From Dictyobacter formicarum (lineage in GTDB: Bacteria > Chloroflexota > Ktedonobacteria > Ktedonobacterales > Ktedonobacteraceae), in contig NZ_BNJJ01000015.1 of assembly GCF_016587435.1 (NCBI RefSeq), positions 171,112-235,111 on the forward strand: a stretch of 64,000 bases of DNA, given 5' to 3'. The position numbers and the translations under genes are program-made. Position 1 is the first letter of the stretch. Each line of letters begins with the position of its first letter. Below are positions 1-64,000 of this stretch, piece by piece. The notes beneath the pieces are model-generated. The model was given only the letters and a program-made list of their open reading frames with translations. It was not told where the DNA came from and searched no databases.

Positions 1-34
1 GCTCATATTCCTCCTTTCCTTCATTCGGTGGTTT

Positions 35-178
35 TCAGGTTTCCGACCAGGGAGGTTCCTGCCACATCACACTTACCACATGGACACGAATCAGGACTTC
101 TCCCATTCCTGGCCGAGATTGTGGCGCATCTTCGAACGTCAGGTGGTCATTCTGACCATCTAGGCAAATGACTTTCAT
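35..178 (-). pseudogene. N-terminal remnant of a quinone oxidoreductase / alcohol dehydrogenase-like protein
   Basis: Reading leftward from the ATG at 178, with an AAGGAGA-type ribosome site just upstream, gives a 47-residue peptide starting MKVICLDG and containing PGMGEVLIRVHVVSV. This is the classic N-terminal strand pattern of zinc-type or quinone oxidoreductases (MDR superfamily, GroES-like fold). It stops at 35-37, far short of the ~320 residues usual for the family, and the WQEPPW end no longer looks like the family. The start signals are intact but the body of the gene is gone. I infer an inactivated remnant. The window edge is close, but the stop lies inside the window, so the truncation is real in this frame. 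Confidence 0.5.
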
Positions 179-379
179 CGTTCACATGTCTCCTTGTTAT
201 TCCCCATTCTTCCAGAGCATTTCCACGCTGATCTCTCCAGCAGGACCTACGCATGACCCAACGAAATGCCGCAGACGCCGAGAAGTCTTGAGCTAAAGGG
301 GAGCTTCTGAACGGATACATACCTGCATATGGCTCCGAAGTGCTTTACCTGGCAAAATTATAGAATGATAATGGTCTTC

Positions 380-1135
380 CTAAAACTCCTTCCAGGTCAT
401 CAGACCTGTCGCGTGATTGGGGGTCAGAATGGAGTTGGAACTGAGCGCGCTGAACAGCGGGTCGGAGAACGGCTCCGCGCGCACGACTGCCGTCCGACCA
501 CGGCTCTGTAAATAGGCTTGCGTCATCTCCTCGATGGTGAGGACCTGCGGTCCGCCAAACTCCACCACGCGGTAGAGCGGCCCGAGTTCTGCGATGGCGA
601 CCAAGCGATCAGCCACTTCACCGCTATTGATGGACTGCATGTGCACACCAGCGGGAACCCTTACCTCTGTTTCGCTCCGGGCCAAGAGCGATTCGATAAT
701 GGATTGTGCGAAGCTATGGTACTGCGTGGCACGCAGGATGCTCCAAGGGAGGCCGGATTGCAACACGATCTGTTCCGCCTCATATTTCTTCTGGTAGTAG
801 AAGAAATCGCTCGCCTCGACGCCCACAATGGAGATGTAGATGAGATGCGGCGAACCGCTTTCTTTTGCTGAAGTCACCAGCGCCCGCGTGCCTTCGACAT
901 CTACCCCCTGCGTGTCTTTCAGACTGGTGGCACAATGGATAATCGCATCCACGCCAGCAACGGCCTCGTGTAAGCCTATGCGCGATGCCATGTCCCCATA
1001 GACGCGCAGTCCCTGCGACTGCGGGGAAGCTGGCCGCGAACTCATGATGCGCACGCGATGATGCCCCTGCAGCAAGCGTGTGACCACCTGGCTGCCAAGC
1101 CCTCCTGTTCCACCTGTGACCAAGACTGTTGACAT
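380..1135 (-). CDS. NAD(P)-binding SDR / NmrA-like family protein
   Basis: A 251-residue protein starting at the ATG at 1135, preceded by an AGAGGAG ribosome site. The open frame runs further upstream, but that part has no family resemblance. The N-terminus reads VLVTGGTGGLGSQVVTRLL, the TGxxGxxG dinucleotide-binding Rossmann motif of atypical (extended) SDR proteins, and IIHCATSLKD and YIS follow as in NmrA/NAD(P)H-binding proteins. Members act as cytosolic NAD(P)-dependent sugar/quinone reductases or as redox sensors. The YYQKKYEAE segment resembles the YxxxK region of active reductases. No operon partner is visible. The nearest neighbour is an IS1182-type remnant, so the physiological substrate cannot be inferred. 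Confidence 0.85.
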   Translation of the reverse strand: MSTVLVTGGTGGLGSQVVTRLLQGHHRVRIMSSRPASPQSQGLRVYGDMASRIGLHEAVAGVDAIIHCATSLKDTQGVDVEGTRALVTSAKESGSPHLIYISIVGVEASDFFYYQKKYEAEQIVLQSGLPWSILRATQYHSFAQSIIESLLARSETEVRVPAGVHMQSINSGEVADRLVAIAELGPLYRVVEFGGPQVLTIEEMTQAYLQSRGRTAVVRAEPFSDPLFSALSSNSILTPNHATGLMTWKEF

Positions 1136-1570
1136 ACTCCTCTGCTTCTTTCTTCGTAGTGATCCCTGTACGATGTCTTCTCGATGCTGCAACGTGGAAA
1201 GCCCTGCTCCACGGAAGAGCGAGGAAGAAGCCGATGCCGCAGAAAAGCCAGGTCGGGCTCCACAAGCCGCAAGCCTTCTGCCCGCCGCGTGGCATCTGGG
1301 AAAAGCCGGGTGATGCGCAAACCCCACACTCCCCTTTCGCGCTCCGGGAGGATTCGCTTCTGTGGATCGAACTTTCTTTCTTCCAGTCCCTGTAATAAGC
1401 TGAGTTTACCAGACCAACGCTCTGCCCTCTCAAAGCAACATGATATGCTTCTCGTCGTATCGCCAGCATATACGCGCATCTCTCTATTACACGACGCTGA
1501 AGATCTGCAAGATACTCAACCCGCAGCAAACCTCCCGCGCGGCTTTGTCGTTGCGTCTTGAAATTGACCG

Positions 1571-1588
1571 CAGCCTGTTGAAAAAGTC
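1571..1588 (+). repeat. IS1182/IS5-type terminal inverted repeat (left)
   Basis: CAGCCTGTTGAAAAAGTC, 76 bp upstream of the truncated transposase start, is the sort of end found on IS1182-like elements. No matching right end was found, in line with truncation of the transposase. The 1136-1570 stretch before it holds no convincing gene. Confidence 0.45.
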
Positions 1589-1663
1589 TTTGTTGGGCTT
1601 ATTGTTTGTAGAGCTTGACAAAAGACCACGGGTGAAGTGCACTGCAGGAGGAGGAAAACACAT

Positions 1664-2476
1664 ATGATGGGTTTCAAAGAACGCACATTTGCCCCCTGCG
1701 TCGCAGTATCCCTCGAGGAGCTAGTGTCCCAGGATCACTTCTATCGCCATTTGCAACAGATCCTGGATCTCTCCTTTGTGCCTGATCTGGTACGCAGGTC
1801 CTATGCTCCTGTCGGACGAGCGTCTCTCGATCCCGTTGTGTTTTTTAAACTCCAGTTGGTCATGTTTTTTGAGGGGATCCGTTCGGAGCGCTTACTGATG
1901 CGCCTGGTTGCGGACCGCCTCAGTGTGAGGTGGTACCTGGGCTATGATTTCCATGAGCCGTTGCCCGATCATTCGAGCTTAAGCCGTATCCGAACCCGTT
2001 ATGGCCTCGACATCTTTCGCCGCTTTTTTGATGCTATTCTTGAACAATGTCAACGCGCCAAATTGATCTGGGGAAAAGAACTCTACATCGACGCGACGAA
2101 AGTCGATGCCAATGCCTCCGTGGATTCTCTGACCACGCGGTTTGCCGTCGAGGCACGCCAAGCTTTCCAAAACCATCTGGAGGAGCTTTTTCAAGAAGAG
2201 GATGATCCACGCACATCCGTCCCTGCTCCTGTTCCTCTCGATGCTGATCAAGAGCCGCGACCACTCCATGATTCGGGATGGTGTCCTCTTATTACACTAC
2301 CATCCATGGTATCATGGGAGCTTATCGCTGGAACATTATTCAGCCATATTATCCCTGAGAAGCCTTTCACGACAGCTATTATTTTGATCTGTTTAGGCGC
2401 AGGTATAGTACTATGGACTTACTACTCCATCTTTCGCCTCTTTAGAAGAAGCCGCGGGGATAAGTATCGCGTATAA
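1664..2476 (+). pseudogene. Truncated IS1182-family transposase fused to a foreign membrane-like tail
   Basis: The start is the ATG at 1664, preceded by an AGGAGGAGG ribosome site. About 205 residues match the N-terminal half of IS1182 transposases: a DHFYRHL segment, FFKLQLVMFFEGIRSERLL, and LPDHSSLSRIRTRYG, then KELYIDATKVDANAS, which carries the first catalytic Asp. After roughly position 2280 the similarity stops. The frame continues for ~64 residues with one hydrophobic helix (AIILICLGAGIVLWTYY) that is not transposase. The second catalytic Asp and the Glu are missing, so transposition is not possible. The tail may be the end of an unrelated membrane protein gene joined by the deletion. 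It has no recognisable family. Confidence 0.7.
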
Positions 2477-2654
2477 TCGTCCGTTTTACTCGTGTGAATT
2501 ATCCTTATTAGGGTCCAGTGAAACCTTACAATGTGCCCGGTCGCTCCAGTAACAAAAACACGCATAGAAAAATGAATTGAACCCCTTGTGCCAGACCAAG
2601 TATCATCGGGGTGAGAAAACCACCGTGTGAAGAAGAGAGACCCGCGAGGAGAAA

Positions 2655-2828
2655 ATGATGACACCGACGAGAAGAACCTACACGCGTGAATTTAAATTGA
2701 TGATCGTGAGACAGGTAGCATAAGGAGAGAAACGAGCGGCGCGAGTTTATCGAGAATACGATCTGGCTCAGATCATTTTCGACCAAAGAGGCATCTTCTT
2801 ACAGCTTTGGGCTCTCGTGCCCTCATGA
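2655..2828 (+). pseudogene. IS3-family OrfA remnant with an in-frame stop
   Basis: The ATG at 2655 begins MMTPTRRTYTREFKLMIVRQ, the typical start of an IS3-group OrfA helix-turn-helix protein. A TAA at 2721-2723 interrupts it. The same frame then continues GEKRAARVYREYDLAQ, the second half of the OrfA helix-turn-helix, before losing similarity and stopping at 2826-2828. The downstream OrfB integrase is absent. This is a short decayed IS3 remnant. The following 2829-3235 stretch contains only short open frames with no family resemblance. Confidence 0.6.
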
Positions 2829-3235
2829 AGGCACGATTTCAGACGTGGCATGAGATTACCGCTGAGAAAACAGTGACATAACGAGCCTCTTCCCTTCGTT
2901 CTCATCTGCCATTGTTGCCTGATAAGCTTTTTCTCAGCACATCTTTCCTCCTCAAAGGATCACTGGGCAATATCCTTTGTTTTTTGAGGTTCGGACGCCC
3001 AATGCGCCCACGATCTGTACAGGCAAACGCACAATGTGGATCTTCACGACGATCTGAGTCCTGATTGATATGATGTTGAACAGGTGTATTGTCGCCAGGA
3101 ACGGACAATCGTATGCAAAGGTGCGTCTTCTAGATGTGAGGCTCATTAATAGATAAGAAAAACAATAGATAAACAATGCCCACAGGGAGCATGTCTATCG
3201 GTCCGGGATGGTATAGATCGATATCGACACGAACG

Positions 3236-3706
3236 CTATGGGGTAGATGGTTCTTCGAGCCGGCTGAGTACAGTCTCCGCAATTGTTCCGAGCGCTTCTA
3301 TCTGCTCCATGGTGAGAATATCTGTAACGTAGCGTCGCACAGCCTGATCATAGTAGACCTGAGCTTCTGCCAAAAGCTCTTGTCCAGCATCAGTTATACT
3401 GATGACCGATCCCCGGTTGTCCTCAACGCACTCTTCTCGTGTGATGAGCCCTCGCGCTTCCATACGCCGAAGCTGATGGGAGAGCCGGCTCTTTTCCCAT
3501 TCCAGTCCGCAACGCAGGGCAAACGCCCTCACGGACGCGCCCGGTGCGTCCGTGAGGGCAGACAATACCTCAAAGTCTGCTTCTGACAGCCCGACCCTGG
3601 CAAGTTCTCGGCCGATGCGCTCGGTCAGTCGCGCACGCATACGCTGATAACTGATCCAAGCCGCTGTTTTTTGATCGAGAGGTACTTGTTTCATCATGCT
3701 GCCCAT
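3236..3706 (-). CDS. MarR-family transcriptional regulator
   Basis: A 156-residue protein with the MarR layout: an N-terminal dimerisation helix, a winged helix-turn-helix (LSEADFEVLSALTDAPGASV, then a recognition region around SRLSHQLRRMEARGLITR), the wing EDNRGSVISITDAG, and a C-terminal dimer helix. Family members are dimeric repressors that release palindromic operators on binding small phenolic or xenobiotic ligands. It is divergent from the fused flavoenzyme at 3827, and the 120-bp gap between them carries three operator-like inverted repeats. It therefore very probably represses itself and the flavoenzyme genes. An in-frame ATG three codons in is an alternative start. Confidence 0.9.
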   Translation of the reverse strand: MGSMMKQVPLDQKTAAWISYQRMRARLTERIGRELARVGLSEADFEVLSALTDAPGASVRAFALRCGLEWEKSRLSHQLRRMEARGLITREECVEDNRGSVISITDAGQELLAEAQVYYDQAVRRYVTDILTMEQIEALGTIAETVLSRLEEPSTP

Positions 3707-3721
3707 TATATCTCTCTATTG

Positions 3722-3801
3722 GTTGGCACGTCAACAATGTCAGGATATCGCTGTTGACATATCAACAATTTTGGGATATCATTGGTTGACATATCAACCA
3801 A
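3722..3801. promoter_or_regulatory. Three phased MarR-type operator palindromes
   Basis: Three copies of an interrupted palindrome, GTTGA-N4-TCAAC, lie in the divergent intergenic region: 3722-3735 (arm variant GTTGG/TCAAC), 3753-3766 and 3782-3801. The last has 8-bp perfect arms, TTGGTTGA and TCAACCAA. Their centres are 31 and 32 bp apart, three helical turns, so bound dimers would sit on one face of the DNA. The rightmost copy lies immediately upstream of the 3827 start. Confidence 0.7.
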
Positions 3802-3826
3802 CGATATCGAAAGAGAGCGTCTACCT

Positions 3827-6094
3827 ATGAATTATGGTCATCTGCTAAAGTTTGGTACCTCCATTACTCCAGTACACGATACGCCAGAGATGGCTGTCTC
3901 TCTCGCAAAGCGCAGCGAGGAGCTTGGCTATGATCTGGTGGCATTTCAGGATCACCCTGATCAGCCAGAACTTCTCGATACCTGGACGCTTCTGTCGTGG
4001 GTTGCGGCCCAGACGAAGCGCATCCATATTGCCGCCACTGCACTCAATGTACCGATGCGACCACCAGCGGTCCTGGCACACGCCGCAGCCAGCCTTGACC
4101 TGCTCTCGGCTGGTCGGTTGGATCTTGCGCTCGGTGCCGGGCAATCCTGGAATGAGATCGAAGCGATGGGGGGCCTCCGGCTGACACAGAGCGAGGCTGC
4201 TGATGTCCTCAACGAAGCGATGGAAGTCGTGCGCGGCCTCCTGGCCGGATCAACCAGAATGCCACTGCGCTTCCGCGGCAATTATTATCAACTCGCTGGT
4301 GCGCAGAGAGGGCCTGTGTCAGCACATGACATTCCGATCTGGTTGGAAGGCACTCAGCTGTCGGTGCTCCGCCTGGTCGGGCAGCAGGCCGATGGCTGGC
4401 TAACCTCGATCGGATCCATGAAAGCTGGTGAATTCCAGGCTGCTCATAAGATTATTGACGAGGCCGCGATCAAGGCCGGACGAGACCCACGTGAACTGCG
4501 ACGGCTTGTGAACATCTCAGGGGAATTCTTATCTGCTCATGAGGGCTTTCTGCGTGGGCCGAGTAAACAATGGGTCGATGACCTCCTCCCGCTCGTTGTC
4601 GAAGATGGCGTCGGGACGTTTATTCTAACGTCGGATGATGCTGAGACGATCGAGCAGTTCGCACGTGAGGTCATTCCAGTCTTGCGCGAGGCGGTGGAAC
4701 ATATGCGTCCAGACGCTTCAGGCCCCGTGTTACGTCGTGCGTCGGTGCGTGCTAAGCGACATGCGGGCGTAGATTATGATCATGTCCCTGCCTCACTGGT
4801 CGATGCCGTGATAGAACCAGGAGATACTGGTTACGCACGTGTGAAGTCAACCTTTCTGCGTGGTGGATCTCCAGGTATCGTTTTTCAGGTGAAGGATACA
4901 AGCCAGATCATCGATGCCATCGCCTTCGCGCGCGCGCATGCCAATTTGCCGCTCTCAGTACGTAGCGGTGGGCACGGCATCAGTGGCCGGTCGACCAATC
5001 ATGGTGGTATCGTCATCGATCTATCCCAAATGAATACGATTGAGATCCTTGATAAGGCAACGCGTCGCGTTCGCATCGGACCGGGCGCACGCTGGATGGA
5101 TGTTGCGACCGCGTTAGCTCCACATGGGTGGGCGCTTAGCTCAGGCGATTACGGCGGTGTCGGTGTCGGTGGTCTTGCAACTGCAGCCGGTGTCGGCTGG
5201 TTTGCACGCGAACACGGTCTGACTATCGATCATATACGCGCCGTCGATATGGTGCTCGCGGATGGTTCGGTAGTGCATGCAGACGCAAAAGAAAATACTG
5301 ATCTGTTCTGGGCGGTTCGTGGCGCCGGAGCAAACTTTGGCATCGTCACATCGTTTGAGTTTGAAGTTGACGAGACGGGTCCTGTTGGCTGGGCGCAACT
5401 TGTCCTCGATGCGAGCGATACGGCTCATTTCATTGAAAAGTGGGGCGCAACCATCGAGGCGTCACCGCGTGATATCACCAGCGCCCTCATCATCGGTCCA
5501 GCGCGCGGAGGACAACCGGTAGTGGCGCAGGTAACGGCGGTTATTGATTCGGATAAACCGGACACCATCATCAATCGGCTGCAGCCAATTGCTAATATTG
5601 CTCCGTTGTATGATCAACAGGTCGTTATCACGTCTTATGCCGACCTCATAGCAAATGCACAGGGCAATGAACACAACGGGCAGGGCGAGCCGGTCTCACG
5701 CTCCGGGCTTGTTGACCACATTACTCCTGCGTTCGCAGCGGCGGCAACACGGCTGATCCGTAGCGGCGAGGTCCACCTTTTCCACATTCGCTCTGTGGGA
5801 GGAGCCGTATCAGACGTTGACCCTGATGCAACAGCTTATGGTAACCGCTCCGCCAGTTTCTCAGTGGTAGCTTTTGGAGCAAGACGCGCACGCCTGGATG
5901 CGTTGTGGGACGAGATGGCGGTCCATTTTAAGGGACTCTATCTGAACTTTGAGACTGACTTGCGTCCAGAACGTCTGAACGATGCGTTTCCGCCCCGTAC
6001 TATCGAACGCCTGCGAACGCTGAAGGCCCACTATGATCCTGAGAATGTCTTTCGAGATAATTTCAATATCGCTCCGCAGACGCTCATCGTCTGA
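3827..6094 (+). CDS. Fusion of a luciferase-like monooxygenase and a BBE-like FAD oxidoreductase
   Basis: A 755-residue protein; the ATG at 3827 was chosen because homology begins there. Residues ~1-300 are a luciferase-like (LLM class) flavin monooxygenase: the FQDHPDQPELLDTWTLLSW and LGAGQSWNEIEAMGG blocks, a TIM barrel using FMN or F420. Residues ~330-755 are a berberine-bridge-enzyme-type oxidase with a PCMH FAD-binding domain. His383 in VRSGGHGISGRSTN is the residue that covalently binds FAD in this family. The second, Cys-type attachment site appears replaced by Gly in GGVGVGGLATAAGVGWFA, so attachment would be single. The C-terminus AHYDPENVFRDNFNI is the BBE signature. Fusion of the two flavoenzyme types in one chain is unusual. 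MarR control and the neighbouring monooxygenase suggest oxidative turnover of a small organic compound. Confidence 0.9.
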   Translation: MNYGHLLKFGTSITPVHDTPEMAVSLAKRSEELGYDLVAFQDHPDQPELLDTWTLLSWVAAQTKRIHIAATALNVPMRPPAVLAHAAASLDLLSAGRLDLALGAGQSWNEIEAMGGLRLTQSEAADVLNEAMEVVRGLLAGSTRMPLRFRGNYYQLAGAQRGPVSAHDIPIWLEGTQLSVLRLVGQQADGWLTSIGSMKAGEFQAAHKIIDEAAIKAGRDPRELRRLVNISGEFLSAHEGFLRGPSKQWVDDLLPLVVEDGVGTFILTSDDAETIEQFAREVIPVLREAVEHMRPDASGPVLRRASVRAKRHAGVDYDHVPASLVDAVIEPGDTGYARVKSTFLRGGSPGIVFQVKDTSQIIDAIAFARAHANLPLSVRSGGHGISGRSTNHGGIVIDLSQMNTIEILDKATRRVRIGPGARWMDVATALAPHGWALSSGDYGGVGVGGLATAAGVGWFAREHGLTIDHIRAVDMVLADGSVVHADAKENTDLFWAVRGAGANFGIVTSFEFEVDETGPVGWAQLVLDASDTAHFIEKWGATIEASPRDITSALIIGPARGGQPVVAQVTAVIDSDKPDTIINRLQPIANIAPLYDQQVVITSYADLIANAQGNEHNGQGEPVSRSGLVDHITPAFAAAATRLIRSGEVHLFHIRSVGGAVSDVDPDATAYGNRSASFSVVAFGARRARLDALWDEMAVHFKGLYLNFETDLRPERLNDAFPPRTIERLRTLKAHYDPENVFRDNFNIAPQTLIV

Positions 6095-6155
6095 GGCGAC
6101 ATGCGGACACCATAGCTCCGCCTCTATTGTTTAGCCACACGAAAGAGAGTATCTT

Positions 6156-7067
6156 ATGACAAATACAGACTACGGACACGATCTGTTGTTCGGTGCCTTT
6201 ATCACGCCGGTGGTCCGGCCCATCATGCACGCTGTTGAACTCGCTCAGGTGGCGGATCGTGCTGGTCTCGATCTGGTGACGTTCCAGGACCATCCCTATC
6301 AACCGACATTCCACGATGCCTGGACATTGCTTTCATATGTCGCGGCGAGCACCAGGCGGATCCATGTCAGTGGGAATGTCCTCAACTTGCCTTTGAGGCA
6401 ACCAGCGGTCATCGCCCGTAGCGCCACTAGCCTGGATCTCCTCAGCAGCGGTCGCTTCGAGTTGGGTATAGGTGCTGGCGGCCACTGGGACGCGATCGAG
6501 TCAATGGGCGGACGACGCCTGAAACCAGCCCAATCAATTGATGCATTGGAAGAGGCGATCCAGATTATCCGCGAGATCTGGGCGGCCGAGAAGCCCGGTG
6601 TAGTACATGTTGACGGTACATACTATCAGGTCAAAGGTGTCAGGCGCGGTCCCAGACCAGCGCACAATATTGGCATATGGATCGGTGCACATAGACCAAA
6701 GATTCTACATATGCTTGGACGTGTCGCCGACGGATGGCTCCCAACAATGTCGTACTTTTCTGGGAGATTGGCTGGCCTTGAAGAATTGAACAACTACATT
6801 GACGAGGGAGCCGCCTCTGTGGGACGCGACCCATCCGATATACGTCGGTTATTGAATATTACGGGTCAGTTCACGCGATCCGGTCACGGCGCTCTGCTCA
6901 AGGGAACGCCTCAACAATGGGCAGAACAGCTAGCGGAGCTAACGCTTACATACGGGATTACCGGATTCATCCTTATGGAAGATGATGCACGCGCAATTGA
7001 ACTTTTCGCGGCCGAGGTAGCACCCGCCACGCGTGAGCTCGTGATGACTGAACGCGCACGACGATAA
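6156..7067 (+). CDS. Luciferase-like (LLM class) flavin-dependent oxidoreductase
   Basis: A 303-residue single-domain luciferase-like protein, 61 bp after the fusion gene and on the same strand, with a GAAAGAGAG ribosome site. It shares FQDHPYQPTFHDAWTLLSY and GAGGHWDAIESMGGRR with the N-terminal half of the upstream fusion protein, so the two are paralogues. The fold is a TIM barrel. Relatives use FMNH2 or reduced F420 to oxygenate or reduce small substrates. The similarity and spacing point to one transcript under the MarR-type regulator. The two enzymes may act on successive intermediates or on related substrates, but the substrate is not determinable. Confidence 0.9.
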   Translation: MTNTDYGHDLLFGAFITPVVRPIMHAVELAQVADRAGLDLVTFQDHPYQPTFHDAWTLLSYVAASTRRIHVSGNVLNLPLRQPAVIARSATSLDLLSSGRFELGIGAGGHWDAIESMGGRRLKPAQSIDALEEAIQIIREIWAAEKPGVVHVDGTYYQVKGVRRGPRPAHNIGIWIGAHRPKILHMLGRVADGWLPTMSYFSGRLAGLEELNNYIDEGAASVGRDPSDIRRLLNITGQFTRSGHGALLKGTPQQWAEQLAELTLTYGITGFILMEDDARAIELFAAEVAPATRELVMTERARR

Positions 7068-7231
7068 ATCGCACTAGCCTCTCTTTGTAAGGCAAGGCGA
7101 ACCATCCTTGCGCGTGCCTGGAGCTTCTTGACAGTATGCCATTCATTGGCTTAAGTTTAGCATCGTGAGCGGCTTGAAGTCCCTGAGGATGCCTTTCCCA
7201 TGATCCAGAATAAAGTTTTGAAACGGATGGC

Positions 7232-7468
7232 CTAAAGGCCAAAAAGGAAACAAAAGGCGACCTCAAGAGGTAGACTGAAAACAACGAAAAGATCAGTCAA
7301 CGAAGGAGGCCGCCTTACTGGATGAGCTGGGTTAAAGGATCGCCCGATAAACTGCACATACAGATTGGTGAAGTTGAGCAATGCCTCCTCGAAGCTGAGG
7401 TGGCTTACCCGAACAATGGAGTCAGCAAAGCGTAGCTGGAGGTCAAAGAAGGCCGGTGATAAGTCCAT
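7232..7468 (-). pseudogene. Short unrecognised protein, probably an N-terminal fragment
   Basis: A 78-residue frame beginning MDLSPAFFDLQLRFADSIVR and continuing SFEEALLNFTNLYVQF. It has the amphipathic helical character of a real protein, but it loses that character after about residue 55 and ends in a low-quality hydrophobic tail. I do not recognise the family. The ribosome site is weak. It may be the start of a gene cut off by a rearrangement. Confidence 0.3.
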
Positions 7469-7862
7469 TAACAGGGGGTTTCTTCCTTTTATATCTTGGA
7501 GGTGAAGAGACAGACATGAACTGATGAGGCTTCCAATACGAACAGAGGATAACAGATGGGGATGTTTCTGTGATGTTTCTGTCTAGATAGGCAAATGCAT
7601 TGAGTGGCTTGAAATCCTGATGTGTGGAGCCTGGTCACACCTCCATGTTCCGGCGGCGCTGAGTGCGTTGCTGACGGCGATTCATTGGAGAGACTCGCGA
7701 TGCGCTGTATTCCGTGGATCGCCGCCACTGTTTGGATGGTGAGTTGTGAGCAGAAAATCTACTCCTACAGAAGCCATAGAATTTGTCAAGCCTCTCTGAA
7801 GAAACACCGCGAAGAAATCGGTGAAGCGAGGGCGAGGACGTTCTCACAAGGGTAGTGTTGCA
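7469..7862. other. Intergenic stretch without a supported gene
   Basis: Only short overlapping frames on both strands, none with family resemblance or good start signals. It ends at the candidate 5' end of the group II intron. Confidence 0.5.
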
Positions 7863-8523
7863 GTGCGTCCATAAAAGGCGTTTTTTTACATCGCTTCTGA
7901 GGAAGTGGCGGGTAGAGAGAACCCGCGTGGTCAACGAGATTACCGGAGATGGAAACGTTACATGGGAACAGAGCATGCTCGCAAAGCGTCAGTTCTGAAA
8001 ATCAGTGTACAGGACGTGATGCAAGACCAAGGATTGGCATGGCCAAAGCTACACTGCTTGAAACCTCGTTTCTTGGCCTTAACAACCGGGGTGGACGAAG
8101 GCTGATTGAAACGTCCACAGAGGATGTTTCCAGGGGTTATTTGCAACGACACCTGGACTCTCTAACACCTCTGAGCGCACAAGAAGTGTGTGAAAGAAAC
8201 GAACAGGAGCCTAAACCAATCGAACGTGGAAAAAGCGCTAAACGGAGAGCACCTACGTCAGGGAAACCTGATATGGTGCCAGAGCTTCTATAGTAGTCTG
8301 AGAGAGATAACGCCTCTTACATGGCGAAGGGAAGCAGGCCATTGAGTTGAAAGCCAACAACGGTATGCGTAATGCAAATGAGCCAATGGGATGCTCTGAG
8401 CACCAAGAATATTCTTGGCAATGGCTGGAGAGCCGGATACCAAGAAATTGGTCCGTCCGGTTCGGAGGAAGACACACAGAAACCTGACATGAAACAGGTT
8501 AAGGCGTTGTGTGTCTATCCTAT
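7863..8523 (+). ncRNA. ORF-less group II intron
   Basis: The 3' part is diagnostic. Domain V is exactly 34 nt at 8430-8463: GAGCCGGA pairs with TCCGGTTC including the conserved G-U, the catalytic AGC is at 8431-8433, there is a 2-nt bulge at 8453-8454, an upper stem ACCAA/TTGGT and a GAAA tetraloop at 8444-8447. Domain VI follows, with AGACACACA (8470-8478) pairing TGTGTGTCT (8508-8516) and an unpaired A8517 seven nucleotides from a 3' AT end at 8523, as expected for the branch point. GTGCG at 7863 is a plausible 5' end. A domain III-like TAGTAGT block lies near 8291. No reverse transcriptase frame is present; domain IV is under 100 nt. Splicing would need a maturase in trans, possibly the intron at 53.5-56.0 kb. 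The 5' boundary is less certain than the 3' boundary. Confidence 0.75.
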
Positions 8524-8688
8524 AAAACGATGACGAAGGCGAGAATGGCATGAAGGGTTCTCCTCGTTCCGGTCAGGCTGCTACTCCAAACAGCTTGGCA
8601 ACCTTTGAACTCACCATGCATGCTTTATCAACTCTCTTCTTGATGAGGTTACTCTGCAAAGACCGGGAAAGTATGAGGGAGGTGTTTG

Positions 8689-8904
8689 TCATCTCCCAGT
8701 GGCTGTCCTAGATATCTGAACGATGACAAGGTCAGGCCCACTTTGCTGCCCTCGTGCCAATTCCTCGTCAACTTCCTGCAGGATGGTCGCGTATCCCTCG
8801 ATCACCCATTGTGGGATCATCTCATAGCCAGGCCACGAGGTGTCAGAGAGCACCAGGCTACAACGGTACGAAAACCGATGCGCGAGGGCAAGAGGAATCA
8901 ACAA
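8689..8904 (-). pseudogene. Fragment of a diaminopropionate ammonia-lyase-like PLP enzyme
   Basis: Codons between about 8856 and 8713 read SDTSWPGYEMIPQWVIEGYA followed by TILQEVDEEL. This matches an internal block of diaminopropionate ammonia-lyases (fold-type II PLP enzymes), where it precedes the cofactor-binding glycine loop. The ~400-residue enzyme is otherwise absent: no PLP lysine and no N- or C-terminal parts are visible on either side. It is a decayed gene fragment. Identification rests on this single block. Confidence 0.45.
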
Positions 8905-8977
8905 AAGGACAGGTGACCGTACATTCGGACACCTGCTACTAGCAGAAATGCGATTGATCTCCTGATGGGTGGTATCA

Positions 8978-9015
8978 CGTTATATTATGCAATATGGACA
9001 TTGCATAATGTAACG
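8978..9015. repeat. 16-bp inverted repeat upstream of the tnsA-like gene
   Basis: CGTTATATTATGCAAT (8978-8993) and ATTGCATAATGTAACG (9000-9015) form arms matching at 15 of 16 positions around a 6-nt spacer. AT-rich DNA with an AACGCAATAAATGCGACA block follows at about 9089-9106. The position suggests a transposon end or a regulatory palindrome of the tnsA-like gene. Confidence 0.5.
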
Positions 9016-9189
9016 TCGATGTGGTAGGCTTCCTCTTCACAAGCGATCTCCTGACTGTTTTTTCCTCCCAACAACATATTTGGCAAAAACGCAATAAATG
9101 CGACAAAAACTCGTATATTCCCTTCTCTTGAGGTATACTTGCTTCAAGAAGCATGAAGCAGAGAGATATCGCATCTATGGAAGGATGTC

Positions 9190-10181
9190 ATGAGGTTAAC
9201 AGCAGAGGAGTTTCACTCCTGGTGCCAGCACCTACATCTTTCAAAAGAAACCGAAGCACTCAGTGCCACGATTCGGGAGTCGCCCCCTGTTCGCAAGGTC
9301 AGAGGGCGAGCTAACAACGTTTCAGGGCGGTATCCCAGTTTCAAAATGGGGGTCTCCATTCAATTTGAAAGCCAGTATGTCGAGTTGTGGGCGATTTATG
9401 CGATGGAGCGCGATGACGATGTACTCGAATTCTACGATCAGTCAGCGCGCATCCCCTTGCACTACCGCGCCAAGTCTGGCCGCGCTACGACCCAGTGGCA
9501 TACTCCAGACTTTTTTGTGCTCAGGCGGGATTTTGCTGGGTGGGAAGAATGGAAACCGGCATCACGCCTCGACAAGCTTGCCCAGGACCAGCCTGGACGC
9601 TACATGCGTGATGCCACCGGAAAGTTTCGCTGTCCACCAGGAGAAGCCTACGCGGAGCAGTTCGGGCTGACGTATCGCCTCCGTTCATCTGCCGAGTATC
9701 ATCCGCTCTTCATTGAGAATCTCAAATTTTTGCAGGATTTCTGGGCGCATCCTGTTCCCATTGAAACAGCTCAAGCCGCCCTTCTCCATGATCTTGTCGA
9801 ACGTCACCCCGGCATTTGCCTCTCCGCCCTCCTTGAGACCACACCAGATCTTTCCATCGATGTGGTCTGGGCCGAACTGAGCCTGCATCGGCTGTTTACG
9901 GATCTTTCCGCACACCAAATCACTTCGATGAAGCTCTGTGGAGAAACTATGTCACGGACTACTACAAACGTCAAACACATCACCACCTGCGCGCTGCGGA
10001 ATGCCGCCTCCTACACGTAGAGGGTCGAGAAATTCTTCAACTGGATCATGAACATGCCCCTGTGCTCACACCTGCCGACTGGGGAAAAACACAAAAGATG
10101 ACCAGAGGACAACTCCCACCGCAACCAGACGATTGGACATGGGCAAAGCATCTGTATATGAAGATTGCCCATGGACGATAA
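9190..10181 (+). pseudogene. tnsA: TnsA-like transposon endonuclease, frameshifted
   Basis: TnsA is the restriction-endonuclease-like subunit that cuts the 5' ends of Tn7-type transposons. The first ~237 residues have the family signature: VELWAIYAMERDDDV, the catalytic-core block HTPDFFV followed by GWEEWKPAS (the Asp and the ExK-like residues), then RCPPGEAYAEQFGL. The frame then degenerates and stops at 10020. The +2 frame continues sensibly from about 9905 (FRTPNHFDEALWRNYVTDYY) to a stop at 10179-10181. A single T missing from a T-run near 9905 explains the break; restoring it gives ~330 residues. No tnsB, tnsC or tniQ homologue is present in the window. It is an orphan, possibly all that is left of a Tn7-like element. 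Confidence 0.75.
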
Positions 10182-10229
10182 TAGGGCTTGGGCTTGCCCC
10201 TTGAAGCCACCTGATTTATCCGGGGGTAG

Positions 10230-11654
10230 TCACATATTAGGTACGTCTACTGTGTACACAACCATGGATTTATCTTTACTGGCAGAGGCAAGCTGTTTAC
10301 TGTCAGGTGACCACGAAACTTCCAAAATGTCATTCGTCTGCTGCTGATACTCCAACAGGCGTTTCCCAGTTACTGCATTCCAGACATGAACCGCATTATC
10401 AGCGCCGCCCGAGGCAATCAATGTACCAGATGGCGACCACCTAGCCGTTCTGACCACTGCCTTGTGCTCAGGGTAGGTCAAGACATGGGTCCCGGTCAAG
10501 GCATCCCAGATATAGACATGTCCATCTCCATGAGCAGAAGCAATCCATTTCCCATTCGGGGACCAATCAACTTCATTGATGCCACTTGTGGCAGGGCCAA
10601 CATAATGAAAGTCAGCACTTGGTTTCCCCTCAGCTGGCTCCCAGACGTGAATAATACCATCATCTCCACCAGAAACCACGCTTTTATCATCAGGAGACCA
10701 ACGGATACTCCAGACACTCCCCGTATGGCCCGTGTACATACTCATTTTCTCGCCGGTAAACGCGTCCCAGACATGAACCGTTCCATCTCGACTGCCGGAA
10801 GCCACCATCGTTCCACTGTGCGACCACGCGAGATATAGCACCGATTTTTGATGCCTGGTGTATGTTGTCAGCAACGTCCCTGTCGTCGCACTCCATATCT
10901 GTGCGGTTTTGTCGGCACTGGCAGACGCCACCCGTACCCCATCAGAAGCCCATTGCGCACAATTCACGTAACCTTTATGGCCGCGATAAACACGGATCAC
11001 CGTTCCTCTTCTCCCATCAAGAAGCTGCGCCGTATTATCTCCTACAGCGCACACAATTTGTGTTCCATTCGGCGACCAGGCTACATCATTGACGAATACA
11101 TCAGCTTGTGGCGTATATCTATACCGCAAAGGATTTGATGGAGTGTGTGCTCTGGGCGACGCAGAGGCAGACGTTTTTACCATCCCTCCGAGCCACCAGA
11201 CACTCCCCCCGATTATTCCAGTCAGAGCAACTCCACCCAACCCTCCTAAAATGAGCATTCGTCGGGCCACAACCGGAGTCCCACGGACAGGCGGCTCAGT
11301 TACTTGTTCTCGTTGAAACGCACTTCCGACTTCCGGGTCGGTCTGCTGCGCATGAGGAACAGGGACATCCTTGTGAAATTCACTCACGGCGCCAGCCGCA
11401 TCACCTTTCACCAATCCAAGATAGGCGGCATCTCTTTCAAAGAGCGTACACAGCTTCTGCCTGTAATAAGGACTGGGAAAAGCGGCCCCGGTTTCCCAAC
11501 GCGTTATCAGGTTAGTCTGTGCTCCAATCTGTTCCGCCACCAGTGCCTGAGACCAGCCCCGTAATTCTCGCTCGTGTTTTAATTTCAAATTGGGTGCATA
11601 TTGGGTCTTCTTTAGAGGATCACGCTTTTTCTGCTCTCTTTGAGTTTCATCCAT
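10230..11654 (-). CDS. XRE helix-turn-helix / transmembrane / WD40 repeat protein
   Basis: A 474-residue protein; the ATG at 11654 is preferred because AGGGAGA is well spaced from it, whereas the ATG at 11660 is too close. Residues ~25-85 are a Cro/CI-type helix-turn-helix (LKHERELRGWSQALVAEQIG, TRWETGAAFPS). One membrane helix around residue 140-160 (LILGGLGGVALTGIIGGSVW) follows. The rest is about seven WD40 blades with repeated WSPDGT-like and VHVWD-like turns, forming a beta-propeller. The topology implies a cytoplasmic DNA-binding-like domain and an extracytoplasmic propeller, or the reverse. Such chimaeras are common in Ktedonobacteria and their ligands are unknown. No partner gene is adjacent. 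Confidence 0.85.
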   Translation of the reverse strand: MDETQREQKKRDPLKKTQYAPNLKLKHERELRGWSQALVAEQIGAQTNLITRWETGAAFPSPYYRQKLCTLFERDAAYLGLVKGDAAGAVSEFHKDVPVPHAQQTDPEVGSAFQREQVTEPPVRGTPVVARRMLILGGLGGVALTGIIGGSVWWLGGMVKTSASASPRAHTPSNPLRYRYTPQADVFVNDVAWSPNGTQIVCAVGDNTAQLLDGRRGTVIRVYRGHKGYVNCAQWASDGVRVASASADKTAQIWSATTGTLLTTYTRHQKSVLYLAWSHSGTMVASGSRDGTVHVWDAFTGEKMSMYTGHTGSVWSIRWSPDDKSVVSGGDDGIIHVWEPAEGKPSADFHYVGPATSGINEVDWSPNGKWIASAHGDGHVYIWDALTGTHVLTYPEHKAVVRTARWSPSGTLIASGGADNAVHVWNAVTGKRLLEYQQQTNDILEVSWSPDSKQLASASKDKSMVVYTVDVPNM

Positions 11655-12060
11655 GAACATCTCCCTAGCAGGTAATTGACGGTAAAATCAATAATTCACG
11701 CCAGAATATTATACAAGATCGCATGCTCTTTTTAAATAAGTCCAGATAAGGTGGAAATGTCCATGTAGCCGTACAAAAGGCAGGAAAACGACAGGAAAAC
11801 GGCATAGATTCGGTGGGCTGATCCGCGTATAGTCGAAGCAGGTCCCGCCCATAATGAGAATGCCAGGGAAGCCGTTCGGTTTTCGGACGCGAGATCTGCG
11901 CCAGGGAGCCGCACGGAGATAGCGATGTGGAGAACGGCGAAGCGGCAAGAGCACATTCAGGAGCAAAATCTCTCCGTTCGAAACGTGAAGGCAAACGTTC
12001 AATGGCGGGTATCCGATATGGTTATTGTTCAACTCTACATAATGTGTAAGGAAGGAACCA
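11655..12060. other. Intergenic region between divergent genes
   Basis: No supported gene. It probably holds the promoters for the WD40 protein (minus) and the peptidase (plus), with the peptidase ribosome site AAGGAAGGA at its right end. Confidence 0.5.
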
Positions 12061-13035
12061 ATGAAAGTTGTTTTAACGCCTCGCTGGTCCGGTTTATGGC
12101 TGTTTGCTGCCGTGCTTGCTTTGATGTTAGCGTGTACCCCTGCCGCTTTCGCTGCTAGCATCCCAATGACAGGGCCGGGGCAAAATCTCTCCTATGGTCA
12201 ATTGAACCGGGCAGGAAAATCGCATCATACCCAGCAGAACACGGCCTGGGCCCGGAGCAAACAGGCCTATCAGGTGGTTCGGCCCGGCTATGGGGTTCAC
12301 CCTTTATCAGTGCCGGCGACCAAAACGCTCAGTACCTCTTACTCTGATACTATCTGGGAGCCAGCCACAGTCGGCACAGATGCCGCTGGCCACTCCTATA
12401 CCGATTACTACATGGGCCAGATGTGTGGTCCCGGAGCAACCACTGTCGCCCTGGACTACTGGAATAACGTCAACACCCGTGCTGTAGGTGGCCACAACTA
12501 TAGTGATCCGCACGTCACAACCTACTGGAACGATAGCCATGAACGCGCCTATATGATGTATATCGCCACTCAGGTCTATCCCCCCTACTATACATCCGCC
12601 GGCGAAATGAGCTACGGGAGTTATCCCAACGCCGGCACCACCAATCAGGATCTGACGGACGCTCTGAACTGGGAGGCATCGAACCACAATAGCTCGAACT
12701 GGTTTACCTACTTTTATCTGCTCGTCCAACCCGGCAATCTATCACTGACCACCCTGAAAAATAATGTCGCCTCCGATATCGCCAACTATAATGTGCCTCC
12801 AGTGGTCTCGGTCAACGATGCCTACCTACCGGACTGGAGCAGCAGCCCATACCGTGGCGGCAGCCATGATGTCGCGGTCATCGGCTACGACAACAATGCA
12901 GGCACCTTCACCTATGCTGAGACCTGCACGGCAGGAGTCTGTGGAACGGCGGGTACGGGCCACTATACCATCTCTCAACAGCAATTGTACAATGCCATCG
13001 AGAACGATAATGGAAACGGAGCCCTAGTCTGGTAG
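12061..13035 (+). CDS. Secreted C39-type (papain-like) cysteine peptidase family protein
   Basis: A 324-residue protein with a clear Sec signal peptide: basic start, the hydrophobic stretch LWLFAAVLALMLA, and cleavage probably after AAFA near residue 32. The mature part has the C39/papain-like pattern: the catalytic Cys in YMGQMCGPGATTVALDYW (with the preceding Gln forming the oxyanion hole), and the His in GGSHDVAVIGYDN. The acidic or amide third residue probably lies in the TFTYAETC block. Similar proteins (C39_2 family) are exported peptidases or peptidase-like binders in Gram-positive and Chloroflexota bacteria. The ribosome site AAGGAAGGA is well placed. There is no ABC transporter nearby, so a bacteriocin-processing role is unlikely. 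Confidence 0.85.
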   Translation: MKVVLTPRWSGLWLFAAVLALMLACTPAAFAASIPMTGPGQNLSYGQLNRAGKSHHTQQNTAWARSKQAYQVVRPGYGVHPLSVPATKTLSTSYSDTIWEPATVGTDAAGHSYTDYYMGQMCGPGATTVALDYWNNVNTRAVGGHNYSDPHVTTYWNDSHERAYMMYIATQVYPPYYTSAGEMSYGSYPNAGTTNQDLTDALNWEASNHNSSNWFTYFYLLVQPGNLSLTTLKNNVASDIANYNVPPVVSVNDAYLPDWSSSPYRGGSHDVAVIGYDNNAGTFTYAETCTAGVCGTAGTGHYTISQQQLYNAIENDNGNGALVW

Positions 13036-13442
13036 AACCATTCCATCGCCCGTGTTCTAGATCATGGGCGCATCCTATCCAATCAGGTCACCTTGCAAAC
13101 CAAGAGGCGGTATGGGAGGAAAATCTTTTCCTCCCTGCTTATCTGCATCCTGTGTCCGTTATCGCAAGCGTTGACGCCAGCGCCTCAGAAAACTGTTCGC
13201 AACAGCGAGCCTCCCTTTGAGCTCAAAGAAGGCTCGCCATCATCAGGAACCGGCGTGCTCCACCCATCTCCACGGCGATATAATGCTCACACACACCATC
13301 AACCCACCAATGCAAAGCACCTGCAACGCTCTGCTTGCAGCTCGAGCATATGCTATCTCTATCACCGTTTGCCACACATACAATCGGTGTTGGATAGGCA
13401 CATACAATGGTAGTAGCAACCGAACTATGAGGTCTCACTTCC
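13036..13442. other. Intergenic stretch without a supported gene
   Basis: A weak inverted repeat (GCCCGTG...CATGGGC near 13054-13075) just after the peptidase stop could aid termination. Otherwise nothing recognisable. Confidence 0.4.
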
Positions 13443-14286
13443 ATGAAAGGCAAGCATACCAAGCAGCCACACCTGACACCGCTTGCAGCCCTAAAAGACT
13501 ATACCGCTAAGACAATCGCGTCTTTTGAACATACTATCGCACATGCCCAGACCAGCCAGGAACGCAGGGATGCTCGAACAACATGTAACATCATGCTTTG
13601 GGAGGTAGACACTGCCCAGAAATACCGGATCAAACCTTCGGCGCTTGCGATGATCGCACACCTCAAACCGGAGCAAACATCACGGGTTCTGACGCTGCCA
13701 GGCACCGGCATCTGGATGATGCTCGATGATGCTCAATCAACGAATCTGTATTTCAGCTGCATTCCCCATGCCGTCACCTCCTACCTGGAAAGTCATCCAC
13801 GCGAGATCATGCCACAGGGCCTTTCCACGATTGCTCCACATCAACAGCATTGGAACCTGGAGATTACAGCACTGGGACATCATCCTCTCAGTTATGTCTA
13901 TGATGCAGAACTTGGACGCTGGACGCTCAACACCATTGATCTCTGTCCCACAGGTCGATGCGAACTCCTGGGGGGTCGATAGCCGCCGGCATTTCCCTAC
14001 CTGGCACCTGTGCGAGGTCTGTGCTCCTGCGTTTACCTATTGGACGTCCTGGTTCCCCACAGCACTTGAAACACCATCATCCACTCCTGAACGAACCCCA
14101 CTGGGAGATGCCCCCTACCCGCCTCCCCAGCGGGCCTGCTATGTCTGTGGAGAAACCTGCTGGCGCCGGGACCCAGACCGCCAGCAGTATGTATGTGCCT
14201 CCAACAACCCCGAACACACAGCACGCGCCAGTTGGCCGTGGCTCATCCCCACCAAACCCACCACCTCGACAGCCGAAACCTCGTAG
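13443..14286 (+). pseudogene. Unrecognised protein with a C-terminal Cys-pair region, frameshifted at a G6 run
   Basis: The first frame (13443-13982) encodes 179 residues, helix-rich at the start and then ending in LNTIDLCPTGRC. A run of six G at about 13972-13977 shifts the frame. Reading five G instead continues VDSRRHFPTWHLCEVC and later CYVCGETCWRR, to a stop at 14284-14286. The joined product would be ~281 residues with CxxC pairs suggestive of a zinc-binding end. I do not recognise the family. The shift may be a mutation, a sequencing error in the homopolymer, or slippage. The protein-like composition on both sides supports one original gene. Confidence 0.5.
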
Positions 14287-14381
14287 GAAGCACGTGATCC
14301 ACCGTGTTTAGGCAGCATCACCAATGCGTCAGGGGGAGCCAGGAAGGCGTGATCCACCTTCCGGTCCTTCTGCTCCCCCTA

Positions 14382-14403
14382 CCCACGAGTTGCGCAACGA
14401 GTT
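14382..14403 (+). repeat. Dispersed CCCACG..TTGCGCAACGAG repeat, copy 1
   Basis: CCCACGAGTTGCGCAACGAG, forward orientation. One of seven copies in the window (see findings). It lies ~100 bp before the PadR promoter. Confidence 0.6.
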
Positions 14404-14505
14404 TGAAGCTGAGCTAATGACCGTGTGAGGAGAAGCAGTCCGTTCAGAACGGAAAGCTCCCACAAACTCCAAACCTCGACTGAGAATTGGACAGCAATTT
14501 TCCCC

Positions 14506-14569
14506 TTGACAGAGAACCCTCTTTGGGATATTCTATTCTTGTTAGTTCTAATAGAACGTTCTCATAGAA
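14506..14569 (+). promoter_or_regulatory. Sigma70-type promoter with two PadR-type operators
   Basis: TTGACA at 14506-14511 and TATTCT at 14529-14534 are separated by 17 bp. Downstream lie two tandem palindromes, GTTCT-AAT-AGAAC (14545-14557) and TTCT-CAT-AGAA (14559-14569), with centres 13 bp apart and the second abutting the coding start. They are well placed for autorepression by the PadR protein encoded next. Confidence 0.75.
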
Positions 14570-14581
14570 ATGAGGATGACT

Positions 14582-15169
14582 ATGTATGAATTGCTTGTGC
14601 TGGCCTTGTTGATGCGATGGCCGTTGCATGCCTACCTCATTGCAGATATCACCAATAGCATCATGGGACCGTGGGAGAAGATCAGTCGGGGATCGCTCTC
14701 GGGACTGCTGGCAAAGTTAGAGCACAGTGGGATGATTGAACAGGGAGACCCGGCACTCGTGCCATTTCCGCCTACTCGGCCAGCGCGAGTCTTTGCCATT
14801 ACCGCAGCGGGCAGGGAGCGCTTTTTCCAGCTCATGATGGATACCACCTCAAATCCAGGGAACTATCAGCGCATCTTCCGCCTGAAAGCCCTGCACCTGG
14901 AGTTTCTTCCACCCAAGGATCAGCTCTTCCTGGTGGACCATTACCTGTATTACTGCCAGACAGCCGCACACTATCTGCGAGAGGAAGCGCAGGATATGAA
15001 GACAAATGCTCTCAAGCGCGAGACTTCAAGCGAGATGTTGAGGGCTTCGGCGCTCGATCTTATGGCAACAGCCGCAGAGCAGTGGGAGTTAGAGCGTGCG
15101 TGGGCGCAGCGACTGCGGGAACGCATCATTGCGGCTCAGATCGCTGGTGAAACACTGACAAATGTATGA
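14582..15169 (+). CDS. PadR-family transcriptional regulator
   Basis: A 195-residue protein. The start is set at the ATG at 14582, where the PadR consensus begins (MYELLVLALLMRWPLHAYLI) and where TGAGGA sits at a suitable distance; upstream in-frame ATGs lie too close to the ribosome site. The N-terminal winged helix includes RGSLSGLLAKLEHSGMIEQ and the wing PPTRPARVFAITAAG. A long C-terminal helical part (~residues 95-190) is the Vir_act_alpha_C-type dimerisation domain. PadR proteins are ligand-responsive repressors, often next to detoxification genes. Here the gene is 12 bp from a deazaflavin-type reductase and under a promoter carrying two palindromes, so it probably represses its own operon. 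Confidence 0.9.
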   Translation: MYELLVLALLMRWPLHAYLIADITNSIMGPWEKISRGSLSGLLAKLEHSGMIEQGDPALVPFPPTRPARVFAITAAGRERFFQLMMDTTSNPGNYQRIFRLKALHLEFLPPKDQLFLVDHYLYYCQTAAHYLREEAQDMKTNALKRETSSEMLRASALDLMATAAEQWELERAWAQRLRERIIAAQIAGETLTNV

Positions 15170-15181
15170 GAAGGAGCACAT

Positions 15182-15640
15182 ATGTCCACTCAACCTACCT
15201 TCCCGAAGTGGCTCAAAGTGGCTAATCGTCTGATTATTGCTCTCAACTATCTGGGCATTGGTTTTGGAACCTGGTCTATTCTTTCCATACCGGGCCGCAA
15301 GACGGGGAAAATGCGCAGCACTCCTGTCTCCGTGCTACACGTGAATGGGCGGCGGTATGTGGTCACCGGCTTTGAGACGCAGTGGGTCAAGAATGCCCGC
15401 CAAGTTGGCTGGGGGACGCTACGGCGTGGGTGGAAGAAAGAGAAGGTGGCTGTGGTCGAGCTGCCGGTTGAAGAGCGTGGGTCAATTCTTCGCGAATTTC
15501 CACGCCAGGTTCCACACGGCGTTGCCTACTTCGAAAAGCTGCTCAACCTGCCCGGCAATCCAGAGGCCTTCGCAGCGGCGGCACCACGCTGCCCCGCCTT
15601 CCGTCTTGATCCCCTGGAGCAAACCACACGCGATGCATGA
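15182..15640 (+). CDS. Deazaflavin (F420)-dependent nitroreductase family protein
   Basis: A 152-residue protein with the Ddn-like split-barrel fold: a short N-terminal amphipathic helix, LSIPGRKTGKMRSTPVSVLH (the GRKSG-type block that contacts the cofactor), GRRYVVTGFE, and WVKNARQVGWGTLR. Family members use reduced F420 to reduce nitro compounds, quinones or other hydrophobic substrates, often at the membrane. The gene lies 12 bp after padR with an AGAAGGAG ribosome site, so the two form an operon. F420 binding is inferred from family membership. Confidence 0.85.
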   Translation: MSTQPTFPKWLKVANRLIIALNYLGIGFGTWSILSIPGRKTGKMRSTPVSVLHVNGRRYVVTGFETQWVKNARQVGWGTLRRGWKKEKVAVVELPVEERGSILREFPRQVPHGVAYFEKLLNLPGNPEAFAAAAPRCPAFRLDPLEQTTRDA

Positions 15641-15740
15641 CGAACTGCTACCCAGTAGCCAGCTCCCTGAAAAATATGCCTCCTTGAGGAGAAAGACCAC
15701 AAGCGTTCTCATTGTCCCAGCGCACACGCCTCTCCCCTCA

Positions 15741-16301
15741 GGCTATGCTTCTCCCCAGGTGGGCTTGCCCTGGAAAACGGGTCGCTTCTCCGGTCAAGAC
15801 TTTCTTCGCCAGCCAGATGGCACACTGCGCTGTCCAGCAGACCAGCGTCTTCACCCGCATGAGCGGCGCAGAGAACCCGATGGGAGTCTGCGCGTGGTCT
15901 ATACGGCCAGCATTCGCAGTTGCCGGCCCTGCTCGCTGCGGGAGCAGTGTCAATGGCAAGGCCACGCCACGAAGAAGCCGCGTCAGGTCAGTGCCCTGTT
16001 GCATCCTCTGGCCTTAGGATCTGCTCCTGTCCTCTGGCGTGACTGGAGCCGACGGCACCATCGACGGGCCTTTCTCCACCTGCACGGTCAACGCCTGGAA
16101 GTCCAGATGGAGTCAGCTCTCCCATCCGCTCCATCTGTCACCCCTTTGCCTCTCTCCCGTGCACAGCGGGCGCATTATCGGCTCGGTTGGCAAGAGCGAC
16201 TGGCACGCAACGCGCGAGCCCCAACGGCTGGTCGGATCACTCTTAAGCTGTTCGGTATCCCAGAAAACGTGGCGACCTTGCTCGGACTGGCCACAGCTTA
16301 A
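15741..16301 (+). pseudogene. C-terminal fragment of an IS transposase (same family as the 41.1-45.6 kb copy)
   Basis: About 187 residues, from WKTGRFSGQDFLRQPDGTLR through the Cys-rich block IRSCRPCSLREQCQW to KLFGIPENVATLLGLATA, match the C-terminus of the transposase ending at 45644 almost residue for residue. The catalytic N-terminal two thirds are missing; similarity starts abruptly near 15741, ~100 bp after the reductase stop. Non-coding similarity to the other copy continues after the stop (CTCTCCTCGGAC and CATGGCCTCTTTT). It is a truncated IS. The window between the flanking CCCACG repeats (14382 and 16533) includes it together with the padR operon. Confidence 0.75.
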
Positions 16302-16510
16302 CAACACGCCCTCAGCAGTCTTTAGGTTCCCTCTCCTCGGACTGGCTTGCTTCTCTGCGCGAAGCCTCATGGCCTCTTTTCCTGGCCGCGCCTCGATTTC
16401 TCTTCTCTTCTGCTCTTTTCACCTTCCATCCCCTGTTTCTGCCTCTCTCAGGAGTGGAGCGTCCAGTTCCGCATGGTTTCTCTCACCAGATCAGAAATTA
16501 ACTCTTCAAC

Positions 16511-16533
16511 AAGTTCGTTGCGCAATTCGTGGG
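16511..16533 (-). repeat. Dispersed CCCACG..TTGCGCAACGA repeat, copy 2 (inverted)
   Basis: Reverse complement reads CCCACGAATTGCGCAACGAA and continues CTTGTTGAAGAGTT, matching the flank of the 45733 copy over a longer stretch. Confidence 0.6.
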
Positions 16534-16608
16534 CTCTGCTAGCTCATGCCGTCCTTGTCGTGCTCCGTGCCCAGCTCAATACACAGGAAAAAAAATGGGG
16601 GAGGGGAA

Positions 16609-16749
16609 GGTCTCATCCAGGTAAGTGTTGCCGAAGTGCGCCGTGTGTTCTGCGCGCTCCAAGAGTCAGAAGAGGTGCGTCAGATGCGGCTGCGCTGGTC
16701 ACGCTTCCGGCGAGAGCACCAGGCAGGAGCACAGCGATGTCATTACTAG
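16609..16749 (+). pseudogene. C-terminal fragment of an IS701-like transposase
   Basis: A 46-residue tail including VSVAEVRRVFCALQ and WSRFRREHQAGAQRCHY aligns with the C-terminus of the complete IS701-like transposase at 21897-23264 (IPEVRHLLARL ... WSWWRRCHQSTASSYH). The rest of the gene is absent. A small relic. Confidence 0.5.
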
Positions 16750-16800
16750 CGCCGTACTCGTCAGGCACCGTTCATGTGCTCATCGGGTGCCTGCGAGCCG

Positions 16801-16932
16801 ATGCGCTTGCGAGGTCTACCCGTGTTAACGGACGAGATTTGGGATCTTTTGTCTCCCTTGCTGCCGCCTCAAAAAGCATGGACAGGTCGTCCAGCAGTCG
16901 ATCACCGAACGATTGCGGTTATGTTGCAAGAA
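16801..16932 (+). pseudogene. N-terminal fragment of an IS5-family transposase, cut by an IS6 element
   Basis: MRLRGLPVLTDEIWDLLSPL, then LPPQKAWTGRPAVDHRTIA, is the standard N-terminal domain of small IS5-group transposases. Similarity ends at the IS6 left end (16917), after which the frame runs into a stop at 16930-16932. The remainder is not found on the other side of the IS6 element. Confidence 0.65.
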
Positions 16933-17833
16933 TGAAGGCGTGATGATAAACTCTTCCTTATTTGAAACAGAGCAGAGGAGTTCTTCATCATGATTGAGCA
17001 AACCCCGTTCAAATGGCGTCATTTCCAGCCCGAAATCATTCTCCTGTGCGTGCGCTGGTATGTGCGCTATGCGCTCAGCTATCGTGATCTGGAAGAGATG
17101 ATGGCTGAACGGGGTCTGCCTGTCGATCACACCACCATCTTTCGCTGGGTGCAGCGCTACGCACCCGAACTGGAGAAACGCTGTCGACCGTACCTGAAAG
17201 CCTGCAACGACTCCTGGAAAGTGGATGAGACGTATAGTAAAGTCAAGAAAGTTTGGATGTATCTGTATCGGGCCGTGGATTCGCAGGGGAACACGCTGGA
17301 GTTTCTTTTGAGTCCAACCCGCGATGCCGAGGCGGCCACACGCTTTTTCGACAAAGCGCTGCACGTTTCTACGTGTTCAGCTCCTCTAAATCATCCAATT
17401 GAAGAGCCTGTCGCCCAACCTCTGATTTCGACTGACCCCATCACCACGGCAGTTCCTCGGTTGATCAACGTCGACAAGAACGCGGCCTATCCCAAGGCCA
17501 TTGCTGACTTAAAAGCCGCTGGAGTGCTGCCTCTGCACGTGGAATTGCGGCAGGTGAAATACCTCAACAATCTGATTGAACAAGATCATCGCTTCATCAA
17601 ACGCTTGACGAAACCAGAATGGGCTTTTTCTCGTTTGAGACGGCCTGGCGAACCTTCCAAGGATTCGAGGTGATGAACATGATACGGAAAGGGCAAGTAC
17701 CCGAAGTGGGAAAAGGTGATGTGAGAAGCCAGATTGCACTGGTTGCCAAGCTCTTTGGAGTGGCAATCTAAAAACGAGTGAGAGGGGCATTCACACTTTC
17801 TTTGCTTCCTCCGTACTTTTTTGCAACAGAACC
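16917..17833 (+). mobile_element. IS6-family insertion sequence (~917 bp)
   Basis: The ends GGTTATGTTGCAAGAATG (16917) and, inverted, GGTTCTGTTGCAAAAAAG (from 17833) are typical IS6-family terminal repeats. They enclose one transposase. No 8-bp target duplication is visible: the flanks are ACGATTGC and CGTCCGTC, so recombination or deletion followed insertion. It interrupts the IS5 fragment on the left and ends 22 bp from the methyltransferase stop on the right. Confidence 0.8.
16990..17771 (+). pseudogene. IS6-family transposase, frameshifted near the C-terminus
   Basis: The N-terminal helix-turn-helix (YALSYRDLEEMMAERGL, VDHTTIFRWVQRY) is followed by the DDE core: Asp in WKVDETYSKVKK, Asp in INVDKNAAYPKA and Glu in NNLIEQDHR, all present. 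Past KPE at about 17618 the frame is lost and stops at 17673. The correct ending, MGFFSFETAWRTFQGFEVMN through LFGVAI, is readable one frame over to a stop at 17769-17771. One missing base explains this. The three catalytic residues lie before the break, but the C-terminal helices would be replaced, so activity is doubtful. Confidence 0.8.
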
Positions 17834-17854
17834 CGTCCGTCTCCTGAGCCGCTA

Positions 17855-18655
17855 TCATTGTAAGTGCAGCAATCGATACCGTTCCTCAAAGGAGGAGGCA
17901 GCGTAGAGACTCGCTAATTTGGTGAGATACAAGGCCTCATATGAAAAAAGCACGTTTGTAAAGACACGGTTCGGCCGAGCCCACACAGAATGTTTCCGAG
18001 CAAACAGGGAAAAGCAGTCATGCGGGAGCGGATATTTGGTGGCCCGATTAATAATTTCTTGACTCACACATTGCAAATCCGCCTTCTCACAATACTGCTG
18101 AAACAACCTAGCAGTCATACTTTCGGCGCGCCAGATCCTGGCCAGTCTTTTTCGTAGCGGAGGGACGCTTCTAAAGAGAGGGGGAATGGCACCGACATGA
18201 GAGTGTTGCAGAAAGCCGACCCCATTTGGTTTGAGGATTCTACTCATTTGACTCAGGTAGGCTTCGATGACGTCCCGCTCAGCATGCACCAATGAATCGT
18301 GACTGATGACAAAATCGATCGATTCCGCTGGGATCATCTCGAGAGACTTGCCATCATTGACATAATAGGTAATATGGGAATTGGCCGCAAACTGTTGTTG
18401 GCAGGCCTGAATGCAGTCTTCCGTGACGTCCACAACGATCAATCTTTTGCACAGATCTTTTAAATAGGTCGTTACACGACCATATCCTGGCCCAATTTCT
18501 AAGATCGTCTCAGTTGGGACAAAGGCATGGATACGAGGAAACAAGGTCCCCCACCACAAAAACTCAGTTCCGCCCCAGAACCCAGACCATTCATTGCCTT
18601 GCTGGGGCCAGCTATAATTCGTCCAATTTTGTCGGTTTTCCTCAATGGTAGGCAT
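17855..18655 (-). CDS. Class I SAM-dependent methyltransferase
   Basis: A 266-residue protein. GGGAGG is 8 nt from the ATG at 18655 and only 2 nt from the ATG at 18661, so the former is preferred. The Rossmann-type methyltransferase motifs are clear: motif I ILEIGPGYGRVTTYL, motif II acidic end LIVVDVTEDCI, a YVNDGKSLEMI segment, and motif IV-like IDFVISHDSLVHAE, followed by LKPNGVGFLQHSHV. The C-terminal ~80 residues are family-specific. The target molecule (sugar, lipid or small metabolite) cannot be told from sequence. The IS6 right end lies just past the stop, so original downstream partners may have been lost. Confidence 0.85.
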   Translation of the reverse strand: MPTIEENRQNWTNYSWPQQGNEWSGFWGGTEFLWWGTLFPRIHAFVPTETILEIGPGYGRVTTYLKDLCKRLIVVDVTEDCIQACQQQFAANSHITYYVNDGKSLEMIPAESIDFVISHDSLVHAERDVIEAYLSQMSRILKPNGVGFLQHSHVGAIPPLFRSVPPLRKRLARIWRAESMTARLFQQYCEKADLQCVSQEIINRATKYPLPHDCFSLFARKHSVWARPNRVFTNVLFSYEALYLTKLASLYAASSFEERYRLLHLQ

Positions 18656-18765
18656 CGCCATAACCTCCCGTGTTCAGATGGAAAAAACCATCAGCGTGTC
18701 CAGTCGTACATCAGCAGAGTCACGGCCACTCACTCCGTGTGCTCATCAAGAATGGGATGAGCCCT

Positions 18766-18802
18766 GTGCCTCCTGTTCCTGAGCAAGGAGGCACGCGTTT
18801 TT
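18766..18802 (+). terminator. Rho-independent terminator-like hairpin
   Basis: GTGCCTCC (18766-18773) and GGAGGCAC (18787-18794) form an 8-bp stem with a 13-nt loop, followed by GCG and five T. No plus-strand gene ends just upstream, so it may be a relic or terminate an unannotated transcript. Confidence 0.4.
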
Positions 18803-19248
18803 CGTGCGGCTACGCTGCATGCCAGCAGTTGATCAACAACGACGTCGCACCTCCATGGCCATGACCCCTCTTCTGCCAGGTTGTGTCACCGGGCCTGATG
18901 CACGTCTCACCGTGCCAATTGCCACAAAGCTACAAACCCGGAGGAGAGAGGAAGGGAGTCTCATCTTCCATACGCAGCGCATGTTTTGCCTGGAGACCCT
19001 GGACCCTGCTTTCACTACCGGTAGTTTGTGGACTCAGGATTTTGTCTCGTTTTAAACCCATCACGTACTGATCATCTGAGCTCAAATTGCTCAGGATAGG
19101 CGCCTGAGATCAGTTGCGATTTCCCGAGTTCACAAATTACCGTTACAGCGGTATTTGAAAGCCTTGAGCCATCACAAGGAGAAGACGAGGGCTCTTTCTA
19201 AAGATATATTTCGTCCTGTTCTTTCCAAACTTAAGAGCTCAATTTTTG
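18803..19248. other. Intergenic stretch without a supported gene
   Basis: Short frames only, none with family resemblance. It ends at the left repeat of the next IS6-family element. Confidence 0.45.
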
Positions 19249-20244
19249 GAAGCGTCAGAACTGAGAACAATGAGAGGAGAAATCGCTCTTGTGGTACACT
19301 GATGATCATTGATCATGAAGAACATGCACACATCGTTATGAGGAGGGAAGCATGAACTGCCCACACTGCACATCCCCTGTAACGAAAGAACAACGCAAGA
19401 CCACCGTGCTCGGCTATCGAACGTTCCGATGTTCGGCGTGCCGATGCACCTTCAACGAGCGGACTGGGACCCCTTTCAATTATCTCGAATACCCCACCGA
19501 TATTATCCTCCTCGTCGTTGTATGGCGGCTACGGTACAAGTTGAGCTTGCGTGATCTCGCTGAAATGTTTTTAGAACGCGGCTTTGTGTTTACTCATGAA
19601 GCTGTTCGAGACTGGGAAGCTCGTTTTGCTCCCTTGCTTGCTGAGCACCTGCGCGCTAAGCGACGTGGACAAGCGGGAACATCGTGGTACGTTGACGAAA
19701 CCTACGTGAAAGTGCATGGAAAGTGGTGTTATCTGTATCGTGCGATTGATCGAGATGGCAATCTGGTCGATTCACGTCTGAGTGAGAAGCGAGATATGGA
19801 GGCGGCAAAGCGGTTCTTCAGCCAGGCTGTGGCAACTGTTGGTCACGCCCCAAAACGGGTGACGACCGATGGACATGACTCCTATCCACGTGCGGTTCAC
19901 GAGACGATTGGCAATGCGGTCGTGCACCGAACCAATGCCTATCTCAATAATCGGTTGGAGCAAGACCACTGTGGCATCAAACAACGGTACTATCCGATGC
20001 GCGGATTTGGGACATTTGAAGCAGCATCACGTTTCTGTTGTGCCTTTGACGGATTGCGGAATTATCTCCGTCCGCACCGCTTCATGGGAGAAACGATCTC
20101 ACTCTCCGAACGGCGACAGGTTTTCCTCAATCGGTTTGTTGCCTTACAAACCCTGCTACAAGCAGCCTCATAGCAAGAGACAAGCAGGAGCCAGCCTTCC
20201 GTAGAACTTTGATACGTTTCTGTGTCCTCAGTTCTGACAGAACC
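19249..20244 (+). mobile_element. IS6-like insertion sequence with a zinc-ribbon transposase (~1.0 kb)
   Basis: GGAAGCGTCAGAACTGAG at 19249 and, inverted from 20244, GGTTCTGTCAGAACTGAG share the 12-bp core GTCAGAACTGAG. They bracket the transposase at 19352-20173. Its right end abuts a truncated ISL3 gene on the opposite strand, whose frame is cut exactly here. The first positions of the left repeat differ from the right one, so the left end may be slightly degenerate. Confidence 0.65.
19352..20173 (+). CDS. IS6-family-like DDE transposase with an N-terminal zinc ribbon
   Basis: A 273-residue protein with a GAGGAGGG ribosome site. The N-terminal CPHC...CSAC pairs form a zinc ribbon. A helix-turn-helix (YKLSLRDLAEMFLERGF, THEAVRDWEARFA) and the DDE core follow: Asp in WYVDETYVKVHGKW, Asp in VTTDGHDSYPRAV, Glu in NNRLEQDHCGIKQRY. 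The family usually makes cointegrates. All catalytic residues and the C-terminus are intact, so it is potentially active. Confidence 0.9.
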   Translation: MNCPHCTSPVTKEQRKTTVLGYRTFRCSACRCTFNERTGTPFNYLEYPTDIILLVVVWRLRYKLSLRDLAEMFLERGFVFTHEAVRDWEARFAPLLAEHLRAKRRGQAGTSWYVDETYVKVHGKWCYLYRAIDRDGNLVDSRLSEKRDMEAAKRFFSQAVATVGHAPKRVTTDGHDSYPRAVHETIGNAVVHRTNAYLNNRLEQDHCGIKQRYYPMRGFGTFEAASRFCCAFDGLRNYLRPHRFMGETISLSERRQVFLNRFVALQTLLQAAS

Positions 20245-20630
20245 CCTAAACGAGCAGCGAGCCGGGTCACCCCTTTGCCACAGGTCGCTAGGCCGATGGA
20301 TTGCAGCGCCTGACACAGTCGGAGGGTCATTCGCGCCCACGGCTTAACAAACTGAGGTATCCGTTCGGTAAAGACTTTGCGCGAGCACAGAGCATTGCTG
20401 CAGAAGAATTTCCTCATAGTAAGGGACAGCTGGACCTGGCGCCCGCAGCAGGAAACATCTCGTAAACTTCGGCGGTAGAAGCTATGAATCGACGACGATA
20501 CTTCAGAACAAAGAGGACAACGAGACGTCGGATGCGTGGCGATCACTGCAATGAGCAGGCCAGTTTCGGTGATCTGAATTTGATCGATGAGCATCCCTTT
20601 GGGCAGCAGTAGAAATGGGGACCCTTCCAT
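20245..20630 (-). pseudogene. N-terminal fragment of an ISL3-family transposase
   Basis: From the ATG at 20630 (MEGSPFLLLPKGM) the protein shows the ISL3 N-terminal domain: the zinc-ribbon CPLC, then a CCGRQVQLSLTMRKFFC block, and RKVFTERIPQFVKPWARMT, then LRLCQALQSIGLATCGKGVT and RLAARLGV. Similarity stops exactly at the IS6-like right end at 20244, and the frame then runs into IS6 sequence. The catalytic DDE region is missing. It is not continued on the far side of the IS6-like element. Confidence 0.75.
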
Positions 20631-20888
20631 CGTAACCTCGCTTCTCAAGCAAAACCGCACTCCAGAGGTTTCTAATGAAAGGGAGTATATCATTTTTTCT
20701 TACTTTACGGCAAAAAGGAGCAAACGAGCTGATTCACCAAATCCGGCCATGAGCCGTAATTTGGCAGTGATGTCCTCAGTGAGTTGCTGCTGTGTGAACG
20801 GGAACTCGGCTGAAAAGGTATGCTGGTTTTGGATGTAGGTCAGGATGGTTGAGAATTCCTGTGGAGAAGGTGGTAGTAAGCGTGTAGA

Positions 20889-20931
20889 GTTGAGCAGCTT
20901 TTAAGGTGAAGAGTGAGTAATCAGCACGGAG
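20889..20931 (-). repeat. ~43-bp repeat, copy A (inverted relative to 24365-24407)
   Basis: The reverse complement aligns with 24365-24407 over CGTGCTGATT.CTCACTC and TTCACCT.AAAAGCTGCTCA with about five mismatches. Weaker similarity extends into 21705-21758, the sequence that was contiguous with 24365 before the IS701-like insertion. It is an old inverted duplication of unknown origin. Confidence 0.5.
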
Positions 20932-21096
20932 AGTAAGCAGCTCTGCTATTGACAACCAAAGAAGCCGCCTCTGGAGCGGATCACGGCACTCGACTGATGT
21001 AAATTCACGGCAAAATGGTTCGCCTCGTATCTCGCATCTTTTCAGCGAAAAGATGCGAGATACGAGCAAATGAACCGGCAAATCGAGTTTTATTTA

Positions 21097-21510
21097 CTAC
21101 TTGCGTGTCAGTACGATAACCGGGATTTTGCGTGTGGTCTTCGCCTGGTACTCGGCGAAATTGGGCATAATAGCTGCCTGTTTGGCGTATAACTCATCCC
21201 GTTCCGCGCCTTCTACGACGGTGGCTCTGGCCTCAAAGGTTTCGGCTCCGACCTCAACAGTCACATCGGGATGGGCGACGACATTGTGATACCAATCAGG
21301 ATTGGTTGGTGTGCCGCCTTTGGAGGCGATGATGACTAGGCGCTCACCATCAGTTGTGTATGCCAGCGGGTTAATACGCTGCTTGCCGCTCTTCGCGCCC
21401 GTTGTGGTAAGGAGGAGCAGAGGCATTCCTTCAGTCTGTCCACCAACCTTGCCTTCGTTCGCACGAAATTTCTCTATAACTTGGCGATTCCAAGCCTCAA
21501 AATCGTTCAA
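21097..21510 (-). CDS. Deazaflavin (F420)-dependent nitroreductase family protein
   Basis: A 137-residue protein of the same family as the 15182 gene but closer to the actinobacterial short type: a starting helix NDFEAWNRQVIEKFRANEG, the cofactor block LLLTTTGAKSGKQRINPLAY, NPDWYHNVVAHPDVTVEVG, and a C-terminal RKIPVIVLTRK strand. Family members bind F420 in a split beta-barrel and reduce nitroaromatics, quinones or related compounds. It stands alone between IS remnants, so it may have been left behind from a larger cluster. A GGAGGAA ribosome site precedes the ATG. Confidence 0.85.
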   Translation of the reverse strand: MNDFEAWNRQVIEKFRANEGKVGGQTEGMPLLLLTTTGAKSGKQRINPLAYTTDGERLVIIASKGGTPTNPDWYHNVVAHPDVTVEVGAETFEARATVVEGAERDELYAKQAAIMPNFAEYQAKTTRKIPVIVLTRK

Positions 21511-21752
21511 TCATTCCTCCCTTTATTCATATCAATTGCATCAACAAAAATAGTTCACACGATGCTCATCACCCTCTCATCGCCAGCCAGCCCAACGGTT
21601 TTTGTCTCTCTTTTCGATAGATGAGCATCTTGCTAGTTATAAGTAAAAAGGATGAGAGAATATTCCCGAAAACCAGCGAATTTCCAAAAATGGTGCGTAA
21701 CAATCTGCCTCTGGAGCGCTTTCTCCCGCCGTCAATGGTTGAGTTGCTCTCT
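21511..21752. other. Intergenic stretch, no gene seen
   Basis: No supported coding sequence. Its right part (from about 21705) belongs to the old repeat split by the IS701-like element. Confidence 0.45.
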
Positions 21753-21896
21753 CTTCGTCACTACAGTCGCACTTGTTAACTCAGCAATAAGAACCAGAAA
21801 AGTATAAGAAAAGCAACAGCATTATCTTCTTCCAGATGTGGCAATCTATAGGTGTGAAACCTGAAATCAGATAGCGACATCTAAAAGGAGAAGAAG

Positions 21897-23264
21897 ATGA
21901 AGCGAAACAAGCATGCCACCTTCACCGGAACCAAGACGACCCCTGCCGATGTCTGTCGCTGGGTCCAACCCCTTTTTCGTCTGCATGAGCGCCTCGCCCA
22001 GCGCTTTGCCCGACCAGAGCCACATCGCCGGGTACTGGCCTACCTGCAAGGGATTTTGAGCGAAACATCCCGCAAAAATGGCTGGCAATTAGCTGAACAC
22101 GCCGGAGAAGCTCGTCCTGATGGCATGCAACGCCTGCTCTCGCAAGCCGTTTGGGACACCGATGGCGTACGTGATGATTTGCGTACGCATGTGCTTGAAC
22201 AACTGGGCTTGCAATCGCCTATCCTGGTCATCGACGAAAGCTGCTTTCCCAAGCGAGGCGAAAAATCAGCTGGCGTTGGCCTGCAGTATTGCGGAACCAC
22301 GGGCCGAGTCGAGAATTGCCAGGTCGGAGTCTTTCTCTCATATGTGACGGCCGAAGGACATACTCTGATTGATCGCGAACTGTATCTGCCCTTAGACTGG
22401 TGTGAGGATCGCGATCGGTGTCGAGCCGCAGGCATCCCGGACTCAGTTCGCTTCCAGACAAAGCCACAACTGGCTCAAAAGATGATCGAGCGGATTTTCC
22501 AGGCTCAGGTCCCCATTTCCTGGGTCGTGGCTGATACGGTCTACGGTGGCAATCTGGACCTGCGTATCTGGTTGGAAGCGCATGGGTATCCCTATGTGAT
22601 GGCTGTGGCTTGCAATGAACCTATCGGATTCCAGATACCGACCGGACGGAGACGCGAAGAGGCAGCATTGGTCGAAGCGTCCGTCCTTCACGATGGGGAT
22701 TGGCAGCACCTGTCAATGAGCGAAGGCACCAAAGGCCCCAGACTTTTCGACTGGGCCATCATCCCCATGCTGCACCAGTGGGAGGATGATGGAAAACATT
22801 GGTTGCTCATTCGTCGTAGCCTCGCTGATCCATCTGAGAAAGCGTACTACTTTGTCTTTGCCCCGCAAGGAACCACCCTGCCAGCAATGGTCAAGGCCAT
22901 TGGCGCCAGATGGCATGTTGAGGAACATTTTGAAAACGGCAAAGATCTCGGCATGGACCACTACGAAGTGCGGAGCTTCATCGGTTGGTACCGGCACATG
23001 ACACTCGTGCTGTTGGCTCTTGCTTATCTTGCAGGAATTTGCGCAACAGAGCGTTTCCCCACTGGTCATCCTACGACTTCTGCGTCTGCTACCCAACCTC
23101 CCGTACTTCCCTTGACCATTCCTGAAGTGCGCCATTTGCTCGCACGGCTCATCTGGCCTTTGCCTTCGTCCACACGCCGGGTGCTTGCCTGGTCGTGGTG
23201 GCGTCGTTGCCACCAAAGCACGGCGAGCTCTTACCACATCAAACGTCGTTTGAAGGCCGGCTAA
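21897..23264 (+). CDS. IS701-family transposase
   Basis: A 455-residue DDE transposase, with a ribosome site AAAAGGAG. The blocks are in the usual order: an N-terminal LQGILSETSRKNGWQLAE region, the first Asp in ILVIDESCFPKRGEKSAGVG, QYCGTTGRVENCQVGVFLSY, the second Asp in WVVADTVYGGN, and the catalytic Glu region RWHVEEHFENGKDLGMDHYE. The C-terminus ends in a basic KRRLKAG. The full set of catalytic residues and a normal length suggest a functional enzyme acting on the 19-bp ends at 21759 and 24364. Confidence 0.9.
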   Translation: MKRNKHATFTGTKTTPADVCRWVQPLFRLHERLAQRFARPEPHRRVLAYLQGILSETSRKNGWQLAEHAGEARPDGMQRLLSQAVWDTDGVRDDLRTHVLEQLGLQSPILVIDESCFPKRGEKSAGVGLQYCGTTGRVENCQVGVFLSYVTAEGHTLIDRELYLPLDWCEDRDRCRAAGIPDSVRFQTKPQLAQKMIERIFQAQVPISWVVADTVYGGNLDLRIWLEAHGYPYVMAVACNEPIGFQIPTGRRREEAALVEASVLHDGDWQHLSMSEGTKGPRLFDWAIIPMLHQWEDDGKHWLLIRRSLADPSEKAYYFVFAPQGTTLPAMVKAIGARWHVEEHFENGKDLGMDHYEVRSFIGWYRHMTLVLLALAYLAGICATERFPTGHPTTSASATQPPVLPLTIPEVRHLLARLIWPLPSSTRRVLAWSWWRRCHQSTASSYHIKRRLKAG

Positions 23265-23317
23265 TCCTGGCTGATTCCTACGCTCTTGGCTTTGCCCTGG
23301 CGCGTGTCATTTCCTAG

Positions 23318-23372
23318 ACACGCGCACAAATTTCCTGGAACTCCCGCACTTCCAGGAAATTTGTGCGCGTGT
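23318..23372 (+). terminator. Perfect 23-bp-stem hairpin between transposase and accessory gene
   Basis: 23318-23340 and 23350-23372 are perfectly complementary (ACACGCGCACAAATTTCCTG... with TTCCAGGAAATTTGTGCG...) around a 9-nt loop. There is no T-run. It lies between the two genes of the IS and 42 bp before the accessory ATG. Possible roles are termination, an RNA-stability element, a block to read-through, or a binding site for the accessory helix-turn-helix protein. Confidence 0.6.
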
Positions 23373-23413
23373 TGTCTCCCATTTGTTCTTTCCTCGAAAG
23401 GAGTTCTGAGCAT

Positions 23414-24304
23414 ATGACTCTTCTTCCTGTCGCAGACGGTGCTCGTCTGCTTGGCATTCATCCCAAGACGCTCCACCACTGGCTCAAAGAGGCCCATGTG
23501 CCCTTGTCCACCCATCCGACGGATGCACGAATTAAATGTGTGATGGAGGAACACCTGCAACAGGTAGCCAGTCTGCATGGCCGCCCACTCCAGGCATCTC
23601 GGCCGTTGGATGTAGCCTCTCCTCTTCTCGTCCCTTCTCAAGTGCAAGCCCTCTCAGCGCCTAAAAATGAAAGGGAACCGGCCTCCACCGCCTGCTCGTT
23701 GCCCCCCTCCCACATGCAGGAAGCGGACCAGATCCAAAGGCTGGCTTCCCTGGAAACCAAGGTGGTGACTCTTCAGGAGCAGATTGCCCAGCTCACGCTG
23801 GCGCTGCTCCAGGAGCGGGAGCGATCGGTCGAGCATCGTCTCACAGCCCTAGAATCCTTCCTGCAACCACTGGTGGGAACGCAGCTCTCCGCACTGTCGA
23901 TTCCTGGGGTTGAGCAAGAACCTCCTGGTCCACAGCCCGTACCGAGACCTCTGCATCCCGTTGAACAACGCGCTCGCTCTCGCATGCCTCCCCTGATCGA
24001 ATACAGCGCGCCGGGCACCTACGTGATCATCAGTTCGCAAGAAGGCGAGGTGCATCTGGAACCCAATTCGCGCGCGTGGTTTGACTGGTTGGCTACCCTT
24101 TCCTCCTTCCGTTTCGTTGGGCCTATGGGGCGCTTTACGGAGCATCGAGGATACAAGGATGGTCAACAGACGCGCTATTGGTCGGCTTCTCGTTGTGTCC
24201 GCCGTCATACCTACAAGCAGTATCTTGGCATGACGGAGAGCTTGACCATTGCCAACCTGGAGCGCACAGCTGCCAGGCTCCAATCTGACATCGAAGCGCG
24301 CTAG
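23414..24304 (+). CDS. IS-borne accessory protein: helix-turn-helix, coiled coil and MalT-shared C-terminal domain
   Basis: A 296-residue protein from the ATG at 23414 (ribosome site AGGAG). Residues 1-45 look like a MerR-type helix-turn-helix (PVADGARLLGIHPKTLHHWL). Residues ~115-155 form a coiled coil (LETKVVTLQEQIAQLTLALL). A Pro-rich linker leads to ~residues 215-296, SRAWFDWLATLSSFRFVG ... RYWSASR ... YKQYLGMTESLTIANLE. This last part is clearly homologous to the N-terminus of the MalT-type regulator at 40506 (GWFPWLDTIASFAF ... YWYAYNR ... MKRYLGRTADLTLTHLE). It is a captured Ktedonobacteria-type DNA-binding domain. It may regulate transposition or target choice. No function is established. 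Confidence 0.65.
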   Translation: MTLLPVADGARLLGIHPKTLHHWLKEAHVPLSTHPTDARIKCVMEEHLQQVASLHGRPLQASRPLDVASPLLVPSQVQALSAPKNEREPASTACSLPPSHMQEADQIQRLASLETKVVTLQEQIAQLTLALLQERERSVEHRLTALESFLQPLVGTQLSALSIPGVEQEPPGPQPVPRPLHPVEQRARSRMPPLIEYSAPGTYVIISSQEGEVHLEPNSRAWFDWLATLSSFRFVGPMGRFTEHRGYKDGQQTRYWSASRCVRRHTYKQYLGMTESLTIANLERTAARLQSDIEAR

Positions 24305-24418
24305 ATTGTCGCGCTCTTTGCTGTCAATGATCTCCTCTGATTCTCAACAAGTGCGACTGTAGTGCTTCGTGCTGATTGCTCACTCTTCACCTCAAAAGCT
24401 GCTCACTTGTCGGTTCTT

Positions 24419-24440
24419 CCCACGGGTTGTGCAACGAGTT
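24419..24440 (+). repeat. Dispersed CCCACG..TTGTGCAACGAG repeat, copy 3
   Basis: CCCACGGGTTGTGCAACGAG, forward orientation, 12 bp after the ~43-bp repeat copy B. Confidence 0.55.
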
Positions 24441-24557
24441 TTCCTCCAGCAGTCATCCCACGACGCGCGCGCAGAGAAATGGAGAGGAAATCGGCATCAG
24501 ACAGGGAAATGGCGGGCGGGCCGCCACCTCCCAATCTGATGAGCATTGCTTCTCTTG

Positions 24558-24914
24558 TCACCCCTCGGTGTAGGTAATCACCGGGCGGATCTCAACTGAG
24601 CCGAACATCGCATAGGGAATTTTCGCTGCCCAACCAACCGCCTCATCGAGGTTCTTGCAGTCGAGCAGAAAGTATCCGCCCAATTGCTCAGGCGTTTCGG
24701 CAAACGGGCCATCGGTGGTCATCGTCTCGCCGTTGCGGACACGCACCGTCGTCGCGTCGGTGACCGGGGAAAGTCCATCATTCGAAAGATACACCTGGGC
24801 CGCTTTCATTTCCGCTACCAGATCAAACCAGCCTTGCATTGCGGCTCGCGCTTCTTCAGGGGTATAGTTTGGCGGTTGAGACGTGTTTCCGTAAAGCAGT
24901 AGCATGTACTTCAT
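24558..24914 (-). CDS. YCII-related (DGPF-domain) protein
   Basis: A 118-residue protein starting at the ATG at 24914 (MKYMLLLYG), with AAAAGGAG upstream; the frame extends further 5' but without homology. It has the DGPF signature, TTDGPFAETPEQLGGYFLLD, and the ferredoxin-like YCII fold ending IPYAMFGSVEIRPV. These small proteins are typically encoded next to ECF sigma factors of the SigJ/ECF41-like and related groups, as here (divergent gene at 25281), and are suspected accessory or small-molecule-binding partners. The molecular role is not established. Confidence 0.9.
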   Translation of the reverse strand: MKYMLLLYGNTSQPPNYTPEEARAAMQGWFDLVAEMKAAQVYLSNDGLSPVTDATTVRVRNGETMTTDGPFAETPEQLGGYFLLDCKNLDEAVGWAAKIPYAMFGSVEIRPVITYTEG

Positions 24915-25194
24915 AATTTCTCCTTTTCCTAAAACCTGGACGTTCATGGCCCCAGTTTCGATCTTGATTGACCATATTGCCCACTCGATCTTCCACTTCG
25001 AACTGGTCTCCCGATGAGATCGGGGGAATTGCTCTTGTCACTCCTTTGATGGAAGACGAGGAAGGAAGGTGACCGACGGAGGAACCCGAGTGAGTGGCAG
25101 AGTCCGATGACGCCGATCCCAGATTCCGAAATGGTCATCGCCACTTCGATCGAGACGGTGTCGCTCACTCTCGTTCCATGAGAGCCTATTTCCC

Positions 25195-25256
25195 GGTCAC
25201 ATTGCGTGAATTTCTTCCGTCAATAAAGTGACGGAACACACTAAAGAAGTGTGACC
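25195..25256. promoter_or_regulatory. Nested inverted repeats upstream of the ECF sigma gene
   Basis: Inner arms TTCCGTCA (25215-25222) and TGACGGAA (25229-25236) sit around ATAAAG. Outer arms GGTCACA (25195-25201) and TGTGACC (25250-25256) enclose them. The block ends 24 bp before the sigma-factor start in the divergent YCII/ECF interval, so it is a candidate operator or leader structure. Confidence 0.5.
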
Positions 25257-25280
25257 GATGAGCGAAAGGGAAGATGAGGA

Positions 25281-26171
25281 ATGGACGAACACGACTGGTT
25301 GGCCGCACAATTTGAGGCACAACGTCCCCGCCTGTGGGCAGTGGCCTACCGCATGCTCGGCTCGCGTCCCGAAGCAGAGGACGCCGTGCAAGAGGGCTGG
25401 CTCCACCTCAGCCGTTCCGACACGAGCGGGATCGGGAATCTGCGCGGATGGCTGACGACCGTGGTTGCGCGAATCTGCCTGGACATGTTGCGCTCGCGCA
25501 CATCGCGCCGTGAGGAGCCCATCGGATTGGTTGCACCGGAACCTGGCGGAGAAAGGCAGGGCAGGATCGACCCTGAGGAAGAGATAGAGTTGGCCGACTC
25601 GGTCGGCCAGGCGCTACTGATCATCTTGGACACGCTTTCGCCCGCCGAGCGTCTGGCTTTCGTGCTGCACGATCTCTTTGACGTGCCTTTCAACGAGATT
25701 GCCCCCATTGTCGGGCGCTCAGAGACAGCGGCAAGGAAGCTGGCGAGCCGTGCACGCAGCCGAGTGCGGGAGGCCGGGAGAGGAAAAGAAGCGGATTATC
25801 CAGGAAGCCGAGCAGTGGTCGAAGCCTTCCTCAAGGCTTCGCGCGAGGGGGACTTCGACGCGCTGCTCGCGCTGCTGGATCCGGATGTGGTCCTGCGGGC
25901 CGACCATGCCGCCGTGTCTGGGGGCGCGCCAGGCGAAGTTCGCGGGGCAAGAGCCGTGGCCCGGCAGTTCTCCGGGCGCGCCAGGGGAGTACAACCAGCG
26001 CTGGTGAACGGAGCCGTGGGAGCTGTTGCCCAGCGTGGACAACAGATCCTCGTCTTCCATCTCACGATCGAGAGCGGCAAGATCGTCGAGATCACTATGG
26101 TCGCCGACCCCGAGCACCTTCGCCATCTCGATCTCGTGATCCTGGACTCAGGCGTCGAGCGGGCTCCCTAG
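25281..26171 (+). CDS. ECF RNA polymerase sigma factor with a SnoaL-like C-terminal domain (SigJ/ECF41-like)
   Basis: A 296-residue protein. Region 2: LWAVAYRMLGSRPEAEDAVQ, where the DAVQ block is the core-binding signature, then LRGWLTTVVARICLDMLRSR. Region 4: LSPAERLAFVLHDLFDVPFN and GRSETAARKLASRAR. From about residue 170 a SnoaL/NTF2-like domain follows (VVEAFLKASREGDFDALLAL, LDPDVVLRADHA). This domain, rather than a separate anti-sigma factor, controls activity in ECF41-type sigmas. The YCII neighbour is the usual genomic partner. Cytosolic; likely controls its own divergent locus. Confidence 0.9.
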   Translation: MDEHDWLAAQFEAQRPRLWAVAYRMLGSRPEAEDAVQEGWLHLSRSDTSGIGNLRGWLTTVVARICLDMLRSRTSRREEPIGLVAPEPGGERQGRIDPEEEIELADSVGQALLIILDTLSPAERLAFVLHDLFDVPFNEIAPIVGRSETAARKLASRARSRVREAGRGKEADYPGSRAVVEAFLKASREGDFDALLALLDPDVVLRADHAAVSGGAPGEVRGARAVARQFSGRARGVQPALVNGAVGAVAQRGQQILVFHLTIESGKIVEITMVADPEHLRHLDLVILDSGVERAP

Positions 26172-26363
26172 ACTGCTGAAAGGGCGCGAACCTAGCGCGC
26201 GTCTTGATTTGGGTGGGTGATGAAAGCTCTCGCTTGCCCAGGTTCGACATCTGTCCACTCCGGCTCTGCGCCGAGGTGACGTGAAACCACGCTGGGAAGG
26301 AGAAGCCATCATGTTAGCGTTAGCACGATGGCTTTGAACGTTGACTTTTGAACCTGTTAAATT

Positions 26364-26870
26364 TTGGTGGTCAGACCACTAGCGGACCACGCGTTTTCCA
26401 ACGTGCGCACCTGGGCGGAAATCCAGCAGGCCCACCAGACCTGGTGGACCAACTACAATCAAGAAGACCACTACGCCCATCGCGAGCGCCAGGACGGGCG
26501 GCACAGTCCATCCAAGGTGCTCCGTGGGGTGTTGGGGCGCACGTATCCGCCAGAGGTGCTCTCGCGGATCTTGTATGCCACGCAATTTACGCGCCATCTC
26601 GATCGGCATGGATATATCAAATTCAAGAACTGGCGGCTCTTCGGGGAAAATGGACTTGCCGGAGAAGAGGTGTCAGTGTGGGTCTACGATGGGACGCTCA
26701 AAATTGAGTACCAGACAACGGCCCTCTCGTTGTACTCGGTTCGCCTTTCCCCCGATCAACAGATCACAGAGGTCACGAATCCGCGTCGCCTGGAAACGCG
26801 TTTTCGCAGTCCCCAATTAGATTTGTGGCAGGTCTCTGACACGAATGGCTCCTGGCTCTGCGGCGTCTAG
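26364..26870 (+). pseudogene. C-terminal fragment of an IS481/IS3-like DDE transposase
   Basis: The frame includes DHAFSNVRTWAEIQQAHQTW and then YNQEDHYAHRERQDGRHSPS, a typical rve_3/Mu-transposase C-terminal pattern following the lost catalytic core. It ends with a beta-rich part (VSVWVYDGTLKIEYQTTALS). The N-terminal helix-turn-helix and DDE residues are missing upstream: the sequence between 26172 and 26363 has no matching frame. A truncated IS relic. Confidence 0.55.
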
Positions 26871-27073
26871 AGCCAGGTCCACGGAAGAGACGAAGCACGA
26901 TCGTTGCTCTGGCCGAGCAACTCGTCCTACCTGAATTTGGCGCGACCGGGTAGGGTATGACCCACAGCATAATGAGGAACCACATTTCCAGAGCCTCCCA
27001 AGGAACTTTCCCTTATTCACGTACGTCTTTCTCATCAAGAAGATATTTCTGATAAATGAGGAGGACCACACAG

Positions 27074-27514
27074 ATGCGACTCATCAGATCACCGAAGGTA
27101 TGGATACCACTCACCCTGGTTCTACTCTTGTTCACTCTTCCAGCAGGCTTCATTCTGGCTAAAAACGTTGTGTCCGATTCGGGGCCAGCTTCCTCTCTTT
27201 GTAGCAAGCAAGCTTTTGCCTCTGGTACCATCGTTCGGCTAGATGGGGGGAAACGGCAGTCCACTATCAGAGAAGACATCGGCATCCACGACTCGACACA
27301 GGCTTCTGATCCCAGTCTGGCGGGAGTGAATCTCATTGTCGGGGTAAACTCTTCTACACGTGTTTTCCGTCAACAAGGAAACGAGTGCAAACCCGCCCCA
27401 TTAAGCAACCTGAAAACTGGGCAGAAGATAAAAGTCTGGTCAAAAAGTGGCATGGTGCTCAACAGCTATCCAGGACGATTAGTAGATACTACCGATATTG
27501 TCATCGTTGCTTGA
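27074..27514 (+). CDS. Small exported or membrane-anchored protein of unknown function
   Basis: A 146-residue protein. The ATG at 27074 is chosen because GAGGAGG lies 9 nt upstream and would be part of the coding sequence if the ATG at 27056 were used. One N-terminal hydrophobic segment (VWIPLTLVLLLFTLPAGFIL) acts as signal or anchor. The outer part is a small beta domain (GTIVRLDGGKRQ, TRVFRQQGNECKPAPL, LKTGQKIKVWSKSG) resembling OB-like exported proteins of the DUF3221/YobA type. That likeness is tentative. A good terminator follows at 27548. Partner genes are not evident. Confidence 0.7.
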   Translation: MRLIRSPKVWIPLTLVLLLFTLPAGFILAKNVVSDSGPASSLCSKQAFASGTIVRLDGGKRQSTIREDIGIHDSTQASDPSLAGVNLIVGVNSSTRVFRQQGNECKPAPLSNLKTGQKIKVWSKSGMVLNSYPGRLVDTTDIVIVA

Positions 27515-27547
27515 AGGCAATCTGGTTCACTCATCTCTCTCCAGGTG

Positions 27548-27597
27548 GGGCTTGATCAAGGCAGATCTCTCTCTCCCAGCCAGATCAAGCCCTTTTT
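27548..27597 (+). terminator. Rho-independent terminator
   Basis: GGGCTTGATC (27548-27557) pairs with GATCAAGCCC (27583-27592), followed by TTTTT. It lies 34 bp after the stop of the 27074 gene and fits termination of that transcript, although the loop is long (25 nt). Confidence 0.7.
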
Positions 27598-27825
27598 CAG
27601 CGCGTAGATAGCCGCCTTGATCTGGCGGATATTGGTTGACTGCATACGCCACTCCTTTCGCCGAGGTTGTTTGCGCGGGTCCTGCGCTTTTGTTCTCAGT
27701 GTAAGAACTGGCGCGGGAGCTGGCAAGGGGCTTTGCCAGTTTGAGCTCCCCAACGGCGTAAAGCATGTTGGCTTCTCTCCCGAACTTTTGATGATTCGAA
27801 GATGTGTCCGCCTCCGGACCTGTGG

Positions 27826-29061
27826 CTAGGCGCATTGTAGCACCCGCTTGCGCAGGATATCGAAGTTTGCCCGACCATACGCTTGTCTCTTGGTGAGCTT
27901 CAACCGATGCACATGGCCCTCCACAGGTCCTTGACTCCAAGGCAAGGTGAGTCCTGCTTTCACGGCATCGTAATCTTTTTCAATCCCTGAGCAAAACTCT
28001 TGAGTTCAGAGACACCTTGTGCTTCGACCTGGGCGAGCCATGTATCCAACCCTTCGCCCTTTCGCTCTCGCAGCATCGTCGTAAAGCTTTGGATCAGTTC
28101 ATACGTTTGAGCGATTTGTGGATCGGCCTCACACAGTTGAATGAGGTACTGCTGCTGCCAATCCAGACGCTGATCTTCTTTGAAGGTAATCCAATGAGCC
28201 ACCTGGGAAGCAGTTGGCGGGCGCTTCGGAGGTGCTTTGACCGGAGTAGCGGTTTGGGGATCAATTTGCTTGAATTTCCTGGCATCCTTTTTGGTACGAA
28301 ACTGAGCAAAGTAGCGCACAATCGGTTGATCCGAGCCCGTGTAGCCCTGCTCTTTCAGTTCACGATGAACTTGTTGAGCATTCCGACATCCCTCGTTCCA
28401 GCGCTTGATGAGATACTCCTTGTATGGCGCAATGACTGGTTTGTATTGGCGATTGATACGAGTACGCGCTGGGGGCTCTGTCATCTTCAGGTAATAATAG
28501 ACGGTTCTACGGCTGACTCCCACTTGGCGAGCGATGTTAGCTGTATCCACCTTTTTCGCATGCAGATCATGGATCTGGTGATAGCGCTGGACCTGCTCCT
28601 GATGAAGTCGCTCGCTTTTCTCTTCTTGACGCTTGTTCATTCCAGCGTACCAGGGAGAGAGTTGCTTGGCCTCTTCCTCAGAAACCTCTTGAGGCGGCTT
28701 TTGAACGAGAGCTTTGAGCTGCGCCTGCTGGGTTCGAGAAGAACCCCTTCATGGTTTCACTCAAGTTCATCAATAAATGGAACCGATCCGCAACTTGCCT
28801 GGCTTGAGGTGCTCCTTGCCTGGCCCCATCAGCATAGGGACCTCCACGATCGCGGCTGATGATCTCAACCCCTGGATGATTTTGCAGCCAAGTTGCTAAA
28901 GTCGTTGCTTCACGGTCAGGAAGGAGTTCGATGAGCACTCGTCGCTCTAAATCAATCAGGATCGTTCCATAGGTCTTTCTCTTGCAAAATGAAAAGTCAT
29001 CCACGCCTAGCAGATTTCTCGTAATGCTGCAAGTGTAGCAGAAGTGCTTTTCCGATGACAT
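27826..29061 (-). pseudogene. ISL3-family transposase, broken by frameshifts and missing its N-terminus
   Basis: Three readable pieces on the minus strand make one ISL3 transposase. 29061-28678 carries the catalytic part ([20 protein letters not shown] with the first Asp, [40 protein letters not shown]). 28640-27960 carries the central helical insertion with its own helix-turn-helix (VDTANIARQVGVSRRTVYYY). The last piece, ending at 27826, reads LPWSQGPVEGHVHRLKLTKR, which contains the catalytic Glu. Frame changes occur near 28700 and 27975. The N-terminal zinc-ribbon domain is absent beyond 29061. Inactive. Confidence 0.8.
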
Positions 29062-29156
29062 AAAAAGCTTATTAATATCTTGGCCTTTTCAACAAGCAGT
29101 CAGTATTTTTCATCAAATTAGCGGGAGATTCCCTATCATGTGAGTCGGTGTCCAAC

Positions 29157-29196
29157 GCACTCCCAACACACATGCAGATAGCTGCGTTGGGAGTGC
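29157..29196 (-). terminator. Stem-loop after the small membrane protein gene
   Basis: GCACTCCCAAC (29157-29167) pairs with GTTGGGAGTGC (29186-29196), an 11-bp perfect stem just downstream (minus strand) of the stop at 29202. There is no strong T-run, so it may be a transcript-end stabiliser rather than an intrinsic terminator. Confidence 0.45.
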
Positions 29197-29201
29197 ATCC
29201 C

Positions 29202-29615
29202 TTATCTTGCGGTCTGGAGTGTAGGCATCTGAGGTGCCTCTTTTTCCTCAGCCTGCTTCCGCTTGAGATAGCGCGCACTCATGATACCCACAAACCCCAT
29301 CGCACCTGCACTGACCAGCAAGTGCGCCACCCGAACGAGCCAATGCCAATCGCCAATGAGAAGCAGAAACTGATTCATGCCAAAGAGCGGGATGATCAGC
29401 GCATAGATGATGCCCAGCGTTCCAACTACCCTCATTCCTCTGGTCAAGAGCAAAATGATACTCAAGGCGAACAGAGCCAGCGTGACCGTAAAACCGAACA
29501 ACATATGCGCAGAAAGGAAACTGATATTAGCGAACCAGTGCAAAAGCCCTAACACCAATGCTCCTGTGCCCGCAATATTACTGATCCAATGAATGATACG
29601 AACTGCTTTCATCAT
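29202..29615 (-). CDS. Small four-helix membrane protein, unknown function
   Basis: A 137-residue protein with four hydrophobic helices (AGTGALVLGLLHWFA, LFGFTVTLALFALSIILLL, VGTLGIIYALIIPLFGM, RVAHLLVSAGAMGFVGIMSA) and a charged C-terminal tail. His residues in helices 1, 2 and 4 give it a look reminiscent of small cytochrome-b-like or DoxX-like membrane proteins, but no family motif is certain. It is the last gene of a minus-strand run, 15 bp after the PPOX/F420 protein, so probably co-transcribed. A redox-related role is only a guess from the neighbour. Confidence 0.7.
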   Translation of the reverse strand: MMKAVRIIHWISNIAGTGALVLGLLHWFANISFLSAHMLFGFTVTLALFALSIILLLTRGMRVVGTLGIIYALIIPLFGMNQFLLLIGDWHWLVRVAHLLVSAGAMGFVGIMSARYLKRKQAEEKEAPQMPTLQTAR

Positions 29616-29630
29616 GACACCCCTTTTGCT

Positions 29631-30035
29631 TTATTGCCAGGTGATTTTCTTGGTGACAAACTGCCCATCTTGAAAGGCCGGGGCATCGACGCCCCAACTC
29701 CAGGAGACTCTGGGCGTAATGACTATATAGATCCCAGGACCTCGGTATCCTTGCTCAAGGGTGACAATCTCAGCCTCCCCATGGATCTTGATCGCCCGTG
29801 GCACCAGCGGCTCAACGGAGGGCAGGTCATCGATGATGAGCGAGACCAGGGTGTGCCCGGCGGCGACATTTTGATACTTGCGTGAGCGCTCTAAGGCATA
29901 GCCGCTAATATAGAAGCGCTCCCCATCAAATCCAAAGCCGACCGCATCAACGTCTGGCTGACCACTTACCGCCACTGTTGCAAGCCTTGCCAGTGTCTGG
30001 CTTTGAAGAAATGCGCGTTCCTGTTCTGAAAACAT
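29631..30035 (-). CDS. PPOX-class F420-dependent family protein
   Basis: A 134-residue split-barrel protein: FSEQERAFLQSQTLARLATV, VDAVGFGFDGERFYISGY, KYQNVAAGHTLVSLIIDDLP and PRAIKIHGEAEIV. This is the pyridoxamine-5'-phosphate-oxidase-like family in which many members bind F420 and reduce small molecules. The ribosome site is GAAGGAAAGAGAAGG before the ATG. The gene lies 31 bp downstream of the amidase and 15 bp upstream of the membrane protein on the same strand. The substrate is unknown, and FMN use cannot be excluded. Confidence 0.85.
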   Translation of the reverse strand: MFSEQERAFLQSQTLARLATVAVSGQPDVDAVGFGFDGERFYISGYALERSRKYQNVAAGHTLVSLIIDDLPSVEPLVPRAIKIHGEAEIVTLEQGYRGPGIYIVITPRVSWSWGVDAPAFQDGQFVTKKITWQ

Positions 30036-30066
30036 ATCCTTCTCTTTCCTTCCGAAAACGTATCAT

Positions 30067-31680
30067 CTATGATAGTTGAGCATCTCCCGAAACGGGCATG
30101 CTTATACCTGTATGCTCTTCCAGTGCGGCCAGCAGCGCTAAGATGATATCCTCTCTCCAGGGACGAGCCACTACCTGCACGCCTACCGGCAGACCGGCGC
30201 TGCCCATCTCAACGGTACGAGCTGTCCGCTCAACGCTATCTTTCCCAACACTCCGCTCGCTCTCTTCACCTGGGCGCACGCGGGTCATGGGCGCCACGCC
30301 TGCGGGCAGACCAAGCAAATTGTAAAGGATGGCATAGCTGCCGGCATTGGTCGGATTTAAGGTGCCACTGTTGCCATGGGTCAGGGCTGGAAGTGCGTGC
30401 GGCGGGCAGAGCAGAGCATCAAAACGTTCGGCATCAAGGGCGGCCAGGAAACGCTGACGATACTGATTGCGCTCTTCTACCAGATGCCAGTACTGATCGA
30501 CCGATAACGCGCCACGAATGTGCTGCAACGAAGACGCCAGGTGAGCCTGTCCACTTCGCCTGAGCAGACCTATCAGTGGCGCACGAACGATCCCAGGCAG
30601 ACTGCTTACCCGCATATTGAAGCTGATGCGGCGATCACGGGGATCTCCTGCGAGATTGCGCTTATAGGTTGCAAAACCATCCGCGCCCACCAGGCCAACA
30701 TAGAGCCGGACCGCTTCTGCCACATCGGGCGGGTTCCAGGACTCAACGATCGCACCACGCGCACGCAAGGCCTGCGCCGCCTCCTCCACCGCACGACGGA
30801 CAGCCGGAGCCACGGAAAAAATGCCATTCTCGGTATACATACCGATACGCAGGCCAGTAAGAGAGACGGCGGTGGGGTCGGGCCAGGGAACAGGTGGCAC
30901 CAATGGATCAAGCGCGTTCAAGCCAGGAGCCGCCAGAATGCTCATCGCCAGACGCAGATCCTCAACACTACGAGCAATGGGAGCTGGCTGAGCGATAATG
31001 CCTTCCTGCCCACCAACGTAGGCATGGGGGGCGGTATCGTGATGGGTCAATCTTCTGGCAGTGGGAAGCAAGCTATAGAGACCGCAGAAATGTGCAGGCA
31101 CGCGAATACTGCCGCCGAAATCGCCTCCCAGGCCGAGAGGAGAGCCACCAGCGGCAATAATAGCGGCCTCGCCTCCACTGCTTCCGCCAGGAGTACGCAT
31201 CAGATCCCAGGGATTATTTGTGCGACCATAGACCGGGTTATCAGATTCGTGGTACATCAGCAGTTGTGAGACATTGGTCTTCCCCAGTGGAATAGCCCCT
31301 GCCTGGCGAAGTCGCTGCACCAGGGGACCTTCCTGCTCCATAGGCTGAGATTTCTGATGCAGAATACCAACCGTGGTTGGGGTTCCAGAGACCATAAATT
31401 GCTCTTTGAGCGTGATGGGCACGCCATGGAGTGGACCAAGAAGCGTTCCTTGCTCACGCAGACGATCAGCGCGGCTGGCCTCAGCGCGCGCTTGCTCAAA
31501 AAGCGATACCACAACTGCGTTCAGACGGGGATTGACCGCTTCAATCCGGCGAATATGCGCCTCAACGACCTCCTGCGAGGAAATGAGACCATCAGCAATG
31601 CGGCGAGCTAGCTCTGATGCACTCAGGCTAGTGAGAGCTGCATCTTCATGGGAAGGCAGCGCAGAGGGAGAGAAATTCAT
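30067..31680 (-). CDS. Amidase (amidase-signature family)
   Basis: A 537-residue hydrolase. The Ser-cisSer-Lys triad is visible: Lys92 in GVPITLKEQF, the cis-Ser in MRTPGGSSGGEAA (about residue 167), and the nucleophile Ser191 in GGDFGGSIRVPAHFCGLYSL. These enzymes cleave amide bonds of nitrile-derived amides, acyl-amino compounds or peptides. The long insertion between residues ~280 and 430 is variable in the family and sets specificity. There are no GatB/GatC neighbours, so it is not the tRNA amidotransferase subunit. It heads a compact minus-strand group with the PPOX protein and membrane protein. Confidence 0.92.
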   Translation of the reverse strand: MNFSPSALPSHEDAALTSLSASELARRIADGLISSQEVVEAHIRRIEAVNPRLNAVVVSLFEQARAEASRADRLREQGTLLGPLHGVPITLKEQFMVSGTPTTVGILHQKSQPMEQEGPLVQRLRQAGAIPLGKTNVSQLLMYHESDNPVYGRTNNPWDLMRTPGGSSGGEAAIIAAGGSPLGLGGDFGGSIRVPAHFCGLYSLLPTARRLTHHDTAPHAYVGGQEGIIAQPAPIARSVEDLRLAMSILAAPGLNALDPLVPPVPWPDPTAVSLTGLRIGMYTENGIFSVAPAVRRAVEEAAQALRARGAIVESWNPPDVAEAVRLYVGLVGADGFATYKRNLAGDPRDRRISFNMRVSSLPGIVRAPLIGLLRRSGQAHLASSLQHIRGALSVDQYWHLVEERNQYRQRFLAALDAERFDALLCPPHALPALTHGNSGTLNPTNAGSYAILYNLLGLPAGVAPMTRVRPGEESERSVGKDSVERTARTVEMGSAGLPVGVQVVARPWREDIILALLAALEEHTGISMPVSGDAQLS

Positions 31681-31731
31681 GATATCTGATCCTTTCGAGA
31701 TTACGTCGGTGAACGGAGTGGGTAGGCTTCT

Positions 31732-31950
31732 TCACGATTGGCGCGAAACGTCCAGGTCCTCCCGCTTTAGCGCAAGCAGGGGTAAAGCCAGATCACGTAT
31801 TTTGATAAGCACTCCGTGGAGAGCGGCCTCATCTGCAAGAGGGCCGCGCAGCACGGTGTAATCTTCTTGATACGTGATTGTCAACTCCTCAAACCAGGCG
31901 GACCAATGCTGATCGAGATGTCCCTGAATATGGAATTCGTAAATGGTCAT
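31732..31950 (-). CDS. Small conserved-looking protein, unknown function
   Basis: A 72-residue protein starting at the ATG at 31950 with GAAGGAGGG upstream: MTIYEFHIQGHLDQHWSAWF and then YQEDYTVLRGPLADEAALHG, with a helical end IKIRDLALPLLALKRED. The pattern (short beta hairpin, helix) resembles small proteins often encoded next to large LuxR/MalT regulators in Chloroflexota, and the split MalT gene is indeed immediately upstream. I cannot name a family. It may be a co-transcribed partner or target of that regulator. Confidence 0.7.
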   Translation of the reverse strand: MTIYEFHIQGHLDQHWSAWFEELTITYQEDYTVLRGPLADEAALHGVLIKIRDLALPLLALKREDLDVSRQS

Positions 31951-32141
31951 CGTTGTGCCCTCCTTCGCCTTGTCACTTCTGCCATAGCGTGTTTTCGTGA
32001 TCTGTGCCGAGTATAGAGCGGAGAGAGGTTGGGATACAGTAGACCAAAGTGGATGATGAAGGTTGGTTTTGGAGGGAAAAGATGAGTAGAGCCTCACTGG
32101 TATAGAGCCCATATTTCGGGTCATGTACCAGCGAGACTCTG

Positions 32142-32883
32142 CTAGAGGAGGCGGAGTGTTTGAGCGCGAATGACCGCCTGTGTACGGGTCTGCACCCCGA
32201 GTTTCCCGGTAATGTTCGAGACATATTTTTTGACGGTGCCCAGACTCAGGACGAGGCGATGCGCAATTTCGCCATTGGAGGCCCCCGAAGCTAAGAGTTG
32301 CAACACCTCGCGTTCGCGCTGGGTGAGGGGTTCGACAAGCTCCCCCAGACGTGGAGGGGGCGAAGCCTGCAAGCCGAGTGCTGTTGCCCCGGAGGCGGAA
32401 AGAAGTATCGCAACGTAGTCAGGCGCTATGCCACGTTCCTGTGCCTGACGCAACAAAGTGAGCAGCGGTGTCCCCTCGTCAATGAAGAGGCGGATATAAT
32501 GCTCTCTCTCTGCCAGCGCAAGGGCACGTCCCAGGGTGGTGAGGGCACCTGATTGATCTCGCCTTGCGTGGAGAGCCAGCGCCCGCAAGATGAGGATCTC
32601 CACCACACTGCCCATGCGTGCTTTCTCCTCCGCGTCCTTGAGAAGGCGGGAGAGCAAGCTCAGGACAGCGTGCAGTAGCGGCCCTGCCGGGTCGGTGCGT
32701 CCCTCTTCGATGCGGACTCGTGCCAGAATCAGGTATTCCAGCTCGCGTGAGTAGCTGATCTCGTCTTCGGTGGACAGGCCAGATGCATTTGCCCAGGCAA
32801 TGGCATGCTCCAGATTACCCTGGGCTAACAGGAGCTGCGCCCGTACCGCCATTGCCAATGCTCTGAGGGGTGTCAACGCCCGC
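32142..32883 (-). pseudogene. C-terminal part of a MalT-type LuxR regulator (split by IS21)
   Basis: The last ~247 residues of the regulator that begins at 40506: TPR-like helices (VRAQLLLAQGNLEHAIAWAN, LALHARRDQSGALTTLGRAL) and the LuxR/GerE helix-turn-helix at the end (LTQREREVLQLLASGASNGE, HRLVLSLGTVKKYVSNITGK). The 5' part is 5.1 kb away across the IS21 insertion. Joining ...MNDGV to RALTPL... after removing one copy of the 4-bp duplication keeps the frame perfectly. In isolation this fragment lacks the ATPase sensor. If expressed from an IS-borne promoter it might act as a constitutive DNA-binding domain, but that is speculation. Confidence 0.85.
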
Positions 32884-33333
32884 ACACTTTTGCGCCCGTT
32901 TCATTTTGACCACCCATTGGTTGCTCTCCGCTTTCCATACGTGGACCATCTCCAAAGTTCTTCTCTACGTTGATTGCCCTACGTAATAGATCGATGCTTC
33001 CCTCCACCCTGCGGTAGGCCATCTCCACCTGGACCCCTGTGGTAGGCTGGGTGGCCGAGACGAGCGTACGCAGGAGTTCTGCGGTATATCCGTCGTACGC
33101 TCGTCTCGGCACCAGCCGTAGATCACAGGAGGTCCAGGTGGGATGACCTGCCGCCCCCCATGCCTCAACTCACTCACTCTGGATGCCCGCAGAACAGGGC
33201 CTTCCCGCCCTCGTACATGATCACCTTGTACCCTCAAACGCCAGCCGCATCGCGCCAGGATGTGGTCATCCTGACGTCGACTCGGCATGCGCCAGCATAA
33301 TTTTGATCCGCCAACGTAATTTTGACCCTCTGT

Positions 33334-33759
33334 TCATTTTTCATCTCCTGTTCCCAGTGTCTCTCGTCGATCTTTCATGCGATAACTCCGCCCATTAATG
33401 GCAATCACCTCAGCATGGTGCAGCAGCCTGTCCAGCAGGGCGGCGGCAAGAATCTCGTCTCCAAGCAACTTGCCCCAGTGAGAGAAGACGGTGTTGGAGG
33501 TCAGCAGAATCGACCCATGCTCATAGCGCGCCGTGACGAGCTCAAAGAAATGATGCGCCTGCGCGGGTGAGAGTGTGGTGTAGCCGACCTCATCAATCAC
33601 CAGCACGCTGGGTGTCGTGTAGCGACGCAGCCGCTGGCGCAACAAGGTTGGATAGGAGGCGGTTTCCAGGGCTTCAGCCAGATGCGAGAGCGTCGTAAAC
33701 AACGCCGAATAGCCCGCCGCCAGGGCTTTGAGCGAGAGCGCAATCGAGAGATGCGTTTT
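33334..33759 (-). pseudogene. istB: istB, C-terminal part (IS21 ATPase helper)
   Basis: It resumes immediately after the Walker A lysine/threonine codons: KTHLSIALSLKALAAGYSAL, then the Walker B region PSVLVIDEVGYTTLSPAQAH, sensor-type ILLTSNTVFSHWGKLLGD, and LLDRLLHHAEVIAINGRSYR. Together with 36385-36707 and counting the shared AAAAC core once, it gives a 247-residue protein, the standard IstB length, which confirms the breakpoints. IstB is the AAA+ ATPase that assists IstA during IS21 transposition. The split gene cannot supply it. Confidence 0.9.
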
Positions 33760-33782
33760 CGTCCATCCATCAGAATGCCCTC

Positions 33783-35903
33783 CTAAGAGTGAGATTGGTG
33801 GCGCGATGTTGTATCATATCGGCGAGAAGCAGCAGCTTCCGCGCGAAGTCGCGCTAAGAGACCAGGATCGTTACGGATCAAGTAGACACGATAGCCAGGG
33901 AGACGCTCAATATCCGGCACTTGCAGCTTGCCCTGATAAATCTGCTGGTAGAGCCATTTCTGGCCAACGCCGAGTTCTCGGGTCAAGCCAGGAATGGTCC
34001 AGAACCCATCGATCATGGAAACCTTCCGATGCCGATGCAGGGAACTGACCTGGCCATGGTTCTTCCGCAGCTTGTGGATCGTGCCAGGTGTGACAGCTAA
34101 TCGGCGAGCCGTGTGAAAGCCCTCGGCGGTGAGTTGTGCAGCAATCTCTGGATCAGTCAGTCCCTGCCTGGTCAGTTCATCCAGACGAGCTACCAGTCCC
34201 TCGTAGTTGCTCGCATCCGTTTGCCGGTGAATCGGGGGGATCACCTGCACGACCGAAAAGTGCCCGCTGATCCAGACAATTTTGATTTCGATGCGATCGG
34301 AGGCCAGCCGGGTGGCAATCACGCGACTGATGAGCGAGCGCAACAAGCGCTTTTTGTGCTCATTGCTGATTTTCCCGCTGGCCCACAACGCTGGTAGCGC
34401 AGGCCCAATATGCTCCAGTTGCTGACGTTGCTCTGGCGTCAGGAGAGGAAAGGCAGTGCGATACGCGACTCGCTCGGCCTCTTCCTCCGCCTGGTGCAGG
34501 GCCACCAGTTTTTCTTCCCAGGTGTGCTCCAGTGAGGCCGCCACCAGCCGGTTGTCAGGGTCAACCGCCTCATAGCGTCGTCGAGCCAGGTGCGCCTCAT
34601 ACGTGGCGCGCGTCACCTGGTCGCGGTGATACTGCTGGAGCTGTTGCTCTGTTTTCACTTGTTGGGCCAGCAAGGCTTGAAGGGCATCCAATTGCGCCGG
34701 GCGCAGCGCATCAAAGAATGCCTGCACCACCACGTCCTCAATTGAGGGACCATCCAGAGACATGCAGGTGACACCTGCATAATGGCGTTTCAAGCCATCA
34801 CAGAGATAGCGGACATGGGCTTTGTAAGCGACGCGCATGCGATGTCCACACATGCCACAGCACATCAGTCCTTGCAGCAAAGCCTCGCCTTCGCGCGGGG
34901 CTCCGTGCGCTCCTCGCATGGCTGCTTGTTTAGCATGAGCCTCCTGGGCATTTTCGGCGAGCCGTGCCTGGTTGCGCAGGTATTGCTCCCAGCTAATGTA
35001 GGCAGGATAGACGCCGTGTTGAATCGTCACCCATTCCTCCATGGGCTTGCGTACGACTCCTGAGCCACGATGGCCGGGTCGGCGGAGCAGTGGATTCGTC
35101 GGACGGCGCCCGTAGACAAAGGCTCCCGCATACGCTGGATTATGCAGGATCTCAATCAGCATCGATTCGGTGGGCTCCTTCCAGAGGAGTTCTCCTTTGC
35201 GCAGTCCACTCGTCTGGTGCCGCGGGAGCAGGATGTGATGGGTTTTGAGGTAGTGGAGCGTCTTCATGGCACTGCCCAGTTCGGCAAAGGTGGAGAAGAG
35301 CAGCGCGATGCAGCTCCGGATTTGCTCATCCGGATCGAACTCGGCCTGACCCTGTTCGGTCCGCACCAGACCGGTGGGCAGGTGTTGTACATAGTCGCCG
35401 CGCTCAACTTTGCTGAGCCGGCCTGCATTCAGGCGTTGACGCATCATATGCAGCTCCGCTTCGGACATGGTCCCCTTTAACCCGAGCAGCAGACGATCAT
35501 TGTAACTACGAGGATCATACACCCCTTCGATATCAGCAATCAAGGTCCCCACCACAGCAGCCAGATCCAGGAGCTGGTACCAGTCAGCATTGTTGCGCGC
35601 CAGACGCGAGACTTCCCAGCCAAAGATGATGCCCACATGACCCAGCGCGACCTCGGCAGCCAACTCGGTAAAGTCATCACGACCTTCGGTCGTCGTGGCC
35701 GTGTGGCCCAGATCGGCGTCGAGCACCACAATGCGGGAAGAGTTCCATCCCAGACTTTGGGCACGCTCCACCAGTGCTCGTTGATTGTGCTGGCTCTCGG
35801 TGTTCATCCGTACTTGCTTGGGAGTGGATTGCCGAATGTAGACCACTGCCTTGCGTTCAAGATGGGTGGACGTAATTTTCAGCGAGCGGGGAATGGGCAT
35901 CAT
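33783..35903 (-). CDS. Large serine recombinase (element copy 1)
   Basis: A 706-residue protein with GAGGAGG 6 nt before the ATG. The resolvase catalytic domain begins KAVVYIRQSTPKQV, with the nucleophilic Ser in YIRQS. It continues VLDADLGHTATT, GIIFGWEVSRLARNNADWYQ and the Arg-rich MSEAELHMMRQRL. The recombinase domain and a zinc ribbon (CCGMCGHRMRV ... CDGLKRHYAGVTCMS) follow, then a coiled coil and a C-terminal MerR-like helix-turn-helix (RELGVGQKWLYQQIYQG). The domain set is that of large serine integrases and TnpX-like transposases, which join DNA at a 2-bp core. Its start overlaps the ORF1 stop (ATGA), so translation is coupled. Confidence 0.93.
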   Translation of the reverse strand: MMPIPRSLKITSTHLERKAVVYIRQSTPKQVRMNTESQHNQRALVERAQSLGWNSSRIVVLDADLGHTATTTEGRDDFTELAAEVALGHVGIIFGWEVSRLARNNADWYQLLDLAAVVGTLIADIEGVYDPRSYNDRLLLGLKGTMSEAELHMMRQRLNAGRLSKVERGDYVQHLPTGLVRTEQGQAEFDPDEQIRSCIALLFSTFAELGSAMKTLHYLKTHHILLPRHQTSGLRKGELLWKEPTESMLIEILHNPAYAGAFVYGRRPTNPLLRRPGHRGSGVVRKPMEEWVTIQHGVYPAYISWEQYLRNQARLAENAQEAHAKQAAMRGAHGAPREGEALLQGLMCCGMCGHRMRVAYKAHVRYLCDGLKRHYAGVTCMSLDGPSIEDVVVQAFFDALRPAQLDALQALLAQQVKTEQQLQQYHRDQVTRATYEAHLARRRYEAVDPDNRLVAASLEHTWEEKLVALHQAEEEAERVAYRTAFPLLTPEQRQQLEHIGPALPALWASGKISNEHKKRLLRSLISRVIATRLASDRIEIKIVWISGHFSVVQVIPPIHRQTDASNYEGLVARLDELTRQGLTDPEIAAQLTAEGFHTARRLAVTPGTIHKLRKNHGQVSSLHRHRKVSMIDGFWTIPGLTRELGVGQKWLYQQIYQGKLQVPDIERLPGYRVYLIRNDPGLLARLRAEAAASRRYDTTSRHQSHS

Positions 35904-36075
35904 GACTGGCCTCCTCTGCGGTAAGTAAACATTCCTGACACATGGTGACGACCTCCTGGAAGACAGCGGTTTGTTGCGCCGGCGTGAGCGTCGTCCAGAC
36001 TCGCATCGGCCTGATCTGACGCGGGCGTTGCTCCTTCGGCTGAGCCGGAGGGGCCAATAGCGGTCGAATCGTCAT
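35857..36075 (-). CDS. Element ORF2, small protein (copy 1)
   Basis: A 72-residue protein from the ATG at 36075 with AGGAGG 9 nt upstream: MTIRPLLAPPAQPKEQRPRQ, then VWTTLTPAQQTAVFQEVVTM and a CQECLL turn. It corresponds in position to the 58-residue ORF2 of copy 2 (41516), which has a similar helical core (IFQRLPQSHQQQLAHLIADL). It overlaps both ORF1 and the recombinase start in other frames. The role is unknown. By position it may be an accessory or directionality factor, which is inference only. Confidence 0.6.
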   Translation of the reverse strand: MTIRPLLAPPAQPKEQRPRQIRPMRVWTTLTPAQQTAVFQEVVTMCQECLLTAEEASHDAHSPLAENYVHPS

Positions 36076-36352
36076 GGGTGGGGCCTCCTTTCCAGCCACC
36101 GAACACCAACAAAAACTCCTGCAAGAATTGTTGCAGCGATTCGACCGAAATGGGAAGGGGGTACAAGGTTGCGGGATCGTATGCGAGATTGGTCGCTTCG
36201 ACAGGCACATGACGCTCCACCGTTGGGCGAATCCAGACAATACAGCAGCGCCCACGATGCGAGGAATGAGCGATCCCCAGGCACGGCAATGTGCGCCCAA
36301 AGAGCGGGTGGCGCGGATCGACCACTGTCACCGTCTCCTCGGGGGGTGACAT
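35900..36352 (-). CDS. Element ORF1, DUF5372/Y4bD-like small protein (copy 1)
   Basis: A 150-residue frame from ATG 36352, just inside the element end. The conserved part is the first ~90 residues: VTVVDPRHPLFGRTLPCLG, RHVPVEATNLAYDP and YPLPISVESLQQFLQEFL. Copy 2 has the matching VTITDPTHALYGQTFPQLP and RHMVPRAATNLERP. The pattern resembles small proteins (DUF5372 and Y4bD/Y4pK type) found beside recombinases in rhizobial elements. That assignment is from memory of the family and is tentative. The C-terminal ~60 residues overlap ORF2 in another frame and may not be under protein-level selection. Confidence 0.6.
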   Translation of the reverse strand: MSPPEETVTVVDPRHPLFGRTLPCLGIAHSSHRGRCCIVWIRPTVERHVPVEATNLAYDPATLYPLPISVESLQQFLQEFLLVFGGWKGGPTHDDSTAIGPSGSAEGATPASDQADASLDDAHAGATNRCLPGGRHHVSGMFTYRRGGQS

Positions 36353-36384
36353 GATCAGATCAATGGGGGTAGTCAGTTGATCGA

Positions 36385-36707
36385 GTTTTTCCAGTGCCCG
36401 GCGGTCCCCAAAAAATGACATTCGTGGCGCTCTGCACAAAGGAGAGGTCGGCCAGTTCCCACAGCAAACGCTCGCAGAGGCCGGGTTGAAAGGAAAAGTC
36501 GAACGCCTCCAACGTTTTGACCACAGGCAGATGAGCCGCACTGAGCCGACGCTCTGCTGCACGACGATCCCTCCCTTCGATCTCAGCGGCGATGGCCTGC
36601 TTGAGGAATTGCTCATACGTCCATTGCTCCTGCCTGGCGGTCTCAAAGAGTTGAGGCAGCGCTTGCTCCAATTGGGTTAACCCCAACTGCTTCAATTGAG
36701 GTTGCAT
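36385..36707 (-). pseudogene. istB: istB, N-terminal part
   Basis: From ATG 36707 (overlapping the istA stop by 16 nt, the usual coupled arrangement): LFETARQEQWTYEQFLKQAI, EIEGRDRRAAERRLSAAHLP, FDFSFQPGLCERLLWELADL and the Walker A region NVIFWGPPGTGKT. The sequence then enters the serine-recombinase element and soon stops. The break is inside the GKT codons. The rest of the gene lies at 33334-33759. Confidence 0.9.
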
Positions 36708-37945
36708 GAGTGCACCTCCAGTCCACACAACTGATCATACTCAGCAAGCGCTCGTGTAAGCACCACCGGGGCGGCACGCTGATGTCCCAACGGTATCGTC
36801 CGTTCACGCAACGAGGCAGCAGGGGCCACCGTGCGAAATTGGTCGGGATGGGTGACTGTGTCCTGGGAATGTGGGCGTTTCGCCAGTTCCACCAGGAGTT
36901 GTCCAGCCGACCAGACCGAAAGCATGCCGTGGCGCTCACGGACTTGCACGACTGAGCCTGCCACTCGCGCCTCAGAGGGCAAGCCATACAAGACGCCATC
37001 GTAGGACACGTAGCCATCCCAGCCCACTTTGCGCTCTTCAGTGGCAAAACGTTCCCAGGCAAAGGCGGCAGGCAAGGGCGAGAGCGGTTCCTGCTCGCGG
37101 CGCTCTCTGGGGCGTTCGTGGGTGGTGCGATGCACCCGGCTATTGATACGCTCACACCAGATGTGGGCCTGACGGTTGAGGTCATCGATATCGGTGAAGT
37201 TCACTCCCGCCCAGAAGCTCTGCTTGACAAAACCCACTGAGCGCTCGACTTTCCCTTTCGTTTGTGGCGTGTACGGCTTGCAGATCCGTGGGGCGACACC
37301 AATGGAGGCCATGAAATCGGCAAAGCGCGCGTTCCAGCGCGGCGTCTTGTCCTCCATTTCCAGCAAAACGCTCTTCATGCGGTCGGTCAAGGCGGCTTTG
37401 GGCAATCCACCAAAGTATTCAAACGCTTCCATCAAACACCGGATCATGGTGGGACAATCGCAGCGCTTGACGAAGGTCACAAAGCGCATGCGCGAGTAGC
37501 AGAGCACGGCGGTAAAGCCGTAGACCTTGCGGGGCGCTCCCTGCTGCTCATACGTGAACTCGCCCCAGTCAAACTGGACTTGTTCTCCCGGCTCCGTTTC
37601 GTAGCGCACGATGGGATAGTGTCCTCCCGCTGGAGGACGCAAGGGATGGACGAAGGCTTTGAGCACGCTCAAGCTCCCAGTGTAGCCCATCTCCAGCAGA
37701 CGGGGCAACATCGCTTCGCAATTGTAGCAATGATCTTGCTCGGTCCACTGCTTGACCTGTGCTTTGAACGGATCAAGTTTAGAGTGACGATTGGGCCGTG
37801 GATGCGGCATCGTGCATAACTCTGGATGGCGCAGATACTTGCGTACGGTATTCCTGGCGATCCCTAGACTGATCGCAATGTCTTGAATCGACTTCCCTTG
37901 TGCGGCTAATTCGTGTATCGTATTCACTGTCCTGCTCCTGATCAT
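36692..37945 (-). CDS. istA: IS21-family transposase IstA
   Basis: A 417-residue protein from ATG 37945 (CAGGAGAC upstream). It has an N-terminal helix-turn-helix (KSIQDIAISLGIARNTVRKY), the DDE core with Asp in GEQVQFDWGEFTYEQQG, Asp in ALTDRMKSVLLE and Glu in KGKVERSVGFVKQSFW, and the C-terminal Mu-type domain (RTTHERPRERREQEPLSPLP). It appears intact. The partner istB is broken, so the IS could move only with IstB supplied in trans. Confidence 0.93.
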   Translation of the reverse strand: MIRSRTVNTIHELAAQGKSIQDIAISLGIARNTVRKYLRHPELCTMPHPRPNRHSKLDPFKAQVKQWTEQDHCYNCEAMLPRLLEMGYTGSLSVLKAFVHPLRPPAGGHYPIVRYETEPGEQVQFDWGEFTYEQQGAPRKVYGFTAVLCYSRMRFVTFVKRCDCPTMIRCLMEAFEYFGGLPKAALTDRMKSVLLEMEDKTPRWNARFADFMASIGVAPRICKPYTPQTKGKVERSVGFVKQSFWAGVNFTDIDDLNRQAHIWCERINSRVHRTTHERPRERREQEPLSPLPAAFAWERFATEERKVGWDGYVSYDGVLYGLPSEARVAGSVVQVRERHGMLSVWSAGQLLVELAKRPHSQDTVTHPDQFRTVAPAASLRERTIPLGHQRAAPVVLTRALAEYDQLCGLEVHSCNLN

Positions 37946-38033
37946 GGCCGTCTCCTGTAGGAATGGTGAACCACATCTCCTACAGACTACTGCCATATCG
38001 GGGGTCGGTCAATTTTAACTGGGCGCAATTATA

Positions 38034-40506
38034 CACCGTCGTTCATAAGGGGAGAGGGGAAGTGGTCGCGCTCAGTCTGTCGTACCAGTTCGTCCATGGT
38101 AGAGCGAGCATGACTGAGCTCCCCTCGTGCCTGTTGCAAGCGGGCCTGCGTTGCGTATCCAAGCATGACGGTAATGGGTTCAAGAAAGACCCCTTTCCTC
38201 ATCGCCTCCATCCCTTTTGCCAGGATGCGCTCAGCCGCTTCCAACTGGTTGTGTTCGCACAGAAGATGACTCCGATTGAGATAATAAAAGGCGCTGGCAC
38301 CGGAGGAGCGAAACTCCTCGGCCACCGGTTGTAGTTGTTCATAGATGGCAAGCGCCTCGCTGAGCCGACCTTGCAGCGCTCTCAATCGCGCCAGTTGATG
38401 AGTGATGCGTAAGCGCCCAAGAGGACCAATGACAGACACCAATCTCATTGCAGCCAACACGGCATCTTCGTTTGAAGAGGTTACATCTCCGCTGAGTTGA
38501 TAGGCGCGAGCAACATACATGAGTGCCCCGGCTCGCAGAGGAGCCGCGTCTCGCGTCTCTGGCAACAGGGAGAGCGCCCGGCGTGCCAGAGCGATGCTGC
38601 CTGCCAGATCATTGGAGGAGAGACTCCTCAGTTCTGCACGACAATATGCTATCCCACCCAGTATCATCTGTACCTGTTCGTCAGGGTGGTCGCAAGATCG
38701 GCTGTCTTCAGCATCCCGCAGGCGCGTCTCAGCCTGCTCAAATTGTCTGGCAAAAATGAGTCCCATCGCGCAAATAAGAGAGAGCATTGGGCGCGTACGG
38801 ACTATTTCCTCGGGAAGCCCTCTTATCCAGTTGAGAACGGTTTGATGCTGACCGCTCAATTCGAGAGCGATTGCCTCTCGTTCAATCAAGCAAACCACAC
38901 GCTCATCATCTTGAGCTGCCAGCCCATGCTGTACAGCCTCATTCACGAATGCGTGCTCCTCATACCAGATGCTGGCGCGACGATGCAATTCAGATACCAT
39001 CTCGGGCATTGTGAGCTTCAGGCGATTAGTGAGGACCTCGGCAAAAAGGTGATGATAGCGATACCACTCTCGCTTCTCGTCCAGTGAGACCACAAACAGG
39101 TTCGCCCGATCCAGGCTTTCCAGCATCTCCTGACTTGCCCGTTGTCCCATGACGGCATCACAGAGCGGCGCAGAGAGGCGCGGAAGTATCGCCGTGTGCA
39201 GGAGGAACGACTGTATCGAGGCCGGTTGCCACGAGAGCACTTCTTCACAGAGATAATCAAGCACGAAACGATGACTGCCGTTGAAGGCAGAAAGAAAGCC
39301 TGAGGGATCAGGATGCCCCGCCAGCGCGAGGCCAGCTAGTTGCAGTCCTGCGATCCATCCTTCGGTGCGGCTCTGCAGACTAGTGACGTGCTCTTCTGAG
39401 AGCGAGAGACCCATCGTAGACTGAAAAAATGAACGGCTCTCTTCCAGGGAGAAGCGAAGATCGGCTGCTCGCACTTCCAGGATGTGTCCACGTGCCCGCA
39501 GGCGGGCGAGCGGCAAAGGAGGGTCTGCTCTCGTGGCGAGGATGAGATGCACCCTTGCGGGCAGGTGCTCGACGAGCGTGGCAAGGGCGCGATGAATGGG
39601 TGAAGCTTCGATGACATGGTAGTCATCGAGCACAAGGGCAAGATCCTCTCTTGCGTAGTGCATCAGGTCATTGACAAGCAAGGTCATCACTGTTTCCGGT
39701 AGCATGCGCTCTCCCGTCTGGAGCAAGGAGAGGGCGGTCGCGCCCAGACGCAGATCAACAGTCTGCAAGGCAGCGATCAGGGAGGAGAGAAAACAGGTAG
39801 GATCATTGTCTTGCGCCTCCAGGGAAAGCCAGGCGATAGACATGGGCGAGAGATGCTTCTGGTCGGTAAGCCATTGGGCAAGCAGGGTCGTCTTGCCGAA
39901 GCCAGCAGGTGCCGAAATGAGGGTGAGTCCGCGTTCCCTCCCCTGTTGGAGTTGCTCGACGAGACGGGTGCGCGACACCAACCGGACTCTTGGACGCGGC
40001 ACCTGAAGCCTGGTTGAGAACAAGAGCGCGAGCTGCGTGGGCAACTCGGAAGGCCGAAGACGATTGTCCTCTGCTTCCACAGCTTTCATCTTTGATCCGT
40101 CCACGCTCACACCGCTTGCCCATGGGTTCTGTTCCCGCTCATCGGAGAGCGTTTCGCCAGAAACGTCATCAGGTGGGAAGGTCACTTCACCACTGAGCTG
40201 AGCTGCCATCTCCTCCAGGTGCGTGAGCGTGAGGTCTGCTGTCCGTCCCAGATATCTCTTCATGAGCTTGGGACCGACGCGGTTGTAAGCGTACCAATAC
40301 CCATGGCCCCATTGCCTGGACTCCTTACGCACCGTTAGTTGTCCCTGCCTCCCGCGAAAGGCGAAGGAGGCAATCGTATCGAGCCAGGGAAACCACCCAG
40401 GTTCTCCAGGGGTGACCGTGAGGATGGGTCTCTCTCTCTGGTCGTACAGTTCATAGTTCTCATGTTCGACATGCCAGATCAGATGGTATGGGGCGGCTTT
40501 TGGCAT
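38034..40506 (-). pseudogene. MalT-type LuxR regulator, N-terminal and central part (split by IS21)
   Basis: Starts at ATG 40506 with GATGAGGAGAG upstream. Residues ~15-105 form a domain shared with the IS701-like accessory protein (GWFPWLDTIASFAF ... YWYAYNR ... MKRYLGRTADLTLTHLE). Next comes the STAND-type ATPase of MalT regulators: Walker A LISAPAGFGKTTLLAQW at about residue 197-213 and Walker B DLALVLDDYHVIEA near 290, followed by the winged helix and TPR-like sensor repeats. The frame ends at ...SPLMNDGV where IS21 is inserted. With the C-terminal piece at 32142-32883 the intact protein would be ~1,070 residues. Such proteins activate transcription on binding ATP plus an inducer. The locus is disrupted here. 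Confidence 0.9.
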
Positions 40507-40520
40507 ACTCTCCTCATCGG

Positions 40521-40577
40521 TTTTTGTTACCCAAGGTCTTCTCTTTTCCCAGGAGTATACACATTGGGTAACAAAAA
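40521..40577. promoter_or_regulatory. Perfect 14-bp inverted repeat upstream of the MalT-type gene
   Basis: TTTTTGTTACCCAA (40521-40534) and TTGGGTAACAAAAA (40564-40577) are perfect reverse complements separated by 29 bp. They lie 15-71 bp upstream of the start codon on the minus strand. They fit a two-site operator for a looping or dimeric regulator, possibly autoregulation, or a leader hairpin. The remaining 40578-41028 holds no supported gene. Confidence 0.55.
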
Positions 40578-41028
40578 TGCAAGAGATTGTTGCGGTACAA
40601 AAAAAGATCCTTTCTGTCAGAGGAAACGGATAGGTTCTTTTCGCCCTGTTGAGCAACGTTCCTCTTCCGACTTTGTGTCCCTCCTATCCATACATGACAC
40701 AGATGTAGCGGAAAATGGAGAAGGAAGGACCTGGTTCCCCGCACGGTCTATCCGACCTCTTCCTTTCCCGAGAAACATCCGGAACATCTTCCTTCACATA
40801 TCACTAGACTATCATATCCCTCAAAAGCTAAGCGGACTGAGTACTAGCAATGAGTAACGCGGTATGTAGCTTATGCATATAGTAACTGCTACTCTGCCCT
40901 TCATGTGAAGTAGGTGGCCAGCGCGTTGCCTTGCGGCACGTTTCCAACTGCCCCTTCCCAAACCGGACAGGCCAATTTCTCGGCATCCGGCTTTCCAGTG
41001 ACTACTTTCTCCGTTTTGGGCTTATGTA

Positions 41029-41049
41029 CCCACGAATTGCGCAACGAGA
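41029..41049 (+). repeat. Dispersed CCCACG..TTGCGCAACGAG repeat, copy 4
   Basis: CCCACGAATTGCGCAACGAG, 81 bp upstream of the IS transposase start. Flanking similarity to the 48446 copy extends further (GATGgACCCtGTAGCAA). Confidence 0.6.
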
Positions 41050-41129
41050 TGGACCCTGTAGCAAGCAGAGATAAAAATGTGCCTTTTTGAGAAGGAAGAA
41101 TCAAGCATTTTCCTTCAAAGGAGGCACAT

Positions 41130-41210
41130 ATGACCAGTATCGCCGATGGATCGGTGCGTATCCAGGCCTCTTCCGAGTCCGTTCCCTCGACCCCTTCCTG
41201 GTTCGGAGAA
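41130..41210 (+). pseudogene. IS transposase, first 27 codons (split by element copy 2)
   Basis: ATG 41130 with a strong AAAGGAGG ribosome site: MTSIADGSVRIQASSESVPS followed by TPSWFGE. The frame is interrupted at GAA (41208-41210) by the serine-recombinase element and continues at 43810 (VVLMAAHLQKHGVL). Excision with one GAA retained restores the frame exactly. The strong ribosome site and adjacent CCCACG repeat support this as the true start of the transposase ending at 45644. Confidence 0.75.
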
Positions 41211-41685
41211 TCGAACCCAACAAGAAACCCCACTTTTAGACAGGGTATGTGGTGAGGTTACGATAACTGATCCCACTCATGCCCTCTATGGTCAAACCTT
41301 CCCGCAGCTTCCTGTACGGATCAATCGCCGCACGCCCCATGTGATGGTGCTGCTGCCAAGCGGGCGGCGGCACATGGTTCCACGCGCTGCCACGAACCTT
41401 GAACGCCCAGCAGAGACTGTCTCGCCTCCTTCTCCCTTGCCTTCCATCTCGGTCCGGACTATTCTTCCTCTAGCACGCCTGGTGCAACAACTCAAGCAGG
41501 CCAAGGAGGAAAGCCATGCCGAGCAAACAATGTCAACCATTCATCCAACAGCGTCCTGTGTCCGCAGATCCCACGACGATCTTCCAACGGCTTCCCCAGA
41601 GCCACCAGCAGCAACTCGCCCATCTGATCGCCGACCTCATTCGACGCCTGCGCACAGCCGCACAAGAGAGGGAGGGCGACCATGA
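41146..41685 (+). CDS. Element ORF1, DUF5372/Y4bD-like small protein (copy 2)
   Basis: The conserved core starts around 41260: VTITDPTHALYGQTFPQLP, RTPHVMVLLPSGRRHMVPRA, and SVRTILPLARLVQQLKQA. The matching protein of copy 1 begins at its own ATG inside the element. Here the only in-frame ATG is 41146, 65 bp outside the element in the IS flank, so the native start is uncertain. The frame runs on through ORF2 to a stop 4 nt past the recombinase ATG. Function unknown; see the copy 1 entry for family likeness. Confidence 0.5.
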   Translation: MDRCVSRPLPSPFPRPLPGSENRTQQETPLLDRVCGEVTITDPTHALYGQTFPQLPVRINRRTPHVMVLLPSGRRHMVPRAATNLERPAETVSPPSPLPSISVRTILPLARLVQQLKQAKEESHAEQTMSTIHPTASCVRRSHDDLPTASPEPPAATRPSDRRPHSTPAHSRTREGGRP

Positions 41686-41692
41686 ACGCTGA
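41516..41692 (+). CDS. Element ORF2, small protein (copy 2)
   Basis: A 58-residue protein with AAGGAGG upstream: MPSKQCQPFIQQRPVSADPT, IFQRLPQSHQQQLAHLIADL and IRRLRTAAQEREGDHER. Its stop overlaps the recombinase start by 11 nt, indicating translational coupling. It is wholly inside ORF1 in another frame. Positional equivalent of the 72-residue ORF2 of copy 1. Function unknown. Confidence 0.6.
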   Translation: MPSKQCQPFIQQRPVSADPTTIFQRLPQSHQQQLAHLIADLIRRLRTAAQEREGDHER

Positions 41693-43796
41693 GTCGTTGG
41701 CTCTCATGCCGACTACCGAACAGCGGGCGAAGATGGCCTATGTCTACATTCGCCAATCCTCCCTCATGCAAGTCACGCGCCACGCCGAGAGCACCGAACT
41801 GCAGTACTCGTTGGTGGAGCGAGCTGTCAAATTGGGATGGCCTCGTGAACGGGTGGAAGTGATTGATGAGGATCTGGGCAAATCAGGGGCCAATGTCTTT
41901 TCCCGTGGCGGTTTCCAGTATCTGCTCGCTGAGATTAGTCTGGCTCGTGCAGGCTTAGTGCTCAGCTTCGATGCCTCCCGCCTGGCGCGCAACAATCGCG
42001 ATTGGTATCAATTGCTGGAAGTCTGCTCCATCTTCGGCACACTGATCGCCGACGGTGAACGACTCTACGATCCACGGCTCTACCACGACCGATTACTGTT
42101 GGGATTAACGGGCATGATGAGCGAGGCTGAACTCCACCAGCTCAAACAGCGTATGCTGGCGGGAGCCCGACACAAAGCCGAACGGGGAGAACTGCACCAG
42201 GGATTGCCTGTGGGGTTGATTCGCGGGCCTGCTGGAGTTGTGACCTTGAATCCCGACGAAGAGGTGCAGGCGCGCATCCGGCTGGTCTTTGAGAAATTCC
42301 GTGAAATCCGCTCGGCCAGCGGCGTGATGCGGTGTCTGAGAGCGGCGCACTTGCCTCTGCCAGCCTGCCCCAGAGTCGGCCCTGCTCCCTATGAGGTGGT
42401 CTGGCAACCCGCCCGCACCTCTGCCATTCTCGATATCCTCCACAACCCGGCCTATGCTGGGGCCTATGTCTATGGACGCAAGCAGTTTGACCCGGCACGC
42501 CGCACCGCAGGGCATCCATCTGGAGGGCGGATTCTCCAACCCATTGACAAATGGGAGATTTGTTTACACAATAGATATCCAGCGTATATTTCGTGGGACG
42601 AATTTGTAGCGAATCAGGCACAATTACGCGCCAATAGCATGAAGTATCGAGAGGAGCAACCCGGCATGGCACGCACAGGCCAAGCGTTATTGCAAGGTAT
42701 CGTGCGCTGTGGGCGCTGTGGGGCCTTATTCCACCTCCACTACTCTGGGAAGCAGGGTGAATATCCCGAGTATCGGTGTAGCGCCGACCAGAGCCAGTTT
42801 GGAGGAACAGACTGCCAACGGGTGCGCGCGCTGGCTCTGGATACCCAGGTTGAACAGCGGTTTCTGGAGGCGCTGCAGCCCGATCAACTGGCGCTCGCGC
42901 TCGCGGCCTTGGCGCAATTGGAACAGGAGGAGCAAGTCGAAAGCAAGCAATGGGAGCTGCGCCTGGAGCGTGCGCGCTACCAGGCCAAGCGGGCCGAACG
43001 ACAATACCAGGCGGTAGAGCCAGAAAACCGCTTGGTGGCTCGCTCGCTGGAGAGGCAGTGGGAAGAGCAACTCCGGGGAGTGGAAACCGTAGAGAAAGAG
43101 TATCATGCCTGGAAATCCAGTCGCGGTGGGACCTTTACCCAGGCAGACCGAGAAGCCATTGTAGCCCTGGGCAGCGATTTACCAGCGCTCTGGCACGCCC
43201 CGACGACGACGAGTGCTGAGCGCAAGCAGATGTTGCGCCTGGTGATCCGGGAGGTCATCGTCGATAGCAGGCGCATTGGAGGCCAGGTCTGGGCGCAAAT
43301 CAACTGGCAAACAGGGGCAAGCGAGCAGTTCTGGTACCAACGCCGGATAAGCAGTTATGTCCTCTTCGCCGGTGCCCAAGTGCTTGAGCAACGCGTGCGT
43401 GAGCTCAACGCAGCAGGGCTAATGGATGCGCAGATTGCTGCGATATTGGAGGCTGAGGGATATCAGACCCCTGGGCTTGTTCACCCGATTACGAGCAAGA
43501 TCGTCTGCCACTTACGTCATCAGTGGCAGATCCCCACGGTCAAGCTCAACAAAAATCAGCACAACCTGGCTCAATGGGAAGATGGCTCTTACTCGGTCGA
43601 AGGTGCTGCAGCAAAGCTGGATGTGGGCCAGGACACGATTTTCAATTGGCTGAAAACAGGCAGACTCAAAGGCGAACACCTGGCCAGAAGCATGCCCTGG
43701 AAAATTTACATGACGGAAGATGATGAAAGACGACTTCACGAATGGCTGCGATGTCAAGGCCGACGTACCAGACGATCAAAAAGGGAGGCATTATGA
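41682..43796 (+). CDS. Large serine recombinase (element copy 2)
   Basis: A 704-residue protein: the catalytic N-domain KMAYVYIRQSSLMQVTRHAE (nucleophile in YIRQSS), VIDEDLGKSGANVFSRGGFQ, VLSFDASRLARNNRDWYQLL, MSEAELHQLKQRML; the recombinase domain (LHNPAYAGAYVYGRKQFD); a zinc ribbon (CGRCGALFHLHYSG, C-terminal Cys in GGTDC); a coiled coil; and a C-terminal helix-turn-helix (AAAKLDVGQDTIFNWLKTGR). Same architecture and length as the 33783-35903 protein but clearly diverged. The gene ends 13 bp from the element boundary. Confidence 0.93.
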   Translation: MNAESLALMPTTEQRAKMAYVYIRQSSLMQVTRHAESTELQYSLVERAVKLGWPRERVEVIDEDLGKSGANVFSRGGFQYLLAEISLARAGLVLSFDASRLARNNRDWYQLLEVCSIFGTLIADGERLYDPRLYHDRLLLGLTGMMSEAELHQLKQRMLAGARHKAERGELHQGLPVGLIRGPAGVVTLNPDEEVQARIRLVFEKFREIRSASGVMRCLRAAHLPLPACPRVGPAPYEVVWQPARTSAILDILHNPAYAGAYVYGRKQFDPARRTAGHPSGGRILQPIDKWEICLHNRYPAYISWDEFVANQAQLRANSMKYREEQPGMARTGQALLQGIVRCGRCGALFHLHYSGKQGEYPEYRCSADQSQFGGTDCQRVRALALDTQVEQRFLEALQPDQLALALAALAQLEQEEQVESKQWELRLERARYQAKRAERQYQAVEPENRLVARSLERQWEEQLRGVETVEKEYHAWKSSRGGTFTQADREAIVALGSDLPALWHAPTTTSAERKQMLRLVIREVIVDSRRIGGQVWAQINWQTGASEQFWYQRRISSYVLFAGAQVLEQRVRELNAAGLMDAQIAAILEAEGYQTPGLVHPITSKIVCHLRHQWQIPTVKLNKNQHNLAQWEDGSYSVEGAAAKLDVGQDTIFNWLKTGRLKGEHLARSMPWKIYMTEDDERRLHEWLRCQGRRTRRSKREAL

Positions 43797-43809
43797 CGTA
43801 TTCGAGGAA

Positions 43810-45644
43810 GTCGTGCTGATGGCCGCGCATCTTCAGAAGCACGGTGTCCTGGCCAAGATCAGTGAGCGCGTGCGCTTTGCGCGACGGCGTTTCGGGCACT
43901 ACGAGGTCATCGATTTTCTTGCCGTCCTCTTCGGCTATGCCATCAGCGGCGAACGCACTCTGGAGGCGTTCTACGAGCGGCTCCTACCCTTTGCCGCTCC
44001 GTTCATGGCCTTATTTGACCGGGACCAACTCCCCTCCCGTTCGGCGCTCTCCCGTTTTTTAGCGGCGGTGACGGAGGCACCCGTCGGAGCCCTACGCACG
44101 CTCTTTATCGATGATCTGCTCAATCGCCCGATCTCGCACGAGAAGCAAACCGGGGCCTAGTGGATCGAGCGGGAAACGCCTGGATGGTCTTTGATATCGA
44201 TGGCACGCGTGAGGCGGCTCGGCAACGAGCCTTACCCCAGAGCGACGACCTGCCTCCGCCTTTTCGCCGGTTGGATGACGTTTGTGCTCCTGGCTACCGA
44301 GGGCGTAAACGTGGCGAGGTTGTTCGGACGCGCACGACGGTTTCTCAAGCTCACAGCTTCCAGTGGCTCGGTTCGTTTGGCAACCGAGGGAACGGTCGCT
44401 ACCGGAAAGAATTGCGTAAAGGGCTTGCCGCCATCAGGCGCTATCTCAGTGCGCATCAACTCGACCCTTCGCGCACCCTCCTGCGGCTCGATGGGCAATA
44501 TGGCACCGGAGCCGCGCTCGCAGATCTGGCGGGCTTCGCGTTTGTGACCAGAGGCCGTGAGTACAGTGTGCTCGATCACCCGCTGATCCAGGCGCGCCTG
44601 CACCTGCCCCCTGATCAGCTTCAACAACGGCCGGAAAGCCAGATGGTGCGTAACCTTTACGACTGCCCAGATGTGCCAGTGGGGTCTGAGGGAGTGCGCT
44701 GCCGCGTGATCGTCGTCACGCATCCTGCGGACAAAAAGAAAAGTCCCGTTGGGGTCACACGCGCAGGCATTGTCTATGAACTCTTCTTCACCAATTTGCC
44801 GCAACAGGCGTTTACGGCCTGTGATGTCGTCGAACTGTATCTGCACCGCGGCGCTTTTGAGCCGCTCCTTTCCGATGAGGACGCCGAACAAGACCCGGAT
44901 CGCTGGTGCTCGCACTCGGCCTGCGGGCAGGAGTGCTGGCAGGTGATCTCGCAATGGGTGTGGAACCTGCGGCTTGAACTGGGACATCAGCTCGAAGCGC
45001 AGCCGTTGCGCACGACCACGTTCGCCCCTGCCATGGTCGGTCGCCCGGAGACAGGGACGAAGCAGGCGCCCGTGCAGGGCTATGGTGCGCCCGCTGTCGC
45101 CTTGCCGTGGAAGGCTGGTCGTTTCTCTGGACAGGACTTTGCGCTCCAGCCCGATGGGACGCTGCGTTGTCCTGCTGATCAGAAGCTGATTCCGCATGAG
45201 CAACGCAGAGAAGCCGATGGAAGCCTGCGCGTCGTGTATGGTGCCAGCATTCGCAGTTGTCGCCCCTGTCCGCTGCGTGAGCAGTGCCAGTGGCAGGGTA
45301 ACACCACCAAGAAGCCACGCCAAGTCAGCGTGCTGTTACATCCATTGGGTGTCGGTTCCGCGCCTTTGCTCTGGAAAGATTGGAGTCGGAGGCTTCATCG
45401 ACGGGTATGCAAGAAAGGACTCGACAGCCAGAACGTCGAGATCCAGGTGAAGCACACTGATCCTCCATCCCCTCCAGAGCAGAAGGCGGTGATCCTTTCT
45501 CGGATGCAACGGGCACATTCTCGGCTCACATGGGCAGAGCGGCTAGCTCGTAATGCGCGTCCCCTCACGCCTGGACAGGTAACGATCCGGCTGTTCGGCG
45601 TCCCAGAAAGCGTTGCCACCTCGCTCGGCTTGGTGACAGCTTAA
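43810..45644 (+). pseudogene. IS transposase, remainder, with a frameshift near 44150
   Basis: 43810-44160 continues the transposase (FARRRFGHYEVIDFLAVLFG, RDQLPSRSALSRFLAAVTEA) and stops at TAG 44158-44160. One base off, the frame from 44160 continues DRAGNAWMVFDIDGTREAAR (Asp), LLRLDGQYGTGAALADL (Asp) and VVELYLHRGAFEPLLSDEDA (Glu region), then the C-terminal Cys block IRSCRPCPLREQCQW to the end. A G-run at about 44151 with one base missing explains the break. It is a DDE transposase with an IS1182-like Cys-rich C-terminus; the family is not certain. The C-terminal part is duplicated at 15741-16301. Confidence 0.75.
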
Positions 45645-45732
45645 ATCTCGCCTCGGCTATCTCGGTATTCTCTCTCCTCGGACAGGCTTGCTTCTCCGAG
45701 TGCAGGACCATGGCCTCTTTTTGGTCTCTTTT

Positions 45733-45755
45733 CCCACAAATTGTGCAATGAGGTT
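45733..45755 (+). repeat. Dispersed CCCACa..TTGTGCAATGAG repeat, copy 5
   Basis: CCCACAAATTGTGCAATGAG, 89 bp after the transposase stop. The following TTCTTGAAGAGTT is shared with the 16511 copy. Confidence 0.5.
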
Positions 45756-45765
45756 CTTGAAGAGT

Positions 45766-46188
45766 TCACTCCTTCCTCGTCTCCCCGCCTGTGGTCTGCG
45801 CTTCCAGCGTCCGCTTCATTGTGGCCGCTCCCTGCTCGACCAGTTCACGAATGATTGCAGTGACCTCATTGGGCAGCAGGTCGGTGATCCAGACGAGCCG
45901 ACTCTGGTTCTCCCCCGAAGCTAGGACCTGCATGGACGCATTGTGGTGGGTGGTTCGCCCACCAACCGCTGCGTAGACCAACCGCCTCGCCTGGTCGTCA
46001 ATGGTGACGATCAGTTCGCGAACCACTGCGCCATTAGCAAAGGTCACGATTCTGGCATCTCCGTCGAGGCGCGCATCGATGACGAAGCCAGGGGCGAGGC
46101 GCTGGTGGACCGCGCCAACATCGCGAATCGCCGCCCACACGTCCTGGGGGCGAGCCTGGATCAGAATTTCCTTGTGAATAGAAGCCAT
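45766..46188 (-). CDS. SRPBCC (START-like) family protein
   Basis: A 140-residue protein with GGAGAGAAGAG before the ATG. The helix-grip pattern is complete: IHKEILIQARPQDVWAAIRD, GAVHQRLAPGFVIDARLDGD, REIVTI-type strands (VVRELIVTIDDQARRLVYAA), SRLVWITDLLPNEVTAIIRE and a long C-terminal helix. SRPBCC proteins bind hydrophobic ligands and include polyketide cyclases and stress-related lipid binders. Here the ligand is unknown. The gene is bracketed by CCCACG repeats in opposite orientation (45733 and 46365), as if carried as a passenger. Confidence 0.85.
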   Translation of the reverse strand: MASIHKEILIQARPQDVWAAIRDVGAVHQRLAPGFVIDARLDGDARIVTFANGAVVRELIVTIDDQARRLVYAAVGGRTTHHNASMQVLASGENQSRLVWITDLLPNEVTAIIRELVEQGAATMKRTLEAQTTGGETRKE

Positions 46189-46342
46189 TCTCTTCTCTCC
46201 TGTCTGCTCACTTTTCCTGAGACATATCTTTCCGCGAAACGTTGTACGTTTCGCTACTCAATATATCCTCTCTTGCGGACAGAATCGTTCCTCTATTCAT
46301 ATTCAAGCCTTTCTGCTCTCTTTTTCCATCACTTGCTTTCTC

Positions 46343-46365
46343 AAACTCGTTGCGCAACCCGTGGG
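46343..46365 (-). repeat. Dispersed CCCACG..TTGCGCAACGAG repeat, copy 6 (inverted)
   Basis: The reverse complement reads CCCACGGGTTGCGCAACGAG. With the forward copy at 45733 it encloses the SRPBCC gene. The remainder of 46189-46619 shows no gene. Confidence 0.55.
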
Positions 46366-46619
46366 CTTTCCTCCTTCTGAAAACAGCTCTTCACCCCACT
46401 TCTCTCGCACATTCACGATTGCTTTCACCATCCTACCCGCATTTTATACACACTAATTCCTACCGAAGTGCCATTTTGGTTCGGATATCGAAAGAGCCGC
46501 TCGCGCGCACCAGCACCAATCCCGTATGTTAGTGAAGATGAGTTGCGCATGAAACCAGAGACTTCTCTCCTTTCATCGCCTGCCCCATGTGAAGTCGACT
46601 ACAGTGATTAAGCCAGGCA

Positions 46620-47921
46620 TCAACCTGTTTTCCCCCAAATCTTGATTGAGAGACTGCCACTGGCAATGAACCGGCTATCGGGACTGATGGCAAGGCTGTA
46701 GATAGGACCTGCATGGCCCGGCAAGGTGCGAATAATTTCTTGAGAGCCGTAGAGATTCCATTCCTTGATGGTTTTGTCTTCGCTACTACTGATGATCGTT
46801 TGCCATGCGGGATCAAAAGCTACTGAACGGACAGCCCCGGTGTGACCCGTGAAGGTGGAAATGAGCCTCCCGTCATCGGCTCCCCACCATTTCATGGTCC
46901 GATCTGCACTCCCACTGATCAGCATCGTTGAGCTGATGGGAAATTGCCCGTCGTTCACCATAGTCAAAGACAGCACGTTCCCGCTATGGCCTTTGAGGGT
47001 GTGGAGGAGTTTTCGAGTGTGAGTGTGCCACAAGCGAATCACGCCGCTCTCGTCTCCACTTGCAATGAGCTGCTGATCGGGACTCATGGCAACGCTGTAA
47101 AGCGGACTTGGGTGTTTGGTGAAGGACTGCAGAAGTCGTCCTGTTTGCAGATTCCAGCGTCTGACCGTCTTGTCGATACTCGCGCTGACAAGGGTTTCTC
47201 CGTCAGTGCTCAGCGCAAGGGAGCGTACTGCATTGACATGGCCTTCAAGAGTGCGCAAGCGTTTCCCGCTGTGAGCATCCCAGAGTTTGATGGTGCTGTC
47301 CTGTCCACCACTGACCAGAAGTTGTCCGTTCGGACTCCAGACGAGAGCGAATACCCCGCCGTCATGACCCGTGAGGGTATGCAGCAAGTGGCCGCGCAAA
47401 GGATCCCAAAGCTTGATGGTGCCATCGATACTGCCACTGGCAAGGATCTGCCCATCGGGACGAAAGGCAAGGCAACGCACCCAACTCGTATGTCCCTTCA
47501 GGGTCTGCAAGACCGCATCTTCTTTCACTTCCTCCGTTAAGATATCCGCGACCAGGGCTAAAAATGCTCTCAGGTCCTCTTCGGAAGCGGATTGACCATG
47601 GATGTCCCGCACGTGCTGACTCGGATAGGCAAGTTCTTGTCGAATATCGGCAACGATGCGAGCTAATTGTTCGCGGCTCTCTCGGTTGCGCAACATACTC
47701 GCAATATGCTGGGCATCTGCCTGCGGCTTCTGAGAGAAGATCGTGCCGTATAAGACCAGACTGAGGGATCCCCCCCATCTTTCGGTGAGCGATCGACCTG
47801 GGAGTTGGGCAAAATGGCGATGACACGTAGAACAGCGATAGAACGTAATCTTTGAGTCGGATTCGGGCAATATATCTAATGGGCAATCTCGACAGGACAA
47901 GCAGGTAGCTTTTGACGTCAC
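46620..47921 (-). CDS. Zinc-ribbon / WD40 beta-propeller protein
   Basis: A 433-residue protein; a GTG start at 47921 fits the AAGGAGGAG ribosome site better than the ATG at 47957. Residues ~5-40 contain CLSCRDCPLD ... CSTCHRHFAQLP, a zinc-ribbon-like pair. A helical segment follows (SMLRNRESREQLARIVADIR). Residues ~140-433 are seven WD40 blades with typical GHTSWVRCLAFRPDGQ and TIKLWDPLRG turns. WD40 propellers are protein-interaction platforms. With a zinc ribbon and no membrane helix this one is probably cytosolic. A different domain set from the XRE-WD40 protein at 10230. No partner gene is evident. Confidence 0.85.
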   Translation of the reverse strand: MTSKATCLSCRDCPLDILPESDSKITFYRCSTCHRHFAQLPGRSLTERWGGSLSLVLYGTIFSQKPQADAQHIASMLRNRESREQLARIVADIRQELAYPSQHVRDIHGQSASEEDLRAFLALVADILTEEVKEDAVLQTLKGHTSWVRCLAFRPDGQILASGSIDGTIKLWDPLRGHLLHTLTGHDGGVFALVWSPNGQLLVSGGQDSTIKLWDAHSGKRLRTLEGHVNAVRSLALSTDGETLVSASIDKTVRRWNLQTGRLLQSFTKHPSPLYSVAMSPDQQLIASGDESGVIRLWHTHTRKLLHTLKGHSGNVLSLTMVNDGQFPISSTMLISGSADRTMKWWGADDGRLISTFTGHTGAVRSVAFDPAWQTIISSSEDKTIKEWNLYGSQEIIRTLPGHAGPIYSLAISPDSRFIASGSLSIKIWGKTG

Positions 47922-48096
47922 ACTATCTCCTCCTTGAAGGAAGCGGAAGCGCTTCATAACCTTGCATGAGTATATTCACAGGTACATCATAGCATGTTCG
48001 ATACCTCAATGCGGCTGGTTATTTCTCCTCGTAGCAGAATGAGAGATTACGGTCTTTTTACTTCATGCGTATGGGTGCAGGCTGGAGGTCACCTCC

Positions 48097-48417
48097 CTAC
48101 TCACCATTTTCTATGGCGGTGTTATGCGAGATGCGCAGTAGCAGGCCAACTTCATTATCGTTGGCCAGGATTGAGCTGGCTCCATTGCTCAAGAAAGGCA
48201 AGGGAATACCCGTTAGCGGCATAAGTTTGAGGTTGCCTCCTGCCATGATCACCAGCCCCGCCAGGATAGTCGTAAGGCCCGCAGCGAGCAGTTGGTTAAA
48301 GACACCCGAGGCTTGCATAGCAACACGATAGCCACGATAGACGATCAAGAGGTAGACACCAATAAGCACGAAGAGCCCTATCAGGCCCATGGTTCTGTCA
48401 GAATTCGAAGGAGGCAT
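48097..48417 (-). pseudogene. FtsW/RodA/SpoVE (SEDS) C-terminal fragment
   Basis: About 100 residues match the last helices of SEDS glycosyltransferases: LIGLFVLIGVYLLIVYRGYR, FNQLLAAGLTTILAGLVIMA and GGNLKLMPLTGIPLPFLSNG, then ASSILAN ... VGLLLRISHN. The conserved NLKLxPxTGIxLPFxSxG loop is recognisable. The first ~250 residues (most of the catalytic transmembrane core) are missing, and the region after SILAN is altered. A non-functional remnant of a cell-wall gene. Confidence 0.75.
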
Positions 48418-48445
48418 ATTTCTACGCCGTTTTGCTACGGGTTAC

Positions 48446-48468
48446 ATCTCGTTGCGCAAGTCGTGGGA
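48446..48468 (-). repeat. Dispersed CCCACG..TTGCGCAACGAG repeat, copy 7 (inverted)
   Basis: The reverse complement reads CCCACGACTTGCGCAACGAG and continues ATGTAACCCGTAGCAA, close to the flank of the 41029 copy. Confidence 0.6.
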
Positions 48469-48640
48469 TGTACCATTTTCAGGCATCATACGACGAGGTG
48501 TCGCCCGTTATAACCAGACGGGCGATCCCTGGGCCGAATTTCAGCAACTGTCGGAATTCCAGGATATTCGGGAGGATGCCGATTTCCGCCTGACCTGCAG
48601 AAGTGCCCGCACCAGCGACACGTCACACGTCTCCAACGTG

Positions 48641-48674
48641 CCCGCAGCAGGAATGCTCATGCTCCTGCTGCGGG
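48641..48674 (-). terminator. 12-bp perfect stem-loop at the 3' end of the telomere-resolvase-like gene
   Basis: CCCGCAGCAGGA (48641-48652) and TCCTGCTGCGGG (48663-48674) with a 10-nt loop that contains the stop codon. There is no T-run, so it may be a 3'-end stabiliser rather than a classical terminator. Confidence 0.45.
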
Positions 48675-50507
48675 CGATGCCGACCCCCAGGGGAAGGCCA
48701 TTGGCTCCTCGGCAATCGTGATCATCTGGCCAATCGGTTCGGCCTTGCGATTATACGACGGTTTGATGTCCAGTTTCCGATGATGCTCCTCGATCTCGTC
48801 GCGGTGCGCATCCAGGTACGCATTGATCGCCTCTTTGCGGCCACCGACGAGCTTCTGAATGGAGAGCGTGGTAATGTACCACTGCTCTAACGGACGGTGG
48901 GCCTCATTCCACTGCATCAGGGTATACACCGCCCGCCGATACCGCTCCGTGCCCGCCTCTGGGACCTTCATGCCCGCCAGTTTCGAGGTTGGCATGGCGG
49001 CATAGCGTTCACTATCATGGCGCCGCGTCTGGCTGCGCACATTGCGCGCCTCCCGCTCACCGGCGGCCAGCAAATACGCGAGCAGATCCGCGGCCCCGGT
49101 GAGCGCCATCCCTTCCTGTAAGAGCCTCTGCGTCTCCGCTGGCAGGTCCAGCTGCTCCAGGGAGAGGGTTCCAGCCTGCCGCACCCCACTCCCCACAACA
49201 CTCCTCACCACACGCCCCTGCGCCGGTCCTGCGTGATGGTCCTGCTGTTCATAGACGGCAAAGACCCGGCGCAACAACTCATCATCCTTGATCTCATGGC
49301 CCAGTTGGCGGCGCATTCCTTCGCGCAGATCGTCGCCCCAGGCGCGCGTCTGAATCGTCGGCCTGAACACGGAATAGCCCGTCTTATTCTCCGTGGCCGC
49401 TTTCTGGCGTCCCTTCGTGGGGGCCACCACCGGCGGCTCCGCATGCATCTTCTCCCGCCATGCCTCGTACTCGCTGCGGAACACATCGAGCACCGTCACG
49501 CCCGGCTGCCCTAACTGCACCCCTTGCCGGCCATCAATATTGCCATCGGTATCGGCGATCTTATAATCCGCATAGTTGGCATGGCTGGCATAGTGGTGCC
49601 GGATCTGCTCCACCTCCTCCGCCGAGGTGCCCGCTTCGACGCGTGGCTCCAGCACAAAGCGATGGCCCTGGATCTGCGCCATGTAGGTGATGTCGGCGAC
49701 GGGGGGCGGTGCATACCAGAAGGTGGCAATGCGCGCATACATGCCGCGAAAGTTGTGCACACTCACCTTCTCCCGCGTCGCTCGCACCAACTCCTCCAGA
49801 TCGCCGTAGGACCGCGCTGCTGCCTCGTTGACCGCCTTGCCATACTTCTGGCTCACCTGCTCGATCTCCAGGCCCGTGCAATCCACCAGGGCACGCAGCC
49901 GCTGGACAGCTTCAACCACGAGAAATGCGCGCACCAGCGTGGGAATCTCAGAGCGCCCCGGCTCGCGGCCACGCCCTTTGACCTGCCCCTCAAACCAGAC
50001 CGTATAAGGTTCCTTGACCGTGAAGGTTCCCGTCTTCATGATCTCGGCCAGACGTCTGCCCGTACACACCGCAATGCCCACCACCAGATCCGCCCACGTC
50101 TCTGAAAACAACAACGACATGGCTCGCTCCACCAGGCCGTCCGGGTCCTTGAGAAACACCTGCTGGCTGAGTCGTTCCTGCGTCACGCCCTGATTGCGCG
50201 CATTCATCTGCACCCATTCCCCCTCCGACAGGTTGAACACCTTCAGCCCGATATGTTCCCGTTCCCCGGTACGCGGATTCTCCCAGCTATTCTGCTCCGT
50301 CACCGGGAGTGCTTTGATCAAGGACCGCACCTGCGTGATCGGTTTGCGTAACGAATCCCCAGCCAGTCCCCGCTGCGTCTTCCACCACTGTAATTCGTGC
50401 TCCCACAGCGTGCGCAGCTCAGCCTCCTGAGCCGTGGTCGCGGTCCACAGCACGGGCTCTAACGCCTGAAGCCAGCGATCGCGTACCCATCCTAATATCT
50501 GTGCCAT
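48657..50507 (-). CDS. Telomere resolvase (protelomerase)-like tyrosine recombinase
   Basis: A 616-residue protein; ATG 50507 is chosen for the CGGAGGG site 5 nt upstream. Protelomerases are tyrosine recombinases that cut a palindrome and seal covalently closed hairpin ends on linear replicons. Visible hallmarks, numbered from this start: GIAVCTGRRLAEIMKTGTF (catalytic Arg near 151), a strand turn VWFEGQVKGRG (Lys177, 25-26 residues later, as in TelK-type enzymes), then SEIPTLV, VHNFRGMYARIATFWYAPP (second Arg at 254), YMAQIQGH (His282) and a Tyr cluster HHYASHANYADYKI (306-315) for the nucleophile. The length matches phage-plasmid protelomerases (~630). A long C-terminal part may bind DNA. 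A consensus promoter and a 44-bp perfect palindrome lie just upstream. A divergent tyrosine integrase is the alternative. Confidence 0.75.
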   Translation of the reverse strand: MAQILGWVRDRWLQALEPVLWTATTAQEAELRTLWEHELQWWKTQRGLAGDSLRKPITQVRSLIKALPVTEQNSWENPRTGEREHIGLKVFNLSEGEWVQMNARNQGVTQERLSQQVFLKDPDGLVERAMSLLFSETWADLVVGIAVCTGRRLAEIMKTGTFTVKEPYTVWFEGQVKGRGREPGRSEIPTLVRAFLVVEAVQRLRALVDCTGLEIEQVSQKYGKAVNEAAARSYGDLEELVRATREKVSVHNFRGMYARIATFWYAPPPVADITYMAQIQGHRFVLEPRVEAGTSAEEVEQIRHHYASHANYADYKIADTDGNIDGRQGVQLGQPGVTVLDVFRSEYEAWREKMHAEPPVVAPTKGRQKAATENKTGYSVFRPTIQTRAWGDDLREGMRRQLGHEIKDDELLRRVFAVYEQQDHHAGPAQGRVVRSVVGSGVRQAGTLSLEQLDLPAETQRLLQEGMALTGAADLLAYLLAAGEREARNVRSQTRRHDSERYAAMPTSKLAGMKVPEAGTERYRRAVYTLMQWNEAHRPLEQWYITTLSIQKLVGGRKEAINAYLDAHRDEIEEHHRKLDIKPSYNRKAEPIGQMITIAEEPMAFPWGSASPAAGA

Positions 50508-50613
50508 CTCGGCCCTCCGTTGTGTGATGCGTACGTTTGCCTTCACCTGCGCCTGTGGCAAGCCCCGACCAGCCTGGCCCACCACAAGCACAACTCCACG
50601 TCTGTCTTGTCAG

Positions 50614-50642
50614 AGTATACTGTGTTACTCCATTCTTGTCAA
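50614..50642 (-). promoter_or_regulatory. Consensus promoter for the telomere-resolvase-like gene
   Basis: On the minus strand, TTGACA (50642-50637) and TATACT (50619-50614) are separated by exactly 17 bp. The start codon is ~105 bp downstream. Both boxes are at or one base from the sigma70 consensus. Confidence 0.75.
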
Positions 50643-50747
50643 ACAGGAACATATATATGTACCACAAGAACCAAAGCACACGGTCAAACACACGGTCAGG
50701 ACCCCGAGACGGTGCGCGGAGTTCTCGGCAGCCGCTCAGCAGGAGCG

Positions 50748-50791
50748 TTCCCAGCCAGCCATGGGTGAGCTCACCCATGGCTGGCTGGGAA
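50748..50791. repeat. Perfect 44-bp palindrome, candidate telomere-resolution site
   Basis: TTCCCAGCCAGCCATGGGTG... is perfectly self-complementary about the centre between 50769 and 50770 (GAGCTC), with no spacer. Symmetry stops cleanly at both ends. It lies 240 bp upstream of the telomere-resolvase-like start and ~106 bp beyond its promoter. Hairpin-telomere targets (telRL, rTel) are uninterrupted palindromes of about 40-56 bp beside or near the resolvase gene. Confidence 0.75.
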
Positions 50792-50866
50792 AAGGGCATG
50801 GCATCATGATGCACTGGACTGCTCCGCTCCATCCACGCGCACGATCATGAGCCGCTGCTGTTCCCA

Positions 50867-50941
50867 ACGCCTCCCAGACGCCTCCCAGAAGCAGAGACCG
50901 CCTCCAGAGCGTGTGCCCCAGTCTGCCCTCCAGTCTGCCCC
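50867..50941 (+). repeat. Short tandem direct repeats next to the palindrome
   Basis: ACGCCTCCCAG is repeated twice without spacer (50867-50877, 50878-50888). CCAGTCTGCCCT/C is repeated twice (50918-50929, 50930-50941). Between the two palindromes these could be iteron-like or protein-binding repeats. The surrounding 50792-51400 has long open frames of skewed composition but no recognisable protein. Confidence 0.5.
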
Positions 50942-51177
50942 CAGGAAGCCCTTCAGCCCCGCTGTCACGCCTCCAGCATACCAACCCACGCGTGCCACCT
51001 TCTCAGGCACCTCCAGCCGCATCTCAACGTGGTGTGCCTCAGCACACGGCGTGCACGCCCACCGTGCGACCGTGCACGTCTCCCACGCCCTGCACCTGGC
51101 AGCGTCTCAGGTCACGCTGCCACGGAAAGCCAGCGGTCCACCACAGCGAGAGACCACGTCCCCCAGGAGAGGGAGAT

Positions 51178-51209
51178 CGTGTGTTTGCTGTGGTCACAGC
51201 AAACACACG
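51178..51209. repeat. Second palindrome, 15-bp arms with a 2-bp spacer
   Basis: CGTGTGTTTGCTGTG (51178-51192), GT, then CACAGCAAACACACG (51195-51209). Perfect arms. It lies ~400 bp beyond the 44-bp palindrome. Confidence 0.65.
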
Positions 51210-51411
51210 AAAGAGAGAGGCATGCTCTCTGCGGAGCGTATGGAACACGTAGGGGAACAACAAAGGAGAGAGCGGAGAGAGAGCGTATGGAGAAGGAACC
51301 TGAAGAAACACCGCATACAGAAAAGCCTGGCTGAGATGGATAGACCCAGAGAGATGGAGCAACTCGAGATGACACCGTTGGGGAGAAAGAAGTGCTGAGC
51401 AGAGACACTCG

Positions 51412-51855
51412 TCAACAAAGGGGATCTACAGGAGTGTTACTCCTGTAGAACACCCCCCAAAATTCGAGGCGTGGAGCGGCTTGACCACGAATTTGTTTGG
51501 ACGAAATCAATGCATCCGATTCTGGACAGAAAATGGCCGTTCTGAGGGTCATGGCAGCATGAGACACGCGTTCTGAGAGAGCCGAAGATCCCCTGCTTGG
51601 TGCGAGTGTCGTGAAGAGGCTGCCTGAATTGCGTCCGCCGTTCGCCGACACGACGCCTTCAGGCTGCTCTTTGGCCAACGCGATCACGGCGCCGCTGACA
51701 TCCCCAGGCTTCCAGCTGTCTCCTGGCTGGAGTTGGGCCATGAGGGCGAGGAGCGCTGCCGTCCACCCATCGAGCAGGTTGCCCGTTTCCCAGCCTGACG
51801 TGGAAGCAGGACGCTGACGTGTGCCTCTGGGAGCGTGCCCATGGTCTGCCAGCAC
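51412..51855 (-). CDS. Hypothetical protein
   Basis: A 147-residue frame with a GTG start at 51855 and GAAGAGAG upstream. The middle part (DGWTAALLALMAQLQPGDSW, KPGDVSGAVIALAKEQPEGV, VSANGGRNSGSLFTTLAPSR) looks like a folded helical domain with some winged-helix character. The two ends look random. I do not recognise the family. It shares orientation with the telomere-resolvase-like gene but is separated from it by ~900 bp of repeat-rich DNA. If real it might belong to the same replicon module. The adjacent 51856-52236 shows no gene. Confidence 0.35.
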   Translation of the reverse strand: MLADHGHAPRGTRQRPASTSGWETGNLLDGWTAALLALMAQLQPGDSWKPGDVSGAVIALAKEQPEGVVSANGGRNSGSLFTTLAPSRGSSALSERVSHAAMTLRTAIFCPESDALISSKQIRGQAAPRLEFWGVFYRSNTPVDPLC

Positions 51856-52236
51856 GCTCTCTTCACTTCCCTCTGCTGTGTCGGAGCAGAATCAGACAGA
51901 CGGCAAGACACAGAGAACAGAGAAGAAAGCAGCGATGGCTGCAAGAACAACGATACTGTCTGAAGAGATTTGATGATTAATTGAGCTGCAAAACAAGCAA
52001 TAAGGCATAGAAGCGTTTTTTATTTAGCGTTAGGAGAAAAATCGTCCCGCTCTGCTGGCCGTTTCTGGCTTCATGCTGTGATTTGACAATCTCTTCGTCC
52101 TTGCCAGTGACACATATGTTGGTTCTTCCGCAGGCTTGATACCGCTGTCGAATCCCCAAAAATCTGACGATAAAGAAAGAGATGAGAAAAAAGAGGAAGA
52201 CACAACAAGCGAAGAATCACCACAAGGAGAGCATCA

Positions 52237-53178
52237 ATGTCCCTCAAAGCACAAGCCATCGGTCCAGTTCCTCAAGAAACCGCACGCATAGCAGGCGCCG
52301 CCTACCCCAAAGGCAATATCTACATGCAGATGCGCACTGTCTTGGGAAGTATCTACACCGATGAAGATTTCGCCGATCTCTTTCCTAAGGAAGGCCAGCC
52401 AGCCGAAGCTCCATGGCGATTGGCGCTGGTTACTGTCATGCAATTTGTGGAGAACCTCTCTGATCGGCAAGCGGCAGACGCTGTACGAGGGAGGCTCGAT
52501 TGGAAGTATCTTCTGGGCTTGGAACTCACGGATCCGGGCTTTGACGCTTCGGTGCTCTCCGAATTTCGTTCACGTCTGATAGATAACCATGCTCAAGAGC
52601 TTCTGCTGGAGAAGATGCTCAGCCTCTTTCAGCAAAAAGGCTGGCTCAAAGCACATAGAAGGCAACGGACTGACTCAACCCATGTCTTGGCCAAGATCCG
52701 CGCCCTCAACCGGGTACTGTGTGTCTGGGAAACGATGCGCGCGGCCCTCAATAGTCTCGCAGTGGTTGCTCCCGACTGGCTACGAGCTCATAATCACCCA
52801 GCGTGGGTGGAACGCTATGGCCCTCGCAGTGAAGATTCGCGCATCCCTGTGGGCGAAGCCGCACGCCTCGCGTTTGCCGAAGAAATTGGGCAGCAGGGAA
52901 GGGAGCTGCTCGAAGCCGTGTTTGATCCAACCGCCCCAGAGTGGCTCCGTCACGTTCCAGCTGTTGAGATCATGCGGCAGATGTGGGTGCAAAATTACCA
53001 ACGTATTGATGATGTCGTGCGCTGGCGTTCTTCTGAGGATATACCTCCATCCTCTCGCTACATCGGTTCTCCCTACGACGAAGAGGCTCATTACAGCAAG
53101 AAGAGGAGCACAAGTTGGGTCGGCTACGTGCGCCGTGTCGGTGCAGATGAAATTCCTACACTATGCAGGAGAGGTTGA
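52237..53178 (+). pseudogene. IS1182-family transposase, C-terminally truncated
   Basis: ATG 52237 with AAGGAGAG upstream. It has the IS1182 N-terminal block (YTDEDFADLFPKEGQPAEAP, WRLALVTVMQFVENLSDRQA, LDWKYLLGLELTDPGFDASV and LSEFRSRLI), the first Asp in AHRRQRTDSTHVLAKIRALN, and a long helical insertion up to EAHYSKKRSTSWVGY near 53124. There the family would continue with the second Asp, but the frame turns to unrelated residues and stops at 53178. The C-terminal half is missing; intron-associated sequence follows. Confidence 0.8.
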
Positions 53179-53550
53179 GAGCAAAACAACCTCTAGGACA
53201 ATGACTTACTTAGAGGGGAAACCCAAAGAGGACAACAGCATGTCTATAAAGTGGAGAACGAGAGAAGGCATGTATGTCGCTGCTCCGCAAGTCCTGTGCG
53301 CATGGTTAGACTGGGACTGTCGAATCTGAGTTCCGCGCGATACCATCCATATCCATCACATCATGCCTGAAGTGATGACGCTGGAATACGCATCAGTTGT
53401 AGCCGGATGCGCAATGCTCTCTCCAGCAAGTGGCAGGCAAGGAGCCTGAGAAGGAACGGAAGGGGACCTACACGCACTTAACGTTTCATCTGCGCAAACG
53501 CGGGATCCCCTAAGGACCGCGAGGTCTATGGGGACGGAGTCTTCGTAGTA

Positions 53551-55988
53551 GTGCGCCTCTGTGCCACGAACGTCTCTCCCGCAGGGAAGCGGGTTCACTA
53601 GAGCAAGGTGAATAAGACAACGGCTTACCTTCAACCCGAAAGGGAGGGGGGACAATAGCATGCCGGAACAAAGGCCGGTGAAGTTCTAGTCTCAAGAACC
53701 AGAGGTCGGTCAGTCAGGCTGTATATGGTGAAAACTGCATTGTTTGAACTTTAGTCACGGCGGAACCGGGTGACAGCCCACAGGAAACGAGACTACTGCC
53801 TGTGTCCAACGTGAGTGGGAACGGTACTACTTCCTGCTCAAGCTCTTGTTGGAGCCAGCCCTCATGGAGAGGGAAATGACGAACGAAGCACCTACGTACA
53901 GACCGAGATGTTCGGAGGAACTGAGGGATGGCCTAAAGCCTGTAAAGGCCACGGTCACGGAGGAGTCATAGTAGTGCCTCAAGATGAGGGCGAAGGACTC
54001 TAGGGAATCAAATTCAATCGAGGAGGGTTGACTTGGACGAGTCACAGAAGACCCTACAGCGACTTGAATGCCTACGAAAACTGAATACAGACCGGGAATG
54101 GCTCAATAGCAATCTGTATCGATTGCTCTACAAGGTTGATCTCTACATTGTAGCCTACGAAAGGATGAAATCAGCCCCAGGAAATATAACCCCTGGATCA
54201 GATGGAAAAACCATCGACGGTTTTTCACTTCAAGCGATCCAACAAATCATCCAAGAGATGCGAACGGAGCAATTCCAGTTCAAACCGGTTCGCACCGTCT
54301 ACATCCCCAAACCCAATGGAAAAATGCGGAAACTGGGTATCCCTTCTACACGGGATAAGGTGGTACAAGAGGTGATTCGTCTGATCCTCGAATGTATCTA
54401 CGATAGCCCACACGGCCCCTACTTCCACGAAGCCAGCCACGGCTTCCGACCGGGTCGAAGTTGCCATACTGCCCTCCGAGAGATTCGCGGGAAATGGCCT
54501 GCGACGAATTGGTTCCTAGAAGGCGATATCTCCGACTGTTTCGGAAGCATCGAGCATGGAGTGCTCGTCGGCCTGCTTCGTAAGAAGATCCGAGACGAAC
54601 GTTTCCTCAATCTCATCTGGAAACTGCTTCGGGCAGGATACCTGGACCTGCAAGAAGCAAGACATGATAGTCTGGCAGGAACCCCTCAGGGGGGAATTGC
54701 CAGCCCAATATTAGCGAACGTATATCTCCATGAATTAGATGAAAAAGTCGAAGGGATACGCGCACGCTTAGAACGAGGGAAAAAGAAACGGAAGAATCCG
54801 CTTTACCACAATCTGGTAGAACGCAAAAGACGACTACAAAAGAAAGGAGGAGGACACACCAAAGCCTACCGCGAACTGGTGAGGCAGATGAGGAGTATGC
54901 CAGCAGTCGAGGTCAACGACCCCGATTTCATTCGGGTCAAATACCTGAGGTATGCCGATGATTGGTTGGTGGGTATATGTGGTCCACGAACGCTGGCAGA
55001 ACAAGTAAAGGAAGAACTCAAGTCCTTCTTGCGTGACCATCTCAAGCTCACGCTGAGCGAGGAAAAGACTCGTATCACCCATGCACGAGAAGAACAAGCT
55101 CAGTTTTTGGGAACGCAACTCTTCATTGGTAGAGGAGGAATCCAAAGAGTCGTCACGATCAACAATGGTCTGAGCAAACCATTCAAACGACGGTCAACGG
55201 GTTCAGAGATCATCATGGAAGCCCCAACCCACAAACTTATCAAAAAATTGGAGAGCAAAGGGTTCTGTACGGCAAAAGGGATACCTACGACGAAAAAGGC
55301 GTGGATCGCCCTCGATCCGGATCAAATCGTTCAACTCTACAATGGAATTAACCGGGGCCTTCAAAATTACTACCGGTTCGCTGACAACTTTCAGCACTTC
55401 ATGAGAATTCAATATATTCTCCAATACTCGCTTGCAAAAACCCTGGCAGCGAAGTACCGATACTCCGTGAGACGCATCTACAAGAGATTTGGCAAAACGA
55501 TCACGATCCCTGTGAAAATCAAGGACAAACCAGACCGCAAGGTATCGTTTTATGTCAACCATGATTGGAAAAAACAACGAAACGGGTTCCAGGTCGGGAA
55601 TGCCAAAATTGACCTCTTGCTGTGGACAATCACGATGCGAACGCGTTCAAAATTAGGGAAAGCGTGCTGTGTATGCAACGATCCCTTACAGGTGGAAATG
55701 CACCATGTCCGCCATATTCGCAAGACGGGAGCAAAACCACCAACAGGATTTAATGCCATTTTGCAAGCACTCAACCGAAAGCAACTCCCAGTTTGTAGAT
55801 CATGTCACCAGAAGATTCATCGCGGCGAATATGACGGGATGCGTCTTACTGACTTGGCGTACAACCCATACGCCTCAGAAAAACGTAGGTGATTTCGTGA
55901 GAGCGTAGTGCATCGAAAGGGTGCATGCTGCGTTCGGAGGGGAGGGGTTGGTGTTCCTGAGTCATCAGGACCCGGCCTCTTACCCTAC
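53551..55988 (+). ncRNA. Group II intron with RT/maturase ORF
   Basis: Domain V at 55901-55935 (GAGCGTAG pairing CTGCGTTC, upper stem TGCATC/GGTGCA, a 2-nt bulge at 55926-55927 and a GAAA-type loop). Domain VI at 55936-55988 has TCCTGA/TCAGGA at its tip and an unpaired A55982 seven nucleotides from the 3' AC end. The maturase ORF lies in domain IV. A domain III-like GGAGTCATAGTAGTGCC is at 53962-53978. GTGCGCC at 53551 is the likeliest 5' end, giving ~2.44 kb; GTGCC at 53561 is an alternative. A related motif just upstream (53536-53554) hints that it entered an older intron relic. Confidence 0.8.
54033..55892 (+). CDS. ltrA: Group II intron reverse transcriptase / maturase / HNH endonuclease
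   Basis: A 619-residue protein starting at TTG 54033 after GAGGAGGG. RT blocks are in order: PGSDGKTIDGF, RTVYIPKPNGKMRKLGIPST (RT1-2), HGFRPGRSCHTAL, FLEGDISDCFGSI (RT3, first Asp), TPQGGIASPILANVYLHELD (RT4) and VKYLRYADDWLVG (RT5, YADD catalytic pair). The maturase X domain follows (residues ~390-520), and a C-terminal HNH endonuclease with CCVCNDPLQVEMHHVRHI ... CRSCHQKIHRGEYDG. All parts needed for retrohoming are present and intact. It lies inside domain IV of the intron at 53551-55988 and could also serve the ORF-less intron at 7863-8523. Confidence 0.95.
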   Translation: MDESQKTLQRLECLRKLNTDREWLNSNLYRLLYKVDLYIVAYERMKSAPGNITPGSDGKTIDGFSLQAIQQIIQEMRTEQFQFKPVRTVYIPKPNGKMRKLGIPSTRDKVVQEVIRLILECIYDSPHGPYFHEASHGFRPGRSCHTALREIRGKWPATNWFLEGDISDCFGSIEHGVLVGLLRKKIRDERFLNLIWKLLRAGYLDLQEARHDSLAGTPQGGIASPILANVYLHELDEKVEGIRARLERGKKKRKNPLYHNLVERKRRLQKKGGGHTKAYRELVRQMRSMPAVEVNDPDFIRVKYLRYADDWLVGICGPRTLAEQVKEELKSFLRDHLKLTLSEEKTRITHAREEQAQFLGTQLFIGRGGIQRVVTINNGLSKPFKRRSTGSEIIMEAPTHKLIKKLESKGFCTAKGIPTTKKAWIALDPDQIVQLYNGINRGLQNYYRFADNFQHFMRIQYILQYSLAKTLAAKYRYSVRRIYKRFGKTITIPVKIKDKPDRKVSFYVNHDWKKQRNGFQVGNAKIDLLLWTITMRTRSKLGKACCVCNDPLQVEMHHVRHIRKTGAKPPTGFNAILQALNRKQLPVCRSCHQKIHRGEYDGMRLTDLAYNPYASEKRR

Positions 55989-56136
55989 GTCGGACGTAAG
56001 CATTTGCCCTCCAATATGAGCACTGATACATATTGTACCTGGGCACCCCACTCCCCATCTAGCGTATCAACGTAGAATGTTGTAAATAACAACTCTGGTA
56101 AATGAACTCTTCTGAGCAACGACATTTGAAAGAGCG

Positions 56137-56162
56137 AAGGCCCTGGTGTCGTCCAGGGCCTT
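56137..56162. terminator. Bidirectional-looking intrinsic terminator
   Basis: AAGGCCCTGG (56137-56146) and CCAGGGCCTT (56153-56162) around TGTCGT, followed by TTTCT on the plus strand. On the minus strand it lies ~40 nt after the stop of the small gene at 56201. Confidence 0.7.
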
Positions 56163-56200
56163 TCTCATTGCCGCGCAAAAGAAAAGCCCGGCGCAGAGGT

Positions 56201-56395
56201 TCACCAGGCTTTCTGGAGATGCATCGGGTTTCCCCATTCATCTCTGTGGCAATAAACCGGTTTGTGCATACCATTAAGGTAGCTTCGCCATAGCGGCTGA
56301 GTGCAATAGCCTACTGGTCCGCAAGAGGCAAATATTGGCTTACCCGGCTTTTTACGGAGGCAGGTTACAATCTCTGTATCGCTAGCACTCATCAA
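56201..56395 (-). CDS. Small Cys-containing protein, unknown
   Basis: A 64-residue frame with four Cys (EIVTCLRKKPGKPIFASCGP, VGYCTQPLWRSY, KPVYCHRDEWGNPMHL), composition unlike random sequence, and a terminator shortly downstream. An alternative ATG one codon in exists. I do not recognise the family. The Cys spacing could bind a metal. The rest of 55989-56476 has no other supported gene. Confidence 0.4.
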   Translation of the reverse strand: MMSASDTEIVTCLRKKPGKPIFASCGPVGYCTQPLWRSYLNGMHKPVYCHRDEWGNPMHLQKAW

Positions 56396-56476
56396 GCCTT
56401 CACTTGACCGGCATTCACCTTACTGAGCCGAGCCAGCTGGACGACACCACGCCATCGTGGCCCTACATGGCCTCCG

Positions 56477-57364
56477 TCAGCCCAACGCCCCCATCCAGCC
56501 GGCGATAGCCCGCCCGACTTCGTCCGGCGAATCTTCCTGGACGAAATGGATCCCCGACACCTTGTTCTCGGTCAGCGCGGGCCACCCGCGGACGAGGTTG
56601 ACCAGTGTATCGTTGGCGAGGATCGCACCTGGCTCAGCCTTCAGGAACAGCTTAGGCACATTGCTCGTCCCCAGCCAGTCCGCGTAATCAGCCGCGATCG
56701 CAGTCACATCGGCGGGCTCGCCCTCGATGGGGATTTCCCGGGGCCACGTCAGCGTTGGCCGTCGCCCCTCGCCGGGCTCGGCGAACGGCCGTCGGTATTC
56801 CGCCATCTCCTCGTCGGAGAGGGTGCGCAGGACGGCCTTCGGCAGGATCTGCTCGACGAAGAAGTTGTCTCGCAGGACCATATCCTCGCCGGCCTCCGAA
56901 CGCAGCGCCTCCAAGGCTTGACGCATTCCCATCTTGTCCCAGTGGTCCGGGCCCTGCGGCGCCACGATCGCCTCCATGAACGCGATTCCCTTCACAGCCT
57001 CGCGGTGGCGATTGGCCCAGTCGAAGCCGAGGGCCGAGCCCCAGTCATGGACGACGAGGATGACCCGCTCGCGCACGTCCAAGGCCTCGAGCAAAGCGTC
57101 GAGGTAGCGGCGGTGCTCAACGAAGCGATACGAGCCGGGGCCGCTGTCAGGCAGCTTGTCGGAGTCGCCCATGCCGATCAGGTCGGGGGCGATGCAGCGG
57201 CCTCGTGGCTGCAGGTGCGGCAGCACGTTGCGCCAGAGGTACGACGAGGTGGGATTGCCGTGCAGCAGCACGATGGGGTCGCCCTCTCCCACCTCCACGT
57301 ACGCCATCTCGAGGCCCTGGACCCGCCGCCGCTGTTTTTGGTACGGAAATGCCGCAGAGATCAT
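56477..57364 (-). CDS. dhaA: Haloalkane dehalogenase (LinB/DhaA-like)
   Basis: A 295-residue alpha/beta-hydrolase with GGAGAAG before the ATG. It hydrolyses carbon-halogen bonds of haloalkanes. Key elements: the halide-binding Asn in VLLHGNPTSSYLWRNVLPHL, the nucleophile Asp with the halide-binding Trp in VILVVHDWGSALGFDWANRH, the acid in the helical cap region (VKGIAFMEAIVAPQG), the cap domain ~residues 130-215, and the base His in VSGIHFVQEDSPDEVG. The DLIGMGDSDKLPDSGPGSYR and SWP-like TLTWPREIP blocks are especially LinB-like (subfamily II). It stands alone, with no regulator adjacent. Cytosolic. High confidence in family; the natural substrate is unknown. Confidence 0.95.
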   Translation of the reverse strand: MISAAFPYQKQRRRVQGLEMAYVEVGEGDPIVLLHGNPTSSYLWRNVLPHLQPRGRCIAPDLIGMGDSDKLPDSGPGSYRFVEHRRYLDALLEALDVRERVILVVHDWGSALGFDWANRHREAVKGIAFMEAIVAPQGPDHWDKMGMRQALEALRSEAGEDMVLRDNFFVEQILPKAVLRTLSDEEMAEYRRPFAEPGEGRRPTLTWPREIPIEGEPADVTAIAADYADWLGTSNVPKLFLKAEPGAILANDTLVNLVRGWPALTENKVSGIHFVQEDSPDEVGRAIAGWMGALG

Positions 57365-57963
57365 GTTGGCTTCTCCTTCTTTCTTTGGAGTAAATGCAGG
57401 TTAGGGGCGTGGAAAGAGGCGGACAGTGGAGCTTTTTGGTATCGCTGTCCACCTCCCCATGCCATGAGCTTGGACTATTTTTCAGGTCCTTCACGCTTTG
57501 GCACCCTCATGGTAATTTAACTCAAGGGTGGTCAGATTTTGAGCTGAAGGATGGAAAATTGACGCGAATCATGAGAATCATCGTGAAGCCGCCTCTTCAT
57601 CCTCGCTACATCTGGTTCCCTTCCACGCCAGACGTGTAAATTCGTCGCCTGGCATTGCGGAGCGTAGGGGCAACGTGTGTCACACGAACATGGAAGTGAG
57701 CTTCCAGTATTCACGCTCCACGAAGAATGGCGAGTTCCCCACTATCAATAGAAGTATGGACACTTCCATTCTGCACTTGAGGTGCAAGCTGAACACCGCA
57801 TGTTTCACCTGACCTTCACCTCACCGTCCCGATCATCCACCACAACCCATACAACCCATTGTGCTCGGTTCGTGCCAAGCATGAGGGGCCTCATTTACAA
57901 GATATCGATGGAAGAAGCCGTAGCGGGGGCGGCATAGCCTGGAGACGAAGCCCCGATTTCCAA
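57365..57963. other. Intergenic stretch without a supported gene
   Basis: Only short frames antisense to one another. The promoter of the dehalogenase should lie in its left part. Confidence 0.5.
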
Positions 57964-58027
57964 CATTCAGTGCAAATTCCCACCCTTCGATGTAAAATCG
58001 GTCCACCCTTCAGTGAATTTACCACCT
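57964..58027 (+). repeat. Three imperfect ~20-bp repeats, probable IS21-type end relic
   Basis: CATTCAGTGCAAATTCCCACC, CTTCGATGTAAAATCGGTCCACC and CTTCAGTGAATTTACCACC follow one another. Multiple short repeats ending in CCACC are characteristic of IS21-family termini. No istA/istB is nearby. The rest of the interval to 58557 shows no gene. Confidence 0.4.
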
Positions 58028-58557
58028 CAAGCGTAATGTGCTGAGAGGCTTTTCGCAAGCGGGGCAGTGGGTGAGCCTGATCGTATCCATGGAAACAGGA
58101 ATCGCTGACGCCGAGCTAACTTTTCCAGGGCTGCTCAGCAGTGCTCAGCCCTGTACAAAACGAGCACTGCTTTTTGCTGTCGCACCAAGCTCACATGGTC
58201 TGGCAACGATACAGACCTGGTCCACAGGATGCCAACCTTTCCACCCGTAAATCATCGCCAGCAGATGCCCCTTCCTTCTCCTGATAGCGACGATTCGCCC
58301 CATGGGGCAACTCACTGAGGTATTTCCGACGAATGCTTAATCTCGAATAGTTGCCTTAATCTGGCCCAGGTCTTTTGACCACAGCATGGCCAACTCCTTC
58401 CGTCTGTTCCTGCTCCCGATGCGGCATTCCGGCAGAGACCGCATCAGGAACGATGAGAACAAACAACTGAGGATATGGGGCAGGAGGACTCAAAAAGGTA
58501 AAGGTGTCTACCATGATCTCTGTCTCAGTTGACGCGCACGCCACGCGCGTCAACTGC

Positions 58558-61122
58558 TCAGGCATCCCTCATGAGAGGAAGGGTCACCATAAAGGCCGAG
58601 CCTTCCCCAACGGCGCTGTCCGCCGTGATGGTTCCTCCATGATGTTTGATGATCTCGGCCACAATATAGAGCCCCATGCCCAGGCCCGGAATCGCTTTCC
58701 GCTTGGGATCAGTGACCCGATAGAACCGCTCAAAAATTTTGTCGCGCAGCTCTCGCGGAATGCCCAGGCCATGATCGCGGACCCGGATCGTGACCACCTC
58801 GTCGGAGGCGGAGAGATCCATCTCAACGGTCTGGGCATCTGGCGAATACTTGATGGCATTGCTGAGCAGGTTGGTGAAGACCTGTCCCAGCCGGTCTCGA
58901 TCCCCGATCAGGCTGGTATGCACGCTCCCACGGACCAGGATGGTATGGCTTGGATGGAGGTGGTGGATGGTGGCGGTGACCTCCCGCAACAACTCGTCGA
59001 GGTCCACCCGCTCCCGGACGTACTCTAGTCTGCCTGCCTGGATCTTGGAGACATCCAGTAACTCTGCGATCAGACGTTCGAGTTGTTTGATGGGACCTTC
59101 CATCCGGGCAAGCGCTGTGGCAGCCTCGTGCTGGGATTGCTTTTCCAGTCGTTTGCGCACTAGTTGGGTCTGCATCTTCAAGGCGGTGAGCGGGTTTCTT
59201 AGTTCATGGCTGGCCATGTTGATAAAGTCATCTTTGCGTTGTTCCAGTTCCTTGCGCGCCGAGTTATCGAGCACAAAGCCGATCGCTTGGTGTGGGTGAT
59301 GCTGGAAGAGGACCCCACCCACAAGCACCGGAAGGCGACTGCCATCTTTACACACGTACTCTTTCTCATAGGGCGTTATAGACAGCTGAGTGGCATGTTC
59401 CTGATGGGCCTCTAAGGTACGAGCCAGATCGTCTGGAGCCGTCATGTGCAACCAGTTCATGTTCCCGGCTCGCAGGTCTTCGCGGGTATAGCCGGTCATG
59501 CGCAGAAAGGTGTCGTTGGCCTCCACAATCTGCTCACCTTCGATGATATTGATCCCGATAATGTTGGAGTTCATCAGGATGCTCGCGTGTTCCTGACTCT
59601 GGCGTAAGGCTTCCTCCGTCCGTTTCTGCTCCTCAATGTCGGTGCTGGTGCCAAACCACTTGATAATCTGGCCGGTGTCATCGCGCATCGGCATGCCGCG
59701 CGTTAAGAACCAGCGATACTCCCCATTCTGGCCATTTCTGAGACGCTCTTCGTGTTCATACATGGTTCCCATGTCCAGGGCATGCTGCCAGCAAGCTCGG
59801 GTGCCTTCCTGATCAGCAGGATGGATGAACTGGAAATGAGCCCAGCGGTCGTTTTGCATGTGTTCAAACGTGAACCTGGTATAGTCCTGCCAGTGCTGGT
59901 TCGAGTACTCGAGCAGGCCGTCGGATCGTGCCACCCATACTAGCTGGGGCACCGTTTCAGTCAGTACGCGCAAGCTCTCTCGGCTTTCTTTGAGCTGCTG
60001 CTCCGCCCGTTTCTGCTCCTCAATGTCGGTGCTGGTGCCAAACCACTTGATAATCTGGCCAGTGTCATCGCGCATTGGCATGCCGCGGGCTAAGAACCAG
60101 CGATACTCCCCGGTCGTGTTCTGGCGCAAGCGCACTTCCGTTTCATACACCCCGCCGGTCTGGACGGCGCACTGCCACGCGGAGCGGACGCGTGACCGGT
60201 CTTCTGGATGCAGGCACTGCATCCATCCCTCCCCCTGAGATTCTTCGGTACTCAGGCCGGTATAGTCGTGCGCGCGCTGATTAAACGAGTCATAAGAGCC
60301 GTCGGGTCGCATGATCCAGACCTGCTGGGGGATCGCATCGATGAGGACATGGAGTTCCGCTTCGGCGCGCTTGCGCTCGGTGATGTCGATGCCGGCGAAG
60401 ATGAGGTACGCGATGTGGTGATCTGCATCCCTGTGGGGAGTGATCGCGACCTCCAGGTGACGGTCCAGGCCTTCCCTGGGGTGAATCACCGCCTCGAACC
60501 GCACGGTTTCTCCCCTGCTGGCTCGCGCGATCGCGGCATGTACCTGCTCTTGAGCGGCAGGAGTATCGGACCACCAGGAAGTTTCGGCCAGCGGTTTGCC
60601 GATCACCTCCTCGCGTCGGACGCGCGCCTCTGCCAAGGGGACCTCGTTGATCTCTAGGACGATCCCCTCGGGGGTCAGAACGCTGATTCTGCTATACAAG
60701 CCATCTAGGTCCTCGATGGAGAGACGCTCGCCCTGGGGAACCGGTGCCTCTCGCTGGGCTACGGTTCTGCCTTGGTGGACTTGCACCATCAGCCCCCCAA
60801 CCGTGGGAGAGAGCTGCACGTGCAGCCAGGTCCCCGTCACGGGAGACACATACTCCACTTCGCTTGGTGCTCTGGTTTGTCTGGTCTTCTGGACGGCCCG
60901 GTAGAGTGCGGTGCTCACCAACTGGGGAGCGCCGCGCCACAAAGGCTTGCCCAATACATCCTCTCGTGTGGCGCCTAGGATGGCTTGCGTACTCGCATTG
61001 GCATAGACAATCGTGGCGGCGTCGTCGACAAGAAAGAAGGCACCGGGAAGTGTCTCTAGAATCTGTAGGGGCGTCTGGTGCGACGCTAGAAGAGGACGTT
61101 TGGTCGGGTTGATATTGGACAT
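58558..61122 (-). CDS. Multi-PAS sensor histidine kinase
   Basis: An 854-residue soluble-looking kinase (no membrane helix seen). Four to five PAS/PAC modules are in series: LETLPGAFFLVDDAATIVYA, a second around LYSRISVLTPEGIV, then LIDAIPQQVWIMRPDGSYDS, VPQLVWVARSDGLLEYSNQH and HASILMNSNIIGINIIEGEQ, with repeated GEYRWFL.RGMPMRDDTGQI PAC ends. The HisKA phosphoacceptor is His639 in INMASHELRNPLTALKMQTQ. The HATPase domain has an N-box (FTNLLSNAIKYS), G1 VRDHGLGIPRE, and G2 IPGLGMGLYIVAEIIKHHGG. No cognate response regulator is adjacent. It likely senses redox or small ligands. Its kinase coding DNA is nearly identical to that of the downstream paralogue. Confidence 0.92.
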   Translation of the reverse strand: MSNINPTKRPLLASHQTPLQILETLPGAFFLVDDAATIVYANASTQAILGATREDVLGKPLWRGAPQLVSTALYRAVQKTRQTRAPSEVEYVSPVTGTWLHVQLSPTVGGLMVQVHQGRTVAQREAPVPQGERLSIEDLDGLYSRISVLTPEGIVLEINEVPLAEARVRREEVIGKPLAETSWWSDTPAAQEQVHAAIARASRGETVRFEAVIHPREGLDRHLEVAITPHRDADHHIAYLIFAGIDITERKRAEAELHVLIDAIPQQVWIMRPDGSYDSFNQRAHDYTGLSTEESQGEGWMQCLHPEDRSRVRSAWQCAVQTGGVYETEVRLRQNTTGEYRWFLARGMPMRDDTGQIIKWFGTSTDIEEQKRAEQQLKESRESLRVLTETVPQLVWVARSDGLLEYSNQHWQDYTRFTFEHMQNDRWAHFQFIHPADQEGTRACWQHALDMGTMYEHEERLRNGQNGEYRWFLTRGMPMRDDTGQIIKWFGTSTDIEEQKRTEEALRQSQEHASILMNSNIIGINIIEGEQIVEANDTFLRMTGYTREDLRAGNMNWLHMTAPDDLARTLEAHQEHATQLSITPYEKEYVCKDGSRLPVLVGGVLFQHHPHQAIGFVLDNSARKELEQRKDDFINMASHELRNPLTALKMQTQLVRKRLEKQSQHEAATALARMEGPIKQLERLIAELLDVSKIQAGRLEYVRERVDLDELLREVTATIHHLHPSHTILVRGSVHTSLIGDRDRLGQVFTNLLSNAIKYSPDAQTVEMDLSASDEVVTIRVRDHGLGIPRELRDKIFERFYRVTDPKRKAIPGLGMGLYIVAEIIKHHGGTITADSAVGEGSAFMVTLPLMRDA

Positions 61123-61758
61123 ATGGTGATAGCGATCCCTTTCATGTACCTCCCCATCCCTGAGAACGAAGCTGCATTCCTGCTAGAAGTTAAGAAGAAT
61201 ACTCAAATAACGTGTTCCTTTATCAAAACAAACAGACACTACCATAGTATTCCCAGGGCTATAACGCGCTCGTGCCGCGCTTTGACGAATGCGCTGAACC
61301 CCCGGTGGGAATATGGACAACCGGACGAATGGAGGGAGGTAGGTGGAAGAAGGGGAAGAGAAAGCGAAGGGAGCATACATCGGTGTGGAGAGGGTGTAAA
61401 TCCTAGCATTGAGTGCGGTAATCTCTGTACAATTATTTGAGGTAACGGGCATCCTTGAGAGGGGGCCATCTTCGCTCCTTGCCCTCAGAGAATAAGACAA
61501 AACTCACCGCAATCAATTAGGGATTTACACAGTTAGCCGCTCTTCTTCAACCTGGCCTTTAGAGCCCTCCTCCTGCCATTTATGAGGAGCTGGAGTAACG
61601 ACTCACGCAGCGAGATAACTTCCTCCTGATGCGCGGCCAGACACGCAATCAACTCCATGTGCTTTTAAAGGTGTCAGGGAGAGAGCCGTGCCAGAGGGGA
61701 GTATTCTCTCAGGTGGCATGAAACGCGCGAGGGTGCCCGCACACGGCTCTCGCCGCCC
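61123..61758. other. Intergenic stretch between the two kinase genes
   Basis: No supported gene on either strand. It should contain the promoter of the 61122 kinase. Confidence 0.5.
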
Positions 61759-63256
61759 TCACAGCCTCTGACGACGCGCGTGGCGTCCTTTCCATGCCCA
61801 GGCCTCCCTCTTCCTAGGAAGGGTCACCGTAAAGGTCGATCCTTTTCCGACCTCGCTCTCCACCGTGATGGTTCCTCCATGATGTTTGATGATCTCGGCC
61901 ACAATATAGAGCCCCATGCCCAGGCCCGGAATCGCTTTCCGCTTGGGATCAGTGACCCGATAGAACCGCTCAAAAATTTTGTCGCGCAGCTCTCGCGGGA
62001 TGCCCAGGCCATGATCGCGGACCCGGATCGTGACCACCTCGTCGGAGGCGGAGAGATCCATCTCAACGGTCTGGGCATCTGGCGAATACTTGATGGCATT
62101 GCTGAGCAGGTTGGTGAAGACCTGTCCCAGCCGGTCTCGATCCCCGATCAGGCTGGTATGCACGCTCCCACGGACCAGGATGGTATGGCTTGGATGGAGG
62201 TGGTGGATGGTGGCGGTGACCTCCCGCAACAACTCGTCGAGGTCCACCCGCTCCCGGACGTACTCTAGTCTGCCTGCCTGGATCTTGGAGACATCCAGTA
62301 ACTCTGCGATCAGACGTTCGAGTTGTTTGATGGGACCTTCCATCCGGGCAAGCGCTGTGGCAGCCTCGTGCTGGGATTGCTTTTCCAGTCGTTTGCGCAC
62401 CAGTTGGGTCTGCATCTTCAAGGCGGTGAGCGGGTTTCTTAGTTCATGGCTGGCCATGTTGATAAAGTCATCTTTGCGTTGTTCCAGTTCCTTGCGTGCG
62501 GAGTTATCCAGCACAAAGCCGATCGCCTGGCGTGGGTGATGCTGGAGGAGGACCGCGCCCACGAGCGCCGGAAGGCGACTGCCATCTTTACACACATACT
62601 CTTTTTCATACGGCGTCACAACGTGTTGAGCGTCAAGTGCCTGATTGGCCTGCAGGGTGAGCGCTAGATACTCTGGAGGGGTCATATGCCTCCAGTTGAT
62701 GCGCCCTTCACATAGGTCTTCACGGGTATAGCCGGTCATGCGCAGAAAGGTGTCGTTGGCCTCCACAATCTGCTCACCTTCGTCGACAAAGATCCCGATA
62801 ATGTTGGAGTTCATCAGGATGCTCACGTGCTCCTGACTCTGGCGCAGGGCCTCCTCAATGCGCTTCTGGTCCTCAATGTTGGTACAGGTGCCAAACCACT
62901 TGACGATCTGACCGGTTTCATCACGCACTGGCACGGCGCCGGACTAAAAACCAGCGATACTCCCCGGTCGTGCCCTGGCGCATCCGCTGTTCGTGCTCAT
63001 ACAAGGCTCCGGTCTCCAGCGCATGCTGCCAGTGCGCTCGGCTGCTTTCCTGATCAGCAGGATGGACGGACTGAAGATACGCCCAGCGGTCACGCTGGAG
63101 CTGCTCAAGTGTGAGTCCGGTGTAGTCCCGCCTGTGCTGATTGATGTAGTCGTGCAAGCCGTCGGGTCCTGTTGTCCAAACCAACTGGGGAATGGCATCA
63201 AAGAGCATGTCACATGATACAGAAGCGCCACGCCCGGTCTGCTTTGTATTCCACAT
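61759..63256 (-). pseudogene. Second PAS sensor histidine kinase, frameshifted
   Basis: The 5' part (to about 62935) encodes one PAS module (MLFDAIPQLVWTTGPDGLHD, HRRDYTGLTLEQLQRDRWAY) ending GEYRWFLVRR, where the frame stops at 62921-62923. The continuing PAC sequence PVRDETGQIVKWFGT is one frame over and leads through another PAS to an intact HisKA/HATPase (391 residues from 62934). One base change near 62935 would restore a ~500-residue two-PAS kinase. The downstream frame could be translated from ATG 62934 as a shorter kinase. The start is uncertain; ATG 63256 has AAGGGAGG 11 nt upstream. Confidence 0.75.
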
Positions 63257-63411
63257 CGTGGAGTCAACCTCCCTTTCACGTGTCCCCATCCCTGGTCGCG
63301 GAAATGTGTCCCTGCTCTGAGAGAAAGAATTTTGCTTTAGACAAAGTCTAATACATTCGAGAAACAAGCGAGCTGATCTTCGTATTCCCGGTCAGCTGCT
63401 TCTGATTGGGG

Positions 63412-63618
63412 TTACGTGCTCAGGTTTCGGGTCATGTCCGTGCCAATCTCGTCCAGCGCGGTTGAGACCAGCTCAGCCTTGCCGCGAAAATGGTGGTAGA
63501 GGCTGCCCTGGCCCGCGCCGCTGCGCTCCAGGACCGCGCGCGGACTCATCGCCTCGTACCCTCGCTCCCAGTGCAGCTCTTTGGTTGCCTCGATCAAATG
63601 TTTCCGGGTCGTCTTCAT
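63412..63618 (-). pseudogene. Truncated TetR-family regulator
   Basis: From ATG 63618 (MKTTRKHLIEATKELHWERG, then AMSPRAVLERSGAGQGSLYH, then FRGKAELVSTALDEIG) it contains the complete TetR helix-turn-helix but stops after 68 residues. The ~130-residue ligand-binding and dimerisation domain is missing, and the downstream minus strand has no continuation. Probably a truncated gene. A stand-alone DNA-binding domain is unlikely to dimerise normally. Confidence 0.7.
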
Positions 63619-63660
63619 AGCCCTATCCTTCTCTGGAGCCCCAACATTGGCGCTCCACAT

Positions 63661-64000
63661 AAGCTGTCTACTTCGTCGTCAGCAAACATAAGTCATCCCG
63701 AATTTCACGGATGAGGTAGCAAAAGAAAACCTCCGACGATACACTGAAGCAAAAGAGAAGCATCAGCTGTATCGAGGAGGTTTTTCGACATGTCATCTCA
63801 GTATCTCACATGTGAAGAACAGCCACAAGTGTGGCCGTATGAACCCGCCATCATCTGTATGCAGTTGGTCCCTCGTCTCCCGGGGTGTCCGACGACATCG
63901 AACCCCTGGAAATCCAGAGGAAAAAGCGATACGCTCTGCTCAAACGTCATTTACACTGAACACAACCAGGGAGTATCGCCATGCATCCATCCTATCCCAA
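63661..64000 (+). other. Unresolved sequence at the window edge, possible start of an IS gene
   Basis: ATG 63790 has a good GAGGAGG site and reads MSSQYLTCEEQPQVWPYEPA, then changes character near 63880. Another frame ends DDIEPLEIQRKKRYALLKRH and stops at 63957-63959, and a further ATG with GGGAG lies at 63981. Two short coupled frames, or one broken by a frameshift at CCCGGGG (63877-63883), are possible. I do not recognise the proteins. Confidence 0.3.

Follow-up and report, generated by a model that had tools for sequence, protein, structure and literature searches.

The present analysis of 64 kb of DNA (the window) from a Ktedonobacter-like bacterium identifies a gene whose product is, by sequence comparison, a member of the telomere resolvase family. 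The enzyme likely cuts a palindromic junction and reseals the ends as hairpins, and would in this way keep a replicon of this bacterium linear. The assemblies of related genomes make it very likely that hairpin telomeres are present in Ktedonobacteria, and likely that this group keeps chromosomes of megabase size linear with hairpin ends. Among the matches listed in the open-licence PMC literature, there is no report of hairpin telomeres in Ktedonobacteria.

Identification of a telomere resolvase gene

ORF analysis of the window found a minus-strand frame open from a GTG at 50591 to 48657 (Table 1). The database copy and most of the homology begin at the ATG at 50507, and translation likely starts there, giving 616 residues; this is the span that the first-pass annotation had assigned, and it is a real ORF. 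A start at the GTG is still conceivable, because one distant homologue can be aligned as far as 50534. The sole Pfam match to the protein up to an E value of 10 was PF16684, at E 4.3e-31 and 108.3 bits (curated cut-off, 27 bits), a value that places the resemblance to telomere resolvases beyond chance. Comparison of the single sequence with the PDB returned TelK (6.2e-7) and TelA (8.5e-4), a search with a 12-sequence profile returned TelA (1.2e-18), TelK (1.7e-14) and ResT (2.4e-6), and fold ranking placed the protein nearer to these three than to Xer, Cre or integrases. The first-pass annotation had proposed a telomere resolvase and named the PF16684 profile and the TelA/TelK fold as the comparisons to make; both bear the proposal out, as does the register of the active site. 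A conventional tyrosine integrase or Xer recombinase would have the tyrosine-recombinase catalytic fold in common with this protein, yet profile, fold ranking and active-site comparison all favor telomere resolvases, and the chance that it is such an enzyme is next to nil. The integrase assignment was rejected on the single Pfam match and the fold ranking.

The window resolvase has 87% identity to a protein of Dictyobacter formicarum, with which it groups at 100/99 support, and the amidase encoded at 30067–31680 has 91% identity to an amidase of Ktedonobacter sp. SOSP1-85 and 90% to one of K. robiniae. The resolvase and SOSP1-85 amidase identities support the Ktedonobacteria-like setting that had been suggested from the letters of the DNA. 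Outside the Ktedonobacteria, the closest named sequences are cyanobacterial protelomerase-family proteins (Leptolyngbya, Acaryochloris and Chondrocystis), which are plasmid-borne where the record is a plasmid; the best of these matches show 31–39% identity over 43–58% of the query and have the C-terminal segment in common. This C-terminal part (window 48657–49530) comprises ~290 residues beyond the catalytic part, is conserved in Ktedonobacteria, is partly kept in the cyanobacterial homologues and has no Pfam family. The PHROGs collection, applied to the resolvase only, gave a weak match (phrog_34828, E 0.025). The stop codon is spanned by a perfect inverted repeat of 13 bp (48640–48675; loop of 10 bases), possibly a terminator.

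Table 1. Features of the window and inverted end repeats of related contigs
Feature	Location	Strand	Remarks
Large serine recombinase, ~705 aa	33783–35903	opposite to 41682–43796 copy	Pfam
Large serine recombinase, ~705 aa	41682–43796	opposite to 33783–35903 copy	Pfam
FtsW/RodA-type gene fragment, 106 aa	48097–48417		just downstream of resolvase; Pfam
Telomere resolvase gene	48657–50507	-	616 aa from ATG 50507; 644 aa from in-frame GTG 50591
PF16684 ResT-TelK catalytic domain match	49659–50147	-	residues 149–311 of 644-aa form
Y312 codon, predicted nucleophile	49572–49574	-	aligned with invariant Tyr of phage protelomerases
H282 codon	49662–49664	-	TelA His394; alignment
R254 codon	49746–49748	-	TelA Arg366; alignment
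K177 codon	49977–49979	-	TelA Lys286; alignment
R152 codon	50052–50054	-	TelA Arg255; alignment
Perfect loopless 44-bp palindrome, candidate target site (telRL-like junction)	50748–50791	.	palindrome scan
Inverted end repeat	SOSP1-85 C1		8.5 kb, 99.1%
Inverted end repeat	K. robiniae C3		5.1 kb, 99.8%
Inverted end repeats	G029 C1 and C2		at least 400 bp
Inverted end repeat	G031		2.15 kb, 84.9%
Inverted end repeat	G037		2.4 kb, 100%

Active site

The residues R152, K177, H251, R254, H282 and Y312 of the window protein correspond to Arg255, Lys286, Tyr363, Arg366, His394 and Tyr405 of TelA (TelA residues from PMC3558466). The catalytic blocks in the first-pass annotation are present as described, with two corrections: the counterpart of TelA Arg255 is R152 rather than R151, as follows from the R255A mutant structure (4f41), which has TGRA where the wild type has TGRR, and the nucleophile, left there within a cluster of tyrosines, is now placed at Y312. 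The Arg-Lys-Arg-His-Tyr set is in register, the first four residues with TelA and Y312 with the phage protelomerases, in which this tyrosine is invariant (alignment of 11); Y312 is the predicted nucleophile. Among all 103 homologues from the homologue search, aligned with MAFFT, R254 and H282 are kept in every sequence, Y312 in 102, K177 in 101 (two gaps) and R152 in 97 (six gaps). TelA of Agrobacterium (PDB 4dwp, 4e0z, 4f41) is only ~20% identical to the window protein, which has a histidine in place of Tyr363, a spacing of 30 rather than 11 residues between the catalytic His and Tyr, and ~290 more residues after the catalytic part. The TelK/TelN-type protelomerases of N15-like telomere phages are likewise ~20% identical (three phage-type proteins aligned), and the window resolvase differs from them in its C-terminal part and in having no phage genes seen around it.

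Resolvase genes lie near contig ends in related genomes

Genes matching PF16684 were found in 9 of the 47 genomes of the class, and a search with P0001 gave the same nine. Of 36 matches above the cut-off, 27 lie on contigs of known length of at least 1 Mb (the nine on shorter or unknown-length contigs, and three below the cut-off, were left out), and 22 of these 27 fall within 50 kb of a contig end against 0.53 expected if uniform; within this count, copies that lie in inverted repeats or wraparounds do not represent independent cases. The other five comprise four at an internal wraparound of G037 and one elsewhere. Assembly breaks gather at repeats, so that position at draft contig ends is weak evidence by itself. 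The resolvase genes are often inside terminal inverted repeats, and some genomes have several paralogues.

In a midpoint-rooted tree of 26 rows, the window gene falls in a clade (99/97) with genes of D. formicarum, Ktedonospora formicarum, SOSP1-85, SOSP1-52, D. arantiisoli C109a and Ts. hazakensis. A separate clade (100/99) unites the genes next to the tips in G031, G037 and D. arantiisoli; the products of these genes are ~37% identical to the window enzyme. The window-type gene of SOSP1-85 sits inside the inverted end repeat, and those of Ktedonospora formicarum and Ts. hazakensis sit well inside a contig.

For resolvase-bearing genomes, the two ends of 17 contigs were compared, and 6 of these contigs have inverted end repeats of at least 400 bp (Table 1). 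Such repeats were present in none of seven contigs of resolvase-less genomes, among which G030 C1 has inverted end matches of 252 and 69 bp. Ten of the 17 have neither inverted nor direct end repeats. The remaining one, SOSP1-85 C2, has a direct end repeat of 1,755 bp, which hints at a circular replicon; it was dropped as a circular control because the match between its ends is incomplete. The two contigs of G029 (6,133,338 and 2,748,323 bp) have start stretches that agree at 100% over 14,518 bp. Their four ends show no difference over the compared stretches of 7.3 and 8.3 kb, and a resolvase gene lies ~8 kb from each end, with no wraparound. G038, with contigs of 5,303,167 and 2,396,690 bp, has no resolvase gene. 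In published work (PMC6497799), D. aurantiacus S27 is reported with two linear contigs (6.13 and 2.75 Mb) and Uno3 with two circular ones (5.30 and 2.40 Mb), and the chromosome of Ts. hazakensis COM3 is given as putatively linear; the words "telomere" and "resolvase" do not occur in the main text of that paper. The GC skew of G031 (23 stretches) fits an inner origin near 5.6 Mb, agrees with a linear and a circular form alike, and has an anomalous block at ~0.9–1.8 Mb. A dnaA search of five genomes found two above-cut-off copies in each.

Wraparound palindromes share probable telomere boxes

In Borrelia assemblies, wraparound inverted repeats with a consensus at fixed distance were read as a sign of hairpin telomeres (PMC10353223), and for Rhizobiaceae linear plasmids, reads running into the other strand served as the same sign (PMC13293297). 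A fixed-distance box within a wraparound inverted repeat was found here in two relatives only, G031 and G037, and in the window's 64 kb there is none. Bases 1–5598 of G031 are a perfect 5.6-kb palindrome centered at 2799/2800, and G037 has two palindromes (~99.6–99.7%), the one at its start measuring 13.6 kb and the one near 3.476 Mb measuring 11.9 kb. These three were the only self-palindromes of at least 150 bp in 73 stretches tested, a few of which overlap or are not contig ends; the 73 include 25 stretches from 15 resolvase-less genomes, 8 of these 25 being whole draft contigs of <6 kb, and none of the 25 has one. The inner G037 wraparound lies around position 10995 of L115, within an 11.34-Mb contig, which suggests that this record probably joins two linear replicons in assembly.

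The tips of G031 and G037 can be aligned with no gap across a series of boxes, ACTTGT at -50 and TCACGT at -19 from the center with ACCG between; in the inner copy of G037, one arm lacks 1 base. The right end of G031 stops within the same box series. From the 3′ end of the resolvase gene to the tip there are 333 bp in both G031 and D. arantiisoli and 401 bp in G037, and the distance would be 332 at the right end of G031. Built from the G031 and G037 tips, the box pattern occurs exactly in 3 of the 47 genomes (G031, G037 and D. arantiisoli, all resolvase-bearing) and with one mismatch in one resolvase-less genome. D. arantiisoli C109 has the same telomere half-site joined at its tip to unrelated DNA (L021 1132–1181), a junction that resembles a telomere fusion scar.

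It is highly improbable that the giant terminal palindromes of the relatives are library or assembly artefacts, such as missed adapters, on circular replicons. The wraparound inside the single contig of G037 would fit such an origin, yet artefacts should have random centers, whereas the palindromes of two genomes have the same boxes equally far from the center, and in a third the half-site lies as far from the gene as in G031. Moreover, G029 has its four identical inverted ends without a wraparound, and the 25 resolvase-less stretches, 8 of them short draft contigs of <6 kb, lack such palindromes.

There is possibly a second telomere type. A 52-bp palindrome of K. robiniae C3 (L017 1101–1152) has a 26-bp core that recurs in K. 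racemifer C7 (L077 5805–5830), at most 4 kb from a resolvase gene at the contig end, and a 3-mismatch version lies near the other end of the K. robiniae contig (G006:C3:5629-5648). An insertion-sequence end as the source of this palindrome was rejected, because in K. robiniae and K. racemifer, the two genomes covered, the half-site (at most 3 mismatches) is confined to the two palindromes that lie close to resolvase genes. In D. arantiisoli C86, two overlapping long palindromes (L029 2909–2982) lie ~220–300 bp upstream of another intact resolvase gene.

A palindrome upstream of the window gene

A single perfect loopless palindrome whose arms reach at least 10 bases is present in the window; it lies 240 bp upstream of the ATG and 156 bp upstream of the GTG (Table 1). 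As a yardstick, all three telomere phage or phage-plasmid records have a loopless palindrome (58–92 bp, 0 to 3 mismatched pairs) 124–163 bp upstream of the protelomerase gene, a placement that supports, without proving, the 44-bp palindrome as the target; that it is the target of this enzyme is plausible from the sequence. The one Leptolyngbya plasmid protelomerase gene examined has no palindrome near it. Perfect loopless palindromes with arms of at least 18 bases occur at four places in 952 kb of comparison stretches, one of them 348 bp upstream of the intact K. robiniae resolvase gene. Under a criterion set after the window palindrome had been seen, such palindromes are found in 2 of 14 resolvase upstream regions (600 bp covered in 13 of them and 191 bp in the other) versus three places elsewhere.

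The palindrome is not a site common to the class. A search of the 47 genomes with its half-site gave single 2-mismatch matches in four, three of them without a resolvase gene; these are chance-level matches, and the half-site was rejected as a class-wide telomere site. No such palindrome lies upstream of the four other full-length window-clade genes with readable upstream DNA, the 3′ flanks of five group-A genes have no common telomere-like block, and the palindrome core has no match in IMG/VR. The window itself contains no giant palindrome and one 3-mismatch match to the telomere boxes, which is at chance level. In addition, its contig (235,111 bp) continues through the 44-bp palindrome instead of ending there, which counts against an enzyme active on its own site, since such an enzyme should leave the junction resolved.

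A Pfam scan of 40 further window ORFs found oxidoreductases, histidine kinases, WD40 proteins, several transposases, two large serine recombinases and a group II intron protein. The two serine recombinase genes flank the stretch from 36 to 41.7 kb. Within these 40 ORFs (64 kb of the 235-kb contig) there was no phage structural family and no plasmid replication or partition family. The first-pass annotation had raised the possibility of a prophage; these ORFs lend it no support, and IMG/VR contigs yielded no close relative of the resolvase and no match to the telomere pattern. A linear phage-plasmid or prophage like N15, for which the palindrome would serve as telRL, would explain the position of the palindrome, as in the three yardstick records, yet neither this gene content nor the matches in annotated plasmid and phage records, all below 60% identity, agree with it, and we regard such an origin as quite improbable.

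Another reading, unlikely but with more in its favor, takes the window gene for an internal leftover of telomere fusion or of transposition, an intact-looking paralogue in transposon-rich surroundings with no telomere role in this cell. The contig passing through the palindrome and the company of transposases, serine recombinases, the group II intron protein and the FtsW fragment are consistent with such a history, as are the decayed resolvase pieces that are common in relatives and the fused half-site of D. arantiisoli C109. Nevertheless, the frame is full length, all catalytic residues are retained and the gene clusters tightly with other intact genes.

Mechanism and significance

In the reading that we favor, that of a working resolvase, a palindromic junction in replicated DNA would be cut by the enzyme and each side resealed as a closed hairpin, so that the replicon stays linear. 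Tyr-linked cutting and hairpin ligation are established for TelA, from which the chemistry of the window enzyme is inferred. The replicons of the relatives would then be linear with covalently closed ends, and it is plausible that the window's own replicon is linear too. The 44-bp palindrome would be the enzyme's own target, present as an intact junction, either because the form is unresolved, circular or fused or because the assembler has joined two telomeres. The linear, hairpin-ended replicon that the first-pass annotation had envisaged thus finds its counterpart in related genomes, apparently in the chromosomes and megaplasmids themselves, and the 64 kb of the window's contig covered here bear no such sign. 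A fuller picture, in which linear hairpin-capped chromosomes and megaplasmids of several megabases carry several resolvase–telomere pairs per genome and the window holds a group-A resolvase with its 44-bp junction, is put forward tentatively, at a little short of an even chance.

In Borrelia and Agrobacterium, the existence of hairpin-ended chromosomes is established, while the linear ends of Streptomyces are capped with protein. Ktedonobacteria are filamentous Chloroflexota that are like Streptomyces in form and genome size. If the present reading is true, hairpin-ended chromosomes would occur in another phylum, on replicons of up to ~9 Mb, and two look-alike lineages would have solved the end problem by different chemistry. 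Compared with Borrelia, whose box is TAGTATA rather than ACTTGT/ACCG/TCACGT, the Ktedonobacteria have replicons of ~2–9 Mb, resolvase genes inside the terminal repeats and, in some genomes, several paralogues. The analysis yields telomere sequences and a group of divergent enzymes that can be tested directly, together with a concrete rule for finishing assemblies of Ktedonobacteria.
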